DNA of 64,000 nucleotides from Longicatena caecimuris. Its GTDB lineage: Bacteria; Bacillota_I; Bacilli_A; Erysipelotrichales; Erysipelotrichaceae. A model generated the notes under the pieces. That model saw only the letters and a list, made by a program, of their open reading frames with translations, had not been told where the DNA came from and ran no database searches. Where the stretch lies: NCBI RefSeq assembly GCF_004341945.1, contig NZ_SMBP01000017.1:1-64000 (forward strand). Direction: 5' to 3'. This document shows positions 1 through 64,000 of the stretch, in pieces; position 1 is the stretch's first letter, and the number at the start of each line of letters is the position of its first letter. The translations under genes and the position numbers were made by a program.

Positions 1-87
1 ATATGAAACTTGCAAGTCGCTCTTGGGTTCGTCGATAACTACGCCCCGAGGGATTTTCACCCTAGATATGTGGCATGCCCGCCACAC
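1..87 (-). mobile_element. 5' end of a group IIC intron (partial, cut by window edge)
   Basis: Read on the minus strand from position 87, the sequence starts GTGTGGCGGGCATGCC and continues with AGGGTGAAAATCCC. This closely follows the 5' end of bacterial class C group II introns (the Oceanobacillus type begins GUGUGCCCGGCAUGG and has AGGGUGAGAGUCCC). The element sits 3 bases past the T-tract of a perfect terminator hairpin, which is the known target preference of class C introns. Only the first 87 bases are in the window, so the reverse transcriptase ORF and the 3' end cannot be seen. The identification is from remembered consensus, not a search. Confidence 0.72.
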
Positions 88-90
88 ATG

Positions 91-122
91 AAAAATAGGA
101 TACTAAGTGATATCCTATTTTT
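91..122 (-). terminator. Rho-independent terminator of the ABC exporter operon, intron target
   Basis: A perfect 12-bp stem (91-102 with 111-122) encloses an 8-base loop. On the minus strand it ends in five T. The stop codon of the permease gene (115-117) lies inside the upstream arm. The group IIC intron begins 3 bases beyond it. Confidence 0.8.
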
Positions 123-1152
123 TATATGTAATTTTTGTTGTGGGTAAAATATATATCTTGGTAATACGTTGCTTTTCTTTATAATAGTAATAAAGCAATA
201 ACAGCATGCCGCAAACCGTACCAAGAAACATAAGATAAGTTTTCTGTGCAATACCATAAACAACGCTAAATAGTATAAAAAATATAACAAATACATGCTG
301 TTTCAAAGTAACTTCCCATGCCGCACAAGCTCTCCAGTAATGTACTGTATGCGTGTTTCTTCTATGAAAGATAAATTGCATTCCTATATCCAACAAGGAT
401 AAATATCGATTTGCTAAGAGTTCACCTTGTGTTACATGATAACCATTCAGCAACTTTTTTAATACCATTTCTCTTTGTAGTTTCCTTAACAGTAACCGCT
501 CTCCCATCAATAACAAGATGCCATAAACAATCACACAGGTACCAATTATACCGTAAGCATATTGCACAAGAAGAGCTGACCATTCACCTAGATTGTATAT
601 ACAAATAAGAAGAAACAAAGGCATGCAAGTTTTCCATACATTTATGATTGCCACACCACCTGCGATACATAAAAAGCCATTACTGGTAACATAACAGCTG
701 ATATGAAAGCCTAAAAAATAAAGGAAGGCAATACTAAACAGAATCAAGAAAAATGTCTTAGACAGGGTACCGGTGAAAAGATAAAAGATTATGAGAGAAG
801 GAAGCAAGCATACGCATTGCAGGAAAAGCAGCATCAGCTCTTTTTGCAAGATACGTTTTCTAACAATCTTTCTGCAAGGCAAGATACTTTCCCATGTACT
901 AATCGTTTCTTCTTGATAAGCAATATCATATAACAAATAAATACAGAGAAATGACGGCAATATGGCAATAGACAAACGCATGGCTGTTTGTGACAATAAA
1001 GTAGGCATGATCGGTAGCAGCTGTGCGATTCCCATGGATGTGCCGGTTTCGGTATAAATAAGCTGTTTATAAGCAATGCTTACAATGATGATGAAGATTA
1101 AATATTTCCATTTTGATGTACGTAATAATCTTGTTAATTCCAACATCATCAT
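115..1152 (-). CDS. ABC-2-like transporter permease
   Basis: A 345-residue integral membrane protein with about ten hydrophobic segments (for example around residues 17-32, 60-80, 108-150 and 290-325), of the kind found as the permease half of two-gene ABC exporters. Its start overlaps the stop of the preceding ATPase gene (ATGA, 1149-1152), so the two are translationally coupled and presumably form one complex in the cytoplasmic membrane. Three consecutive ATG codons open the frame, so the exact start is uncertain by two residues. The substrate cannot be read from sequence; such pairs often export peptides, antibiotics or lipids. The role as permease rests mainly on context and hydrophobicity. 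Confidence 0.75.
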   Translation of the reverse strand: MMMLELTRLLRTSKWKYLIFIIIVSIAYKQLIYTETGTSMGIAQLLPIMPTLLSQTAMRLSIAILPSFLCIYLLYDIAYQEETISTWESILPCRKIVRKRILQKELMLLFLQCVCLLPSLIIFYLFTGTLSKTFFLILFSIAFLYFLGFHISCYVTSNGFLCIAGGVAIINVWKTCMPLFLLICIYNLGEWSALLVQYAYGIIGTCVIVYGILLLMGERLLLRKLQREMVLKKLLNGYHVTQGELLANRYLSLLDIGMQFIFHRRNTHTVHYWRACAAWEVTLKQHVFVIFFILFSVVYGIAQKTYLMFLGTVCGMLLLLYYYYKEKQRITKIYILPTTKITYKK

Positions 1153-1820
1153 AAGTAATTCTCCAACGTGCGCTGATAATACGCTGTAATTTCTTTTTGA
1201 TCTTTGGTATCTATTTGTATTTGTCCATCCACTAAGTGAATCAAACGTGTAATAAGGGAACGTGTCGCCTCTAAGGTATGTGATGTTATAACAAAAAGGC
1301 GTTCTTTACTTTGTTGCTTGATTAAGTCGATAGCTGCTGCACTACTTTGCGCATCTATAGCAACAAAGGGTTCATCCATAAAAATGATCGGTGCCTTGCT
1401 TAATAAGATAATGGCAATTGCTACTTTTTGTTTTTGCCCTGAGCTGCATTTCATTAAACGCTGTTCTAAATAATCAATATGCAAAGCATTTAACACTTCC
1501 ATTACCGCATCCATCTTGAATGATATATCCTCACCGTTATAACAGCGGTAAAAATAACGCAAATTTTCCTTTACGGTAAGTTGTGGGAAAAGTGGACTTT
1601 CGAAAGGTAAATAAGCAATTGGCATGGTTCTTTCCAACGTTCCGCGATATGGAATCAAAAAGCCACAGAGAACATTTAATAATGTACTTTTTCCACTACC
1701 ATTCGTTCCTGCTAATAAAATACATCCGTTTTTTTCTTCAATTGTAATATTGATATCCTGTAGGGTATCCTCTTCATCGTAAGCAAAATATAAGTGATTT
1801 GTTTGTATACTACTTGTCAT
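1149..1820 (-). CDS. ABC transporter ATP-binding protein
   Basis: A 223-residue nucleotide-binding subunit. Visible motifs are Walker A (GTNGSGKST), the signature CSSGQKQKVA, Walker B ending in FMDEP, and the switch histidine in TSHT. I start it at 1820, where AAGGAG lies 8 bases upstream of ATG; an in-frame ATG 13 codons earlier has no comparable site. It overlaps the downstream permease gene by 4 bases. It is shorter than most exporter ATPases and has no substrate-specific extra domain. It hydrolyses ATP to drive the partner permease; the substrate is unknown. Confidence 0.9.
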   Translation of the reverse strand: MTSSIQTNHLYFAYDEEDTLQDINITIEEKNGCILLAGTNGSGKSTLLNVLCGFLIPYRGTLERTMPIAYLPFESPLFPQLTVKENLRYFYRCYNGEDISFKMDAVMEVLNALHIDYLEQRLMKCSSGQKQKVAIAIILLSKAPIIFMDEPFVAIDAQSSAAAIDLIKQQSKERLFVITSHTLEATRSLITRLIHLVDGQIQIDTKDQKEITAYYQRTLENYL

Positions 1821-1915
1821 AAAAAATTCTCCTTGCGAAAAGGATACGTCACTTTGCAAGGAATGTCAACTCATACTGAATAAATCGTAAATCACCCACA
1901 AAAAAAGCAGATGTT

Positions 1916-2857
1916 TTAGCCATAATATCCGCTAATCTCACATCCACCTTTTTGAAATATCTGTTTTTCAATAATTTTATGATGATGATAAATAATCACT
2001 TTCGCAATACTATTTAAGCTCTCTTTTACCGTCTTACACATGATTCCACTTACAGGTGCTTTCAAGGAATAAACATCACGATACAGCAAATGAATATCCA
2101 ATTCATAAGAACCTTGTTTCATATGAAGAAAGGCATGAACACCTTCTTTTTTACGCATCATTTCCATATGGGTAACTTTCGCACCCAAATAGGTCGCAAA
2201 ACGCTTCTGTTTTCCTTGCAACATCAAGACACAAATGATTCCTTGGAATTCTAACTGTTTTATAGGAATATCTGCAATGGATAGAAAAAAACAACTTTCC
2301 TTTTTCCTGCAGGAATTTGATTGATACCAAAGATAACGTTTCGGAAAGGACGTTCCCCTATCCTTTTCTATATAGCCAATACCCTTAGCATCAAACGCTT
2401 TCCCCTGAATTAAAAGCTTTCCGTCACAGCGATGATGCAGACTGATGATTGCATGCGTGCATTCCATCTCCATATAAGAAAATGGTCCCATGATGGTTGG
2501 CATGTAGATATTGCCATGCAGATGATGCTGTTGGTGGAACTGAACATCCATGTGCAGTTGTTTCTCTTCATCATGAAAGTGAAGATAATGGCGAGTAAAT
2601 TCATTTTCTTTAAACTTTATTTTATGCTCTTCAATATGAATATCTTCATCAGGAAATACTAGATAATCGGAGATATTGCGATACGTATCTAAAACTTGAA
2701 TAAAGCCATTTCGTATTCCCTTCTCATAATGAATGCCGACAATGACACCTACGCTGACTTCAGATGTCTGAATTTTATAATACCAGCCTTCGAAATATGG
2801 TTTTTTACCATTTGTTTCATGATAGGCAAATTCCTGTTCCAATGTTTCTTTTCGCAA
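1916..2857 (-). CDS. Tocopherol-cyclase-like family protein
   Basis: A 313-residue protein resembling the tocopherol cyclase-like family. The N-terminal YFEGWYYK motif and the central block YIEKDRGTSFPKRYLWYQ are the family hallmarks. In plants the family makes tocopherol, but bacterial homologues of this size in non-photosynthetic Firmicutes have no known reaction, so I do not infer vitamin E synthesis. The protein has no signal peptide or membrane span and is rich in beta-type sequence. The start is TTG at 2857, preceded by GAGGTG at a spacing of 8; the next internal ATG lies far inside the conserved region. The gene stands alone between the dbpA terminator and the ABC exporter. Confidence 0.75.
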   Translation of the reverse strand: MRKETLEQEFAYHETNGKKPYFEGWYYKIQTSEVSVGVIVGIHYEKGIRNGFIQVLDTYRNISDYLVFPDEDIHIEEHKIKFKENEFTRHYLHFHDEEKQLHMDVQFHQQHHLHGNIYMPTIMGPFSYMEMECTHAIISLHHRCDGKLLIQGKAFDAKGIGYIEKDRGTSFPKRYLWYQSNSCRKKESCFFLSIADIPIKQLEFQGIICVLMLQGKQKRFATYLGAKVTHMEMMRKKEGVHAFLHMKQGSYELDIHLLYRDVYSLKAPVSGIMCKTVKESLNSIAKVIIYHHHKIIEKQIFQKGGCEISGYYG

Positions 2858-2913
2858 AATGCATACACCTCTATAGCAGTATATGCATATTTCTTAGCTT
2901 CTATGTGTATATA

Positions 2914-2950
2914 TGAAAAAAACTCTGATTTGTTAACTCATCAGAGTCTT
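2914..2950 (-). terminator. Terminator downstream of dbpA
   Basis: An 8-bp stem (ACTCTGAT 2922-2929 with ATCAGAGT 2940-2947) is followed on the minus strand by seven T. It lies about 75 bases past the dbpA stop. Confidence 0.75.
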
Positions 2951-3021
2951 TATCGTTTATGGTTAAACAAATGTCAATCCTTGATTGCCGTTATAATTTT
3001 AAAAACATATAGTTACTTCCC

Positions 3022-4455
3022 TTATTCCTTTGCTTTTTGTACTTTCAATTTCTTACCTTTAATCGTACCTTGCTGTAAAGCTTTTAACACCTGCTTACCT
3101 TTCCCATTTAAAATATCCACATAAGATTGATTATCTTGAATCTGAATCACTCCAATATCCTCAGCACTTACCCCCTGAATCTCACAAATTGCCCCAACGA
3201 TGTCTCCTGCACGAATCTTTTTTGTCTTACCGCCATTCAGATACAACTTCATAGTATCTTTATGCACTTCTTTTCCCTTATCTTCTCGTAAGGCAAATGG
3301 TTTTGTCAAAGGCTCGATAGTTTCTTTCGTAACATCTTGATTACTGATTTCACCTCGTTTGCGTATTTCTAAAGGGTACCCCAAATATTCTTCAAGTTCA
3401 GCTTTGCGCTCTCCATCATATTCATTGATAAAAGTTATGGCAACACCACTGGCACTTTGGCGACCGGTTCTTCCGATACGATGCAAATAGGTCTCTTTTT
3501 GATTCGGCATATCATAATTGATAATATGGGAAATATCCAGTACATCAATACCTCTGGCCGCTACATCCGTTGCGACAAGAATGCGAATCTTTCCTTTTTT
3601 AAAATCGCGAATATTCCCTATACGATCCTCCTGCAACATACCGCCATGAAGCTTATCCACACACATATCCAATGCATAAAGTTCATCACAAATGGTCTTA
3701 ACACCCTCTTGCGTACGAGCAAAAATGATACAAGATGCTGGTTGTTCCTTGCATAACAGTTGTTTAAGAAATGACAACTTTTGTTTCTCTTTCACTTCAT
3801 ATGCATAGTGTGTGATTGCCGCGTTTACTGTGGTTTCTTCCGATAACGTAATCAGCTTTGGCTCTTTCATAAACCCTTCCGCCAGTTCTTGTATCGGTTG
3901 CGGCATCGTTGCGGAAAATAGACAAGTTATTTTATTCCCTGGGAAATAGTTAAATATGCTTTGAACACTTTCTATAAAACCCATATTCAACATTTCATCC
4001 GCTTCATCAATTATGACATAGCGTATATGACCAGTCTTCAAAGTTTCTCTTTCTAAATGATCCAATATTCTACCCGGTGTTCCCACCACTACATGTGCAC
4101 GCTGTTTCAAATCCTGTATTTGAAACTTATAAGGTTGTTTCCCAAAGATGGCAACCGTTTTGATACGACGATAAGCACCAATATTATCAAAGTCCTCTTT
4201 GATCTGCAGCGCCAATTCTCTTGTTGGCGTCAGGATAATTGCCTGCGGTTCCCTTTCCTCCCATATCAGCTCTTGCACGATAGGAATGGCAAAGGAAGCT
4301 GTCTTTCCACTACCTGTTCGTGAACGGACAATGACATCTCTTCCTTTTAAGATTTCCGGTATCACCTGTTCCTGTATCGGTAATACTTGTTCATAATGTA
4401 GTTTTTCTAATGCTTTTAAGATATCTGTATGTAATGCGAATTCTTTAAATTGCAT
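3022..4455 (-). CDS. dbpA: DEAD-box ATP-dependent RNA helicase DbpA/YxiN type
   Basis: A 477-residue helicase. Motifs in order: Q motif near residue 20, motif I SRTGSGKT (about 44-51), PTRELA, GTPGR, DEAD (about 150-153), SAT, then in the second RecA domain TDVAARGID and HRIGRTGR. The last 70 or so residues (from GDIVGAICE) match the DbpA-type RNA-binding domain, which in B. subtilis YxiN recognises 23S rRNA hairpin 92 during 50S assembly. The length equals that of YxiN. A -10 box TATAAT lies at 4482-4487 and GGTG precedes the ATG. It is a single-gene unit with its own terminator. The C-terminal domain separates it from CshA-type helicases. Confidence 0.92.
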   Translation of the reverse strand: MQFKEFALHTDILKALEKLHYEQVLPIQEQVIPEILKGRDVIVRSRTGSGKTASFAIPIVQELIWEEREPQAIILTPTRELALQIKEDFDNIGAYRRIKTVAIFGKQPYKFQIQDLKQRAHVVVGTPGRILDHLERETLKTGHIRYVIIDEADEMLNMGFIESVQSIFNYFPGNKITCLFSATMPQPIQELAEGFMKEPKLITLSEETTVNAAITHYAYEVKEKQKLSFLKQLLCKEQPASCIIFARTQEGVKTICDELYALDMCVDKLHGGMLQEDRIGNIRDFKKGKIRILVATDVAARGIDVLDISHIINYDMPNQKETYLHRIGRTGRQSASGVAITFINEYDGERKAELEEYLGYPLEIRKRGEISNQDVTKETIEPLTKPFALREDKGKEVHKDTMKLYLNGGKTKKIRAGDIVGAICEIQGVSAEDIGVIQIQDNQSYVDILNGKGKQVLKALQQGTIKGKKLKVQKAKE

Positions 4456-4615
4456 AATTTCACCTTTTTCTTTCTTTTCTCATTATACAGGAATACGCAA
4501 TGAAAAGAAAAGGGAATCTAACAAAAGTGTAAGTCATTCGTAAGCTGAATCCAACGACAGTTACGAAATAATGAGATAAACTTTAGATGTAAGATACATT
4601 AGGAGGAAAACCATT

Positions 4616-4696
4616 ATGAGAAAAGCTTTAAACATTATCGGAACTGCACTATGTGTAGTATTCTTCGGCTACAGCGAAGAGAAATTGTGTAAGTAA
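4616..4696 (+). CDS. Small hydrophobic peptide, 26 residues
   Basis: A 26-codon frame opening MRKALNIIGTALCVVFFGYS and ending with four charged residues among its last six. AGGAGG, a near-perfect ribosome binding site, lies 8 bases before the ATG. The peptide has a basic start, one hydrophobic stretch of about 14 residues and a charged tail, so it could be a single-span membrane peptide. It is the only rightward gene between dbpA and the MATE gene and is followed by a hairpin terminator (4722-4766). No homologue is recognised. It may be a membrane micropeptide, a toxin-like peptide or a peptide signal; the sequence does not decide. Confidence 0.55.
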   Translation: MRKALNIIGTALCVVFFGYSEEKLCK

Positions 4697-4721
4697 GATA
4701 ACCTTCCCTATGAATACAAAA

Positions 4722-4766
4722 AAAGAATACGAGTTCCCTGCATCACCAACAGTTGTCGTATTCTTT
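4722..4766. terminator. Bidirectional terminator between the micropeptide and MATE genes
   Basis: An 11-bp perfect stem (4722-4732 with 4756-4766) spans a 23-base loop. The minus-strand side is followed by T-rich sequence, serving the MATE gene; the plus side has TTCCTT and could serve the 26-residue gene. Confidence 0.65.
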
Positions 4767-4797
4767 CCTTCTTACTTCTATAGAATCTATTTCATCC

Positions 4798-6150
4798 TTA
4801 TTTCGCAAAAGCTTTTTTACGCACTAGCAGGTAGCAAATAAGATGTGCACTGATGGTAAGCATCCAAGAAATAGGATAGGACACATATAAAGAAAACTGC
4901 GTATGCTCTACCTGAAAGATGGTAAAGATCCAAATGATTCGGAATAGACAAGCCCCAGCTAACGATACCAACATCGGCATGATTGAATATCCTATTCCTC
5001 GTAAACTTCCCACAAAAACATCCATAATACCACATAAGAAATAACTGGCACTTACCACGCTCAATCGTGCTATTCCATATTGTATGACTTCTTCACTGGA
5101 AGAATAGATACTTAATAATGGATGTCCCAGTAAAAATGCTCCTATTCCCATAAACAAACCGACAAAGGTAACAATGCCTAAACATTGCAACAGAATCTTA
5201 TCAATACGGTGGTATTGCTTAGCCCCATAATTCTGACTGGTAAAGCTAAGTGATGTCTGATATACGGCATTCATGGAAGTATACACAAAGCCTTCGATAT
5301 TGCTGGCAGCAGTGTTTCCTGCCATAACCACAGAGCCAAATGAGTTAATAGAAGATTGTATCAGCACATTGGAGATATTAAAGATAACTCCCTGTAAGCC
5401 GGCAGGAAGTCCTACCCGTAACATACCAAACAGCTTATCTTTATGGAAAGATAATTCCTTTAGCCGTAAATGCAAAACACCTTCTGATTTTTCTAAGCTT
5501 AGTAATATTAAACCAGCAGATATTGCCTGTGCAATAATTGTCGCAAGCGCAACACCGGCAACTCCCATATGTAAAACGATGACAAAAAACAAATTAAAAA
5601 TAACATTAACGACACCAGCAACTGTTAAGAAATAAAGCGGACGTTTGGTATCCCCTAAAGCTCGTAATAAAGCAGCTCCGAAATTATATACCATAAACGC
5701 CGGCATACCGATAAAGTAGATACGCATGTATAGCACAGAAAGCGATAAGACATCTTGTGGCGTTCCCATCATTTCCAGCAGAGGTCGTGCTAATAAAACT
5801 CCTGCTATGATCATAATCACACCACCCACAATAGCCGTTACCATTGCTGTATGGACCGTTTCTGATGCATTCTTATAATCTTGCGCGCCATAATAGCGGC
5901 CTAGTAAAACATTCGCTCCAACGGAAACACCAATAAACAGGTTGACTAACAGGTTAATCAGCGAACTGGTAGAACCAACCGCTGCTAAAGCATGGCTTCC
6001 GGTAAATCTTCCCACGACGATAATATCGGCTGCATTAAAGAGCAGTTGTAAAATACCTGATAAAATTAGTGGTATTGCGAAAACAATCAGTCGTGAGAAG
6101 AGTGGGCCATGACACATATCAATTTCATAACTTCTTCTCAATTCATTCAT
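4798..6150 (-). CDS. MATE family efflux transporter (first of three)
   Basis: A 450-residue polytopic membrane protein, about 12 predicted spans, of the multidrug and toxin extrusion family. The opening LIVFAIPLILSGILQLLFNA and the repeated FNAADIIVVGRF pattern are typical of the NorM/DinF-like branch. It would export cationic compounds using a Na+ or H+ gradient. I choose the ATG at 6150 because the upstream part of the open frame overlaps a strong -10 box (6172-6177), which would put the longer start outside the transcript. The SD-like AAAAGGG abuts this ATG, so a downstream start near residue 11 is possible. The substrate is not predictable. Confidence 0.85.
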   Translation of the reverse strand: MNELRRSYEIDMCHGPLFSRLIVFAIPLILSGILQLLFNAADIIVVGRFTGSHALAAVGSTSSLINLLVNLFIGVSVGANVLLGRYYGAQDYKNASETVHTAMVTAIVGGVIMIIAGVLLARPLLEMMGTPQDVLSLSVLYMRIYFIGMPAFMVYNFGAALLRALGDTKRPLYFLTVAGVVNVIFNLFFVIVLHMGVAGVALATIIAQAISAGLILLSLEKSEGVLHLRLKELSFHKDKLFGMLRVGLPAGLQGVIFNISNVLIQSSINSFGSVVMAGNTAASNIEGFVYTSMNAVYQTSLSFTSQNYGAKQYHRIDKILLQCLGIVTFVGLFMGIGAFLLGHPLLSIYSSSEEVIQYGIARLSVVSASYFLCGIMDVFVGSLRGIGYSIMPMLVSLAGACLFRIIWIFTIFQVEHTQFSLYVSYPISWMLTISAHLICYLLVRKKAFAK

Positions 6151-6171
6151 CCCTTTTCTAAATTCTTCATT

Positions 6172-6180
6172 ATTATAGCA
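6172..6180 (-). promoter_or_regulatory. Extended -10 promoter of the MATE gene
   Basis: On the minus strand TTGCTATAAT gives a consensus TATAAT (6172-6177) with an upstream TGN extension. No clear -35 box is seen. It lies 22 bases upstream of the chosen start. Confidence 0.6.
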
Positions 6181-6386
6181 AGTTATCTTTCGCTTGAACA
6201 TAGTAGAATTTCTGAATTTTTTGTAATTTAAAAGCGTACAGAAAGGAATGCGGGAGATTATAAATAAATATGGAAGAACATTGAGGAGAAATTATAAAAA
6301 AATTGCCGCTCTGTGAACTTGTTATGGAAAATCGTTTAATAAAACCCCTTTGTATAAATTCTTCCGTTGTTATCTAAACCCAATAG

Positions 6387-6415
6387 TTGAAAATTCTCTT
6401 ACCTGCCTGTATAAT
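6387..6415 (+). promoter_or_regulatory. Sigma-A type promoter of the nucleoside deoxyribosyltransferase gene
   Basis: TTGAAA (6387-6392) and TATAAT (6410-6415) are separated by exactly 17 bases, about 30 bases before the ATG. The match to the vegetative consensus is close. Confidence 0.8.
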
Positions 6416-6443
6416 CCTAATAGATGTAAAGGAGAATATATAT

Positions 6444-6899
6444 ATGTTAAAAGTTTATGTTGCCGGTTCCTTGTTTAATGAGGCAGAAGTCGCACAGCGT
6501 AAAAAAGAAGGGGAAATCTTAAGAGCAACTTTTCCACAGTTGGATATCTTTAATCCGATTGACCAACCATTTAATGAGAATAAGCAGTCGCTTCCAACAC
6601 CTGAAGAAATTTATGATGGTGACACAAAAGCTGTCGAAGACTGTGATATCTTTATTGCAGATCTAACAAATGAAGATGCTGGTGTTATGGTAGAATTAGG
6701 AATTGCCATAAAATCACATACAAAAATCATCATTGGGATTAACAGTGATATCCGTTTGCAGTCAGCGAATCGCTATGATATCCCTACTTACGGCATGAAT
6801 CATTATGTTCTTGGGGCAATTTTGAAGCATGGCTATTTTGTGAGAAGTTTTGATGAAGCTGTCGAAACCTTAAAAACGGCACTTGAGAATATTATATAG
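6444..6899 (+). CDS. Nucleoside 2-deoxyribosyltransferase
   Basis: A 151-residue cytosolic enzyme of the nucleoside 2-deoxyribosyltransferase family, which moves the deoxyribose between purine and pyrimidine bases in nucleoside salvage. The N-terminal VYVAGSLFN, the ADLTNEDAG segment and the VMVELGIA motif carrying the nucleophilic glutamate are visible. The start at 6444 has AAAGGAG 7 bases upstream; the earlier in-frame ATG falls inside the promoter. Its length matches the small single-domain family members. It is transcribed alone, opposite to its neighbours, from a strong promoter. Confidence 0.88.
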   Translation: MLKVYVAGSLFNEAEVAQRKKEGEILRATFPQLDIFNPIDQPFNENKQSLPTPEEIYDGDTKAVEDCDIFIADLTNEDAGVMVELGIAIKSHTKIIIGINSDIRLQSANRYDIPTYGMNHYVLGAILKHGYFVRSFDEAVETLKTALENII

Positions 6900-7372
6900 A
6901 TTATGGTTTTCCAATCATAAAATTGTTTCTAAATGATAATTTTTCTTTAGCTGTAAAGCTATTGATTGATCATCGTCTTTTATGCTTTTATGTTTTTTTC
7001 TTTATTAATAGGCGAGATGTTCCTTCACTTTTCTAAACTGTTATGAAATTCATATGCATCCTAGCATTTACAAGTTTTGTGATGAAAACGATAGTATTGT
7101 AAAGCAACTTGCTTATTACTTAATTTTTGAGATTAATTTTAGACCAAAAGCCGTTTTTCTACTAACGGTTTTTTTTGCCTGTGTCCATTTACTTTTTCGT
7201 TATCAACATAAAGCTTTACATTGCTTCATATACCTTCTAAGCTTCAGCTTATACTCCATTTTGATATTCTTACAGTTTATAAATAGAAGTTCATTACGTT
7301 CCAATAATATAGACGTTTTAATTTGCCGTTTCTTGACCTTATCTTTCCATTGCTGAAAGTTTTGTTAATACA
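6900..7372. other. Gene-free stretch
   Basis: I see no credible gene here. Open frames present have no ribosome binding site and unusual hydrophobic composition. One terminator-like hairpin (CCGTT at 7151-7155 with AACGG at 7164-7168, followed by eight T on the plus strand) lies in the middle. Confidence 0.5.
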
Positions 7373-7501
7373 ACGAAATTTGTTTTCACCTCATGCTTGT
7401 TTCTCGTCCAACAAGACGAAATTTGTTTTCATCTCACGCTTGTTTTTCGTCCAGCAAGACGGAATTTGTTATTCCTCAGAGCTTGTTTTACTCGGCACAT
7501 A
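7373..7501. repeat. Three imperfect 43-bp tandem repeats at the 3' end of the ADP-ribosylglycohydrolase gene
   Basis: Copies begin at 7373, 7416 and 7459, each with ACG(A/G)AATTTGTT followed by a CTTGTTT box. The first two copies are about 90 percent alike; the third is diverged and covers the last codons and stop of the gene ending at 7469. The array therefore looks like duplication outward from the gene's 3' end. Confidence 0.75.
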
Positions 7502-8596
7502 AGTTTTTTTAATATACTTCTGTTCCCATATTTCATCGTGATAAGAACCATATTCTATTATCTTACAATCATTATAAAGATCATCTGCAATTTCCATTAT
7601 CACATTTACAAGTTCAAGATTTCTTATATACTTCTGAGGAATGCTTTTGTAACCAAGATAAGCACCCATGATATTACCAGTTACTGAACCGGTTGAGTCA
7701 CTGTCACCGCTGTGGTTGACCGATGCAATTATCGCTTTATCAAAATCATCAGAATATTTTAGCGAACAATAAATCGCAATTGCAAGTGTTTCCTCAGCTA
7801 CCCAACCCTGTCCAAGTTCTCTTATAGCTTCTAAATCATCTAAATTCTTATTTGCCAATGCAACTGCTCTATCTATCAACAAAATTAGATCTTTCAGATG
7901 TGTCTTGTCGGCAAATAAACGCAACAGAGCCTTCTTTGTATCCATCACTGCTTCCAGCAGAGAAATGTCCTCATTATGAGAAATCAAGTGAAGGATGTGC
8001 ACCAAAGCAGCTGCAGGAATATAGCCAAGTTCGTGTCCATGCGTTAAAGCTGCTGTTTCTGCCCCAATCATAGCAATCTCATCACTTGTATACTTCTTTC
8101 CATCAAAATATAGCCCAATAGGAGCAACACGCATAATTCCTCCACTACCCTTACTCTGATTTATTGGTTCATCTATTGTTCCATTTGCTCCATTTTCAAT
8201 CGCTGATATACAAGTGTTTCCAGGAGCACGGCGATTAAATAATTCCGCCACATTAACAAGCCACGAATAGGATAAATGTTCTTTTAACGGATAACATTCC
8301 AACTGTGTTTTAAGCCAATCCTTATAACAGGAAGCAATATAACTCGGATAAGCTTGCATGATTCCACGAGTCATACCTCTTGTTGTCCCAAGTAATAAAC
8401 CATTAGCGGTAAAAAGTGTCATTTGTGTGTCATCAGAAATATGAGCAATACCATTTATAAGGTCATATTCTGTAATACCGTTTTCACCGTATTTTTTAAA
8501 TATAAAATCTTCCTGATAGAACTCGACAGCATAGCCTAACGCGTCTCCGGATGCACCACCAACAAGGCAGCCTCTGTATTTATCTATATTCTTCAT
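7469..8596 (-). CDS. ADP-ribosylglycohydrolase family protein
   Basis: A 375-residue protein of the DraG/ARH family, which removes ADP-ribose from proteins or cleaves related ADP-ribosyl compounds. Metal-binding motifs are visible: GDALG near the N-terminus, SDDTQM (about residues 53-58) and the C-terminal SGDSDSTGS (about 295-303), which together hold two Mg2+ ions in the family. AAAGGGG lies 9 bases before the ATG. The target is unknown; no DraT-like transferase is nearby, so a nitrogenase role is unlikely. The last ten codons overlap a 43-bp tandem repeat array, so the C-terminus may be variable between strains. Confidence 0.85.
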   Translation of the reverse strand: MKNIDKYRGCLVGGASGDALGYAVEFYQEDFIFKKYGENGITEYDLINGIAHISDDTQMTLFTANGLLLGTTRGMTRGIMQAYPSYIASCYKDWLKTQLECYPLKEHLSYSWLVNVAELFNRRAPGNTCISAIENGANGTIDEPINQSKGSGGIMRVAPIGLYFDGKKYTSDEIAMIGAETAALTHGHELGYIPAAALVHILHLISHNEDISLLEAVMDTKKALLRLFADKTHLKDLILLIDRAVALANKNLDDLEAIRELGQGWVAEETLAIAIYCSLKYSDDFDKAIIASVNHSGDSDSTGSVTGNIMGAYLGYKSIPQKYIRNLELVNVIMEIADDLYNDCKIIEYGSYHDEIWEQKYIKKTYVPSKTSSEE

Positions 8597-8843
8597 TTTG
8601 CTAAGCCCCTTTCTGACATATCATCACTTCATTGTTTTGTTTATAAAGATATGAATTCATCCATCCTCTTATTAACCTTTTTGATAATCACACAAGTAAG
8701 ATAAACGTCTGAACTTACATCGTGTACCTTCCTATTTTTATGCTGTGATATGTAAAGGATGGTGTTTTATTATCAATATGTCCATAGTCATCCATAAAAC
8801 AAATATGTAAACAAATTTTTATTATACTCACGATTATGTAAAA

Positions 8844-9455
8844 CTACCACATATCATCTGCTAAAGTAGACCATTGCAATTGAAAGTGAAAACCATTTTG
8901 GGTAGTATTTCCATTCAAATCCTCTTCATTAATCGCACAGAATGGTTTTGTTTCTTTTCCATATGTTAAATACACTTCAAGCAGGCTTTGATCAGTAACA
9001 GTATTAAAAGGAACCTCTGTATAAATATATACTGTCTTTTCTTCATTTGGTTGTATAATACCATCTTTAGCATTTCCTTCAACATGATAATTTGATACTG
9101 GATAATAGTTCTCATCCACCATAAAAACAGAGCCCTCTTTACAATTCAAAAAATTTTTTATATTAATACTGGAATTACTTTGATTGTTCACTTTCGCAAT
9201 TACACCTAATAATTCGCCATCGTTACTAGGGAAAAGATTTTTACCATTTTCTATTCTGAGATGTCCCCCATGTTCAGTTGCTGTAATATTTATGGTAACA
9301 TCTTTCATTATTTCAATATTTTTTGCTGTGCTAACTTTTTGAAAAGTAATATAATTTCCCAATTCATTTTTATTTCCCTCAGAGTTATCATTAGCGCAAC
9401 CTCCAGTAAAACATAAAATAAATGCACAAATCGAAATTAGAATACGCTTTTTCAT
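8844..9455 (-). CDS. Predicted lipoprotein with an Ig-like domain
   Basis: A 203-residue secreted protein. A lysine-rich start, a hydrophobic core and the lipobox FTGGC (cysteine at residue 20) predict lipid anchoring on the outer face of the membrane. The rest is beta-rich and resembles the DUF4352/DUF5067 Ig-like fold common in Firmicute lipoproteins, but I cannot assign a family with certainty. The function is unknown. The neighbouring genes share direction but have separate spacing, so no operon is evident. Confidence 0.6.
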   Translation of the reverse strand: MKKRILISICAFILCFTGGCANDNSEGNKNELGNYITFQKVSTAKNIEIMKDVTINITATEHGGHLRIENGKNLFPSNDGELLGVIAKVNNQSNSSINIKNFLNCKEGSVFMVDENYYPVSNYHVEGNAKDGIIQPNEEKTVYIYTEVPFNTVTDQSLLEVYLTYGKETKPFCAINEEDLNGNTTQNGFHFQLQWSTLADDMW

Positions 9456-9543
9456 ATATATCCGCCTTTCATGTACCTGTGTTATCCACGTTTCAGATAC
9501 TCCAAAACCACACCCTATATTAAATAGTGATAGTTTCTATAAA

Positions 9544-10044
9544 TTAATTTTCTTCATCGATAACATCACCAAACTTCTTTATATTCAGCCCTGTATCAAG
9601 AACAATTGCTTTCTCCCCGACTCCAAATTCAATAAGTAAATCACCATTCCATTTCATTGTTATCAAAGGCTGCATACCACATTCTAAGTAATGATTAAAT
9701 AGATTGTTTACTTTCATCCTTTGTATAATTTTAGGCTTAATTACATGAATAAAATGATCTCTTGACATTGCTTTCCAATGAAAAATTTTTTTGAAATCTT
9801 CATAACATTTTTGACATATCGTCGCATGCGGTTCATCAAGCAGACTATAACCTGCATGCCACGTATCCGGTAAATCACTTATCTCATCGGTACAAAAATC
9901 ACAATGGTCATGATCATTTAATTGACTTTTTTCTGAATAATTACGCCAATACAATGTTTTACCGTTCAGATATGATTCTTGTCCTTGCAATCTCCAATCA
10001 TCTTCAAGTAATTGGTTGTTTATGCTTTGCTTCAAATGTTCCAT
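9544..10044 (-). CDS. Hypothetical protein with a CxxC pair
   Basis: A 166-residue soluble protein with no recognised family. Two cysteine pairs, CDFC (about residue 50) and CQKC (about residue 78), separated by roughly 27 residues, suggest a small zinc ribbon in the middle of the protein. The start is taken at the ATG at 10044 with GGGAAG 9 bases upstream; an in-frame GTG three codons earlier is possible. Its neighbours are a lipoprotein gene and another unknown gene on the same strand. Confidence 0.5.
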   Translation of the reverse strand: MEHLKQSINNQLLEDDWRLQGQESYLNGKTLYWRNYSEKSQLNDHDHCDFCTDEISDLPDTWHAGYSLLDEPHATICQKCYEDFKKIFHWKAMSRDHFIHVIKPKIIQRMKVNNLFNHYLECGMQPLITMKWNGDLLIEFGVGEKAIVLDTGLNIKKFGDVIDEEN

Positions 10045-10133
10045 AAAGACCACTTCCCATTCTTACCACTACTACTTTATAATCTCAATGATTTAAGATA
10101 ATCTACTCCAGGTTAAATATTGAACAAAGCTTT

Positions 10134-10640
10134 CTATAGCATCCTAATGTCAAAGTTAAAATTATGCATTTCAAGCTGAGAAATAACGCCAGTTCCATTT
10201 CCCATTATAACTCCTCTAGGTGAAATACCCTCATCCATATCTGGCAATTCAATCACCTTATGAAAAAATTTTAAAATCTTTGACTGTACCAGTCTATCAT
10301 TTATATTTTTTGATAAAAGATAGAGCATAAGTTTTGAATAAACATAACACGAATCTGTATCATCACCATGATATTTTAACACTAATTGATGATACTCAGA
10401 TAATAATTCAGGAAAATAATCAAGAAAAAACATATTAAGATCACAATAATCAATTGGTGGAGTATCTATATACCTATATATTTGGTAATCATTCATTTGG
10501 AAAACATTTTCAGAATACATTATATGCATATTCTTTACATATTTTTGTACAAACTCTATTTCTACCCTAGTTCTTGTTAGCAAACTATTATGAAAATATT
10601 TGATAATGGATTCTGTTCTCCAATTTCTAAAGATTACCAC
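10134..10640 (-). CDS. Hypothetical acidic protein, probably 5'-truncated
   Basis: A 168-residue helical, acidic protein with a C-terminal segment after MDEGISPRGVIMGNG. I recognise no family; the size and composition are reminiscent of polymorphic-toxin immunity proteins, a weak guess. The frame opens with GTG at 10640 without any ribosome binding site, and this point coincides with the junction where the neighbouring FUSC gene on the opposite strand loses its 5' half. The gene therefore may lack its true start, or may start at an internal ATG near residue 39. Confidence 0.4.
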   Translation of the reverse strand: MVIFRNWRTESIIKYFHNSLLTRTRVEIEFVQKYVKNMHIMYSENVFQMNDYQIYRYIDTPPIDYCDLNMFFLDYFPELLSEYHQLVLKYHGDDTDSCYVYSKLMLYLLSKNINDRLVQSKILKFFHKVIELPDMDEGISPRGVIMGNGTGVISQLEMHNFNFDIRML

Positions 10641-12071
10641 GCAGAATCTTAGCCATGGTCGCCGGCGCGTTTTCCATCATTGCCTATCAATGGATCATGG
10701 GAAGGAAAAAAATAAAAAACAATGCGCAAGATATTCTTTGCGATATGATCCATCATATCAAGGAACAAATACAGCTCACTTTATCAGATGATATGCCCAA
10801 TGACAACTTGAATCATATGCATCATAAGCTCCATGCTTTAAGTAAGATTATTTATGATCGCCGTAAAAAGGTACTTTGCGTATCGGATGCAAGTTTTTCT
10901 TTGATTGATGCAGGCCGTGGCTTAGAGCATTTGAATGTATTGATACAGGAATTGGATACACCTTTACATGATCATGAGCGACTTCTCTTACAACAGATTG
11001 ATACACAGCTTTCTTCATTTGATGCCTTTATTCAAGGAAGTATCACTGAACTACCAAAGCTGGATGTTTGTGATTTTGATGATGACAAAAAGAATCACCT
11101 GTTTTATCACATTCTATTATATATTCGTGATCGCTTATTGCATATGAGTGATCCAGGCAGTCAAAAGCATTGGCAAAGATCCTCGCTTTCCTTAAAAAAC
11201 AGGCTGATCACTGCCTGCAATTTTAGTTCTGTGCGTTTTGTTTATGCTTTGCGTATTGCTCTTGTATTATCTTTGGCAACGCTGTTTGTACTATGGTTTT
11301 CATTACCACATGGGAAATGGCTTCTATTTACACTGGCTTCTGTTTCTCTTCCTTATGCTGATGATGTACCTGTCAAAATGAAGAAGCGTATCTTGGCAAC
11401 CTTGCTAGGCGATCTTGCCTCCGTTCTCATATACAGTTTGTTTGCTTCACCAATCAGCCGCATGGCTGCGATGATGTTATCCGGTTACGCTTCTTTCTAT
11501 TTTCATGACTATGCCGCAACCTTCACCTGTTCTACAATCGGTGCGCTTGGCGGTGCTGTATTTATGTCAGCCTTTGGTTTTCAAGCAAACTTCGATATGT
11601 TTATAATTCGATTAGGTTATATACTTGCCGGTGCAATACTTGCCTATATTGCTAACTGTATTATCTTCCCTTACACTCGTTTACAGGCAACCAAAGCACT
11701 TTGGCGTCGATATGAAGATGTCACTAATCTGTTAATTAGCATTTCAAAAGAAAAAGAACCTGATAGCTGTATCATCCAGGCGCATATGCTGGAAGAAAAA
11801 CTATCAAAAAATGCAGCTTTAGAAAATTGGGAAAATTTCCCTGAATATATGCGACAATGCCGCATAAAGGTATATCAGGCGCATCGTACACATATCGTTG
11901 ATCGTAAAGATGCAGCTATCTTTAGACCGGAATTTTTAGTGTGATGCTTTAAAAGAAGCCGAATATTATCGCTATCATATAGTAAGAAGTGTATTGGCAA
12001 CACGAATCTGGTTTTCTCGTATCAAATTTAATCCTATGCAGGATATAGCAAAGATAGCGGTTTTTCAATGA
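10631..12071 (+). pseudogene. FUSC/aromatic acid exporter family protein, 5'-truncated and frameshifted
   Basis: The open part encodes the second half of a FUSC-type membrane protein: a cytoplasmic helical domain, then a membrane bundle (about residues 190-345 of the 429-residue frame) and a C-terminal soluble tail. Full-length relatives carry another membrane bundle at the N-terminus, of which only one span (around VAGAFSIIAYQW) remains. In-frame coding runs upstream only to a stop at 10628-10630. At the other end the frame stops at 11942-11944, but the +1-shifted frame continues from 11943 with a plausible 42-residue tail to a stop at 12069. Both defects together indicate a pseudogene. The left junction marks an insertion or deletion boundary. 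Confidence 0.7.
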
Positions 12072-12078
12072 TGAAATA

Positions 12079-12123
12079 GAAAAAGAGTATGTAACCACCT
12101 AATGGATAAGATTACACACTCTT
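12079..12123 (-). terminator. Terminator of the beta-glucoside operon
   Basis: An 11-bp stem with one mismatch (12084-12094 with 12112-12122) is followed on the minus strand by five T. It lies just past the EIIA gene and ends the leftward operon. Confidence 0.7.
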
Positions 12124-12137
12124 CATCATTTTATAAT

Positions 12138-12620
12138 TTACAGTACTAAGCTTTCCATAGCATTCACAGTCATGTTTTGTTTAAACGCAATGGGTTCACC
12201 ACCTGGGTTCTGTGTAACAATCAGCATAACACTTACATCAAAACCTTTTACCTTCAAAGTGTCGAAATCAACATCAACAATTGGTTGACCCATTTTTATT
12301 TTCTCCCCTTGTTTCGCTAATACTGTGAATCCTTCACCATTTAATTCAACCGTATCAATACCGATATGTATCAATAATCCCATACCATTTTTCATCTTCA
12401 CGGCATATGCATGTCCTGTTGGATACATCACTTCTAAAACACCATCAGCTGGAGATAACAGTGTATCTTTTCCTTTTAATGGTTCTAAAGCGATTGTTTG
12501 CCCCATCATCTGCTGTGCAAAAACATCATCTTGCACCGTTTCGATTGGAAACAATTTACCGTTCAATGGTGAAACGATTTCTTTACTCTCTTTTTCTTCC
12601 CTTTTCTTTCTGAAAAACAT
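12138..12620 (-). CDS. PTS glucose/beta-glucoside family EIIA component
   Basis: A 160-residue cytosolic phosphocarrier of the glucose-type EIIA family. It accepts phosphate from HPr and passes it to EIIB. The active-site histidine lies in LIHIGIDTVEL (about residue 86), with the second conserved histidine in PTGHAYAV. It is a stand-alone protein, which fits the partner EIIBC gene at 15241 lacking a fused EIIA domain. It is the last gene of the operon, 81 bases after the 6-phospho-beta-glucosidase. It might also supply phosphate to other sugar permeases. Confidence 0.92.
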   Translation of the reverse strand: MFFRKKREEKESKEIVSPLNGKLFPIETVQDDVFAQQMMGQTIALEPLKGKDTLLSPADGVLEVMYPTGHAYAVKMKNGMGLLIHIGIDTVELNGEGFTVLAKQGEKIKMGQPIVDVDFDTLKVKGFDVSVMLIVTQNPGGEPIAFKQNMTVNAMESLVL

Positions 12621-12701
12621 ATTGATTCCTCACTTTTCATATCTTATATATCTTGACATAAGTAATTATATTAAGAATTCATTTAAATTTAAAGTTATTT
12701 T

Positions 12702-14162
12702 TTAATCGCTTAAATCTTCTCCATTGCTTTGGATAACTTTTTTGAACCAATAAAAACTATCCTTTTTATATCTTTTCAAAGTACCTTTACCACGATCATC
12801 CATATCGACATAAATAAAACCGTAACGTTTTTTCATTTCTCCCGTAGATGCAGAAACAATATCAATGCATCCCCACATTGTATAGGCAAGAATATCTACA
12901 CCATCTTCCACCGCTTTTGCCATTGCCTGAATATGCTGTCTTAAGTAATCAATACGATAGCTATCATGAACGGTATCGTTTTCAAGCTTGTCATTAGCGC
13001 CTAAACCATTTTCCACTACCATCAAAGGCACTTTATAACGATTATATGTTTCATTTAGGTAATAGCGAAGTCCTTCCGGATCAATTTGCCAGCCCCATTC
13101 GGAAGCCTTTAAATATGGATTTTTGGCAGTTGAGAAAATACTTTTGTTTTTCTCTAAAATTTCTTTATCCGCAGTACCGCAGCCGGACATATAATAAGAG
13201 AATGCATAATAATCTACCACACCTTCTTTAAGGATAGCATCATCCTCAGGCAATGTATGAATAGTTGCCTGTAAATCTTTTAAGTAAGACTTAGTAAAAG
13301 GTGCATATTCACCTCTAACCATGACATCACCACAATAATAGTTGGTTCTTTGTTGCACTTCCCACGCCTTCATGACATCTTCCGGTTTGCAAGTGTATGG
13401 ATAAACGACATTGCTGGCAATCATACAACCAAATTTAAAATTCGGGTTTATCTTGCGCCCTTCAATTACCGTTTTTGCAGAAGCGATAAATTGATGATGC
13501 ATGCCATTTACAATAAGATTTGCATCATTAGGTGTGATTTTATCTCCTTTGCCAAAGAATAGTTTTTCTTCTTTTGGCATCATACCTAGTGACATGGTAA
13601 CACCGCCACCCATCAAAGGTGTGTTGATTTCATTAAAGGTTAACCAATAGGTTACCAAATCTTTATATTCCTCCATAATCGTTTTGGTATATGTAACAAA
13701 GCAATCAATCGTTCTTCGATCTTCCCATCCATTCCACTTCTTTGTTAAATGATAAGGAAATTCATAATGTGACATTGTAACTAACGGTTCAATACCATAC
13801 TTTCTACATAGTTCTAAAACTGAGCGGTAATGATCTAAACCTTTTTGATTAGGCTTTTGATCATCTCCATTTGGAAAAATACGTGTCCAATTGATAGACA
13901 AACGATACATCTTAAATCCCATCTCTGCAAAGAGTTTTATATCTTCTTCATATTGATTATAATGATTAACTGCAAAATGAGATGGATAAATCGATCCTTC
14001 TTCTATTTCTTTTGTAAATCTTCGTGGGGAATCAACTTTACCGACCGTAAAATGATCGGCACAGGATTCTCCTTTACCATCCTGTTTCCACGCACCTTCA
14101 CATTGGTTTGATGCCGTAGCCCCTCCCCAATAAAAATCTTCTCTAAATACACTCTTTTTCAT
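12702..14162 (-). CDS. 6-phospho-beta-glucosidase, glycoside hydrolase family 1
   Basis: A 486-residue cytosolic enzyme that splits phosphorylated beta-glucosides (cellobiose-6-P, arbutin-P, salicin-P) delivered by the PTS. GH1 signatures are present: FYWGGATASNQCEG at the N-terminus, the acid/base glutamate in TFNEIN (about residue 179) and the nucleophile glutamate in VVENGLG (about 384). The length is typical for the family. AAAGGAG precedes the ATG. It lies 11 bases after the unknown 350-residue gene and shares the operon with the PTS components. Confidence 0.95.
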   Translation of the reverse strand: MKKSVFREDFYWGGATASNQCEGAWKQDGKGESCADHFTVGKVDSPRRFTKEIEEGSIYPSHFAVNHYNQYEEDIKLFAEMGFKMYRLSINWTRIFPNGDDQKPNQKGLDHYRSVLELCRKYGIEPLVTMSHYEFPYHLTKKWNGWEDRRTIDCFVTYTKTIMEEYKDLVTYWLTFNEINTPLMGGGVTMSLGMMPKEEKLFFGKGDKITPNDANLIVNGMHHQFIASAKTVIEGRKINPNFKFGCMIASNVVYPYTCKPEDVMKAWEVQQRTNYYCGDVMVRGEYAPFTKSYLKDLQATIHTLPEDDAILKEGVVDYYAFSYYMSGCGTADKEILEKNKSIFSTAKNPYLKASEWGWQIDPEGLRYYLNETYNRYKVPLMVVENGLGANDKLENDTVHDSYRIDYLRQHIQAMAKAVEDGVDILAYTMWGCIDIVSASTGEMKKRYGFIYVDMDDRGKGTLKRYKKDSFYWFKKVIQSNGEDLSD

Positions 14163-14173
14163 ATAAGTCTCCT

Positions 14174-15226
14174 TTACTTCACATCAAAGCCTAATTCTTT
14201 TAGCTTAACATCATAAGCCTCCATATTTTCACCAAAGGTTAAATATACACGATGACGGTATGGTATTTTTCCTTCATACCATGTACCAAAAATTTGTGAC
14301 TGCCCATGCTTTTCCACACGTGGTTTTGGTGTAAATCCTTTGCATCCCCATTTCCCTTCGAAATGAAATTCTTTTCCACAGAATCTAAAGATTGCATCTT
14401 TAAATACACATGTACCATCATTAACATATGGTAAATGCTCCCATTCTGCTTCCATTGTGACATGATCGGTTAAAATCGGCTCTTCTCCATCAATATAATA
14501 GTAAGCAAAAATCTTTCCTGAAAATTCAAGACTTATCAGCGCCTGTTCTCTGCGTCCATCTTCACGAATTCCCATCATATTCATATAAACATAGCCGAAG
14601 TTGTTCGTTATGCCATCAAAGCCATTGATTTCTGTCGGAATAAATAGGCGATCATGTTCACCTAATCCAAAGATTGGTTTACCTTCATATACTCCACTAA
14701 CCGTAGCAGGACGTATAATCGTTGCGACATGATTGTACATAGATTGATGTTCAAAAATCGTCTTAGGCCATCCTTCTCCTTTTATGGAAAATACATTTCC
14801 TTCCTTTGCGGTAAAATAATCTTCATTAAACTTTAACTGTGAGAATGGTTCTTTTGATTCAAAGCCATACATGCCATCCTCAAATTCGTGATATTCACTT
14901 ATTTTTGTTCCTGCTTGCGCAATTTCTTCTTCATGATATACCCCTTTTTGTACATCAAGGTATGTATCACCTAATTCTACGATATCGCCAAAGCGATATT
15001 GATTTTTAATCATATCCGTATGGCGAATATAAAGCATTGGTTTTTGAGTAACATCTCCATTTGGAAATACCATAGCGATAATATCCGCCAAAGATAAGAT
15101 AGAATGCCCATCATAATCGTTATCGAATACTTCCGGTCTTTTAGTTGCTAAGTCTTTGTTGTTTACATCTTTTATAGTTGCATATAAAGGCTGATCCTTG
15201 TGATTTATAAATTCTACTTTTGTCAT
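14174..15226 (-). CDS. Unknown 350-residue protein of the beta-glucoside operon
   Basis: A soluble protein without signal peptide or membrane span. I recognise no family. It is aromatic-rich and beta-type, with many glycine turns (for example IFGLGEHDRLF and YVYMNMMGIREDG), suggesting a beta-barrel or lipocalin-like fold reminiscent of carotenoid hydratase-like proteins; this is only an impression. It is placed between the PTS permease and the phospho-glucosidase, 14 and 11 bases away, so it is surely co-transcribed and probably acts on the same sugar or its aglycone. AGGTG precedes the ATG. Confidence 0.75.
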   Translation of the reverse strand: MTKVEFINHKDQPLYATIKDVNNKDLATKRPEVFDNDYDGHSILSLADIIAMVFPNGDVTQKPMLYIRHTDMIKNQYRFGDIVELGDTYLDVQKGVYHEEEIAQAGTKISEYHEFEDGMYGFESKEPFSQLKFNEDYFTAKEGNVFSIKGEGWPKTIFEHQSMYNHVATIIRPATVSGVYEGKPIFGLGEHDRLFIPTEINGFDGITNNFGYVYMNMMGIREDGRREQALISLEFSGKIFAYYYIDGEEPILTDHVTMEAEWEHLPYVNDGTCVFKDAIFRFCGKEFHFEGKWGCKGFTPKPRVEKHGQSQIFGTWYEGKIPYRHRVYLTFGENMEAYDVKLKELGFDVK

Positions 15227-15240
15227 TTTCTACACCTCAT

Positions 15241-16638
15241 TTATTGTTCATCAAATTTTGCAAAAAAGTTTACACCTAAAGCCGCCATCAAACAGCAACC
15301 CAATGCAATAATGGTTCCTGCCACAACATTAAATGTTGATCCAACACTGAAATACGGTACTACGGATAAAATGTTAACAGATGCCATCAATGCACATTTA
15401 ATATTAAATACAGCTAGCAGTAATCCTCCGATAGCGTTGCATATAACCAATACCAGGATGGATGTTTTAGATTTTAAACAAACTCCATAGAGCGATGGTT
15501 CGGTAATACCCGCTACAAAGCCAGATACAAAATATCCCATCGGAATATCTTTATTCTTTTTGAATTTAAACGCTGCGCCCAATGCCATACCATAAATAAT
15601 AAAGGAAGTAATTACTCCAGCCGGTAAAACAAATGCTTCAAAACCAATTGGAGCAGCAGCTGTAACAGCCGCAACATAGGTAGTCACATGCAATCCAAAT
15701 AAAATCATAAACGGATTTAATGCCGTATAGATCGTTAAAGCAATAATTCGAATTGGTGCTGCTGCGTTTGCACAATACATAAAGAAATCACTCAACAACT
15801 GACTCAAATAAGAACCTAATGGTGCACAGAATACAAACATCACAATAGCCATGATCATGACATTTAGTATTGGTACGATTAATGAAGCTATCATGGTCGG
15901 TGTATATTTTGTGAGGAACTTATTTACATATTTAAAGATCCATACACCAATCAGTACCGGTAAAAACTGTTGTGAATAATTGGATACAGGAACATTGATA
16001 CCAAAGAAACTAATAGACTCTCTCACACCGACAAGAGCCATAAAACTCGGTGTAATAATCATTGCCCCTAAGAAGATACCCCACATAGGATTTACCTTTA
16101 ACTGCTTTGCCGCTGTATAGCCAATATACAGTGGGAAGAAATAGAATAATGCTTCAAAAAAGAAGTTACAGGTAATAAAGAAATCAGATTTATTTGATAT
16201 TACATTGAACATATCAGGTCCTAGTAAGGTTACTACCGTTTTCCAAATAGATGCACCAATCAATATAGGGATGATAGGAGCGACAGAGTTCATGATATAG
16301 GTAATTACGACATCAAATAACCACTTAAAAGAAAATTTACGTTTTTCTTTCACATCATCCAAATTTTCTTTAATTTCATCCTTTTTATCCAATTCTGCCA
16401 TATTGCATAATTCATCATAAACCAAGGATACATTTGGTCCAATGATGACCTGAAAACTGGTTCCAGCTTTTTTAATACCAAGAACACCATTTACTTTTTT
16501 TAATTCTTCTTCATTTACTTTTGTTTGATCTTGCAATTCAAATCTTAGACGGGTAGCGCAATGAAATACAGAAATAATGTTTTCTTTACCGCCTATCTTT
16601 TGAAGCACATCTTGTGCTAGTGTTTTATTTTTATCCAT
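15241..16638 (-). CDS. PTS beta-glucoside-type transporter subunit EIIBC
   Basis: A 465-residue membrane permease that imports and phosphorylates a beta-glucoside. The N-terminal EIIB domain carries the phosphorylated cysteine in FHCATRLRF (residue 27); a charged linker (about 80-105) leads to the EIIC domain with about ten spans. The C-terminal EIIA domain usual in BglF/BglP is missing and is encoded separately at 12138. The start is unusual: the only good ribosome binding site (AAAGGAG, near 16678-16684) is 38 bases upstream of the ATG, with a small hairpin between them. Confidence 0.92.
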   Translation of the reverse strand: MDKNKTLAQDVLQKIGGKENIISVFHCATRLRFELQDQTKVNEEELKKVNGVLGIKKAGTSFQVIIGPNVSLVYDELCNMAELDKKDEIKENLDDVKEKRKFSFKWLFDVVITYIMNSVAPIIPILIGASIWKTVVTLLGPDMFNVISNKSDFFITCNFFFEALFYFFPLYIGYTAAKQLKVNPMWGIFLGAMIITPSFMALVGVRESISFFGINVPVSNYSQQFLPVLIGVWIFKYVNKFLTKYTPTMIASLIVPILNVMIMAIVMFVFCAPLGSYLSQLLSDFFMYCANAAAPIRIIALTIYTALNPFMILFGLHVTTYVAAVTAAAPIGFEAFVLPAGVITSFIIYGMALGAAFKFKKNKDIPMGYFVSGFVAGITEPSLYGVCLKSKTSILVLVICNAIGGLLLAVFNIKCALMASVNILSVVPYFSVGSTFNVVAGTIIALGCCLMAALGVNFFAKFDEQ

Positions 16639-16805
16639 ATAAATTTTATTTTAATTAGAACATTTTCTAATATTTTCTCCTTTCCTAAAATCATTCATCT
16701 ATATCCTTTTCTCTTATCTTATTTTTTAAATATTCTATAAGCCGGCCGTAACTATATAGAATTTCTTTTTATCCTCTCCTTTCCTTTATTTTTATATTTA
16801 ACCAT
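16639..16805 (-). promoter_or_regulatory. bglG-EIIBC intergenic region with two hairpins
   Basis: One 8-bp hairpin (16732-16739 with 16755-16762, GC-rich loop) has no T-tract and may be an RNA processing or stability element. A second, a 7-bp stem with an AATG loop (16654-16671), sits between AAAGGAG and the EIIBC start codon. No clear promoter is seen. Confidence 0.4.
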
Positions 16806-17645
16806 TCATTTTTTCGTAAATATCTGTACGAGATGAATCATTAAATATAATTTTTCTTCATCATTCAATTTATAATTCATACAAGCATCAATATAATTGC
16901 TGATTTTTTGAACAACTTGCCAAACTTGTGGATATTTATCCGTTAACGTATCTAAAATGCCATTTTCATTTTGTACATCCAATACAACATGCAATTGTAT
17001 GTTTTCGATTAAAAATCGTAGGTGCATCACAAAGCGGTTATAATGATAATCATTTGTATTACCAAATGCTATATTGAAATCACTTGCCACTATGTCACAA
17101 ATATCTTCAATATAACCAGTCATTTGATATGTCTTATGCATATCATTTGATTTCTCTGCATTTACGATATGCAATGTAATAAAATTGGCTTCATCTTCAT
17201 CTATTTTATATGGCATTTTTTCATTCAACAACTTCACTGCATGGACTGCTATTTTATATTCATCGGGATATACTCTCGGTAAATCCCATAAAATAGAATT
17301 ATCAAATGATATATTTTGTTGCAGGCGATCCACTAAATTATTGACATGGTCCAATAATGTTACATATAACGCATCACTTAATTCTGTTTTGGACTTTTCT
17401 TTAATCATCGAAGTTACATCAATGCAGGCATCTATCAATTGTTTATCAATCTCTGTAAACATTTGGTTGAATCTTCTGATCAAAGAGATGTCTTCTAAGA
17501 CAAATCGTTTTTCTATTTTGGTTTCATCTACTTCATCACCGGGTCTTTTTTTATAACCGATAGATAAACCTTTTAACATAATTTCTTGATTTTCAGAAGT
17601 ACGTATTGACACCATATTGTTGTTGATCACTTTATAGATTTGCAT
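16806..17645 (-). CDS. bglG: BglG/LicT family transcriptional antiterminator
   Basis: A 279-residue RNA-binding antiterminator. The N-terminal 55 or so residues (MQIYKVINNNMVSIR) form the CAT domain that binds the RAT hairpin; two PRD domains follow (about 65-170 and 175-279), with histidines such as those in FITLHIVN and LMIHLVQ that are phosphorylated by the PTS. Binding to the leader RNA prevents termination when the sugar is being transported. I start at 17645, with AAAGGAGG just upstream. It heads the operon and lies directly downstream of a RAT/terminator leader, so it controls its own synthesis. Confidence 0.93.
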   Translation of the reverse strand: MQIYKVINNNMVSIRTSENQEIMLKGLSIGYKKRPGDEVDETKIEKRFVLEDISLIRRFNQMFTEIDKQLIDACIDVTSMIKEKSKTELSDALYVTLLDHVNNLVDRLQQNISFDNSILWDLPRVYPDEYKIAVHAVKLLNEKMPYKIDEDEANFITLHIVNAEKSNDMHKTYQMTGYIEDICDIVASDFNIAFGNTNDYHYNRFVMHLRFLIENIQLHVVLDVQNENGILDTLTDKYPQVWQVVQKISNYIDACMNYKLNDEEKLYLMIHLVQIFTKK

Positions 17646-17667
17646 GATATAACCTCCTTTTGCGTAC

Positions 17668-17738
17668 AAAAAAAGCAAGACGGATACAACAAAATATATG
17701 TTGTAAACAGGTCTTGCTTAACTTAATAATCACATCAC
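17668..17738 (-). promoter_or_regulatory. RAT antiterminator and overlapping terminator
   Basis: The terminator has a 9-bp stem AAGCAAGAC/GTCTTGCTT (17711-17719 with 17673-17681) with an inner hairpin and a T-tract on the minus strand. Just upstream and overlapping its first arm, 17709-17738 ends in AGCAAGACC, resembling the 3' half of RAT sequences (GGCAAAACC). Such overlap makes the two structures exclusive, as in licT and sacY leaders. Confidence 0.7.
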
Positions 17739-17800
17739 CATCATTACATTTATAAATTACCATAAAAATTTTTATAATGCAATAGCTAATTTAATTTTTC

Positions 17801-17814
17801 TGTAAGCGCTTATT
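17801..17814 (-). promoter_or_regulatory. cre-like CcpA operator
   Basis: TGTAAGCGCTTATT on the plus strand agrees with the cre consensus TGWAANCGNTNWCA at 12 of 14 positions. It lies just upstream of a possible promoter (TTGCAT, 17777-17782), suggesting catabolite control of the beta-glucoside operon. Confidence 0.55.
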
Positions 17815-18150
17815 ATTTTTTAGCTATTATATTGGTATTTTTTGTTTTAATTTCTAATTATTGTAAATTATTCAGTGATTAGCATGATCTTTCATACGGC
17901 TTATGTATATCTATATAATACTTTTATAACAGTCATTATACTCATACATCTATGTTTCACCACCTTTTTTCACAGGTATTCCCTTTCATACTTTTCATCA
18001 AAAAAATCATATAATGATAGCTTGATTAAATTTGTTATTTCCTCTGTATTAAGTGTTTTATCTGCCATACTCATTTTTCTATTATTGTATCTTTTACCAT
18101 TTGGCAACCTAAGATTTTATTATTTTCTATGGAAACCAGATTAATAATTC

Positions 18151-18663
18151 TTATATAATCTTTATTTCATACCCATATTCATGTAACACAAAACCATCAT
18201 CGAATATTTCATCATAAACACCATCTGCTTTTATAAACCCGTTTTTTATATAAAGTTGGATAGCCGGTTTGTTTATATCTACCACAAAAAGCCTAAGATA
18301 TTCAGCTCCTAATGTTTTGGCCATTTCCTTTGCTTTATTAAGCATTAAACTAGCTATTCCTTTTTTTAAACACTTGACATTTACACCTAATCGATCCACA
18401 TATAGAGCCTTTGCGTAATGATCACTCCAAGTTATTGTATTTTCTTTTGAGATTGCATCATGCAAAACAAAAGCCGATACGATCATACCATTCTTATTAA
18501 GTAAAACATAAAGCTGTTTATTTTTTATATCTTCCTCAAAGAATTCACAAGGATAAATATCGTCCCAAATTTGTATATCCTGTTTATTCATATTTTCAAT
18601 GATTTGCTTATACATATCTTTTATCTCTGCTAAGTCTTGTAGAACGGCTAATCTAAACTCCAT
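18151..18663 (-). CDS. GNAT family N-acetyltransferase
   Basis: A 170-residue acetyltransferase using acetyl-CoA. The DRLGVNVKCLKKGIASLML segment (about 98-116) is the region binding the cofactor pyrophosphate, here with KKGIAS as the Q/RxxGxG/A variant; the C-terminal AIQLYIKNGF is the usual final helix and strand. The start at 18663 has GGAG 8 bases upstream; an earlier in-frame ATG lacks a site. The substrate is unknown. It stands alone at the left end of the accessory island. Confidence 0.82.
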   Translation of the reverse strand: MEFRLAVLQDLAEIKDMYKQIIENMNKQDIQIWDDIYPCEFFEEDIKNKQLYVLLNKNGMIVSAFVLHDAISKENTITWSDHYAKALYVDRLGVNVKCLKKGIASLMLNKAKEMAKTLGAEYLRLFVVDINKPAIQLYIKNGFIKADGVYDEIFDDGFVLHEYGYEIKII

Positions 18664-19047
18664 TTTATCATCTCCGTAAAAATCCATATACCTCATTCTA
18701 GCATACTAGCATTTGTAATACCATAAGGTAGCAAAATTATAAACTTAATGCACCTATTAGATATTATAGTTATTTATATTCTCATGAGGATATGCTTTTT
18801 TGTTGTTTACACCTAGAGAAATGATTATAAAAACTACTGTAGATATATGGTTTATCGAGATATCAGCATATCCTAGCGTTCAAAACTTTATTAATGATTT
18901 ATCAAATACTTCAGAAATATCTTCTTTGTTCCAGCAACTATCGGACAAGCCGATGTCTGATTATAAAATTTGAAATTATGTGGGCTGTGCAATTCCAACT
19001 GGGACTCAAGCACATTCAAAATTGATATTTTTTAATAACATTCTGGA
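18664..19047. other. Gene-poor stretch upstream of the GNAT gene
   Basis: It is very AT-rich. The only frame that looks protein-like is a 50-codon ORF on the plus strand (18821-18973), listed separately. No promoter or structure stands out. Confidence 0.4.
18821..18973 (+). CDS. Possible 50-residue ORF or gene remnant
   Basis: An open frame from ATG to TGA encoding a protein-like sequence (for example VDIWFIEISAYPSVQNFIND). The ribosome binding site is weak (AGAGA). It runs opposite to its neighbours. It may be a remnant of a larger gene or a chance frame; no family is recognised. Confidence 0.25.
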   Translation: MIIKTTVDIWFIEISAYPSVQNFINDLSNTSEISSLFQQLSDKPMSDYKI

Positions 19048-19250
19048 ATTTTTAATACCACATCACTAGAAATTAAACTTTAATTTCAGATAGAAAAATG
19101 ACCAATTTTGTATTACCATAACTCGCCACTTTCACAATTTTTACAGAAAGTCTATCTTTTATTTACGTCTATCTTGTGGGTAAATTTTACCTGTTTGCTG
19201 TTGTATGCGATTATGAGAAATCAATGAAGATATAACGGTAGTTAACCGAA
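19048..19250 (-). repeat. Intergenic repeat block R1
   Basis: This block matches blocks at 26020-26255 (R3) and 27560-27835 (R4) over the order: TTTTTAATACCACATCAC box, AAATGACCAA hairpin region, TTTTTACAGAAA box and a TTGTATGCGATTATGAG end. It is the most decayed copy; its hairpin is imperfect. It follows the YdeI-like gene in that gene's direction. Confidence 0.7.
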
Positions 19251-19279
19251 ATCATAAACTAACTGGTGTTTTCAATTTG

Positions 19280-19840
19280 CTACATTGGTTTCAAATTTTT
19301 ATTAAGTCTATCTACCATCCAATCGATTCTCTTTTTTCTACCTTTATCCGTCTTAGCATCAAAATAGGCTTTCGCATAAGTTTTCTTAACTGATGGAGAC
19401 ATTGATTGAAAATTTTTATAAGCAAGATCATATTCTTTTAGAATATTAGATACTTCTAAGATATGCTTTTCTGTTATTTCAAGAGCTTTTGGTGCATTCC
19501 ATTGTCCATTATTTTTAGCTTCTTCCATTTTATTTCTGCCATATTCAGTCATAAGACCTCTTTCTTCAAGGCTTTCTGCTAATGCTTTATTTTTTTCCGA
19601 CCACTTACTTTTTTGCCTACGCATTGAAAAATATTTTTTATAAGTTTTATCATCAAGCCTTTGCATTTGTCCATCAATCCACCCAAAACATAATGCTTCT
19701 TCAAGTGCTTCATTTGCCTTTATTGTTTTTGGTTCTCCTGATTTTCTAAATAAAATCCAAACGCCCTCGTTTGATAAGCAATTATAAGATAACCATTTTC
19801 TAAATTCATCTCTATTAGCAAATTCTAATACGTCTTTCAT
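19280..19840 (-). CDS. YdeI/OmpD-associated (OmdA) family protein
   Basis: A 186-residue cytosolic protein of the YdeI/OmdA family. The motif ALCFGWIDGQ (about 49-58) followed by the basic RRQKSKWSEKN (about 73-83) and a C-terminal helical part with KKTYAKAYFDAKTDKGRKKR are typical. Members are annotated as bacteriocin-protection or stress-related, but no reaction is known. GAGGAG lies 8 bases before the ATG. The gene is framed by repeat blocks R2 (upstream, with a promoter) and R1 (downstream), like a one-gene cassette. Confidence 0.82.
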   Translation of the reverse strand: MKDVLEFANRDEFRKWLSYNCLSNEGVWILFRKSGEPKTIKANEALEEALCFGWIDGQMQRLDDKTYKKYFSMRRQKSKWSEKNKALAESLEERGLMTEYGRNKMEEAKNNGQWNAPKALEITEKHILEVSNILKEYDLAYKNFQSMSPSVKKTYAKAYFDAKTDKGRKKRIDWMVDRLNKNLKPM

Positions 19841-19864
19841 CACATATTCTCCTCATTTTCAAGA

Positions 19865-19945
19865 ATTCAAATTTCCCTATATGCCTCATTATAACACGAT
19901 GATATTTTTAATACCACATCACCAGAAATTAGCACTATTTTTACC
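19865..19945 (-). repeat. Partial repeat block R2 with promoter
   Basis: On the minus strand this reads GGTATTAAAAATATCATCG then TGTTATAATGAGG, an extended -10 promoter shared nearly base for base with R4 (TGCTATAATAAG) and, less well, R3. It lies upstream of the YdeI-like gene and should drive it. The terminator half of the block is absent. Confidence 0.65.
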
Positions 19946-19999
19946 AAACATTTATAAAATCCATCATTTTTAAACGTAAAACAGGACAGCTAATATCAA

Positions 20000-20149
20000 C
20001 TATCCTATTCTGAATGTATCTACGTACAACGGCAAAAGAAGTCCAGACATTTTAGAGGAAGCCGTATTGCCATGTAAGAAAATAAGCGGTTCTCCCTGCC
20101 CGTATTCTTCATCATAAATAGATTTACCCTGATACTTAAAATCTGCCAT
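20000..20149 (-). pseudogene. Alpha/beta hydrolase, N-terminal 49 residues only
   Basis: From ATG at 20149, preceded by GGTGATATA, the frame encodes MADFKYQGKSIYDEEYGQG followed by LIFLHGNTASS, the first strand and oxyanion loop (HG) of an alpha/beta hydrolase. It stops at 20000-20002 after 49 codons, before the nucleophile elbow. The catalytic serine, acid and histidine are all missing, so it cannot be an active hydrolase. It is a 3'-deleted remnant. Confidence 0.7.
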
Positions 20150-20193
20150 TATATCACCTTTTTTTAAGGGTTCGCTAATAAGATAAACGGAAT

Positions 20194-20940
20194 TTATTTT
20201 GCCAACAACTTTAAAAATCTCTTATCATTCATCTGTTCATTAGTTAAATATTTACCGTTATAGAACAGAGCATACGTTGTAATCGGCGTAGGTGCACTTT
20301 GTGCTTGTTCTTTGCTTTGCAAATGAATAGCTTTAAACTGTACGCCCTTTTCTTTTGCGACTTCTTCTACAATAGGGACATATTTTGCGTTAAATGGACA
20401 TTGACAGGTATAGTATAAAACATATCCCATTTCATCAATGTGAGGGTGTTTCGCACACTCTTTGAATTTAGGTAAAGAAGCATTGCTGTCAAATGATAAA
20501 CACCATAATTGAATACCATTATCTGCTTCATCACAAACGGTAAAACCTTTGTATTTTAAAAATTTAGGATCAGCTAAAAAGGGTTTTTTCTTTTTGGAAG
20601 ATAGAATACATACCCCTTTTTTTCCTTTGATTTTACTATCTTCAATACACGCATTTAATAAGTCTGTTGAGTATCCGTGTCCCTTGAATGATCCAGCTAC
20701 CCAAAGACAGTTAATATACATAAAATCATCTGCAACAATTGGGTTCCAAGCGTTTTCAGCAGGAATATACTCAATAAAACACTTCCCTCGTTCTACACTC
20801 TTTAGAAAAATTAGGCCTTCATCAAATCGTTCTTGTAACCAAGCCTTTTTTGATGATACCTGAATATCATTGTTATTTGAAATAGCACAGCATATATGCT
20901 CTTTGTCTATATTCTCATTAGTTACTCTAAGATATTCCAT
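20194..20940 (-). CDS. N-acetyltransferase with C-terminal YoaP-like domain
   Basis: A 248-residue two-domain protein. The first 145 or so residues are a divergent GNAT domain; WVAGSFKGHGYSTDLLNACI (about 81-100) holds the acetyl-CoA loop. The C-terminal part, from about YVLYYTCQCPF (residues 172-182) to the end, matches the YoaP-like domain, a thioredoxin-like region with a CxCPF motif. Proteins of this layout are common in Firmicutes with unknown substrate. It ends 44 bases upstream of the alpha/beta hydrolase fragment. Confidence 0.8.
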   Translation of the reverse strand: MEYLRVTNENIDKEHICCAISNNNDIQVSSKKAWLQERFDEGLIFLKSVERGKCFIEYIPAENAWNPIVADDFMYINCLWVAGSFKGHGYSTDLLNACIEDSKIKGKKGVCILSSKKKKPFLADPKFLKYKGFTVCDEADNGIQLWCLSFDSNASLPKFKECAKHPHIDEMGYVLYYTCQCPFNAKYVPIVEEVAKEKGVQFKAIHLQSKEQAQSAPTPITTYALFYNGKYLTNEQMNDKRFLKLLAK

Positions 20941-20997
20941 AAAAACACCTCATTTCTAATTTCCAATTTTCTTAGTTCTAAAAACGGCGATTTGCGC

Positions 20998-21654
20998 TTA
21001 TGAATATATCTTATTTTTTATACGCATACTTGCTTCTATGTGCATAATCCAATGTCTTGAAAATGGCATTTGTATTAGCCCACGAATATCTTTACCGCAC
21101 CAATAATCAATGAGCCAACTTGCATTTTCATCCTTACTTACAACATTCAATAATTTTAACTGTTTTTTTCTTTCTTCTGATATTTTCTTTTTCAATTCAT
21201 CATAAGATAAACTATTGATTATCTTCTCAGTGCTATCCTTTACCTCAGAAATATATGAATAAAGTTCTTTCAAGTTAAGCTGTTTTGAAAAATCTGCAAT
21301 CTGCTCTTTTACCAGTTCATTTCCTGTTGTAATTATAGGTGAATTGATACGTTCTTGATAGTTTCCCGCAAAAAAAACTTGTTCGCTCTCATTTATCAAT
21401 GTATGAGCAACTATATCTTCAATTCGGAAAATATGCCAAATTGAATATGCAATCGTTTTACTATGATAACCGTCTGCGTTTATAAACGGAATTGCGTCAA
21501 AATCTTTTCTACTCAATTCCTTATGAAAGGATGTTAAGCATTCCATTAACTGATTTCGCAAATCAAATAGTGTAGCAATGCCTGCTTCATAGGTATCTTT
21601 CTTTTTGATTTGCGCTTGCGTTATTTTATTCAGTTCTGACCACACCTTATTCAT
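20998..21654 (-). CDS. DinB-like four-helix protein
   Basis: A 218-residue helical protein resembling the DinB/YfiT superfamily. Histidines in YSIWHIFRIEDIV (about 73-85) and SRHWIMHIEAS (near the C-terminus) fit the three-histidine metal site of that fold. Members act as thiol transferases or have unknown roles. The start is ATG at 21654 with AGAGGG upstream. Family assignment rests on the histidine spacing and overall pattern, so it is moderate. Confidence 0.6.
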   Translation of the reverse strand: MNKVWSELNKITQAQIKKKDTYEAGIATLFDLRNQLMECLTSFHKELSRKDFDAIPFINADGYHSKTIAYSIWHIFRIEDIVAHTLINESEQVFFAGNYQERINSPIITTGNELVKEQIADFSKQLNLKELYSYISEVKDSTEKIINSLSYDELKKKISEERKKQLKLLNVVSKDENASWLIDYWCGKDIRGLIQMPFSRHWIMHIEASMRIKNKIYS

Positions 21655-21720
21655 AATCAATTATCCCTCTAAATTCAAATTTTTCTTTATCTGCATTATA
21701 TCATGCTGTTATAAGCGTTG

Positions 21721-21855
21721 TCATTTCTTTTCTGCTATTGAAAAACCCACGCTCTGTAAAGGGTGCAATTTTACTTGTTCTTCATATGAGAAAATAGTCA
21801 ATGGGCATTTTTGATTGAACTTCCCTTCAAATAATCCTTTATTAGTTATTGTGTT
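21721..21855 (-). pseudogene. C-terminal fragment of an unknown gene
   Basis: An open frame of 44 codons without a start codon, ending TGA at 21721-21723. Its translation (LFEGKFNQKCPLTIFSYEEQ, then VKLHPLQSVGFSIAEKK) is well composed and protein-like. The absence of a start or ribosome binding site suggests the 3' remnant of a lost gene. No family is recognised. Confidence 0.4.
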
Positions 21856-21872
21856 TCAATCTTAATTCATAA

Positions 21873-22048
21873 AAGTATTCTGGAAATTTATTAATATCTC
21901 CCTAAATATAACCTCTATATTGCTTTCTGTGATTTGATTTCTGCTCTTAATTCTTCATCGGGCGGTAAACACAATTTGTATTTGCTTGAAACAATTGCTC
22001 ATTACCTCTTAATATTGAATAACGTGCAATATCTTCATCTGTCTCTCA
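21873..22048 (-). pseudogene. Remnant of a second DUF1016 nuclease gene (3' end)
   Basis: This stretch matches 26310-26500, the 3' end and downstream flank of the intact DUF1016 gene, with many identical runs such as TTGAATAACGTGCAATATC and TTCTGCTCTTAATTCTTCAT. It contains internal deletions (the original stop region is missing) and breaks off abruptly at 22048. It shows that at least two copies of this gene once stood in the island. Confidence 0.8.
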
Positions 22049-22119
22049 CCCTCTTTCCGCAAATTTGGAATATAAACGGAGTACCATTTATACCTTTTGG
22101 AAATGCGAAAAAGAGAGAA

Positions 22120-22157
22120 AGAAAAAGCTCGCACAAGACATGATACTTGTATGAGCC
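22120..22157 (-). terminator. Terminator of the XRE-membrane protein gene pair
   Basis: Stem GCTCATACAAG/CTTGTGCGAGC (22146-22156 with 22127-22136) has one bulge and is followed by five T on the minus strand. Confidence 0.7.
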
Positions 22158-22196
22158 AAATAAATTGATTTTAATTTTTCTTATTTTGTTTGCTAA

Positions 22197-22523
22197 TTAA
22201 AGATTTCCAAATAAAGCAATAAAAATCAAGGCGATTGTACCTATTGCTATGAAGCACAAAGACAATCCAGCTTTCCTTTTTCGAGAATCGAGTGATTCTT
22301 TTGTAGTTTCTGTCATATTAGCCGGAAATCTGTTTCTTCCCAATAAATATAATATAAGCCCACCACCGCCATTATTGCCACTTAGTGAGAATATTCCCCA
22401 AAATGTAGGGTGTTTCATTCCTCTGCTTTCTGCATCGAGAACTACTAACCTGAAAATCTGATACATTAAAGTAAAAGCACCGAGCAAAACCATAAAAACC
22501 ATAATCGAAGCTACTACTATCAT
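22197..22523 (-). CDS. Small membrane protein, partner of an XRE regulator
   Basis: A 108-residue protein with a span near residues 3-28, a glycine-rich patch (GNNGGGGL, about 49-56) and a second span near 88-106. I do not recognise a family. It starts 13 bases after the XRE regulator gene and shares its terminator, so the two form an operon and may work together at the membrane. TAAGGAGG precedes the ATG. Confidence 0.6.
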   Translation of the reverse strand: MIVVASIMVFMVLLGAFTLMYQIFRLVVLDAESRGMKHPTFWGIFSLSGNNGGGGLILYLLGRNRFPANMTETTKESLDSRKRKAGLSLCFIAIGTIALIFIALFGNL

Positions 22524-22536
22524 TTTACTTTCCTCC

Positions 22537-22944
22537 TTAGATTTTTCTAATTATCTGATAAAATAAATAGCAAGTACCAATGATACCGAGAGCAGAACCG
22601 CCCATAATCAAGTATTGATTGCTAATTATTAGCCCATTGAATAGTATAAAAGCAATTATCATCATCACATTTGCAATAATCGCTATTATCAATTTTTGAT
22701 TGCTTTTTACGATATTGGTACTCTTTTCTAAATGCTCTATCATTTCCTCATCCCCCTTCAACAGTTTATCAAGGCTGATGTTGTATAAGGTGCTTAATTT
22801 AATTACACTAACAATATCCGGAAAAGATTTTTCAGTTTCCCAATTTGAAATTGTTTGACGTGTAACTTGAATTTCCTCAGCAACATTTTCTTGTGTCAAA
22901 CCTGCTTGCAACCTTGCTTCTTTTAACTTTACACCTATTTTCAT
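22537..22944 (-). CDS. XRE family regulator with C-terminal membrane segments
   Basis: A 135-residue protein. Residues 1-65 form a Cro/CI-type helix-turn-helix (GLTQENVAEEIQVTRQTISN). A charged linker leads to two hydrophobic segments (about 84-105 and 110-131), so the DNA-binding domain is tethered to the membrane. Such proteins often respond to envelope or antimicrobial stress with a small co-encoded membrane protein. AAAGGA precedes the ATG. Paired GTGTCAAAA sites 80-120 bases upstream may be its operators. Confidence 0.8.
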   Translation of the reverse strand: MKIGVKLKEARLQAGLTQENVAEEIQVTRQTISNWETEKSFPDIVSVIKLSTLYNISLDKLLKGDEEMIEHLEKSTNIVKSNQKLIIAIIANVMMIIAFILFNGLIISNQYLIMGGSALGIIGTCYLFYQIIRKI

Positions 22945-23024
22945 AACACCATTCCTTTCGCAGTTACTATCCCACTTCTATGCTTTGCTGTCTATCAAAA
23001 ATGTTTGGAATACACAAAATATCT

Positions 23025-23063
23025 GTGTCAAAATTTTTTTACATGCATTATCTAGTGTCAAAA
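23025..23063 (-). promoter_or_regulatory. Direct repeat, possible operator of the XRE gene
   Basis: TTTTGACAC occurs twice on the minus strand (23055-23063 and 23025-23033), 30 bases apart, each followed by AGATA-like bases. Each includes a TTGACA -35-like hexamer, so this may be two promoters or a regulator site. Confidence 0.35.
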
Positions 23064-23154
23064 GACTGGATTAAGACTAAATATTGCTTATTACAAAATT
23101 ATAAATTTTCAAAAACATCCCTTTAGTCCTCTTGAGTATCAAAGATAGAAAAGA

Positions 23155-23220
23155 AAAAGTCCTGTCGAGTGCCTGCCACTTCTTCAGAAGTGGTGCTTTG
23201 CACTCTTGATCGGGCTTTTT
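23155..23220 (-). terminator. Long structured hairpin, probable terminator
   Basis: A 66-base imperfect hairpin has a perfect 8-bp tip stem (CCACTTCT/AGAAGTGG), a middle stem GAGTG/CACTC and an outer stem flanked by T-runs on both strands. It follows the 34-residue ORF. It is more elaborate than the other terminators here and may come from a conjugative element. Confidence 0.5.
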
Positions 23221-23252
23221 GTTTACTGTATCTTCTGCAAAGAGGAAAAAGA

Positions 23253-23357
23253 CTACTCATCCGCATTATCTAAATCGTACTTTTTTAATACTTCCCGTAA
23301 AAACTCCATATCCTCTTTTGCGTTCGGATTTATCATTTTCACGACTTGATAAGGCAT
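23253..23357 (-). CDS. Possible 34-residue protein or fragment
   Basis: A frame from ATG (23357) to TAG encoding an acidic, helical sequence (MPYQVVKMINPNAKEDMEFL and 14 more). An AAAGAG ribosome binding site lies 6 bases upstream and a strong hairpin lies downstream. It may be a real small protein or the remnant of a mobile-element gene. Confidence 0.4.
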   Translation of the reverse strand: MPYQVVKMINPNAKEDMEFLREVLKKYDLDNADE

Positions 23358-23468
23358 TTTATACTCTTTAATTCATATATTACACATGGCTTTTTTATTA
23401 TGTCATCTAATTTAATACAAGACAAACAAACGTTATTCAAAGTTGAATACTTAACACAAACTGGATTT

Positions 23469-24614
23469 TTAGCGTTTATACTCTGCTTTACCTAATTGTA
23501 TAGGTTCTGTATTCAATAACACCCATTTTACACATAATTCGCTTAATCTACTTAATTCATCATTCCAAGCATGATTTTGTTTGATTTTGTTGATGATATT
23601 TATAAATTCATTATTTTCACTTTCTGTCAATTGATTACCTTGACTTAAATACCCCAATAATGCTTGGACCATTTGTAGATACTCTTTATCCCAATTCATC
23701 TTACCATTATCAAGTATTTCCTGTGATAATTTACCTGAAATTCTAATCACTTCTCCTTGTAACGTTGAAGCATGTCCACATGATGGAACAAGTAGTTGCC
23801 ATAGTTCTTCATGCTGATCTTCCCACTTTTTAGCTTTGACCTTAATTTTTGATTTTCCATCATATACGACTCTTTTGGGAATTGGCATCACATTAAAAAT
23901 TTTATATAATTCTTTTAAACTGCTTTCTATTTCATCGATATAATCTTTATTTATACGATCTCTAAACCATTCAAAATCAGTTCCGATTCTTTCTACTTGT
24001 TTTTGCTCTTCGCCGCTTAACTTCGCACCTTTATCTATTAAATACTTTATCATTATAACTAAATCAGGGATATTCGCATTTTTTGCAACAGCCATTGCTT
24101 TTAGTAATGGTGTTTGATTCATATCATTTTTAGCATTTATATTCGCTCCTGCTTCAACTAAGGTTTTTAGATGATTGAGACGAAAGTATTGTGTAGCATA
24201 AAATAATGGTGTTTCATTTCTTGAATTGACAGCTTCTATATTGGCACCTAATCGAATTAAAAATTCAGGATTCCCGTTTGGATTTATCACTTGGTGGTGG
24301 AGCGGTGTATTATGATAAGTGTCTTTATAATCAATATCTGCCCCTTGTTCAACAAGCCATTTCATTATATTTTCAGAAAGTTTAAAAGAAAGGGCATTCG
24401 TTTTATCGTACCCACCATATGCATTGATATCGCATTTTTCAAATATTGCTTTTATTTCTTCTTCGTTTCCTCTTTCAAAAATTTCATCAAAATCTTTAAC
24501 TAAAGTTTTTCTTTTTGTACCACTTTTAATTTTATTTGTTTTTTCTGCTGATTGCTTTTTCTTAACTACATCTTTTTCTGAATTTTTCTTTTTAAACCTA
24601 TCAAACAACCCCAT
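23469..24614 (-). CDS. Ankyrin repeat protein
   Basis: A 381-residue cytosolic protein. A lysine-rich N-terminus (residues 1-40) is followed by at least three ankyrin repeats between about 65 and 200, seen in NTPLHHQVINPNG, NETPLFYATQYFR and NQTPLLKAMAVAK, each about 34 residues apart. The C-terminal 170 residues are helical and unassigned, and contain a CGHAS segment near 275. AGGAGG precedes ATG at 24614. Ankyrin repeats bind protein partners; the partner and role are unknown. Stand-alone genes like this are typical accessory cargo. Confidence 0.8.
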   Translation of the reverse strand: MGLFDRFKKKNSEKDVVKKKQSAEKTNKIKSGTKRKTLVKDFDEIFERGNEEEIKAIFEKCDINAYGGYDKTNALSFKLSENIMKWLVEQGADIDYKDTYHNTPLHHQVINPNGNPEFLIRLGANIEAVNSRNETPLFYATQYFRLNHLKTLVEAGANINAKNDMNQTPLLKAMAVAKNANIPDLVIMIKYLIDKGAKLSGEEQKQVERIGTDFEWFRDRINKDYIDEIESSLKELYKIFNVMPIPKRVVYDGKSKIKVKAKKWEDQHEELWQLLVPSCGHASTLQGEVIRISGKLSQEILDNGKMNWDKEYLQMVQALLGYLSQGNQLTESENNEFINIINKIKQNHAWNDELSRLSELCVKWVLLNTEPIQLGKAEYKR

Positions 24615-24762
24615 ACAAAACCTCCTCATCAACTTCTAATTTACCTATTTGCCTTGTTATTGGTATTGTTGTATCTTCTTTCATACTTTCTTACATTATA
24701 GACTTATTACCTTTAAAAAGTCTATTCTTGAAATATCTTTTTATTTGAGTTACACTAGACAA

Positions 24763-24794
24763 TCCAAAAAAAGCATGACATCGCGTCATACTTC
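24763..24794 (-). terminator. Terminator downstream of the GNAT fragment
   Basis: A 9-bp stem (24771-24779 with 24785-24793, one G-U pair) with loop ATCGC is followed by seven T on the minus strand. Confidence 0.7.
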
Positions 24795-24860
24795 AGATTC
24801 GCTTTACAAACTGGAAATTATCGGATATTCAAATTATCTACATTTTTCTATACAAATGCG

Positions 24861-25130
24861 TTAAGTGTTGTAATTCCAATTTTGCTTGCTAAATATTCCA
24901 TCATTAGAAATTATTAGCTTTTTCTTCTCAAAATCTCTTCCACCTAAATTTTTAATCGCAGTCTCTAACATTTTATTACTTTCCTTATATAAAAACGGTG
25001 ATATGTACTTATAAACATTGTCGTTATTGCTAATCTCTGGCAATGCTGCAACATCGTTCATGTCCATTTTTCTTATAATTACTTTATCGTTTTCTATATA
25101 TGGAAATACATCAAATAATTCTGTCATCAT
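24861..25130 (-). pseudogene. GNAT acetyltransferase, N-terminal fragment
   Basis: An 89-residue open frame starting MMTELFDVFPYIENDKV and containing RKMDMNDVAALPEISNN, the N-terminal part of a RimJ/RimL-like acetyltransferase. It ends before the acetyl-CoA binding motif, so it should be inactive. GAGGAG lies just before the tandem ATG codons. A terminator about 70 bases downstream is still intact, indicating an internal deletion that removed the 3' part. Confidence 0.65.
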
Positions 25131-25190
25131 AAACTCCTCAAAATCAAATATGTCTTTCATTGCCTTTATTATGACATCTTATAACGGGAA

Positions 25191-25958
25191 TTATGAAAGT
25201 ATTTTATAAACCGCGTTTAATGTTTTTTCTTCATCTGCCCCATTGTCTGTGTATAATTGTACTTCATACTTTATATCTTTATGTTGCAAGCATAAATCAA
25301 GAAAGTATAAGAAAATTCCAATATCAATTTGATTATAGAAAGACACTTTATCAGCAGGCATTATTCCTCGCTTACCTTGCTTTTTATACCTATAAACATT
25401 TAAAAGGGTATCAGTATGTTCTACTAACCAGGGCTGTGTATTGCAAGCACTGGGGGCAAATCTAACAATATCAGATATTCCCCCAAGTGGTTCTCCCAAC
25501 CAAATTTCATCCATAGACTTTCGTTTGCTCTTGAACATATCTTTGCGGAATTTTCTTTCATCATCTACTTTTGATATTGCAATCATTATGATAAAATCAA
25601 GACCATCATATGACGGTTCATTCGTCTTTCCAATTCCAAACCATAGTGTTCCAATGTTTTGTGAAACAAGGTATAAATCTAATTGCTCGCCTAAATACCC
25701 AATATTCTGCAAATAATTATCTCTCTTTTCACTGTATAGCAAAATGCAGAACTGTTGACCACGTTTACAAGTAGTTTCATTCGCAGGAACAATTTTAATT
25801 GCTGTTTTTATATCGGGACATAGCGGGATAAGTGTCTTATATATTTCTTTGATATTCTCAATGTCATTTGCAGATATAGAATCATTTCCAATATTTCTAA
25901 ATAAATGAAACGATTTCCTTTTAAAAATTATACTGTATAATTCTTTGTTTAAGTTCAT
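25191..25958 (-). CDS. Putative nitroreductase (TM1586 type)
   Basis: A 255-residue protein of the nitroreductase superfamily, duplicated-half type. Signals are RKSFHLFR at the N-terminus and SACNTQPW (about 169-176), the FMN-contacting segment, with a two-lobe layout. It would use FMN and NAD(P)H to reduce an unknown acceptor. The gene lies between repeat block R3 (upstream, supplying a promoter) and the GNAT fragment. No strong ribosome binding site beyond GAGGA is seen. Confidence 0.75.
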   Translation of the reverse strand: MNLNKELYSIIFKRKSFHLFRNIGNDSISANDIENIKEIYKTLIPLCPDIKTAIKIVPANETTCKRGQQFCILLYSEKRDNYLQNIGYLGEQLDLYLVSQNIGTLWFGIGKTNEPSYDGLDFIIMIAISKVDDERKFRKDMFKSKRKSMDEIWLGEPLGGISDIVRFAPSACNTQPWLVEHTDTLLNVYRYKKQGKRGIMPADKVSFYNQIDIGIFLYFLDLCLQHKDIKYEVQLYTDNGADEEKTLNAVYKILS

Positions 25959-26019
25959 AACCTTGTCCTCACAAATTCTTATTTCGTACTATATAAGTGT
26001 AGATGATAGCTATATCTTA

Positions 26020-26255
26020 TTTTAGCATATTATCATTTTTTACACCACATCACAAGAAATCAAACTCATTTTCAAAAAAATGACCAACTATCATTACGAT
26101 AACTGGTCATTCTCACGACTTTTTCACGACTTTTTACGGAAAATCTACGTCTTTTATATGCTTCTATCTATCATGTATATTTTATCTGTATGCAGTTGTA
26201 TGTAATTATGAGTAATGCAACAAGGAAATAACAGAAGTTAGTCATTAGTGCGCAA
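26020..26255 (-). repeat. Intergenic repeat block R3 with terminator and promoter
   Basis: On the minus strand the order is: TTGTATGC-like end, AAAGTCGTGAAAAAGTCGTGA, a 13-bp hairpin (26098-26110 with 26080-26092) followed by seven T, then GGTGTAAAAAATGATAATA and a -10-like TGCTAAAAT. Two G-U pairs occur only if the minus strand is the RNA, confirming direction. It terminates the DUF1016 gene and starts the nitroreductase gene. It is related to R1 and R4. Confidence 0.75.
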
Positions 26256-26346
26256 AATTATAACTTTATTTACACGTGAAAATCGTTACTGGAATAATAG
26301 TATTATTTATTGATCTCTAAATAAATATAACCTCGCAAGATACTTA

Positions 26347-27429
26347 TTACTTTTCATTATTTTGTAATTCAAATATTGTTTTCTGTGATTCAATTTCTGC
26401 TCTTAATTCTTCATCGGATGGTAAATACAACTTGTATTTGCTTGCAAATAATTGTTCATTACCTTTCAATATTGAATAACGTGCAATATCTTCATCTGTT
26501 TCTGAACATAATATAATGCCAATGGTTGGATTATCACTTTCTGTTCGTTTTAATTCATCATACATTCTTACATACATATCCATTTGCCCTACATCTTGAT
26601 GCGTTACTTTTTCTGTTTTCAAATCGACTAACACAAAACATTTTAAATAATAATTATAGAAGACCAAATCAATAAAATAATCTTGTTTTTCCGTATGGAT
26701 ATGTTGTTGCCGTGCAACAAAAGCATATCCTTTTCCTAGTTCCATTAAGAATTTTTGCAAGTTACTAATAATACTTGTTTCTAGCTCTGTTTCTGTAAAT
26801 GAAGTATCAGTTGGTAAAGATAAAAATTCCGCAATCACTGGATTCTTAATAAATTCTAACTTGTCATATTGATATTTTGTTGTTAATTGTTTCATCTCTT
26901 CAACTACTGGATCCTTTACTTGCGATTTAAGTAAACGGTAATAGTATTGTGATGCAATATTACGTTGTAAGGTTCTAACATTCCAAGCTTGTTGAGCAGT
27001 TTCTTTTTCATACCAGTTACGTGCTTTTTCATCTTTTACTTGTATTAAAGTACGATAATGAGTCCAACTAAGTAATGGAACAGATTTTCCACTCACTGAG
27101 TGGAAAATGTTTGGATACATTTTATAAAAAGAATAAAAACTATAAAGATTTGTTTTTGTGTATCCTTTACCATACTCATTTGTAAGTTCTTTTGATAATT
27201 TTCTAATAAGTGTTGTCCCATATTCAGCACGATCTTCACCTTTTAGTTCTTCTTCTGCTATTCTATAACCTATCAACCAATTTCTATAAACTAAAGCAGT
27301 ATTGATCGCTTGGTATGCCTGTTTCTGAGATAATTCAATTATATTTTTTAAATCTGGTACAATATCTTCTGTCTTTTCTGCTTTAATAAGTTGATTAATA
27401 TCCATTAAATTATTATCCATTTTTCTCAT
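26347..27429 (-). CDS. DUF1016/YhcG family PDDEXK nuclease-like protein
   Basis: A 360-residue protein. The N-terminal helical domain (DUF1016_N, about 15-165, with LIGYRIAEEE and TNLYSFYSFYKMYP) precedes a PDDEXK-type nuclease domain (about 185-345). Likely catalytic residues lie in YFIDLVFYNYYLKCFVLVDLK, where the D and the D-x-K pair fit the fold. YhcG-like proteins spread with mobile islands, sometimes with restriction systems, but no modification gene is nearby. The start is ATG at 27429, with AAAGG close upstream; MDNN four codons later is an alternative. A decayed second copy lies at 21873-22048. Confidence 0.88.
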   Translation of the reverse strand: MRKMDNNLMDINQLIKAEKTEDIVPDLKNIIELSQKQAYQAINTALVYRNWLIGYRIAEEELKGEDRAEYGTTLIRKLSKELTNEYGKGYTKTNLYSFYSFYKMYPNIFHSVSGKSVPLLSWTHYRTLIQVKDEKARNWYEKETAQQAWNVRTLQRNIASQYYYRLLKSQVKDPVVEEMKQLTTKYQYDKLEFIKNPVIAEFLSLPTDTSFTETELETSIISNLQKFLMELGKGYAFVARQQHIHTEKQDYFIDLVFYNYYLKCFVLVDLKTEKVTHQDVGQMDMYVRMYDELKRTESDNPTIGIILCSETDEDIARYSILKGNEQLFASKYKLYLPSDEELRAEIESQKTIFELQNNEK

Positions 27430-27559
27430 CAACCTTTCTTTAGTTATTTACTTACTCCGAATACATCTCTCAATAGAGTATATCAACACGCTTGTGTTTT
27501 AGTTTTATATTAAAAGACACTTTTTCACATGTGTATTCACTCATACTTTTCATTCCTAA

Positions 27560-27835
27560 AAAATTCGAATTTACCTATATTTCTTATTATAGCACGATGA
27601 CATTTTTAATACCACAGCACTAGAAATTAATCTTAATTTCAAATAAAAATGACCAATTATACATAATGATAACTGGCCATTCTCACGACTTTTTTACGAC
27701 TTTTCACGGAAAAATCGTGTTTTTATGCAAAAAATCTTCGCTTTTTATATGCATTTATATGCTACCTGTATGATGCTAAAAACCCTTTCGTTATCGACTT
27801 TTTAGCGTTGTATGCTATGTGTATGGTAGTTGTAC
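27560..27835 (-). repeat. Intergenic repeat block R4 abutting lysS
   Basis: The fullest copy of the block. It begins 7 bases past the lysS stop with CATACAC/GCATACAA motifs, then a GCTAAAAA/TTTTTAGC hairpin, AAAGTCGTAAAAAAGTCGTGA, a second hairpin (27654-27685) with a T-run, and the extended -10 promoter TGCTATAAT (about 27586-27594) directed at the DUF1016 gene. It shares about three quarters of its bases with R3 in the aligned part. Its position suggests that the island was inserted at the 3' end of lysS. Confidence 0.7.
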
Positions 27836-27841
27836 GAACTC

Positions 27842-29326
<1,485 letters not shown>

Positions 29327-29342
29327 TTACGCTCCTTATCCA

Positions 29343-29583
29343 TTAAAAAAACTCTCTTCCGCATAGGGACGAGAGTTAACATCGTGGTACCACCCTAATT
29401 TATCAGCCGGTTTCCCTAACTGACCTTAGTGACTTTCTTTAAGTCCATCTTTAACGCAGATGCAACGTCCTGTTGGAAGGCTCCAAGTCTTTATTTCAGC
29501 TATTGTCTCACTATCCCTTTCCAGCTTAGCGGGACTCTCTGTCAGTTACTCAATAACCTACTCTCTCTTCATCGCCTATTACG
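29343..29583 (-). ncRNA. T-box leader of lysS
   Basis: On the minus strand the T-box AGGGTGGTACCACG (29383-29396) is followed by a terminator (AACTCTC/GAGAGTT, 29371-29377 with 29350-29356, seven T). Upstream sequence has the AGAGAGTAGG stem I motif and a specifier region GAAATAAAGACTTGG, where AAA or AAG fits lysine. Uncharged tRNA-Lys would pair with the T-box and prevent termination. Confidence 0.95.
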
Positions 29584-29589
29584 TTTATG

Positions 29590-29618
29590 ATTATATAGAG
29601 AATGCATTTGTTTGTCAA
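29590..29618 (-). promoter_or_regulatory. lysS promoter
   Basis: TTGACA (29613-29618) and TATAAT (29590-29595), both perfect, are 17 bases apart on the minus strand, placing transcription start just before the T-box leader. Confidence 0.9.
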
Positions 29619-29709
29619 ATGATTTTCGATGAAAAACGCCTAAACAATACCAATCCAAAGCATTTGCAATACGTAATGTGGATGATATTAAATAGACGAT
29701 ATATATAAT

Positions 29710-30516
29710 CTATCTTTGGAGATAACGTTTCAATTCCATATACCGTTCTTTCGATATTGGTAATTCTGTGGCAGAATATTTCAATTTCGCCCGATATCTT
29801 TGAATACTGTCAATTTGCATACAATTTACCAGATAGCTTTTATGAATACGATGGAACACCTCCGGTAATTTCTTTTCAAAATCAGCTAACAATCCCCAAA
29901 CTTCAAAGCTTTCATTTTTTGTATACACTATAGTACATTGTCCCGCTGCTTTTAAATATAAAATCTCAGAAGGCAATAAATAACGATAATGTTTTTCTCT
30001 ATCTCGGAAAGAAAGGCGTTTTAGATTGGTATTCATCAATGCCAATTGTTTTAAATAAGCAAAGAATTCTGTATCCTCCGTAAATGGTTCTTCTATTAAA
30101 CCCGCTTGACTTAAAGGAATATCCTGTGCATGTGAGCTATGGATGTGTACAAGTGATAGTTCCCCTTTTATCAGTTTCCAGATAAACGTGCAACGAACAT
30201 GTGCATAGATACTGTTATCATCCTCTAATGCCGCCATGATCTTATAGCGACCATAAACAACCCAAACACCGCGTTCATGAAACAAAAGATGATATTCTTC
30301 ATCGGATACTATGGCAGCTGGTTCATGCAATTCTTTCTCCGTTATTCGTTTGAATTCATCAGATCCTTTGGACCATTGAAAATCATTAGGCCCGATATAC
30401 ATAAAGTCATCACTCATTAGATGCGTAGTTTTTATGATATCTCTATCATAAAAGCCGCGAACGACTTCCTGTGTTTTTTGAATGATCGTTTCTTCTTTAT
30501 ACATTGTTCTTGGCAT
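29710..30516 (-). CDS. SnoaL-like/LytTR transcriptional regulator
   Basis: A 268-residue protein with an unusual fusion. Residues 10-130 resemble a SnoaL/NTF2-like domain (QEVVRGFYDRDIIKTTHLMS, YGRYKIMAALEDD, TFIWKL), usually a small-molecule pocket or enzyme fold. Residues 165-268 are a LytTR DNA-binding domain (EILYLKAAGQCTIVYT, FHRIHKSYLVNC). There is no receiver domain, so activity may be set by a ligand in the SnoaL-like part. AAGGAGG lies 6 bases before ATG at 30516 and TATAAT lies upstream. It is a single gene between lysS and dusB. Confidence 0.8.
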   Translation of the reverse strand: MPRTMYKEETIIQKTQEVVRGFYDRDIIKTTHLMSDDFMYIGPNDFQWSKGSDEFKRITEKELHEPAAIVSDEEYHLLFHERGVWVVYGRYKIMAALEDDNSIYAHVRCTFIWKLIKGELSLVHIHSSHAQDIPLSQAGLIEEPFTEDTEFFAYLKQLALMNTNLKRLSFRDREKHYRYLLPSEILYLKAAGQCTIVYTKNESFEVWGLLADFEKKLPEVFHRIHKSYLVNCMQIDSIQRYRAKLKYSATELPISKERYMELKRYLQR

Positions 30517-30636
30517 ACGCATCCTCCTTCAAATTATAATGTCATTATAACAGGTACGTCACAAAACAACAAGCAATTCCAAGGGAAAATTTCTTAATTA
30601 TTATGTGATAATTATATGATATAAAGTTGAAAGATC

Positions 30637-30685
30637 AAATAAAAAGAACTCCTTTTTTGGTGTATTCCAAATTTTAGAGTTCTTA
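30637..30685 (-). terminator. Terminator of the hslO-dusB operon
   Basis: An 8-bp stem AAGAACTC/GAGTTCTT (30677-30684 with 30644-30651) is followed by a T-rich run on the minus strand. Confidence 0.65.
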
Positions 30686-30751
30686 CTATTAAACAACTTT
30701 TCCTTATAATCGAAGTGCCCCCTACATATGGAAACACTTCGCCTAAAACAG

Positions 30752-31768
30752 CTATCGTTGGGATGGCACATAACTATCTATATATTCTTGATATACTTTT
30801 TCATATGCACATAAAATTTCTTCCATCTGCGCATATGTATCCATCTTTGTCAAACTGTCTTTTAACTGATGACTTTTTGGTAAACCTTTAACATACCATG
30901 CGGCATGTCCACGCATTTCCCGCATCCCCACATGTTCACCCTTTAAATCACAGAGGCGTTTTGCATGAAGTCTTGCCATGGTAAATTTTTCATTCACACT
31001 GACCGGTGGCAGCTTTTCTCCGGTAGCCAAATATGTCGCAATTTCTTTGATCAGCCATGGATCACCTAATACACCACGACCTACCATGATCGCATCACAA
31101 CCAGTCGTATCCAACATCCGCTTGGCATCTTCACTGCTGCGTATATCACCATTTCCCATAACCGGAATAGAAACAGCTTGTTTGACAGCTTTGATATATT
31201 GCCAATCAGCTTTGCCTTCATACATTTGTTTCCGTGTTCTGCCATGCACAGCCAAAGCAGACACACCAACAGATGCTAACCCTTTTGCTAGTTCGACACA
31301 ATTGATGCTATCCATATCCCAGCCTATACGCATCTTAACAGTAACCGGTTTTTTTACACTATCGACAACTGCTTTCGTCATTGTAACCGCATGATCAATA
31401 TCCTTCATTAAGGCACTGCCGGCATTGGATTTGATTATTTTATTCACCGGACATCCCATATTGATATCTATGATATCACAATCACTTTTCTCATCCAGTA
31501 ACTTAGCGGCATAGACCATCGTTTCAATATCATGTCCAAAGATTTGCATGGTCAAAGGATGTTCTTCTTTTTCAACTGCTGTCATATGCAATGTTTTTTC
31601 ATTTTCATAATATAACGCCTTATCACTTACCATTTCCGTATAAATCAATCCTGCGCCAAATTGTTTGCAAATCACACGGAAAGCCGGATTACTGATACCA
31701 GCCATAGGTGCAATAACAACTTGATTGGGTATGGTGATATCGCGTATCTTCCACGATTTATCTTGCAT
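30752..31768 (-). CDS. dusB: tRNA-dihydrouridine synthase
   Basis: A 338-residue FMN enzyme that reduces uridines in the D-loop of tRNA using NADPH. Signatures: APMAGISNPAFR (about 18-29), DINMGCPVNKI (about 98-108, with the catalytic cysteine), VKMRIGW and the phosphate-binding MGNGDI and MVGRGVLG. The C-terminal helical tRNA-binding part is present. It overlaps the end of hslO by 11 bases, so the two are co-translated, an order also seen in Bacilli. Confidence 0.96.
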   Translation of the reverse strand: MQDKSWKIRDITIPNQVVIAPMAGISNPAFRVICKQFGAGLIYTEMVSDKALYYENEKTLHMTAVEKEEHPLTMQIFGHDIETMVYAAKLLDEKSDCDIIDINMGCPVNKIIKSNAGSALMKDIDHAVTMTKAVVDSVKKPVTVKMRIGWDMDSINCVELAKGLASVGVSALAVHGRTRKQMYEGKADWQYIKAVKQAVSIPVMGNGDIRSSEDAKRMLDTTGCDAIMVGRGVLGDPWLIKEIATYLATGEKLPPVSVNEKFTMARLHAKRLCDLKGEHVGMREMRGHAAWYVKGLPKSHQLKDSLTKMDTYAQMEEILCAYEKVYQEYIDSYVPSQR

Positions 31769-32645
31769 AACGTTCTATGAATCCTTCCAAATCACGCAGC
31801 TCCTGTTCATTGAAATAATATTTTTCATTACAGAAATTGCAGGTAATCTCACAACCATGATCTTCTTCAATCAGTTTCTTACGCTCTTCTTTTGACAATG
31901 TTACTAATACCCGTTTCATAGTCGCTCGATCACAATGACAGCGAAATGCTATTTCCTGACTAGATAAGATTGTTGCATCATCAAACAATGAAGTAAGAAT
32001 GTCCTCTAAACTTTCCCCTTCATTGATCAATTTTGAAATAGGTTCCATATGCGCTATGATGTTTTCTACTTTTACAATATCTTCTTCCTCTGCATCTGGC
32101 ATCATTTGAATGATCATGCCGCCGGCAGCCTGAATAGCATTATCTGGATTTACAAGTACGCCTACAGATACTGCGGATGGTGTCTGTTCACTGGCCGTAA
32201 AATAATATGCAAAGTCATCACCGATTTCTCCACTTTGTAAAGCGACAGTGCCACTCCAGTTTTCTTTCATATTCAAATCTTTGATAACTTCTAAATAACC
32301 TTCTTTTCCTACCGCTGTACCTACAGCAAGTTTTCCTGTATCGTTATATTGCAACATGATATGTGGATCGGATACAAAGCCGCGGACATGTCCATCACTG
32401 TATGCATCAACTAAAATGGTGCCAATAGGACCGCCGCCATTTATGCGAATGGTCAATTGTTCTTTATCACTCTTCAGCATACTTCCCATCATGGAACCAA
32501 CGCTTAGCGTACGCCCTAAAGCCGCAGCACTGGTTGGCCATAAATCAAATCGCTTGCGAGCCTCCTCAACTAAAGCGGTAGAGGAACATATATAAATTCG
32601 CACATGTTCATTACATGCTAATGCTTTTATTAAATAGTCTTTCAT
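31758..32645 (-). CDS. hslO: Redox-regulated chaperone Hsp33
   Basis: A 295-residue cytosolic holdase activated by oxidative unfolding. The C-terminal zinc site has the expected CxC (CHC, about 238-240) and CxxC (CNFC, about 269-272) pairs. Near the N-terminus are ALGRTLSVGSMMGSMLK and the GGGPIGTILVDAYSDG segment typical of the family. AAGGAG precedes the ATG. It is the first gene of a two-gene unit with dusB. Confidence 0.96.
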   Translation of the reverse strand: MKDYLIKALACNEHVRIYICSSTALVEEARKRFDLWPTSAAALGRTLSVGSMMGSMLKSDKEQLTIRINGGGPIGTILVDAYSDGHVRGFVSDPHIMLQYNDTGKLAVGTAVGKEGYLEVIKDLNMKENWSGTVALQSGEIGDDFAYYFTASEQTPSAVSVGVLVNPDNAIQAAGGMIIQMMPDAEEEDIVKVENIIAHMEPISKLINEGESLEDILTSLFDDATILSSQEIAFRCHCDRATMKRVLVTLSKEERKKLIEEDHGCEITCNFCNEKYYFNEQELRDLEGFIERYAR

Positions 32646-32699
32646 TTTCCTTCACTCCTTGAATTTGCACCTGTAGTATACCATAATCATTAACAAAAA

Positions 32700-32725
32700 G
32701 AAAAGGAAGTGATAACACTTCGCTT
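32700..32725 (-). terminator. Weak terminator after the second MATE gene
   Basis: GAAGTG/CACTTC (32706-32721, 6 bp, loop TTAT in RNA sense) is followed by CTTTTCTTTTT on the minus strand. The stem is short. Confidence 0.4.
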
Positions 32726-32822
32726 ATTGCATAACACTTTCTTTCATGAAGATCTTCCAAATGCTACCGTCTGTAATAGTTTCCTTATCTAAAATATAGT
32801 TCATATTCAATATGTTTTGTCT

Positions 32823-34157
32823 TTAGATCAACATACGCTCTTTTTTCTTAAGGTCTCGGTAAAAGAATATAAAGAGAAAAGGTCCCATCAATGACCAGGC
32901 AATTGGCTCCGCAAAACATACACCGGTATAGCCGCTAAAAGGTATCAAAGCAAAGGTTGCAATAATCTTAACGCCCATTTCAATACAGCTGGATACAATC
33001 GGACTTCGCCCATTGCCAAGCCCCTGCAAACCATTACGATAAATAAATAAGATCGCAAGGATGAAATAAAATACACTGCTGATTCTGGTATAATAAGCCG
33101 CTAGTGAAACAACCTGTGTCTGTTGCTTATTGACAAGGAAGCCAATAAAGAAATCAATGCATGTAAAGGATAATAAGATGACGATACCTACCCAACCAAA
33201 GCTTATCCATATACTTTTTTTCATACCTTCTCGGATTCGATGATACTGTTTAGCACCTAAGTTTTGTGAAACAAAGGTTGTAACAGCAATGGCAATGGAA
33301 ATCAGTGGCTGCATAAACATCTCCACAATTTTGCGTGCTGCCACATGTGCCGCAATGGTCATTTCTCCCAGACTGTTCACTGCACTCTGTAAGACTACTG
33401 AACCGATGGATACAATGGAATTCATAAGCCCCATGGAAATCCCCATAGACATTTGTTTCAGAAAAACTTCTCTTTCTACATGACATTCTTCTTTTTTCAA
33501 GAAAAACATTGGATATTTCTTTCTCATATACAGGAAGCATAATACTACACTTAACAACTGTGCCAGTACGGTGGCATAGCCAGCTCCATTGATGCCTAAA
33601 TGCAATTGAGCAATAAAAAGATAATCCAAGGCGATGTTGGTTAAAGAGGCAATGATGAGAAAATATAATGGTGTCTTACTATCACCAATTGAGCGTAACA
33701 TACTTGCCATCATATTATATGCCATAGTAATAAACAATCCCATAAATATGATAGTTAAATACCCATCTGCCATCGAAAGAATACTTTTCGGTGTCTGAAG
33801 TAAGGAAAGAATTGGTGTCTTTAAAAGCATCGCGGCAAGCACGATAATTACCACACTGGACATACATAACAATATACATCCATAAGTTGCCATTTTCATG
33901 CCTTCCTGATCCCTAGCTCCGTAATACTGTGCTATCAATATTGATACTCCCATAGATACACCACTTACCAGACCAATGACCAAACCGGATAAGGAAGCAG
34001 TAGCTCCCATAGCAGCTAAGGCACGTACCCCTAAAATCTGTCCTACCATCATCGTATCTGCCATAGTATAAAATTGCTGAAAGATATTTCCCAAAAGGAC
34101 CGGAACAGCAAAACTCAACAACAATTTCATAACATTCCCTTGTGTCATATTCTTCAT
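32823..34157 (-). CDS. MATE family efflux transporter (second)
   Basis: A 444-residue membrane protein of about 12 spans in two pseudo-symmetric halves. LLLSFAVPVLLGNIFQQFY, TMADTMMVG and the mid-protein TPLYFLIIASLTNIALDYLF are characteristic. It belongs to the same broad subgroup as the first MATE (4798) but is clearly diverged. The start at 34157 has GAGGTG upstream. It is monocistronic. Its substrate is unknown. Confidence 0.92.
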   Translation of the reverse strand: MKNMTQGNVMKLLLSFAVPVLLGNIFQQFYTMADTMMVGQILGVRALAAMGATASLSGLVIGLVSGVSMGVSILIAQYYGARDQEGMKMATYGCILLCMSSVVIIVLAAMLLKTPILSLLQTPKSILSMADGYLTIIFMGLFITMAYNMMASMLRSIGDSKTPLYFLIIASLTNIALDYLFIAQLHLGINGAGYATVLAQLLSVVLCFLYMRKKYPMFFLKKEECHVEREVFLKQMSMGISMGLMNSIVSIGSVVLQSAVNSLGEMTIAAHVAARKIVEMFMQPLISIAIAVTTFVSQNLGAKQYHRIREGMKKSIWISFGWVGIVILLSFTCIDFFIGFLVNKQQTQVVSLAAYYTRISSVFYFILAILFIYRNGLQGLGNGRSPIVSSCIEMGVKIIATFALIPFSGYTGVCFAEPIAWSLMGPFLFIFFYRDLKKKERMLI

Positions 34158-34234
34158 AGCATCACCTCGCATTTACGCATTATTCTAACATAAATTAACT
34201 TGCGAAACAATGACTTTTATACGCATCCCCTTGA

Positions 34235-34990
34235 TCATATACAGATAGGGATATGTGTTAAAAGGAAGCGTATCAAAAAGGGGTAATCATTTTCTGCCAA
34301 CAATAGCATCACGGTTTTCATCGCTGTACTATCTAAAAAACAACCTTGTTTATTCGCCAAGAGAAGCATCGTATCACCAAAAGCGTGCGTTCCGATTGCC
34401 AGATGCCCATAAGCAACGATACCAAAGCTTACTTCAAAGCCAATGGAAATAACCCCGATACTATACATGCCAATAGCTAAAGTACCAACACTGATATAGC
34501 CTATAGCTAGCGCTCCTAAAGCATACACTCCGATTGCCAACACACCTAAACAAAAAAGGAAGCCAAAGCTTAATAGGCCAAAAGATAAAATACCAAAGCT
34601 CATCATGCCAAGCGATATCACCCCCACAGCTGTATTACCAATGGCAATGATGCCTTTCGCTATTCGTCGTTTTCCATTTCTGTTCCTTCCCAAACCAAGT
34701 TGTACAGCAAGCAAAGGAATCCCAAATACTTTGCAGGAAGAAGTATATTCACAACCTTTAAAAAAAGTACTTTTATCCTTACGCTGCTTAATTGGCATGC
34801 TATTCTCATTTATTTCCTCTGGGATGTGCAAAAGCTTAATCAACTTTGCCATTTGCTCTTCATTTGCTTTACCTAATCCAAGTTCCCATCTTCTGATGGT
34901 CCATGGTGTTACATTACATAATAAAGCAAGTTCTTCATAACTCAGTTTTTGTGCAATACGATAAGCCCTTAATCTTTTCTTAAATGCCAT
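34235..34990 (-). CDS. XRE regulator fused to a 5-residue hydrophobic repeat domain
   Basis: A 251-residue protein. Residues 1-65 are a Cro/CI-type helix-turn-helix (KLSYEELALLCNVTPWTIRR). After a basic linker, residues about 115-220 consist of roughly twenty 5-residue units of the form x-x-(S/A)-(I/L/F/V)-G, such as GVLAIGVYALGALAIG. The strict glycine every fifth residue points to a regular solenoid, or membrane helices packed through glycine; the sequence alone does not decide. AAGGAGG lies 7 bases before the ATG. Single gene; targets unknown. Confidence 0.75.
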   Translation of the reverse strand: MAFKKRLRAYRIAQKLSYEELALLCNVTPWTIRRWELGLGKANEEQMAKLIKLLHIPEEINENSMPIKQRKDKSTFFKGCEYTSSCKVFGIPLLAVQLGLGRNRNGKRRIAKGIIAIGNTAVGVISLGMMSFGILSFGLLSFGFLFCLGVLAIGVYALGALAIGYISVGTLAIGMYSIGVISIGFEVSFGIVAYGHLAIGTHAFGDTMLLLANKQGCFLDSTAMKTVMLLLAENDYPFLIRFLLTHIPICI

Positions 34991-35243
34991 CCATTTCCCT
35001 CCTTTTCTATCAAGGAAACACATAACTCCTATTTCATTAAATAAAGCACTACGATTTACACGCTTATTTCATATCTGTTTTAAAGAGTATCATTTAAGTT
35101 TTACAACCTATGGCTATTGATAGTAACTATAAAATAAACCTTATTCATTTATTATGATACTAGCATAAATGATCGATTAGGAACAGCCTTTTGCGATCCT
35201 TATCCTATCCTCTTATTTGTTTTCACCCTTATGAATAAGGAAA

Positions 35244-35265
35244 GGAAGCCAATGATTTGGCTTCC
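35244..35265 (-). terminator. Terminator of the tilS-hpt-ftsH operon
   Basis: A perfect 9-bp stem GGAAGCCAA/TTGGCTTCC with a TGAT loop lies just past ftsH, followed on the minus strand by TTTCCTTATTC. Confidence 0.7.
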
Positions 35266-35270
35266 CATTG

Positions 35271-37304
35271 TTATTCTTCACTGTCGTGTTTCGTTAATTC
35301 TTTTAACGCTTCTTCAAAACTCTTCTGCGCTTTTTGTTTTTCTTCTTCTCGCTTCAAAGAAGTTTCATTATCTTCTGCTTCCTGCGTTGGATTTTCAGCT
35401 TCCGCCTGAGCTTGCGCAGAACGTTCTTCTTCTCTTTCTGCTTCTATACGGGCTTGTTCTTTCCGCTGTTCCTGTTCCGGAGAAGTCAATTTACCATAAG
35501 TCATTAAATTATTAATCTGCTCACTTGTAATGGTTTCTTCTTCAATCAGATTTTCCGCAATCAATGTTAACAGATCTTTATTGTCCTCAATCAGTTTCTT
35601 TGCCTGATCATAACACTCATTAATGATCTTCCGGATTTCCTTATCAATTTCATAAGCAATCTCTCCGGAATAATTACTTCCGCTGCCATAATCTCTTCCT
35701 AAGAAAACATTTCCTGTACCATCATCATATTGAATAGGTCCAAGGGAAGACATACCCCAACTTCTTACCATTGCTTTCGCAATCTTTGTCGCCTTTTGAA
35801 TATCATTGCTAGCGCCGGCAGAAATTTCATTAAACATGACTTCTTCGGCCACACGACCACCCATTAATCCAGTAATCTGGCTCATAAAATCAGCTTTTGT
35901 CGGGAACAATTTTTCTTCCTTCGGTGTCATGAGGTTATAGCCACCGGCTTCTCCACGTGGAATAATCGTTACTTTTTCTACCTTATCGGCATCCTCAAGT
36001 TTCAGACCAATTACCGCATGCCCTGCCTCATGATAAGCTACCAGACGTTTCTCTTTCTCCGTATACTTCTTTGATTTCTTCGCCGGACCCATCATTACAC
36101 GGTCGATAGCTTCATCTAAATCTTCCATCGTAATCATCTTACGTTTATCACGAACGGCCAAAATGGCACCTTCATTTAACACGTTTTCCAAATCCGCACC
36201 AGAGAATCCCGGAGTACGTTTCGCCAAAGACTCTAAAGAAATATCCTTTGCCAATTTCTTATTGCGGGCATGTACCTTTAAGATTTCATAACGGCCTTTC
36301 TTATCCGGAAGATTAACCGTAATCTGGCGGTCAAAACGTCCGCTTCGTAATAAGGCAGGATCTAAGACATCCGGGCGATTCGTTGCGGCAATAATAACGA
36401 TACCTTTATTTTCACCCATACCATCCATCTCTACCAACAGCTGGTTTAAGGTTTGTTCACGTTCATCGTTTCCACCGCCCATACCGGCTCCACGCTGGCG
36501 TCCAACCGCATCAATTTCATCAATAAAGACGATACATGGTGCGTGTTGTTGAGCTTTTTTAAACATGTCACGCACACGGCTAGCACCGGTACCGACAAAC
36601 ATTTCCACAAAGTCAGATCCACTGATCGAGAAGAAAGGCACATCTGCTTCTCCGGCCACCGCTTTCGCCAACAAAGTCTTACCAGTACCCGGAGGGCCAA
36701 CCATCAGCATCCCCTTAGGAATACGAGCACCCATATCGGTAAAGCGTTTTGGGTCTTTCAAGTAATCAATGATTTCCTTCACTTCTTCTTTTTCTTCATC
36801 ACATCCGGCAACATCCTTAAAACGCACTTTAATGCTGCTTTCTATCTTCGCCCTGGATTTACTAAATTCAAAGGCCTTGTTATTGCCTCCTGCATTCATA
36901 CGAGAGAACAGGAAGATTGCTGCTCCACCAAGAATCAAGAAAGGCAATACGCTTTTAAGGAAAACTTCTAATACACTTTCCTTATTTGCATCTAATACAT
37001 TCACTTTTGTCTTCTTATTCTTTTCAAATAATTCACTCAGCCATTTTACATTGTCATCCGTGCGTGGCACACTGACTGTAAAACTCTTCGTGCTATCGCC
37101 ATTCTGATAGGTTCCTCTGACTCCGATGACGGTAGTACCCATAGACATATTGACTTCTTTAAATGATAAATTTTCAGCTTGCGCCGCAAATTCATTATAA
37201 TTGAACTCTTTTGTGTTACTACCATTTCCAAATGTAATCAGAAGGACCATAATAGAAATAACAAGAATATAAGGCAACAGACTTATTACCTTTTTATTGT
37301 TCAT
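35271..37304 (-). CDS. ftsH: ATP-dependent zinc metalloprotease FtsH
   Basis: A 677-residue membrane protease that degrades unassembled or damaged membrane and regulatory proteins. Two membrane spans (about 8-25 and 110-130) flank an extracytoplasmic domain. The AAA domain shows Walker [10 protein letters not shown] (about 203-211) and the second region of homology; HEAGH (about 427-431) binds zinc. The pore segment FVEMFVGTG is slightly unusual (family VGVGA). The C-terminal 60 residues are a charged, glutamate-rich tail. It is the last gene of the tilS-hpt-ftsH operon, an order conserved in Firmicutes. Confidence 0.98.
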
Positions 37305-37324
37305 ATGATACGCCTCCTTTTTGC

Positions 37325-37864
37325 TTATTCATAGATTTCGCGTTTTAAAACTCCAATGTATGGCAGATTGCGATACTTCTGGTCATAGTCTAAACCATAT
37401 CCAATAACAAATTCATTTGGAATGGCAAATCCTACATATTCTGCCTCTATATCAACAACACGACGATCCGGTTTGTCAAGCAATGATACAACCTTCACAT
37501 CCTTGGCACCCTTATTCATCAATGTACGTTTTACTTCCTTTAATGTTCTGCCGGTATCGACGATATCTTCAACTAACAGAATGGATAATCCTTGTACGGA
37601 ACAATCCAAATCCTTATCTATACGAATATCTCCTACAGACTTTGTCCCCTGATAACTGGATACATCCATAAAATCTATTTGAATATCTAAATCAATATGC
37701 TTAATAATTTCCGCCATGAAGGGAACGCTTCCTTTTAATAAGCCTACGACATAAGGAACCTCATTCAAAGCTTTATAATCACTCGTAATCTTTGCGCCGA
37801 GTTCTGCACATTTATGAATGATTTCATCCTGTGAAACCAATACCTTTTCTACAACTTCATGCAT
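37325..37864 (-). CDS. hpt: Hypoxanthine phosphoribosyltransferase
   Basis: A 179-residue enzyme converting hypoxanthine and guanine with PRPP to IMP and GMP. The PRPP-binding motif LLVEDIVDTGRTL (about 95-107) is clear, as are the early VGLLKGSVPF loop and the purine-binding EFVIGYGLDYDQ near the C-terminus. AGGAGG precedes the ATG. It lies between tilS (27 bases upstream) and ftsH (20 bases downstream); in Bacilli the same trio is co-transcribed. Confidence 0.97.
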   Translation of the reverse strand: MHEVVEKVLVSQDEIIHKCAELGAKITSDYKALNEVPYVVGLLKGSVPFMAEIIKHIDLDIQIDFMDVSSYQGTKSVGDIRIDKDLDCSVQGLSILLVEDIVDTGRTLKEVKRTLMNKGAKDVKVVSLLDKPDRRVVDIEAEYVGFAIPNEFVIGYGLDYDQKYRNLPYIGVLKREIYE

Positions 37865-37891
37865 CGTTATTCCTCCTAATACAGCTATAAA

Positions 37892-39112
37892 CTATTTTAC
37901 CACAAATATGCTTGGATTGTTAGAGAAATGTGCAATATCACAACCGATTTGCGGTACTAAAATCACATTTCCCTGTGCGTTGACAACAACCGGCCAACAT
38001 TTTCTTTCCCAAGAAGGAATTTTGCGGTCAATAAACCAACGATGCACCTTTTTTCTACCCAACCGCAATATGATAGCATCGCCTTCTTGTACATTACGAA
38101 TCGTAATAGGAAAATCCTGCGGATATAAGGTTAGCGCCTCACAGCTCTTTCCTGTTAAGCTGGTATGAAAATAAGGTGTATGCAAACATGCTACTTCATG
38201 CAGTACATAGGCATAGGATGGCATATCTTTCACATGAATATGCACAATGCCATATTCCTTACTCATACAATAGCGTTTTCCGATATCACTTGTCCAATTA
38301 TTTGCCTTAAAAAGCAGGCCTGCCAATTGATCTAACAGCTTTTCTGATACATGTTCTTTGCATTCTTGATAAATCCATGTACGTAAAACTTGTTTACGAA
38401 AATTTTCATCAAGCTCGCATAAAGCTGCCGCATCATACTGCCAAACTGCTAAAAAAGCCTTTGTCTTCTCTAATACCTGTTGTACTTTGTTATTCTTCTC
38501 TGCTATTTCAGCCGCCAGCTCTTCCTTTTCCTTACGGCTCATATGATCAATATAAGAATGACGAATCCGATTCCTTGTATAATCATCTGTAAAATTACTT
38601 TCATCAAAGCCATACGGAACTTGATGTTCAATACAATATGCTAATAATTCCTGTTTGGTATAGGATAATAGTGGACGCAGAACCTTACAATCATATAATA
38701 CCGTTTCTTCTTGAATCCCATAATACACACCCTTAGAACCTCTTTCCATCTGCATCAGATACGTTTCTAAGTGATCATCTAAATGATGTGCCAACAAGAT
38801 GGCATCACCATGATATTTTTCAAGTAATTCGTGATAGAAATGATAACGTTCTGCTCTGGCAAATGCCTGAAAGTTTCCCTTGCATGGTTTCTTCTGCCTT
38901 TTTACATAACATGGAATTTCATACCTTTGGCAATAATTAACCACCAGCTCTTCATCACGGAATGCACTTTCGCGTTTCTGATAATTCATATGTGCCACAA
39001 GAAAAGACAGACCATAAGATCTGCACATATCTAATAATGCCATAGAATCCGGACCGCCGCTGACACCAATGACATATACGTGTTGTTGCGAAAGATTGGC
39101 TAAACTTTTCAT
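37892..39112 (-). CDS. tilS: tRNA(Ile)-lysidine synthetase
   Basis: A 406-residue enzyme attaching lysine to C34 of tRNA-Ile(CAU), so that it reads AUA. The PP-loop motif GVSGGPDSMALL (about 17-28) is intact; HHLDDHLETYLM and the FDESNFTDDYTRNRIRH segment are conserved. The C-terminal domain with GRKKVHRWFIDRKIP is present. A promoter places the -10 box only 6 bases before the ATG, so its mRNA may be nearly leaderless; no ribosome binding site is seen. It is the first gene of the hpt-ftsH operon. Confidence 0.95.
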   Translation of the reverse strand: MKSLANLSQQHVYVIGVSGGPDSMALLDMCRSYGLSFLVAHMNYQKRESAFRDEELVVNYCQRYEIPCYVKRQKKPCKGNFQAFARAERYHFYHELLEKYHGDAILLAHHLDDHLETYLMQMERGSKGVYYGIQEETVLYDCKVLRPLLSYTKQELLAYCIEHQVPYGFDESNFTDDYTRNRIRHSYIDHMSRKEKEELAAEIAEKNNKVQQVLEKTKAFLAVWQYDAAALCELDENFRKQVLRTWIYQECKEHVSEKLLDQLAGLLFKANNWTSDIGKRYCMSKEYGIVHIHVKDMPSYAYVLHEVACLHTPYFHTSLTGKSCEALTLYPQDFPITIRNVQEGDAIILRLGRKKVHRWFIDRKIPSWERKCWPVVVNAQGNVILVPQIGCDIAHFSNNPSIFVVK

Positions 39113-39118
39113 ATGCGT

Positions 39119-39146
39119 ATTATATACTAAAGCCTATGAAAATCAA
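39119..39146 (-). promoter_or_regulatory. tilS promoter, possibly giving a leaderless mRNA
   Basis: TTGATT (39141-39146) and TATAAT (39119-39124) are 16 bases apart on the minus strand. The -10 box ends 6 bases before the start codon at 39112. Confidence 0.55.
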
Positions 39147-39199
39147 GGTTTTTCATTGATTTCACATGAACTTCACATCGGTATACAGAAAAATGTCGT

Positions 39200-39230
39200 T
39201 TAAAAAAAGACTGCGTACATACAGTCTTAC
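39200..39230 (-). terminator. Terminator of spoIIE
   Basis: A 7-bp stem AAGACTG/CAGTCTT (39222-39228 with 39207-39213) is followed by seven T on the minus strand. Confidence 0.75.
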
Positions 39231-39261
39231 CTACTTACACAATGCAAAGCGTATATCATGA

Positions 39262-41139
39262 TCATGCCCCTATCTGTGCGTTTGCCTTACATACTTTTAT
39301 AGCGATTAAGGTGGAATCGTCTTTTCTTCGTTGACGTGATAAAGTATCGCTAAAGGCGGCAACATCTTCTTTTAAATCTTCTTTTTTACGCTGTGAAAGC
39401 CATGCACTTACCTCACTGCGGGTAATGCCATCAGAGATCATTAAGAATTCATCACCTTCTTGCAAGGCTACTTCGAAGCAATCTGGTTCTATAGCCGATA
39501 TGATTCCTACCGGCAAAGCATTGCCATTGATTTCATGCAGATGCTCATCACGTAATAAGAATGTTGGACATGCGGCTGATTTCGAAATATATGCCATCCC
39601 GCTGGAGCGATTGATGCAGATTACATCCAAGGTCGCATAGGTGTCACTTTGAATCAATTTGTTGATACAGCGAATGGCACTATCCTGTGGTATGCCACTG
39701 ATGATCATACGCTGAAATAAACTGGTAATCAAACGAGAACTGCGTGCTGCATTTTCACCATTTCCCATACCATCACTGATCATACAAATCATACTTTGGC
39801 GAAAACGGAAGATTGAGTAACTATCGCCATTTCCGGTATAAGAATTACGGATACTATCACCATATGCCTCAATATCAAAAGGTAAGGCATCTGTAAATAA
39901 GATGGAAAACCCTCGGACAAAACGTTTCTTTTGGACTTCTAAGACTTGCAGCTTACGATGTAACAAAGTTTCCAATAATGGCTGCAAGGTCATATGAATT
40001 TCCCCTCGCCGTAAATTGCCGACTTCCAGATGTAATTGCAAACTGCCATCACTGCTTTCCTCTATATGTAAAGTTTCTACGCTGAATTGATAACCCTCTA
40101 AGGCTTTTTGTAATTGTTCATAGCGTTTCCCTTCTAACGGTATCTTCTGAATCTCTTCTGCATTATATTGCAATGCATTTGCCATATTTAATAGTAATTC
40201 AGCCCCCGTCTGATGAATGCCCTCATAATACTCTGCCAGTGATTGAAAGATACCGGCATAATTTTGCATCTGTCTACGCAATAGATTATCATTCCCCCTA
40301 TAAGGAAGCATTGTTTCCTTTGTTTCCAAGTATAACAAGGGAATATACTCCACACGCAGGATGAGTACAGATAAGATTGCAACACCAAGATAAGCATAAG
40401 TAAACATTGTCGAAGGAAGGAAAAAATAACTTAGGATAAGGATAAAACAACACAAAGCTTTTTTATCTTTAAAGATCATGCAGATTCCTAATACTAAGAA
40501 TAGCGCCTCTTCATGAATGGGTAATAAAAATAAAATTCCTAAAAGTGCTGCAGCACTTTCCCGTGTACAGATAATAGTGATTAACAAATACGCAAAAAGA
40601 AGTATTGGTGTGTAATATAATGGCATACTGGCAGCTAACACCAGGGCGATACTCATAAGCATTGCGCCATACATGCTTTCAGTAAGGGCATAGCGTTTCT
40701 GTGTCCAGCCATATTGTGAACATGTTTGATACATCAGAATACCGCCAATCATTGGTTCAATCATAGCTTTCGGGGTTATGTTAAATTGCCGTATCGCATA
40801 AGGAATCAATACCAAACCTATCACAAAGGGAATCCATTGATAAAGATTACGATTCAAGATTTTCACTATGTACAACAAAACAAAAAACAACGAAAATCCT
40901 AATGCATAAAAATATGCCGTGAGAATATCTTTCTGTAATGCCAATAACAGTATGAAAAACACGCTGATACAGGCCTCTTTATTACTACGTAAATAAGAAT
41001 ATGCTACAAATAAAAAAATGATGAGCGGAGATACCACCGTGTCGCTGATACCTATGTAAATCGCTAAAATACCACAAACAATATCACTGGGACGCAAAAG
41101 CGCTTTCCCCCTTGTTTTCTTAATGACTGCCTTTTCCAA
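39262..41139 (-). CDS. spoIIE: Stage II sporulation protein E, PP2C phosphatase
   Basis: A 625-residue protein with about ten membrane spans in residues 18-270, a middle region, and a C-terminal PP2C phosphatase domain (about 400-615). The metal-binding aspartates are in MISDGMGNGE and FLMISDGITRSE. In Bacillus it dephosphorylates SpoIIAA to release sigma-F in the forespore. It is shorter than the Bacillus protein (about 830). The start is TTG at 41139 with AAAGAGGTGG 6 bases upstream. Position just before tilS-hpt-ftsH is conserved with Bacillus. It shows that the organism sporulates or did recently. Confidence 0.93.
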   Translation of the reverse strand: MEKAVIKKTRGKALLRPSDIVCGILAIYIGISDTVVSPLIIFLFVAYSYLRSNKEACISVFFILLLALQKDILTAYFYALGFSLFFVLLYIVKILNRNLYQWIPFVIGLVLIPYAIRQFNITPKAMIEPMIGGILMYQTCSQYGWTQKRYALTESMYGAMLMSIALVLAASMPLYYTPILLFAYLLITIICTRESAAALLGILFLLPIHEEALFLVLGICMIFKDKKALCCFILILSYFFLPSTMFTYAYLGVAILSVLILRVEYIPLLYLETKETMLPYRGNDNLLRRQMQNYAGIFQSLAEYYEGIHQTGAELLLNMANALQYNAEEIQKIPLEGKRYEQLQKALEGYQFSVETLHIEESSDGSLQLHLEVGNLRRGEIHMTLQPLLETLLHRKLQVLEVQKKRFVRGFSILFTDALPFDIEAYGDSIRNSYTGNGDSYSIFRFRQSMICMISDGMGNGENAARSSRLITSLFQRMIISGIPQDSAIRCINKLIQSDTYATLDVICINRSSGMAYISKSAACPTFLLRDEHLHEINGNALPVGIISAIEPDCFEVALQEGDEFLMISDGITRSEVSAWLSQRKKEDLKEDVAAFSDTLSRQRRKDDSTLIAIKVCKANAQIGA

Positions 41140-41307
41140 CCGAAACCACCTCTTTCATGACACGATTATAAAAGTGTTTTCTCAAGGATTCTGTCAGTTT
41201 TTGTCTTATCTTTACATAATCACCACAAGATATACTGAACATGTGAAACCATCTGTCATTTCTTGTTGTTTTCTGATAAAATAATCTTGTTTTGAAAGGG
41301 GATCTAT

Positions 41308-42672
41308 ATGATAAATCGTCGTGTTTTTTTATCTACGATGCTGACCATCGGTCTGCCCATCATCATTCAACAGATCATATCGTTAAGTTTGAATATGATT
41401 GATACCTTCATGATCGGGAGTGTCGGTGTTGCCGAATTAGCTGCTGTGGGAGCTGCTAATAAAGTTTATTTTATCTTTTCTACTATCTGTTTTGGTATTT
41501 ATAGCGGTGCTAGTATTTTTGTGTCGCAATATTGGGGGATTCATGATGTGAAAAACATCCGAAAGGTCATCGCTATTCAAATGCGGATTGGTTTTATCCT
41601 ATCCGTATTCACCTGTATCACTGCTTTTTTATTTGCCCCTGGCATCTTAAGACTCTTCGTAAGAGATGCACACGCCATTCAAATAGGCGCACAATATCTA
41701 CGGATTACCTGCTTCACCTATATTATGACTGCCTTTTCTTTTTTAATGAGTTTTAACTCGCGTGCCATTCATAACCTGCGCATACCAACTATTGCAACGA
41801 TTATTGCCATAACGATTAATACCATTCTTAATTATGGTTTAATATATGGTAATTTCTATATGCCTCAATTAGGTGCCCAGGGAGCGGCGATAGCTACCCT
41901 CATTGCCCGCTTAATTGAAATGGTCTTTATCCTAACTTACGTATACACCAGTAAGGAGCATCCTTTAGCCGCAGATTTATTTACGATTACACATTTGGAT
42001 CATGAATTATTAAAACGTGTTGTGAAAACGGCTCTGCCGGTAGCGGCAAGTGAAAGTGCTTGGAGCGTAGGTACAACGGTCTGCTTCATGGCTTATGGAT
42101 TATTGGGCACCAGTGCTGTGGCAGTTGTACAAGTGGCGAGTGTTATTAATGATTTATTCCAATGCGTATTCTTTGGTTTAGGCAATGCCTGTGCTGTCAT
42201 GATCGGAAATGAATTAGGACGCCAACGTAGTGATCTTGCCTATACCTATGGAAAAATCTTTATTCTGATGAATCTGGGATTCTGTCTGACCATGAGTATT
42301 CTGCTATATGCCAGTCGTGCTATGATCGTAGATATTTATAACTATGATGAAGCTACGAGTCGTTTATTAGATGCGACCATCATCGCCTTTGCGCTTTATA
42401 ATACCCCGAAGATGATGTCCTATGTGCATATCTGCGGTATTCTTCGAGCAGGTGGCGATACCCGCTTTTGTATGGCATGTGATGTCATCGGCATTTGGTG
42501 TATTGCGATACCGCTGGCATTCCTAGGCGCAGCCGTATGGAAACTTCCACTTCCTTTGGTCGTAGCATTATCCTTTAGTGATGAAATTGTCAAAGCGCTC
42601 ATCACTTTATGGCGTTTCCATTCAAAAAAATGGATTCATATCTTAATACAGACCAGCGAATCCCTGATGTGA
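41308..42672 (+). CDS. MATE family efflux transporter (third)
   Basis: A 454-residue membrane transporter of about 12 spans. LSTMLTIGLPIIIQQIISLS, the NMIDTFMIG motif and GAAANKVYFI place it in the MATE family, on a branch different from the other two copies. AAAGGGG lies 6 bases before the ATG. It is one of only a few rightward genes here and has its own terminator at 42720. Substrate unknown. Confidence 0.92.
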   Translation: MINRRVFLSTMLTIGLPIIIQQIISLSLNMIDTFMIGSVGVAELAAVGAANKVYFIFSTICFGIYSGASIFVSQYWGIHDVKNIRKVIAIQMRIGFILSVFTCITAFLFAPGILRLFVRDAHAIQIGAQYLRITCFTYIMTAFSFLMSFNSRAIHNLRIPTIATIIAITINTILNYGLIYGNFYMPQLGAQGAAIATLIARLIEMVFILTYVYTSKEHPLAADLFTITHLDHELLKRVVKTALPVAASESAWSVGTTVCFMAYGLLGTSAVAVVQVASVINDLFQCVFFGLGNACAVMIGNELGRQRSDLAYTYGKIFILMNLGFCLTMSILLYASRAMIVDIYNYDEATSRLLDATIIAFALYNTPKMMSYVHICGILRAGGDTRFCMACDVIGIWCIAIPLAFLGAAVWKLPLPLVVALSFSDEIVKALITLWRFHSKKWIHILIQTSESLM

Positions 42673-42719
42673 TCCCAAAAGTTAGTCCTAACATCTAACG
42701 ATGAAATGTTTTAACACCT

Positions 42720-42742
42720 AGCATCCCTAAGGATGCTTTTTA
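42720..42742 (+). terminator. Terminator of the third MATE gene
   Basis: A perfect 7-bp stem AGCATCC/GGATGCT with a CTAA loop is followed by TTTT. It may also act on the convergent PemK-like gene. Confidence 0.75.
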
Positions 42743-43318
42743 ATCTAAGCATTGTTTCACACGTTCTTTTATTTCACGAAACAGATTACTATTTTTATCT
42801 AAATGTGATTTCACATCTATAATACGTGCCGTATTGATCCACTTAGCATCATTGATAAATAAAACCGATTCCTTATTCATGCCCCGAATCTTGCCAAGCC
42901 GCATCAAATGACGTTTACCTTTTGGATTGTCTTTCCCATAAGCCTGTACATAAGCACTGTGATTCCCACTCATCGGCACAACAAACGCTTTGTTGTGAAA
43001 TAAAGTCATGATGATACCAAAATGTTGAAATCCGATTTCATAAATATAAGCTTCGCCAAAATCAATATAACAAATATCACCAACACGAATATCCACTCCC
43101 AATTCATTACAATTCGTGATATTACGTCGTTCGCGTAAATTCATATCACTAATCAGTTTAGGTATCGCATCCTTCACTTCCAAACTGCGATAATCCTGAC
43201 TTTTTTCTTCTATGTAATGTTGCCAAAGCTCTTCCCAATATGCTTTCTCTACAATCTTTCCTTTCTTCTCATCCTTATCTAAAATTTCTTGCAATTCCTT
43301 TAGTTCCACATCTATCAC
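42740..43318 (-). CDS. PemK/MazF-like domain protein with N-terminal extension
   Basis: A 192-residue protein. The first 70 residues are charged and helical; the rest follows the PemK/MazF fold: DIRVGDICYIDFGE (about 75-88), FGIIMTLFHNKAFVVPMSGN and the late SVLFINDAKWINTARI. MazF toxins are about 110 residues, so the extension is unusual, and no antitoxin gene adjoins it. It could be an RNase toxin with a built-in control region, or a domesticated relative. GAGGTG precedes the ATG. Confidence 0.65.
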   Translation of the reverse strand: MIDVELKELQEILDKDEKKGKIVEKAYWEELWQHYIEEKSQDYRSLEVKDAIPKLISDMNLRERRNITNCNELGVDIRVGDICYIDFGEAYIYEIGFQHFGIIMTLFHNKAFVVPMSGNHSAYVQAYGKDNPKGKRHLMRLGKIRGMNKESVLFINDAKWINTARIIDVKSHLDKNSNLFREIKERVKQCLD

Positions 43319-43507
43319 CTCATAAAACTATACGACAGAGGAACCGGTGTTTTTGTAAAAGTGAAAAGATTTATGTATTTTCCTGAATAAAAATGAAAGC
43401 TTTTTATAATTCCAATATTTCATAGGTGTTTATTTACCAAGCATTTTGAAAGATATTAAATCGGAAAGTTTTCTTTATATAAACTTTTTCTCTTCCTATA
43501 ACCATAC

Positions 43508-43537
43508 GAAAAAAGACGCCCATATACATCGACGTCT
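43508..43537 (-). terminator. Terminator of tagO
   Basis: Stem AGACG/CGTCT (43533-43537 with 43514-43518) is followed by six T on the minus strand, just past the tagO stop. Confidence 0.55.
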
Positions 43538-43548
43538 CACATTTATAT

Positions 43549-44631
43549 TTAATTACTTCTTTTACTAAATTTATGGCAGATTATTAGGAATCGTTTTTTA
43601 ACGCCTCTTATCACCGATAACAAAGGATGAAATTGTTTCGATATCATGCCACTGCCTTCAATGAACAATTCAACAATCAAGGCAATGATGAAGAGAACAA
43701 CAAAGCCAGCCGTTTTATTCACCAAATAGATATATGCGGTAAAACCAAACAAAGCTGTAACCACATACAAAATTAGCACTGTATTTCGTTGCCCGAAACG
43801 CTGCATCAACAAATGATGCACATGTTTTTTATCCGCATCTGAGAATTTATGCCCGGACAATTTTCTTCGTAAGATTGCACCTAAGGTATCCACAATCGGT
43901 ACCGCCAATAATAAAATCGGTAAGGCCAATGTCATGATCGTAGAACTCTTAAAGCCTAATAAAGAAATCGCTGATATGATAAAGCCTAAGAATAACGCAC
44001 CGCAATCTCCCATAAAGATGCTTGCCGGATGTGAATTATAAATGAGGAACCCCATCGTTGCACCCGCCAAGATCAACGACATCGTTTGAATATCCATACG
44101 TCCTTCAATAGCAGAAAGACATGCAACCACAATCAAAATAATCGTACTGATACCACCGGCTAAGCCATCCAATCCATCAATCAGATTGACCGCATTGGTA
44201 ATCCCGATGATCCAGACAAAAGTTACTAAGAAAGAGATGATTCCCATATCAATCGTAATACCTAAAGGTAAACGAATGACATCTAAACTCACCTTTCCTA
44301 CCATCATCAGTACAATGGCAGCAGCTATTTCAAATAATAATTTCAATTTCGGCGATAAGTTTACCATATCATCAATCAATCCGCCGATAAACATAATACT
44401 TCCGCCAATCAAGATCCCATTGATGGTCATATCGGTTTTCATAAACACCGCCATACACACAACAAAAGATACATAGATGGCAACTCCGCCAATACGGGCA
44501 ATTTTGCCACTATGTACCGTTCGTTCATTTTCTAAGGCATAAATTTCTAATCGCGTTGCCACAACTTTTAAGAAAGGTGTCAGAAAAGCCGATAGTAACA
44601 ACGGAATCAATAGATATTTCAGGTAATCCAT
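43549..44631 (-). CDS. tagO: Undecaprenyl-phosphate GlcNAc-1-phosphate transferase
   Basis: A 360-residue membrane enzyme of the MraY/WecA family, about 11 spans, that starts teichoic acid or other wall glycopolymer synthesis by loading GlcNAc-1-P onto undecaprenyl phosphate. Motifs: NERTVHSG in the first loop, NLIDGLDGLAGG (about 150-161), FMGDCGAL and the cytoplasmic KKHVHHLLM (HxHH-type, about 267-275). The last favours the TagO/WecA branch over MraY. GAGGTG precedes the ATG. It lies 27 bases after mbl. Confidence 0.92.
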   Translation of the reverse strand: MDYLKYLLIPLLLSAFLTPFLKVVATRLEIYALENERTVHSGKIARIGGVAIYVSFVVCMAVFMKTDMTINGILIGGSIMFIGGLIDDMVNLSPKLKLLFEIAAAIVLMMVGKVSLDVIRLPLGITIDMGIISFLVTFVWIIGITNAVNLIDGLDGLAGGISTIILIVVACLSAIEGRMDIQTMSLILAGATMGFLIYNSHPASIFMGDCGALFLGFIISAISLLGFKSSTIMTLALPILLLAVPIVDTLGAILRRKLSGHKFSDADKKHVHHLLMQRFGQRNTVLILYVVTALFGFTAYIYLVNKTAGFVVLFIIALIVELFIEGSGMISKQFHPLLSVIRGVKKRFLIICHKFSKRSN

Positions 44632-44658
44632 AGATTCACCTCGCTTATCTTATGTGTT

Positions 44659-45645
44659 TTAGCGTACCAGATGCAAATTCTCCAATAAGATTCCGGTTCC
44701 TTCTGCAACACAGCGCAATGCATTTTCCGCAACATATACTGGAATATGTAATTCATTACGCAATAATTCATCAATACCATGCAACAATGCACCACCACCG
44801 GTTAATACGATACCTCTGGTAACAATATCGCTAGCCAATTCCGGAGGTGTCTGTTCCAATACCGTTTTACAAGCACGTACAACATCCTGCAGGCTTTCTG
44901 CCATACTACCCTGAATTTCCTCAGAGCATAAGGAAATCGTTGTTGGTAAGCCGGTAACCAAGTCACGTCCGCTGACTTCCATTGTTTCATGTAAGCTGCC
45001 TTTCCAAGCAGTACCGATATTTTTCTTCACTTCTTCGGCTGTACGATCACCGATCAACAGTTTCTTTTCTTCTTTTACAAATTTAATGATATCACGATCA
45101 AAGGTATCTCCAGCAATCTTCAAAGATGTACTGGATACGATTTCCCCTAAAGAAATAACCGCAACATCGGTAGTACCACCACCGATATCCAATACCATAC
45201 AGCCACTTGGCTTACCGATATCCAAACCGGCACCAACCGCTGCTACTTTTGGTTCTTCTTCAATAAATACTTTTTTTGCCCCTGCGCGATAAGCGGCATC
45301 ACGAATGGCATTTCTTTCCACACTTGTAATATTGCTTGGACAACAAATCAGAATCGTAGGACGTTTGAACATTCCCTTGATTGCCAATTTCTTAAAGAAG
45401 AAATTCAGCATAATTTCGGTTACTTCAAAGTCCGCGATAACGCCATCCTTTAAAGGACGGATTGCCAATACTCTGCCTGGTGTTCTTCCAAGCATATCCT
45501 TTGCTTCCTGGCCTGCAGCCAGACATTTTTTTGTTTCTGCATCTATTGCCACGACGCTAGGTTCGTCAATAACGATACCCTCGCCTTTTACATACATTAA
45601 TAAGTTCGCTGTTCCTAAGTCGATTCCTACTTCTTTCGAAAACAT
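44659..45645 (-). CDS. mbl: MreB-family actin homologue (Mbl-like)
   Basis: A 328-residue cytoskeletal ATPase guiding wall synthesis along the cell side wall. Phosphate-binding motifs: VGIDLGTANLLMYVKG at the start and VLDIGGGTTDVAVIS (about 155-169); the C-terminal VLTGGGALLHG binds adenosine. I start at 45645 with CGGAGGA upstream. Its place after spoIIQ and spoIID matches mbl in Bacillus, hence the symbol, though mreB and mbl are hard to tell apart by sequence alone. Confidence 0.9.
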   Translation of the reverse strand: MFSKEVGIDLGTANLLMYVKGEGIVIDEPSVVAIDAETKKCLAAGQEAKDMLGRTPGRVLAIRPLKDGVIADFEVTEIMLNFFFKKLAIKGMFKRPTILICCPSNITSVERNAIRDAAYRAGAKKVFIEEEPKVAAVGAGLDIGKPSGCMVLDIGGGTTDVAVISLGEIVSSTSLKIAGDTFDRDIIKFVKEEKKLLIGDRTAEEVKKNIGTAWKGSLHETMEVSGRDLVTGLPTTISLCSEEIQGSMAESLQDVVRACKTVLEQTPPELASDIVTRGIVLTGGGALLHGIDELLRNELHIPVYVAENALRCVAEGTGILLENLHLVR

Positions 45646-45765
45646 AGTTATTCCTCCGTTCTTCAAGCAAATATCATTATAACATAAAATTCCGATTAAA
45701 AAAGGCAAATTCTGCAAACTTCAGACATCCTTAAGATTTAACCGCTTTCTTATTTTACGGATATG

Positions 45766-45792
45766 AAAATAGTACCCTTTAGGTACTATTTT
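45766..45792 (-). terminator. Terminator between spoIIQ and mbl
   Basis: A perfect 11-bp stem AAAATAGTACC/GGTACTATTTT with a 5-base loop includes the spoIIQ stop codon. It separates the sporulation genes from mbl-tagO. Confidence 0.75.
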
Positions 45793-46400
45793 ATCTCGCT
45801 CAAAGTCTTGTCAAAGACGGTTTTCGGATCTATGATCGTACCATTTTTTTCAACGACCATATGCAAATGCTTTCCTAACTCTTTATTGTAAATATTCGTA
45901 CCCGCTTTAGCAATGGCATCACCCTGATTCACTTTATCACCTTGTTTTAATGCCACATCATCCAGGCTTTGATAGGTGATGGAAAGATCCTTGCTCTTGA
46001 TGGTAACACTCTTTCCAAACAAGGCATCTTCTTTCACCTCACTGACATCACCGGCAAAAACAGCTAAAACATCAAAGGCTTCATCGTTACATGCATAATC
46101 AATTCCCTGATTGGCACGATAGACACCTTCAAATTTCGTCATGCTGTCAACTTCATGATCCTTACCATCAAAGTATTCTAACACCGTTTTCGCTTCTACA
46201 TTGAATGGATGGATGCCTTTCTGCGTGGTATCCGGCAATGACAATACCGGAACACTTTCCTTGAACACTGCCGTGTCCTCTTTATCCTTGCGGCTTGTGT
46301 ATTCATAGCTGATAAACGCTACGGCAATCACCAGCACACAGCTTAATGCAACAATCAGTCTTCGTTTTGATGTGTTTTTTTCTTTCGTATAGCTATACAT
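45786..46400 (-). CDS. spoIIQ: SpoIIQ-like M23 (LytM) domain protein, degenerate
   Basis: A 204-residue forespore membrane protein. A single span (about 15-32) is followed by an extracellular LytM/M23 domain (about 90-200). In B. subtilis SpoIIQ forms the engulfment channel with SpoIIIAH. Here HLHM keeps the C-terminal histidine pair, but the N-terminal HxGxD site reads NQGID (about residue 96), with the zinc-binding histidine replaced by asparagine. The domain is thus predicted to bind rather than cut peptidoglycan, as in Bacillus. It lies 41 bases after spoIID. Confidence 0.88.
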   Translation of the reverse strand: MYSYTKEKNTSKRRLIVALSCVLVIAVAFISYEYTSRKDKEDTAVFKESVPVLSLPDTTQKGIHPFNVEAKTVLEYFDGKDHEVDSMTKFEGVYRANQGIDYACNDEAFDVLAVFAGDVSEVKEDALFGKSVTIKSKDLSITYQSLDDVALKQGDKVNQGDAIAKAGTNIYNKELGKHLHMVVEKNGTIIDPKTVFDKTLSEIK

Positions 46401-46441
46401 TTCATCACCTCTAGTGATGATTATTCCCTTATGAAATTCCT

Positions 46442-47380
46442 TTATACATCCTTTTTTTCAATCTTTACATCAGTGTAATAATGATGTAGGATTTCCTGAT
46501 AGCTCTTACCTTCCAACGCCATCCCCTGAGCACCATACTGTGACATTCCTAAACCATGCCCATATCCTTTTGTCGTGATGCGATAAGCATCCCCGGTTTT
46601 TTTAATGGTGAAACAAGAAGAGCGAAGATTTAACTTCTCTCTTATACTGCGTCCGCTAAATGTTATACCATCGATTTTTATACTTTTTACATAACCGCTG
46701 GCATATCGAAGCGGCTCACTGATTTCGCTGACAGGATTTTGAAAACCCAATTTCGTATGAAAGGTATTGCTATCGATCGTTACCGTCTTTTCATATCCCT
46801 TTTCCTTTTTATCCCAATGGGAATCGACACTACGCAAGTAGGGCGTTTTACTTTCCCAATACTCCTCCGCATTTGCCGTTTTCCCACAAGAGCCGCTAAA
46901 AAACACTGCGGATATCGGTTTTCCCTGATACGTCAAAATTTCTCCAGATGTCTCTTTCACGGCCTGTTTGATACGTTTAGAATACTTCGCATAGGATGCC
47001 CCCCATATTTGCTTTAATTGTTTATCATCATGATAAACTTGTGTCTGTGTCGTATCATCTACTTCTAAGCCTCGCCGTATCACAAAGGTCCTCGCCGCAA
47101 CACATTGCGCTTTTAATGCTTCCATTTCAAAAGATGCTGACATTTCAGAGGCTATGACACCACGTAAATAATCATCCATAGCCAAATGCAGCTCACTGCC
47201 ATCTTGTCTGACGACATGTACTTTCTTTTTAGATTCTTTCTGCTTTTCAGCTGTAAAAGATTTCTCTTCCTGTGTCTGCCATTTAAGCGATGACTGCTTT
47301 CCATCTCCAATATGTAACCATAAGTAAAAGATAACAATGATGCTGAGAACAAGCGCGACTGCCTTGCATGTTTCCTTCAA
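46442..47380 (-). CDS. spoIID: Stage II sporulation protein D, lytic transglycosylase
   Basis: A 312-residue membrane-anchored peptidoglycan lytic transglycosylase acting in engulfment with SpoIIP/SpoIIM. A span at about 8-22 precedes the SpoIID domain. The catalytic glutamate lies in FEMEALKAQCVAARTF (about 84-99), and zinc-site residues are near FFSGSCGKTANAEEYW; the C-terminal GYGHGLGMSQYGAQGMA is the family signature. The start is TTG at 47380 with GGGAGG 9 bases upstream. It is followed by spoIIQ as in Bacillus. Confidence 0.95.
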   Translation of the reverse strand: MKETCKAVALVLSIIVIFYLWLHIGDGKQSSLKWQTQEEKSFTAEKQKESKKKVHVVRQDGSELHLAMDDYLRGVIASEMSASFEMEALKAQCVAARTFVIRRGLEVDDTTQTQVYHDDKQLKQIWGASYAKYSKRIKQAVKETSGEILTYQGKPISAVFFSGSCGKTANAEEYWESKTPYLRSVDSHWDKKEKGYEKTVTIDSNTFHTKLGFQNPVSEISEPLRYASGYVKSIKIDGITFSGRSIREKLNLRSSCFTIKKTGDAYRITTKGYGHGLGMSQYGAQGMALEGKSYQEILHHYYTDVKIEKKDV

Positions 47381-47423
47381 AGCCTCACACCTCCCCTATC
47401 ATGGTATGATGACAAAGCCGGTT

Positions 47424-49004
47424 CTATGCTTCATCATCCTGAAGAACTTTCTTACGATAATCACTTGGTGATACATGATAGTATTTTTTAAACACCTTAT
47501 TAAAATATAGCTGATCTTCCATACCGACAGCATTTGCCACATCCTTAATCTTATAAGCGGGTTCTTGTAACAATTCTTTGGCCTTCTTCATTCTTTTTTC
47601 ATTAATATAATAATTCAGATTGATACCCGTCTCACTTTTGAATAATCTACTCAGCGTACTTTCATTCATATCTAATGTTTCTGCCAGCATTTTCAAATTC
47701 AGTTTCTGATGATAATTCTTTTCCACAAAATCCATCACTTCCGTTATTTCACGGCGATATTTACTACTGCTAGAATCTTTCATCCACTCCTCAATCTTCA
47801 CAAAGCCTTCTTTTAACACTTCTGACAATTTATCCAGTGTTTCACATTTCCGTATGTTTGCGGTGATTGCGCCAAACGGCATGTTCTGTCGGGCTCCTTT
47901 TTCAATCTCTTTTCCTTCTAAGTTATTAATAATAAAAATCGTATATTCTAAGACTTGTCTTGGTACGATATGATTTTCACGCATATACAATAATGTCTTA
48001 TCAATTAATACATTCGCCTGATGAAAATTTTTCTTCTGCACCGCCTCCAGCAATTCCACATGGTATTGTAAATCATTCATTTGCAGGCTATGAAACAGAT
48101 CCCCTTCTTCACTGTGTATCAACACACCTTCCCCTTTATAAAAGCGCTGTTCATGAGCCTGTACCACCTGCATATATACTTCATCATAGGTCTTTAAGGT
48201 GCGCTGTATATCAGATAAGGTAATCGATAAATGGACATCCAGATATTGTTCAATATTTCGCATAATGGAATTACATATCGTTATAATACGCAACTTCTCC
48301 GCACTGTGGAAAAGAATGACACCAGAGTGATTACTAATAAAAATCACCTGATGTTTTACATATAACGAGATACTTTCGCGTATCAAATCACGCAGATTAC
48401 TCTGTAAACGCGCATGTTCTTTAAATTTCCCTTCATAAAGCATATTAATATTATCAACACGAAAATAAGCCAATTGATAAAAATCCTCATATTCCCGAAA
48501 AATCGGTTGTGCTAAAGCTCGCTGATATTCCTTCATATCAATGATATGCTCATTTTTACTTAATACCATGCATTGTTGTAATTCTTTAATTCCCTGTTTT
48601 TCTTCTTCATTTTGTGATGAACCACCTTCTTCACAGTTTTCTTTCACCTGGGTGATGATCCTGGTCAATTCTTCTTTTTCCAATGTAATCTTTAACAGAT
48701 AATCAAAAGCGCCTGCCTTCATCGCATCACGGACTAGCTCAAAGTCGGAATAATTGCTTAATACGATGACTTGTGTATTTCGACTTTCTTTTTTTATTTT
48801 TGTTATGAGTTCTATGCCATCCATTTCCGGCATTTTCAAATCGGTAATAACAATTTCAGGGTGTACCTCTTGAAAGATGCGATAAGCTTCCTTGCCATCC
48901 TTGACCGTCGCAATCACCTCACAGTGTAAGGCCTGCCAGTCAATCATATTTTTTAACGTGATTCGGATCAATCTTTCATCATCTGCTATCAATACCTTGT
49001 ACAT
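47424..49004 (-). CDS. Response regulator, AraC family (YesN type)
   Basis: A 526-residue regulator. The receiver domain (1-120) has the phosphorylated aspartate in VITDLKMPEMDG (about residue 55). A long middle region (about 140-410) of unknown fold precedes a C-terminal AraC-type double helix-turn-helix (about 425-520, LKMLAETLDMNESTLSRLFK and DQLYFNKVFKKYYHVSPSDY). AAAGGGGG precedes the ATG. The start overlaps the histidine kinase gene by 26 bases, so the pair is coupled. YesMN-type systems usually control carbohydrate uptake; no such target adjoins. Confidence 0.92.
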   Translation of the reverse strand: MYKVLIADDERLIRITLKNMIDWQALHCEVIATVKDGKEAYRIFQEVHPEIVITDLKMPEMDGIELITKIKKESRNTQVIVLSNYSDFELVRDAMKAGAFDYLLKITLEKEELTRIITQVKENCEEGGSSQNEEEKQGIKELQQCMVLSKNEHIIDMKEYQRALAQPIFREYEDFYQLAYFRVDNINMLYEGKFKEHARLQSNLRDLIRESISLYVKHQVIFISNHSGVILFHSAEKLRIITICNSIMRNIEQYLDVHLSITLSDIQRTLKTYDEVYMQVVQAHEQRFYKGEGVLIHSEEGDLFHSLQMNDLQYHVELLEAVQKKNFHQANVLIDKTLLYMRENHIVPRQVLEYTIFIINNLEGKEIEKGARQNMPFGAITANIRKCETLDKLSEVLKEGFVKIEEWMKDSSSSKYRREITEVMDFVEKNYHQKLNLKMLAETLDMNESTLSRLFKSETGINLNYYINEKRMKKAKELLQEPAYKIKDVANAVGMEDQLYFNKVFKKYYHVSPSDYRKKVLQDDEA

Positions 49005-50670
49005 CTGTAATTCCCCCTTTCCTATATGGAAGCAACAGTGTCACAATGGTTCCTTTATTCACTTCACTCTGAATATTCATCGAATATTTATCTCCATACA
49101 TCAAGCGTATGCGCTCTTGTATATTCATAATACCGATGCCACTTAATTTCTTATTGGTATAGGATTGTTCCACCTCTTGAAATCCTTTTCCATTATCTCC
49201 TATCTCTATTTTCAAACAACCTTTTTCAGCCTGCGCACGAATCGTCAAAATCTGATGTTCGCGATCTTCTTCAAATGCATGCAGAATACTGTTTTCAACA
49301 ATCGGCTGTAACAGAAATTTCAAAATACGGCAATGGCGTACATCTTCATCAATATTATAAACCGTTTCAAACAAATCACCATAGCGAAGCTTTTGAATGA
49401 TGATATAATTTTTCACATTTTCTATTTCTTCTTCCACATCAACATATTCATTACTGTCTACGATCGTATTACGTAATAACTTTGATAGCGCACTAATGCC
49501 TTCACTAACGGGATTGTCTTCATTTAAAATCGCCAAATAATGAAGTGTATTTAACGTATTGAATAAGAAATGCGGATTTATTTGTGCCTGTAACAACTGA
49601 AGTTGCGTTTCTCTTTTTTGTTCCTGTTCCAGTGCAACCGTCTTTACTAATTCCTGTACACGATTCAACAAGTCATTAAAGTTTTCACTTAATTCATGTA
49701 CCTCATCTTTCCCATTATCCTCCACCTGACTACTAATAAGATTCGTTTCATCAAGCTTACGCATGGATACCAAAATATTATGAATCGGATCATAAATACT
49801 GTGATATACAATAGTCGATAAGATAGCTTCTAATATCAAGATGGCCACTCCATAAAGAAATAGCATATTCCGCGTACTATGAATTTCTTGTAAGACATAT
49901 TCCGAGCTTACCAGATTGACAACCTTCCAATCCATGCCCTCGATTTGTTTACTTTCATGGTAATAAGACTTACCATTCACATTGACCATGTCTTGACTTA
50001 TCTGAATATTTTTTCCTTTCGGAAACGCTGCCTGACCAAATAAATAATGATTATCCTTATCAATAATGATCATCATATTTGAAATACTGGAAGCATTGGT
50101 AAATGATGGACTGAATGCTCCCTCTTTAAAACCACCACAAACATAGCCAATGGTTTCATTATGGTAAACGATACGTTTTGTTAAGAATATTCCATTATGT
50201 TCTTTTTTATATGCCCAACTAATATCCAAGGTAGATGGTAATGACAAATTTCCTTGTTCCTTTTCACCGGCATCATCATAAATGACTTCCTGTTTCTCAT
50301 TAAAGAGCACCAGACGATTTCGTCCGTTTAAATTCATATTCATCTTTGCATAGGCAACGAAATTTTTGCGTACAGAGCTTTCACCATCACTCAGCAACAT
50401 GTCATATACGATTCCTTGTGCACAGAATTCCGTCATCTGATCTTCAAGACGCTCCATATTCAGATGAAAGAGTTCTTCTACCATCTCAACAGAATGTTGT
50501 GATGATTCCTGATTCTTTGATATGATCATTTGCATACTGAAATTATAGTATAATAAAAAACAGATAATCATTACCACCAATGGCAATGCGATAAAACCAA
50601 ATAAAAGGCGGGAGCGTATGCTCACATTACGTAACAATTTGCGTCGCTGTTTCATATCATGCACCATCAT
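48979..50670 (-). CDS. Sensor histidine kinase (YesM type)
   Basis: A 563-residue membrane kinase. Two spans (about 22-42 and 275-295) enclose an extracellular dCache-like sensor region; a HAMP linker follows (about 295-345). The His_kinase motif QINPHFLFNTLNTLHYL (about 370-386) holds the phosphorylated histidine, and the ATPase domain shows NSILHAFEE and GDNGKGF. The start at 50670 follows directly on the stop of the DUF1146 gene; MKQRR five codons later is an alternative. It partners with the overlapping AraC-type regulator. Confidence 0.93.
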   Translation of the reverse strand: MMVHDMKQRRKLLRNVSIRSRLLFGFIALPLVVMIICFLLYYNFSMQMIISKNQESSQHSVEMVEELFHLNMERLEDQMTEFCAQGIVYDMLLSDGESSVRKNFVAYAKMNMNLNGRNRLVLFNEKQEVIYDDAGEKEQGNLSLPSTLDISWAYKKEHNGIFLTKRIVYHNETIGYVCGGFKEGAFSPSFTNASSISNMMIIIDKDNHYLFGQAAFPKGKNIQISQDMVNVNGKSYYHESKQIEGMDWKVVNLVSSEYVLQEIHSTRNMLFLYGVAILILEAILSTIVYHSIYDPIHNILVSMRKLDETNLISSQVEDNGKDEVHELSENFNDLLNRVQELVKTVALEQEQKRETQLQLLQAQINPHFLFNTLNTLHYLAILNEDNPVSEGISALSKLLRNTIVDSNEYVDVEEEIENVKNYIIIQKLRYGDLFETVYNIDEDVRHCRILKFLLQPIVENSILHAFEEDREHQILTIRAQAEKGCLKIEIGDNGKGFQEVEQSYTNKKLSGIGIMNIQERIRLMYGDKYSMNIQSEVNKGTIVTLLLPYRKGGITDVQGIDSR

Positions 50671-50874
50671 CTATAGACCATTGAACAAAGATATATTCAA
50701 TAAAAATTGTGCTACCAGATAGCCTAAAGCCAACGCTAACAACAATAGCAGACATTGCACTTTTCCTGGTTTGTGCACATCACAAAAACGGTCAAATTTG
50801 ACACTGCTTAATGCCCAGAAACTTGCCGCAAAACAAAAAAGATATACAGTAAAAGTGATTAGGAAATAACGCAT
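50671..50874 (-). CDS. DUF1146 (YwzB) family membrane protein
   Basis: A 67-residue protein with two spans (about 3-25 and 43-62). The pattern ALSSVKFDRF followed by LLLLLALALGYLVAQFLL fits the DUF1146/YwzB family. In B. subtilis ywzB lies in the region of the atp operon and spoIID, and the same neighbourhood is kept here. AGGAGG lies 6 bases before the ATG. The function is unknown. It directly precedes the YesM-type kinase gene. Confidence 0.8.
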   Translation of the reverse strand: MRYFLITFTVYLFCFAASFWALSSVKFDRFCDVHKPGKVQCLLLLLALALGYLVAQFLLNISLFNGL

Positions 50875-50934
50875 AAGCACCCTCCTTACATTTCTTATAT
50901 TATATCATACTTCTCCATCAAAAAAAGGGAGGCG

Positions 50935-52137
50935 TTAAACCTCCTCTTGTGTATACGCACGTTCTTTGTGGAAGTAAATACTGGAGCTTGATAATATCAG
51001 AAGAAACAACAAGCCCGTTTGTACCCAATACACTGTATAATCCAACATGCCATGAATCAAGACAGTTAGGATACAGGCAACGATCAAGGAACATAAACGC
51101 AAATCAATGCGTCTTACAAATAAACGATATATTTCTTTCAGATTACTGCCAAAATAGACTCCCATGATCAATACGCCAATCACTCCATGACTTAAGATAG
51201 GATCTAAAATCACATTATGAGCATGTTGTGTAGGATGTCCACCATATTGTTTATAAATATGGAAATAAGTCAATGGACCTTCCCCCAGCAAAGGATGCGC
51301 CTCTATTCCTTTAACGGCTGTTGTCCAAATTTTAGCTCGCTTAAGAAAATCCGTAAAGATAGAAGCTCTTTGAAATACCTCCGGCTTTAATAATATTGCT
51401 ATCCCACCTGTTCCAATTGCACTCATGGTCGCGGTGAAATAACCAAAACGCTTATTCATCAAAAACATGAAAGGTATCGTCACAACAAATGGTACCCAGG
51501 CCGTACGACAGCCTGTCAGATATAAAGCAAATAGATTTGCCAAAATCGTTACGATATAAAAAATAATACGGCGTTTTGTTTTAACCTGCATCATCTTATA
51601 TACGCAGATAAGCACCAGAAATTCAATCATCATTGCATAGTAATTGGCATTAAAAAAGGTTGAATTCACACGATTTTTAGGACTGTCTTCAATAACCAGC
51701 ATCATAAAATCATAGTTCAGACGATGTACGATACGCATATATTCCATCAAGGCCCAAGCTACACAGAATAATGATATGATGCAGCAGGCATCCATTAACA
51801 ATTCAAATAAACGTTTATTAATCACCGTACGGAAGTAAAAAATAAAGAGAAAGATCACTAAGATACCGATTCCACAAACAGCTCCCAGCCAGTTTTGATG
51901 GAATGCTGCCACCAAAGAGGCTAACAAGCAAAAGGCAATTGCGAATTTTGATCTTGGTACTGATTGAATGATCGTTTTCATACGTCCCTGAATAGTTAAA
52001 TAAAGCAATACACCGATAATCGCGATGATCGAACAATAGAAAGGTAAAAATATCGTACAGACAACAAACATGATCAGATATTCATCAAATGAAAAGTTGT
52101 CTAGCTTGCGATGTAAAAAGGCAGCAATTTTGTCCAT
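50935..52137 (-). CDS. O-antigen ligase/polymerase-like membrane protein
   Basis: A 400-residue protein of about 11 spans with the Wzy_C (O-antigen ligase) pattern: NSTFFNANYYAMMIEF, TGCRTAWVPF (with the conserved arginine) and a large loop with HPLLGEGPLTYF and HAHNVILDPIL, whose histidine is typical of the family. In Gram-positives such proteins polymerise or attach capsule or wall polysaccharides. No glycosyltransferase cluster surrounds it. CGGAGGA precedes ATG at 52137 and a TATAAT box overlaps the longer frame, supporting this start. Confidence 0.85.
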   Translation of the reverse strand: MDKIAAFLHRKLDNFSFDEYLIMFVVCTIFLPFYCSIIAIIGVLLYLTIQGRMKTIIQSVPRSKFAIAFCLLASLVAAFHQNWLGAVCGIGILVIFLFIFYFRTVINKRLFELLMDACCIISLFCVAWALMEYMRIVHRLNYDFMMLVIEDSPKNRVNSTFFNANYYAMMIEFLVLICVYKMMQVKTKRRIIFYIVTILANLFALYLTGCRTAWVPFVVTIPFMFLMNKRFGYFTATMSAIGTGGIAILLKPEVFQRASIFTDFLKRAKIWTTAVKGIEAHPLLGEGPLTYFHIYKQYGGHPTQHAHNVILDPILSHGVIGVLIMGVYFGSNLKEIYRLFVRRIDLRLCSLIVACILTVLIHGMLDYTVYWVQTGLLFLLILSSSSIYFHKERAYTQEEV

Positions 52138-52269
52138 GTTTGTTTCCTCCGTTCCTAAAAGTAGCTTTATTATAGCATTCCACATCGAAAATAACAATTT
52201 ACCAAAGTAATCTTACAAATTTGATAGAAAGAAAAAACACGCCTTTGCAAACAACAGATAGAATTACAA

Positions 52270-52292
52270 AAGAGCCATCCAGAAGATGGCTC
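52270..52292 (-). terminator. Terminator after the 52315 gene
   Basis: A perfect 8-bp stem GAGCCATC/GATGGCTC is followed by four T on the minus strand. Confidence 0.7.
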
Positions 52293-52314
52293 CATCAGTG
52301 AAAGGGAAGAAAAC

Positions 52315-52986
52315 TCAGAATTTATAAGGCTTATTGATTGTCTCCATATATTCATACATCGTAATATCCGGATTCTTCAACGCCTCCAGAAGATGATAGG
52401 GATCCTCAATGATAACCCCACAAGTCTTCATATATTGGAGAATATTTACTATGTCTTCATGATGAAGATTGGCAAAAATAGGTAAGCCTCCCGTACTTGA
52501 TGGCAACAGGAAGCCATTTTCCATGGAATTCATGGTAAACAACTTCACATCTTTATTTTTCAATAGGAAATATAGCTGCATGGTGTAACGACTATATCCC
52601 CAGGTGCCCCATTTGCGCTCAAAGGTAAACTTAACTCTATCAATTTCATGCCAATACAATCGTTCATAAAAATCACTAATCTCTTTTGATAACAAGATCT
52701 GTAATACCAATGATAATTTTTTAAAATGACCGTATGGAGGAAGATAAGCCAGATATGTTTCATGATATTCCATACATTTGCTGGAATCTATCGCAAAGGG
52801 GAGCCATAAGCATTCGACGAACATTAGAAAGACGATCATACAAATGGTAATGTTGGATTGGGATAAACCAAGTGTATCCTTTAACAGTCCCTGCATTGCA
52901 ACACCAAACAACAATCCGATAACCGCAATAACAGCTGCACTGGCTAGAATCTTTCCACGTGAGACATTTCCTTTCTTCTGCTTCAT
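52315..52986 (-). CDS. Hypothetical two-span membrane protein
   Basis: A 223-residue protein with two N-terminal spans (about 14-33 and 45-65) and a cytoplasmic part of about 150 residues containing YLAYLPPYGHFKKLSLVLQI and an aromatic-rich stretch resembling a PH-like (YcxB or DUF-type) fold; this is a guess. It lies 89 bases after an AgrC-like kinase on the same strand and may be in the same operon. GGGAGG lies 7 bases before the ATG. I recognise no family. Confidence 0.6.
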   Translation of the reverse strand: MKQKKGNVSRGKILASAAVIAVIGLLFGVAMQGLLKDTLGLSQSNITICMIVFLMFVECLWLPFAIDSSKCMEYHETYLAYLPPYGHFKKLSLVLQILLSKEISDFYERLYWHEIDRVKFTFERKWGTWGYSRYTMQLYFLLKNKDVKLFTMNSMENGFLLPSSTGGLPIFANLHHEDIVNILQYMKTCGVIIEDPYHLLEALKNPDITMYEYMETINKPYKF

Positions 52987-53075
52987 AACAATACCTCCCA
53001 TAGGTTTTCTTTACCCGCTTATACAATACGTCATCTTTTACTTTCTGTGTCATACTTTTGCATAAGTGGCTGCTT

Positions 53076-54290
53076 TTATGACACATGTGGTAAAGCAAGA
53101 TGTATTTTGGTAATAAATAATTGATGTTCTTGATCAAAGCAACAATGCAGATCTCCTTGATATTTCTGTGCCACATCTTGCATATTACGCAATCCAAAAC
53201 CGTGATAAAAGGTATCCTCTTTCGTTGACAGCATGCGTTCACCAACTTGATGTACACTTTCACAGCTGTTTTTCATTTTTATAAAAACATACCCTTTCTC
53301 TTTGCGTATCTTTAACTGTATGACACGTTGTTTACATTTTACACAGCTTTCAATAGCATTTTCCACCATATTGCAAAAAATAGCGCTCATATCCACAGGA
53401 TCAAACTGATCTTCTGCAAATGGTTCTACATCTAGTATCAATTGAATATCCTGCTCCATGATATCTTTTTGATAATTGCGCAAAACCCGATCCAGCAAAG
53501 GACAACCGGTAGGAATAAAACTTACCACCTCAGAATAAGTCATCATGATTTTTTTCGTCAATGTATCATTCTCTTCTATTGTTTTATTATTTAAGAGCTT
53601 CATCTGTTTACGTAAATCATGTATCTGACGTAATATTTCATCATTATCCTTTTGTAATCGTTCATACTGAATGACATTTTCTTTTGCTAAATGTCTGCGA
53701 TTTGTTATTGATAACATCGTTTCATACTGCTGCTTTTGCACATACGCAAAACGATTTAACAACGTGATCATAAGAAATAGCAAAAACGGTAACATATGCT
53801 CTATATGCATCATATTGGATTTCTTAAGCCAGACAAACTGTATCATGATACCTAACAACACTCCATATGCCATTAATAAAAACCATCCGCCTTCGCTTTG
53901 CTTGCGAAGTATCAAAAAAAGCAACGCATGAAGGATTCCCTCGACAAGCAGAAAACACATGCATTTTGCATACCAATCATGGAGAAAAACATCCATCATG
54001 AATACCACCAGCAAGGAGAGGATAAAACTTACCAGAAAACTGCAGAAACATTTTACAAAGGCTGTTTCTTTCTCATAAATGAAACCAGCAAAGATACACA
54101 ATGCCCATAAACCATATAAATACCAATCCATTGGTAACACCAAGCTGCTTAGACAAGCTCCCATAACCAGGATGCTCATAAACTGCCTGATTTTCATCTT
54201 CATTGCGGAAAACTGAAACCATGTCTCATAATATAAAAAGGTCATATAAAGCATGCTGCCTGTGCAAAGAAATACCGTGAAATAATTCAT
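53076..54290 (-). CDS. AgrC-like sensor histidine kinase (GHKL)
   Basis: A 404-residue membrane kinase. Six or seven spans fill the first 180 residues, then a coiled segment with the phospho-acceptor in RQIHDLRKQMK (about 215-225) and a GHKL ATPase domain (NMVENAIESC, GFGLRNM). This layout matches peptide-sensing AgrC/ComD kinases. It overlaps the stop of the LytTR regulator gene by 4 bases (ATGA). No AgrB or AgrD gene adjoins, so the signal is unknown. Confidence 0.9.
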   Translation of the reverse strand: MNYFTVFLCTGSMLYMTFLYYETWFQFSAMKMKIRQFMSILVMGACLSSLVLPMDWYLYGLWALCIFAGFIYEKETAFVKCFCSFLVSFILSLLVVFMMDVFLHDWYAKCMCFLLVEGILHALLFLILRKQSEGGWFLLMAYGVLLGIMIQFVWLKKSNMMHIEHMLPFLLFLMITLLNRFAYVQKQQYETMLSITNRRHLAKENVIQYERLQKDNDEILRQIHDLRKQMKLLNNKTIEENDTLTKKIMMTYSEVVSFIPTGCPLLDRVLRNYQKDIMEQDIQLILDVEPFAEDQFDPVDMSAIFCNMVENAIESCVKCKQRVIQLKIRKEKGYVFIKMKNSCESVHQVGERMLSTKEDTFYHGFGLRNMQDVAQKYQGDLHCCFDQEHQLFITKIHLALPHVS

Positions 54291-54985
54291 AGACTCATCT
54301 CCTGAAACTGTAACCAGCTTTCTTGTACTTGCTGCACTCTTCTTCTAGCCAAGGGTAAAGTCTCATGATTGCTTATTTCAATACAGTCTTTATGAATCTG
54401 CATAATATGGCTCAATTGTACAAACAATCCCTTATGACATTCAACAAAATGCACATGTAATTGCTTTGCCCAATAACTAACCCCTTCCTTACTTTCATAT
54501 ACTCCTTGAGGCGTATGGAAACAAGTCGTTCTTCCAATACTTTCAAAATATAAAATTTCTTTCATTTTCACCATGGTTGTCTCTTGGTGCATAGTTAAAG
54601 TCAGTGTTTGTGAGGTATCTCTTGTCTGTAAAATTTCATCCAATTCACTATACAACAAAGTCTCATGAATTGGCTTTAACAAATACCGGGATGCTTGTAT
54701 CTTATAACCCTCTAAAGAATATTTTAGATAGCTGGTAATTACTACGATAATCATATCCGGTAAACGTTTACGTAATTCCATCGCAATTTCAATCCCATTT
54801 TCTTCTTGTATCTCAATATCTAAAAACAGCATATGATATATCTTCGTACTATCTAGAAGCTCTTTTCCATTTGTATAACGATCAATTCTGGCTTCCATAT
54901 GACGTTTGTCAAAATATGCCCGCAATAAATCTTCATTTCTTTTCCCATCCTGATATTCGTCATCCAATACACAAATTTGCAACAT
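54287..54985 (-). CDS. LytTR response regulator (AgrA-like)
   Basis: A 232-residue regulator. The receiver domain (1-115) has the phosphorylated aspartate in MLFLDIEIQEENG (about residue 56); the LytTR DNA-binding domain covers about 130-232, with ILYFESIGRTTCFHT and LFVQLSHIMQIH. GAGGGTG lies just before ATG at 54985. It forms a two-gene unit with the downstream AgrC-like kinase. Targets probably include direct-repeat sites upstream of neighbours, not identified here. Confidence 0.9.
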   Translation of the reverse strand: MLQICVLDDEYQDGKRNEDLLRAYFDKRHMEARIDRYTNGKELLDSTKIYHMLFLDIEIQEENGIEIAMELRKRLPDMIIVVITSYLKYSLEGYKIQASRYLLKPIHETLLYSELDEILQTRDTSQTLTLTMHQETTMVKMKEILYFESIGRTTCFHTPQGVYESKEGVSYWAKQLHVHFVECHKGLFVQLSHIMQIHKDCIEISNHETLPLARRRVQQVQESWLQFQEMSL

Positions 54986-55097
54986 CTTATCACCCTCACT
55001 AATAGTTTCATTATACACACAATATGATAAAAAGGATGTATGAAACACAAAATCGGTTCTTTTTCTGACATCACCGGTAAAAAAGACGTAAAAATCA

Positions 55098-55145
55098 TAA
55101 AAAAAGGAAACCCTAAGACCCTACATCAGGTTTTACGATTTCCTA
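55098..55145 (-). terminator. Terminator after the coiled-coil gene
   Basis: Stem AGGAAATC/GGTTTCCT (about 55137-55144 with 55105-55112) is followed by a run of T on the minus strand. Confidence 0.55.
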
Positions 55146-55174
55146 CGTTTTTTGCCCACCACTTACAAGCGAGA

Positions 55175-56485
55175 CTATTCTAACTCTTTTAGCTGATTAT
55201 CAATTTTTTTGATTTCTTCTTCTAAAGTCGCAATTTCATTCTTTTGTTCTGTGATTGTCTGCTCAGCCTTGCTCTTCTTGCTTTCTGCGGTTTCTTTTTT
55301 CTCATTATAAATACCGGTAAGTGAAGATGCTTCTCCAGTAAGACGATTATATTCTGTCATAGCTGCATTTTTTCTTTCTAATGCCGCATCTAAACTTTCT
55401 TTTAACTGAGCTTTTACTGTTTCATCTTTTTCCGCATTATAATTCCCTAAAATACGTTCATATTCATCGTTGGCTGCCTTATACTCACCATTTTCATAAG
55501 TACTTACTTTTTTCTGCGCCTCTTTAGCCTTTGCCAACTCATTTTTTTCTAAAGATGCTAAAGTTTCAGTTGCATCCTTCTTATCCTTTTCGGCAAGTTC
55601 CAACTTATCGTTGGCATCTGCTTTCCGCTGTACATAGGTTTCTCTTTGTTTCTTTAAAGCTGCAATCTTGGCTGAGGAATCAGTAACATCGTCTTTGTTA
55701 TTGGTATCATCCTTATTTGCATCCGTATTTGTCGGATCCTTGGTTGGGGTTGTTGGTTCTTCTGTTTGCTCCGGTGCCTTTTTATTATCATTACCGCCAA
55801 GGAAAGTATCCATTGCATATTGTACGGCAAAAAAGCATGCAACGATGATTAAAATCCCAACAATACCAAGAATGACATAGGTAATGATTTTATTTATCTT
55901 CGTATTTTTTTCTTCATCATCGCCTTCATCTTCTTCCACTTCTTCTTTTTTAGATGTGGTTTTCTTAATTGATTTCTTTACAGGTAATGGTTCTTCAGCC
56001 TCATCTAACACATGTACATCCGATAATGGCTGAACGATCGTTTTCCCCAATTTTTCCTCGTCTTCTGCTTCTTCATCATAATCAGAGATTGGCATCTGCT
56101 GAGTCATCGTTACATCTTGTGGCTCTTCAGCTGCAGTTAGGCTTTTTTTGCCATTCATGATTACCAATGTCTGATCATTTGTATCATCCACAAAGCCTAC
56201 TCTTGTTTTCGCCAGTTCTTCTTCATCTACGCGAATATCAGGGATAGCTTTCTTCTCTGTACTTGCTTTTTTATCTTCAAAGATAGGGGAATGAAATTTC
56301 TCTCCCGTTAATGGATTAATCGCATTTTCCTCTTGGTTTCGTGGTGATGCTGAAGCAGTTGTCTGTGCTTCTTTTTGGCGTTTCATCTCTTCTATCTTTC
56401 GGCGTAATTCACTATCTTTACTATAATCGTTAATAATACCTGTCAAATCTACATCATCATGTTCGTTTTTTCTATTGTTCTGCAT
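55175..56485 (-). CDS. Membrane-anchored coiled-coil protein, unknown
   Basis: A 436-residue protein with three parts: a hydrophilic, acidic N-terminal half (1-200) rich in E, K, T and Q; one span (about 201-227, ITYVILGIVGILIIVACFFA); and an outside part that starts with a D/N/T/K-rich low-complexity linker (about 230-272) and continues as a long coiled coil to the end. The start has CGGAGGG 6 bases upstream. Such architecture suits a protein linking cytoplasm and wall, perhaps regulated by phosphorylation of the threonine-rich N-part. No family is recognised. Confidence 0.75.
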   Translation of the reverse strand: MQNNRKNEHDDVDLTGIINDYSKDSELRRKIEEMKRQKEAQTTASASPRNQEENAINPLTGEKFHSPIFEDKKASTEKKAIPDIRVDEEELAKTRVGFVDDTNDQTLVIMNGKKSLTAAEEPQDVTMTQQMPISDYDEEAEDEEKLGKTIVQPLSDVHVLDEAEEPLPVKKSIKKTTSKKEEVEEDEGDDEEKNTKINKIITYVILGIVGILIIVACFFAVQYAMDTFLGGNDNKKAPEQTEEPTTPTKDPTNTDANKDDTNNKDDVTDSSAKIAALKKQRETYVQRKADANDKLELAEKDKKDATETLASLEKNELAKAKEAQKKVSTYENGEYKAANDEYERILGNYNAEKDETVKAQLKESLDAALERKNAAMTEYNRLTGEASSLTGIYNEKKETAESKKSKAEQTITEQKNEIATLEEEIKKIDNQLKELE

Positions 56486-56523
56486 ACGATCCCTCCGTTA
56501 CAATTAGCGGTTTCATTTAATGA

Positions 56524-56546
56524 AAGAGCGTCCAATCGGACACTCA
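56524..56546 (-). terminator. Hairpin between lepB and the coiled-coil gene
   Basis: An 8-bp stem GAGTGTCC/GGACGCTC (one G-U) with a GATT loop is followed by only three T, so it is a weak terminator or a leader hairpin. Confidence 0.4.
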
Positions 56547-56700
56547 AGAAGAATTTTCACACTCAAAGGAGGAGAGAAAAATTCTTATATAAATCTATGC
56601 ATCATGATTTCATTGGCTAGATGAAAACACATAAATTTACGTTATTATTATAACACTGAATTTTTCAATCTGTCATTCCATTTCTTAATTTTATCTTACA

Positions 56701-57390
56701 CTATTCAGGAGCACCGTTTCTTACCATTTTAATTTCCGTGAAAGGAAATAAAACATAAACATCCTTACCAACGATAGCAGATTTTTTAAAAGGCCCGACT
56801 GCTCTAGAATCATAAGATACCACACGGTTATCTCCCATCAAAAAGTATTCATCTTTTCCTAAGGTTATTTTATTAAAATCCTCCGTAAATGGTTTCCCCT
56901 GTGATCGAATATGATTTGCATACTCTGTATTTAGATAAGGCTCTTCTAATGGCTTGTCATTTACATAAACCACATCATCTTTCGCATATACCGTATCATT
57001 TGGCATACCAATCACACGCTTTACCCAGTTTTCATCAGTTTCTTCATTATAGACAACCACCACATCCTGGCGTTTAATGCCTTGGGTCTTTGCCAAAAAG
57101 ATATTCATGACACCGATTTCTGAATCGCTAAGCGTTGGATACATACTATCTCCATCAACCTGCACTGGATTGATGACAAAGTGTGATAACAGCATTACGA
57201 CGATAAAGCAGATGATGAAGGTTCTGGCTAAATCAAACAATTCATACTTCCATCCGCTTTTCTTAGGCTTTTTCTTCTTGCTCTTTTTCATTGAAGAACT
57301 ATCTTCTTGTTGTTCATCATCTATAATCATAGCTTCTACATTTGGTTTTGTATTTTCTATTGTTTCTGTTTCTGATTTCTTTTCTTCCAT
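56701..57390 (-). CDS. lepB: Signal peptidase I
   Basis: A 229-residue membrane peptidase that removes signal peptides from secreted proteins. The catalytic serine lies in VDGDSMYPTL (about residue 97) and the lysine in NWVKRVIGMPNDTV (about 141). GDNRVVSYDSRAVGPF is the conserved C-terminal box. A lysine-rich, 60-residue cytoplasmic N-terminus precedes a single span (about 64-84), longer than in Bacillus SipS. AAGGAG precedes ATG at 57390; an earlier in-frame ATG is less well placed. Confidence 0.95.
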   Translation of the reverse strand: MEEKKSETETIENTKPNVEAMIIDDEQQEDSSSMKKSKKKKPKKSGWKYELFDLARTFIICFIVVMLLSHFVINPVQVDGDSMYPTLSDSEIGVMNIFLAKTQGIKRQDVVVVYNEETDENWVKRVIGMPNDTVYAKDDVVYVNDKPLEEPYLNTEYANHIRSQGKPFTEDFNKITLGKDEYFLMGDNRVVSYDSRAVGPFKKSAIVGKDVYVLFPFTEIKMVRNGAPE

Positions 57391-57664
57391 AAAGGTTTGC
57401 TCCTTTTCGACTATGTACATTATTATAACACTACTTATCTAAAACAAAATGGGAAATTGTCGAAAAGCAAAACGTTCTGTATTTCATATCGCAGAAATAG
57501 CAGATAATGTGTAATATCTTCATATAGGTCTATTAGATTATAGAAATGTCTTTGGACTAATTAAATATGGAGTTGAAAATCAATCTTTCCTAATTTCCAT
57601 TCATTTAAATTTTACTGTCTTGTTAAAGGTATGCCTGCGGTCGTACAAGAGTTTTCTTTATTTT
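57391..57664. other. Gene-free stretch upstream of lepB
   Basis: It is AT-rich with no credible gene. It ends at the 33-bp-spaced motif array. A lepB promoter should lie at its left side; TATAAT-like bases occur near 57420 but no clear -35 is seen. Confidence 0.4.
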
Positions 57665-57750
57665 GCGACGGTTTTCTATGGATTATGCCGATATAGTGCG
57701 ATGTTTTTCCAATATTTTGACTACCTAACTGCGACGTTTTTCCATATTGT
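57665..57750. repeat. Three copies of a GCGACGTTTTTCC motif spaced by 33 bp
   Basis: GCGACGGTTTTCTAT (57665), GCGATGTTTTTCCAATAT (57698) and GCGACGTTTTTCCATAT (57731) begin exactly 33 bases apart, while the bases between them differ. This looks like three protein-binding sites on one face of the helix. Confidence 0.6.
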
Positions 57751-57830
57751 TACCTTTTTCTTTTCCTTCTATCCATACAAATTCCTTATACCATAAGACT
57801 TTAGCGTACATTCTTCTTTTCCAACACAAC

Positions 57831-57870
57831 ATAAAAAGACGTATGCACTCTCGAAGAGTTTCATACGTCA
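57831..57870 (-). terminator. Terminator of the atp operon
   Basis: An 8-bp stem GACGTATG/CATACGTC (57862-57869 with 57838-57845) with an inner ACTCT/AGAGT helix is followed by five T on the minus strand. Confidence 0.85.
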
Positions 57871-57877
57871 ATATGAC

Positions 57878-58270
57878 TTATCCATTATAAACATGAATAC
57901 GATTGATAGCTTTGGCAAGGGCAACCTCTGCACGTTTGATATTTGTGCGGCTGTCTTGCTTTTTCAAACGCGCTTCCGCACGTTCCTTTGCCCGTTTTGC
58001 TCGTTCAATATCTATTTCTTCACGACCTTCTACGGCATCTGTCAAAATGCGCATTTCATTATCCGCAAACTGTAACAAACCACCGGCCAAAGCATAATCC
58101 TTTTGTTCCTTATGCTCGCTCAAGGTACATTTGCATGTCTTTAACATTGCCACGATTGGCATATGATTGGAAAGAATGGTTGTTTCACCATCTACCGTTG
58201 TGACATGCACAGCCTCCACTTCACCCTCTTTATACAAACCAAGAGGAGTAATGATTTTCAGCTTGATCAT
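57878..58270 (-). CDS. atpC: F1 ATP synthase epsilon subunit
   Basis: A 130-residue subunit of the central stalk that regulates ATP hydrolysis. The N-terminal beta-barrel (VTTVDGETTILSNHMPIVAML) and the C-terminal helical hairpin rich in A, R, K and E are visible. It is the last gene of the operon, 4 bases after atpD, and is followed by a strong terminator. The length is normal. Confidence 0.96.
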   Translation of the reverse strand: MIKLKIITPLGLYKEGEVEAVHVTTVDGETTILSNHMPIVAMLKTCKCTLSEHKEQKDYALAGGLLQFADNEMRILTDAVEGREEIDIERAKRAKERAEARLKKQDSRTNIKRAEVALAKAINRIHVYNG

Positions 58271-58274
58271 AGGA

Positions 58275-60532
<2,258 letters not shown>

Positions 60533-60535
60533 AGA

Positions 60536-62059
60536 CTATCCTTCCAGCATGTTCTTGAATTCTGTTTCAAAAGAAGTCAAGGCATCCTTGATACGCTGTG
60601 ACAAGGCATCGTCTAACGCCTGCTGTTCATCAATATCATGGATGATGTCCGCATGTTCACGTTCCATATATTTTAACATTTCTTTTTCATACAGTTTGAC
60701 CTGTTCTACCTTCACAGGCTTCAAGAATTTATGTTTTGCCGCAAATAAAGATAATACCTGATGGGCAACCGGCATTGGTTCATACTGGTTCTGTATCAGT
60801 AATTGTGTTAAGCGTTCCCCATGTGCCAATGTTTCAGTCGTAGCAGCATCTAAGTCACTACCGAATTTCGCAAAGGCCTGCATTTCACGGAACTGTGCTA
60901 ATTCCAGTTTTAAGCTTCCGCTGACCTGCTTCATGGCTTTGATCTGGGCTGCACTACCAACACGGGATACCGATAAACCACTGTCTACCGCAGGACGTAC
61001 ACCGCTGTTAAACAATTCTGTCTGTAAGAAGATCTGTCCATCGGTGATAGAAATAACGTTGGTAGGAATATAAGCAGAAATATCCCCTGCCTGCGTTTCA
61101 ATAATTGGCAGTGCGGTTAAACTTCCTGCACCTAATTCATCGTTCAGCTTCGCTGCACGCTCTAACAGACGGCTATGCAAATAGAAGACATCCCCTGGAT
61201 AGGCTTCACGTCCTGGTGGACGTTTTAACAACAAGGACATGGTACGATAAGCAACCGCATGCTTACTTAAATCATCATAGATGATTAAGACATCGTCACC
61301 GTTTTCCATCCATTCTTCCCCAATCGCACATCCTGCATATGGAGCAATGTATTGCAAAGGCGCCGGTTCACTAGCGGTAGAAGATACGATTGTCGTATAT
61401 TCCATAGCACCATGTTTTCTTAATTTTTCTACGATTTGGGCAACCGTACTGGCTTTCTGTCCGATTGCTACATAAATACATTTTACATTCTTACCTTTTT
61501 GGTTGATGATCGTATCAATGGCAATCGCTGTTTTACCTGTCTGGCGATCCCCGATGATCAACTCACGCTGCCCTTTTCCGATTGGGATCATAGAGTCAAT
61601 GATCTTCAAACCTGTCTGAATTGGCTGATGAACACTTTTACGTGTCATAACACCGGGAGCAACACGCTCTACCGGACGGTATTTTTCACTGACAATAGGA
61701 GCACCGCCATCAATCGCCTGTCCTAAGGCATTGACAACTCTTCCTAACATCATATCACCAACAGGAACTTCTACGATCTTTCCTGTACGCTTTACTTCGT
61801 CGCCCTCTTTGATTCCCTCATCATCACCTAACAATACGGCTCCGACATGTTCCTCTTCAAGGTTCAATACCATTCCATACACATCGTGTGGGAACAGTAA
61901 CAGTTCTCCAGACATTGCATTATTCAGACCATGGACTAACGAGATACCATCACCAATCGTGATGACGGTGCCGGTTTCTCCGACCTCCAGCTCATCATCG
62001 TAGCGCCGTATCTGTTCCTTGATCAGTTTGCTGATTTCTTCTGGCTTTAAACTCACCAT
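60536..62059 (-). CDS. atpA: F1 ATP synthase alpha subunit
   Basis: A 507-residue non-catalytic nucleotide-binding subunit. Walker [14 protein letters not shown] (about 168-180) and the signature [17 protein letters not shown] are clear. I start at ATG 62059, with GAGGTG 3-4 bases upstream; a GTG two codons earlier is also possible. Fifteen bases separate it from atpH. Confidence 0.98.
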
Positions 62060-62074
62060 ATTCACCTCACTTGC

Positions 62075-62623
62075 TTATTGTGTTTCAGATACGTTCAAAA
62101 CGGTACGTTTCAGACGCTGTAGTCTGCCTAATGCCGTATTGTCGATAATCTGATCGTTTATTTTGATGCGGATGCCGGCAATCAGATCTTTATCTGTTGA
62201 CAGCACGAAATCTACTTTTTTCTGCAGTTTCTTTTCGAGTGTTTCTTTCAGCTTCGCAATTTCTTCCTTCTGTAATGGTGTTGCACTCTTCACGTGTACC
62301 ACCTGAATGTTATTAAAGTCATTGTAAGCCTTATTGTATTCTCTGCGAATCTCTTCAATTTTAGCGAAACGTCCTTTATCAATCAGCAGTTTTAAAAAGT
62401 TTAACAGCATATGGTCAATCTGCTTTCCATAGATTGTTTCCAACATGCCTTTCTTTTCTTCCTTACTGATTTTCGGATGTGCCATGACAGCACGGAATTC
62501 ATCATCCTGCTTCACACTGTCTGCCACCACATTCAGCTGTTCTTTATATACATCCAGCTTTTGATCTTCTTGTGCCAGCGCAAACAATGCATCACAGTAA
62601 TTCTTACTGACTATGCCTGCCAT
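62075..62623 (-). CDS. atpH: F1 ATP synthase delta subunit
   Basis: A 182-residue peripheral stalk subunit joining F1 to subunit b. The helical N-terminus (YCDALFALAQED) and the C-terminal VDFVLSTDKDLIAGIRIKIN signature fit the OSCP/delta family. It overlaps atpF by 13 bases. Confidence 0.96.
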   Translation of the reverse strand: MAGIVSKNYCDALFALAQEDQKLDVYKEQLNVVADSVKQDDEFRAVMAHPKISKEEKKGMLETIYGKQIDHMLLNFLKLLIDKGRFAKIEEIRREYNKAYNDFNNIQVVHVKSATPLQKEEIAKLKETLEKKLQKKVDFVLSTDKDLIAGIRIKINDQIIDNTALGRLQRLKRTVLNVSETQ

Positions 62624-63129
62624 GTGTCATCACCTGCGTGTTCAATAAATTCATCCACATACTTCTGCTGTTGTTTCTCATCCAGCTCCTTCTCAATGAT
62701 CTTGCTGGCAGCTTCAAATGCTACATCCGTAATCGTCTGTTTCATTTCTTTCTGTGCCTGAACTTTTTCACGCTCAATATCCTGCATTGCTTTTGTTTTT
62801 AATCCATCCGCTTCATCTCTGGCTTTAGCAAGAATTTCTTTCTTCTCAGCCGTCGCATTGCGTTTTGCGGTTTCCAGGATCTCATGAGCATCGCTTTTGG
62901 CATTTGCCATCTGCGTTTCATACTGTACTTTATAATCTTCACCCGCTTTGCGTGCATCGCTGCCCGCTTGGATATCTGCTGCGATTGCATCGTGGCGTTT
63001 CTGGAAATAATCCGTGATGACATCCCAGAAAAAATGCTTGGCAACCAGACAGATGATCAAGGTTGAAATACAGACAAGAGCCATATCCACAGGGTTTATT
63101 CGCAGGTAATTGGTAATGTCGATATTCAT
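62611..63129 (-). CDS. atpF: F0 ATP synthase subunit b
   Basis: A 172-residue peripheral stalk protein with one N-terminal span (about 13-34) and a long charged helix (EILETAKRNATAEKKEILAK) that dimerises. GGAGG precedes the ATG. It follows a 150-base gap after atpE that contains a hairpin. Confidence 0.96.
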   Translation of the reverse strand: MNIDITNYLRINPVDMALVCISTLIICLVAKHFFWDVITDYFQKRHDAIAADIQAGSDARKAGEDYKVQYETQMANAKSDAHEILETAKRNATAEKKEILAKARDEADGLKTKAMQDIEREKVQAQKEMKQTITDVAFEAASKIIEKELDEKQQQKYVDEFIEHAGDDTWQA

Positions 63130-63205
63130 CTGCTAAACCTCCTTATGGTTGTGAATCTTACGAAAATTCATATAAAAGTCATGCCTATGTAAAAGATATT
63201 TTCTT

Positions 63206-63255
63206 CATGCAGAGGGTTCTTTCCCTAATAGCAAAACTTGCTTACTTTCTGCATG
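63206..63255 (-). promoter_or_regulatory. Intergenic hairpin between atpE and atpF
   Basis: CATGCAGA/TCTGCATG (63248-63255 with 63206-63213) forms an 8-bp stem, with an inner AGGG/CCCT hairpin. There is no T-tract, so it is more likely an RNA stability or processing element than a terminator. Confidence 0.5.
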
Positions 63256-63280
63256 CGCATGACCTTGCAGGATCTTACGC

Positions 63281-63541
<261 letters not shown>

Positions 63542-63567
63542 CTATTACTAATTTGCAAACAGCTTTT

Positions 63568-64000
63568 TTATTCTTCTTCATCGGCATACGATTCACTCAA
63601 GAAGAAACTTGCCAATGTGAAGAAGATGTAGGTCTGAATCAGACCTGAGAAAATATCGAAATACGCATGCAGGAATGGCGTAAAGGATAAACCTAGTACA
63701 CCAAACGGCATCAGCGATTCCATCAGTGTGTAAACAAGACCGGTAATAATGGTACCTGCCAACAGGTTACCAAACAAACGCAGTGACAGTGAAACCGGTA
63801 ATGCCAGATCACCAAGGATGTTTAACGGTAAGAATAAGAAGATAGGATCACACAGCTCCTTAAATCTTCCAATCACACCTTTTTCCTTGAGTCCGACGAA
63901 TTGAATCAGCAAGAACATCATAACAGCCAGTGTCACATTAACACTTAAGTTTGATGTCGGTGGCTGTAATCCTATCAGCCCCAGTAAGTTACTAGGAGCC
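63568..64000 (-). CDS. atpB: F0 ATP synthase subunit a (5' end beyond window)
   Basis: The C-terminal 143 or so residues are present. The reading frame is open to the window edge (LLGLIGLQPPTSNLSVNVTL precedes the internal GTG). The essential arginine lies in LSLRLFGNLLAG, and helices forming the ion half-channels follow. It directly precedes atpE, 38 bases apart. Confidence 0.97.
   Translation of the reverse strand, partial: APSNLLGLIGLQPPTSNLSVNVTLAVMMFLLIQFVGLKEKGVIGRFKELCDPIFLFLPLNILGDLALPVSLSLRLFGNLLAGTIITGLVYTLMESLMPFGVLGLSFTPFLHAYFDIFSGLIQTYIFFTLASFFLSESYADEEE

Follow-up and report, generated by a model that had tools for sequence, protein, structure and literature searches.

A putative regulator with a nearly uncharged five-residue repeat predicted to fold as a thin beta-roll

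Organization of the locus

The window, i.e. the whole 64,000-nucleotide stretch of DNA that was analysed, carries on its minus strand, at 34235-34990, a gene for a protein of 251 amino acids in which an XRE-type helix-turn-helix (HTH) is followed by an N-cap, a predicted beta-solenoid and two C-terminal helices; all the features described in this section lie on the same strand. In the translation of this open reading frame (ORF), the ATG is at 34990 and the stop codon ends at 34235. Starting instead from another in-frame ATG, at 35023, would lengthen the protein by 11 amino acids, but the start at 34990 is preferred because it is preceded by AGGAGG. A sequence-only reading of the locus had noticed an unusual glycine-ended repeat behind an HTH, and both elements were confirmed. 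The XRE/Cro-C1 HTH occupies residues 7-59 (34814-34972), where it matches Pfam HTH_3 (E 5.2e-10, 39.6 bits for a cut-off of 23) and forms four helices in the model; HTH_3 was matched in 54 of 54 relatives as well. A flexible linker, residues 60-79 (34754-34813), has pLDDT values below 50 at residues 59-61 and 63-75. It leads to the basic N-cap, residues 80-112 (34655-34753), defined from alignments A1 and A2 by the motif YEYxSK....G(L/I)PLVHI..G.G....AK. The repeat itself covers residues 113-205 (34376-34654) with 18 xx(A/S)(hydrophobic)G units, which we interpret as nine two-strand coils; its units 1-14, residues 113-184 (34439-34654), make up a part that is charge-free, as judged from the residue composition in the relatives. 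The protein ends with a pair of helices in the AlphaFold2 models, residues 221-250 (34241-34330), in which a proline is conserved and a tryptophan is present in most relatives. Directly downstream, 62 bases after the regulator stop, lies a MATE efflux gene (32823-34172; Pfam MatE, E 1.2e-57), a possible operon partner in this lineage.

A glycine-ended repeat with a ten-residue coil

The repeat was initially described as about twenty glycine-ended units with a strict period of five. The repeat stood, and the count came down to 18; the strict period holds for 16 units, the two others (G143-L148 and G184-F189) being six residues long. Of 17 exact G....G windows, 16 have alanine or serine at position 3 of the unit. 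Pairs of glycines five residues apart number 16 within 98 residues, for a mean of 3.3 upon shuffling, and since 16 was never reached when these residues were shuffled 100,000 times, the period is not due to chance. The repeat is far from perfect: the 16 units compared are all distinct, with a mean identity of 0.40.

Two observations made on the relatives point to a coil of ten residues, i.e. two five-residue units. Glycines at unit position 1 are coupled at a spacing of 10 (73 observed for 31.9 expected, a value reached by 0 of 2000 permutations) and of 20 (29 for 18.4; 3 of 2000 permutations), and depleted at spacings of 5 and 15, in statistics which ignore the kinship among the sequences. 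Repeat number was also compared among homologues, as had been suggested, and the length differences proved to be mostly steps of 10: the distance from G113 to G190 is 77-78, 87-88 or 97-98 residues in 64 of 73 rows, and 89-90 in the nine others. This evidence for the ten-residue coil does not depend on AlphaFold.

Predicted fold

For a single chain, AlphaFold2 gave a mean pLDDT of 87.2 for the protein with a 54-sequence alignment (A1), and of 90.3, with a pTM of 0.77, for the domain alone with 73 sequences. Residues 110-194 are continuously in strand in both models, with pLDDT values of 93-97 over the repeat. The repeat is thus predicted to fold as a very thin, two-sheeted beta-roll with two five-residue strands per coil, in which the alanine or serine of position 3 would point inside and the glycines would sit at the turns; the in/out assignment is deduced from substitutions. 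Of the two folds put forward by the sequence-only reading, the solenoid was borne out, by the two beta models together with the coil length read from sequence. Ordinary transmembrane helices, which that reading had named as the outcome that would speak against it, were not predicted. The glycine zipper is a helix-packing motif, and it fits poorly with models that are both beta rather than helical.

The best fold matches were the left-handed parallel beta-roll heads of trimeric autotransporter adhesins. With VIA-align, the predicted model matched the YadA head (1p9h) with a Z of 9.8 (116 residues aligned, rmsd 5.9, 29% identity) and BoaA (3s6l) with a Z of 9.0, the next row being at 2.6; rmsd values ranged from 5.9 to 6.5 across the YadA and BoaA matches. 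Foldseek comparison of both models with the PDB returned nothing at E ≤0.001, and a viral Foldseek match at E 7.1e-4 was set aside (a herpesvirus fragment, rmsd 14, 3% identity). No solved structure was related by sequence to the protein or to profile A2. It is also reported that AlphaFold2, when given perfect repeats, predicts with confidence beta-solenoids that are unrealistic and in some cases have hydrophobic surfaces, and that AlphaFold3 and multimer prediction are less biased (PMC11795689). Because of this bias the model was not relied upon alone; here, the units are imperfect and homologues were used.

The YadA motif SVAIG resembles the unit found here, i.e. small, hydrophobic, Ala, hydrophobic, Gly. 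There are clear differences, however. The YadA-type layer has about 14 residues (PMC9543794) instead of ten, and the exterior of the YadA-type BpaA is described as hydrophilic (PMC2942831), whereas the middle of the present solenoid is free of charge. YadA heads are extracellular, while this solenoid is joined to a DNA-binding domain. A secreted passenger with a membrane anchor domain, which is a YadA trait, was not recognized, the HTH coming first and no anchor family being matched, and none of the Pfam YadA models matches the domain. Pentapeptide-repeat proteins (PF00805, PF01469) share with it a five-residue unit and a solenoid, but have a four-sided coil in place of the two-strand coil that we propose. 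Pfam searches gave no PF00805 match in the protein or its relatives; Pentapeptide_2 (PF01469) scored 10.8 bits in the protein, for a cut-off of 26.4, and 5 of 73 relatives matched it at E ≤0.01. The GLTT repeat (PF01744) was matched at this threshold by 25 of the 73 relatives, not including the protein itself, and this likely reflects composition.

Distribution of charged and hydrophobic residues

When the first 70 residues of the solenoid are taken from 79 relatives, only 8 of 5,530 (0.14%) are D, E, K or R. The corresponding figure is 85 of 460 (18.5%) in ten PF00805 pentapeptide controls, the longest uncharged run of which is 11-22 residues; the controls came from 12 loci, two of which had no repeat according to the search pattern. 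Uninterrupted stretches of 60 uncharged residues or longer are present in 75 of 79 family ORFs as against 2 of 545 other ORFs from the same loci, the 79 ORFs of this count having been chosen by another pattern and not being exactly those of the charge count. In 77 of 79 rows the charge-free run extends over 69 to 102 residues (7-10 coils, ∼33-49 Å), and it is 42 and 62 residues long in the two others. For a beta-roll the layer spacing is given as 4.8 Å (PMC9543794); units 3-14 would then constitute six coils, or ∼29 Å, and seven coils (34 Å) would be found in the 51 of 73 rows which have an extra coil. The suggestion that the repeat is a membrane domain is supported indirectly, by the near-total lack of charge.

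Composition was also examined unit by unit. Position 3 is alanine or serine throughout the solenoid, and we take it as inside because this is kept in all units. In odd units, positions 2 and 4 are hydrophobic from one end to the other; in even units they stay hydrophobic from unit 4 to unit 14 and become partly polar at the C-terminal end (0.38). Position 1 becomes polar at both ends of the solenoid. The hydrophobic positions that face the core of a YadA-type roll are described as 5 and 7 of the layer, with A6 and G8 conserved (PMC9543794). These four positions map onto positions 2, 4, 3 and the glycine of our unit, and for that reason the odd-unit face looks like an oligomer face; the even-unit face looks suited to lipid contact in the middle and to water at the end. 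On the N-terminal side, the N-cap stretch (about residues 76-112) has a positive net charge in 79 of 79 relatives, and one above that of the tail in 78 of 79. Under the positive-inside rule, this is the charge wanted for an N-in anchor.

A family with two regulatory settings

Genome scanning found 123 relatives, of which 80 were kept, from Lachnospiraceae, Oscillospiraceae, Erysipelotrichales, Anaeroplasmatales, Clostridium and one Paenibacillaceae record. Of 84 repeat ORFs, L040, which contains X, and L072 and L096, which lack the PL motif, were not extracted, and L033 and L069, truncated at contig ends, were set aside, which gave the 79 relatives used above; alignments A1 and A2 contain 54 and 73 of them, respectively. 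Outside the HTH, the most conserved part of the 54 aligned proteins is the N-cap motif, which can be extended to YEYxSK....G(L/I)PLVHI..G.G....AKGIIAIGN. The protein of the window shares its N-terminal HTH_3 with XRE-family one-component regulators; its C-terminal domain matched no family in Pfam or NCBIfam.

Within the GTDB family of the window, 23 of 195 genomes have a match, but the repeat is covered in three only (G000, G006 and G020, the window's own genome being one of them), the remaining matches lying in or near the HTH. Profile A2, built on the domain, detected it in 13 of the 296 genomes searched for the class and in 15 of the 392 searched for the phylum. When 40 carrier genomes were searched whole, 37 had a single copy. 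G651 has two copies in tandem, G671 also has two, and G635 gave a second, weak match; two rows in G664 are pieces of one frame. Two related Anaerostipes frames (L070, 347-1024, and L081, 4857-5534) begin inside the HTH and may be pseudogenes, frameshifted genes or a short form. In another locus (L090, 4410-4970), a solenoid gene without HTH immediately precedes a complete XRE-solenoid gene. A phage or plasmid origin as the usual setting was discarded: searches with the protein or A2 confirmed no relative in viral contigs and none in phages, and plasmids yielded one record and no match for the HAAS-type domain. The only plasmid copy (L107, 4926-5576), on a conjugative plasmid of Pusillibacter faecalis, is located between a recombinase gene and pheT.

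The A2 searches of the class and the phylum together delivered 16 domain-bearing genomes: 12 with the XRE form, three with a HAAS or HAAS-like form and one, G206, with a decayed gene. In G230, G399 and G314, the N-cap and the solenoid follow a HAAS or HAAS-like region, and a PadR gene is directly upstream in all three intact loci of this type (L148, L149 and L150). HAAS is above the Pfam cut-off only in the G230 protein (L148, E 3e-8); the HAAS-like protein of G399 aligns to it (44%), and that of G314 aligns to the one of G399 (35%). The decayed HAAS-solenoid gene of G206 contains two in-frame stops (L120; L151, 4617-4796 and nearby). HAAS is said to occur as a rule in fusion with sensor domains that are multi-TM or intracellular, and fusions of HAAS to pentapeptide-repeat domains, classed as intracellular, have been described in Firmicutes (Ravi et al. 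2024, PMC11237479). The protein of the window has its N-cap and solenoid in common with the HAAS-PadR systems of these three loci, but it differs from them by its own XRE HTH and an extra C-terminal helix pair, and the Pfam search returned no HAAS row for it.

Possible modes of action

Our leading interpretation, on which confidence and doubt are nearly balanced, is that the protein is a one-component regulator, probably oligomeric, with a beta-roll that acts at the membrane as a sensor or an anchor. The odd-unit face would pack against partner subunits, like the SVAIG face in YadA heads, and the even-unit face would meet lipid through its hydrophobic middle six strands and water through its polar C-terminal end. 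The roll would thereby anchor the regulator in the cytoplasmic membrane, or keep it attached there, with the basic N-cap and the HTH in the cytoplasm, and a change in the membrane or in the oligomeric state might alter the pairing of the HTHs and so decide whether DNA is bound. That the repeat controls DNA binding, as had been proposed from the outset, is deduced from the fusion of the two domains.

A bolder form of the proposal, which we consider possible but doubtful, has a YadA-like beta-solenoid, probably oligomeric, lying in or spanning the cytoplasmic membrane, facing the lipid over roughly six to seven coils (∼29-34 Å) and a role as a sensor or anchor interchangeable between XRE and HAAS-PadR regulators. 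We know of no beta-solenoid that spans a cytoplasmic membrane, and our literature search found no paper on one. Against a membrane roll are the length of the charge-free run, which exceeds the bilayer core in some relatives, the intracellular classification of HAAS-fused pentapeptide repeats (PMC11237479) and the bias of AlphaFold2 for solenoids (PMC11795689). If the roll does lie in the membrane, it would go against the working rule of helical proteins in the cytoplasmic membrane; this would mean a non-helical class of inner-membrane protein, and a family of one-component regulators reading the membrane directly. The union of a regulator with a nearly uncharged membrane beta-coil would be unusual, if confirmed. 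Neither the XRE-solenoid version nor the idea of a membrane beta-roll was found in the mostly open-access literature, while the fusion of HAAS with a 'pentapeptide repeat' is already published.

A serious rival, though on balance also an unlikely one, is a soluble oligomer: the rolls would stack as trimers or larger assemblies that bury both hydrophobic faces and serve as a scaffold arraying cytoplasmic HTHs, with no membrane contact. The end-to-end hydrophobicity of the odd face speaks for it, as do the burial of the hydrophobic, core-facing side within the trimer of YadA-type heads (PMC2942831, PMC9543794), an N-terminal DNA-binding domain with no signal peptide seen, and the term intracellular used by Ravi et al. 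(PMC11237479) for HAAS-fused pentapeptide repeats. But a YadA-type trimer buries one face only, and the second face is here charge-free over six strands, whereas the outside of BpaA is reported to be hydrophilic (PMC2942831). Even as a soluble oligomer, the domain would be a shared module that has no name as yet and whose coil is very short, swapped between two types of regulators and carried by many gut Bacillota.

It is improbable that the domain is instead an alpha-helical membrane domain with about three transmembrane helices, the AlphaFold2 solenoid being an artefact of the bias already mentioned (PMC11795689). Its mean hydropathy over 19 residues, of up to 2.2, and an uncharged length that fits several transmembrane helices would suit such an arrangement, but a period of 5 with coupling at 10 does not agree with 3.6 residues per turn, there are no polar loops between the would-be helices, length changes occur mostly in tens, and the predictions were built on 54 and 73 sequences with imperfect units. 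Least probable of all is a soluble, peripheral solenoid that binds lipids or hydrophobic drugs on its hydrophobic face and in this way regulates efflux genes, for instance the neighbouring MATE gene, for although this gene is close by, is also downstream in G006, and a basic N-cap could touch lipid headgroups, both faces are hydrophobic rather than one forming a pocket, and MATE is absent from the downstream genes of the other loci (see below).

Genomic context and candidate target

If the protein is a membrane-linked regulator, as we favour, the adjacent MATE efflux gene would be its likely target in this lineage. The order tilS-hpt-ftsH-regulator-MATE (tilS, hpt and ftsH being named from their translations) is common to the window and G006, but MATE was found among none of the 72 downstream genes of the other family loci, and MATE orthologues in G051, G038 and G077 are located elsewhere, without the regulator. 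Across the family, the next downstream gene lies within 600 bases in 72 of 80 loci and is codirectional in 46. As any one such gene is shared by at most 4 loci, a conserved operon partner was ruled out and MATE is a local association only. Clustering of the neighbours in 83 loci brought out mainly broad families, the commonest being an ABC-ATPase-like cluster (16 loci) and a two-component-like pair (9-10 loci), both named from translations.

Upstream of the start, six related loci (L035, L045, L046, L079, L049 and L036) have a strongly conserved block, CAACTG(C/T)TGGTTGACAAATTTCCA, perhaps a promoter or an operator. A conserved TTGACA-like block is seen in the alignment of six related loci. 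Near the start of the gene in the window, short inverted repeats were not distinctive and no clear operator was found; a promoter scan gave 12 sites for 10.6 expected. A strong inverted repeat at 35234-35275, at the end of the ftsH-like gene, was interpreted as a bidirectional terminator. The closest MATE orthologue (74% identity), at 4618-5982 of locus L202 in G051, is followed by a PadR gene (6184-6516; Pfam E 4.3e-19) and a HAAS gene (6509-7000; E 6.6e-12), so that in a relative the same exporter stands beside another type of regulator.
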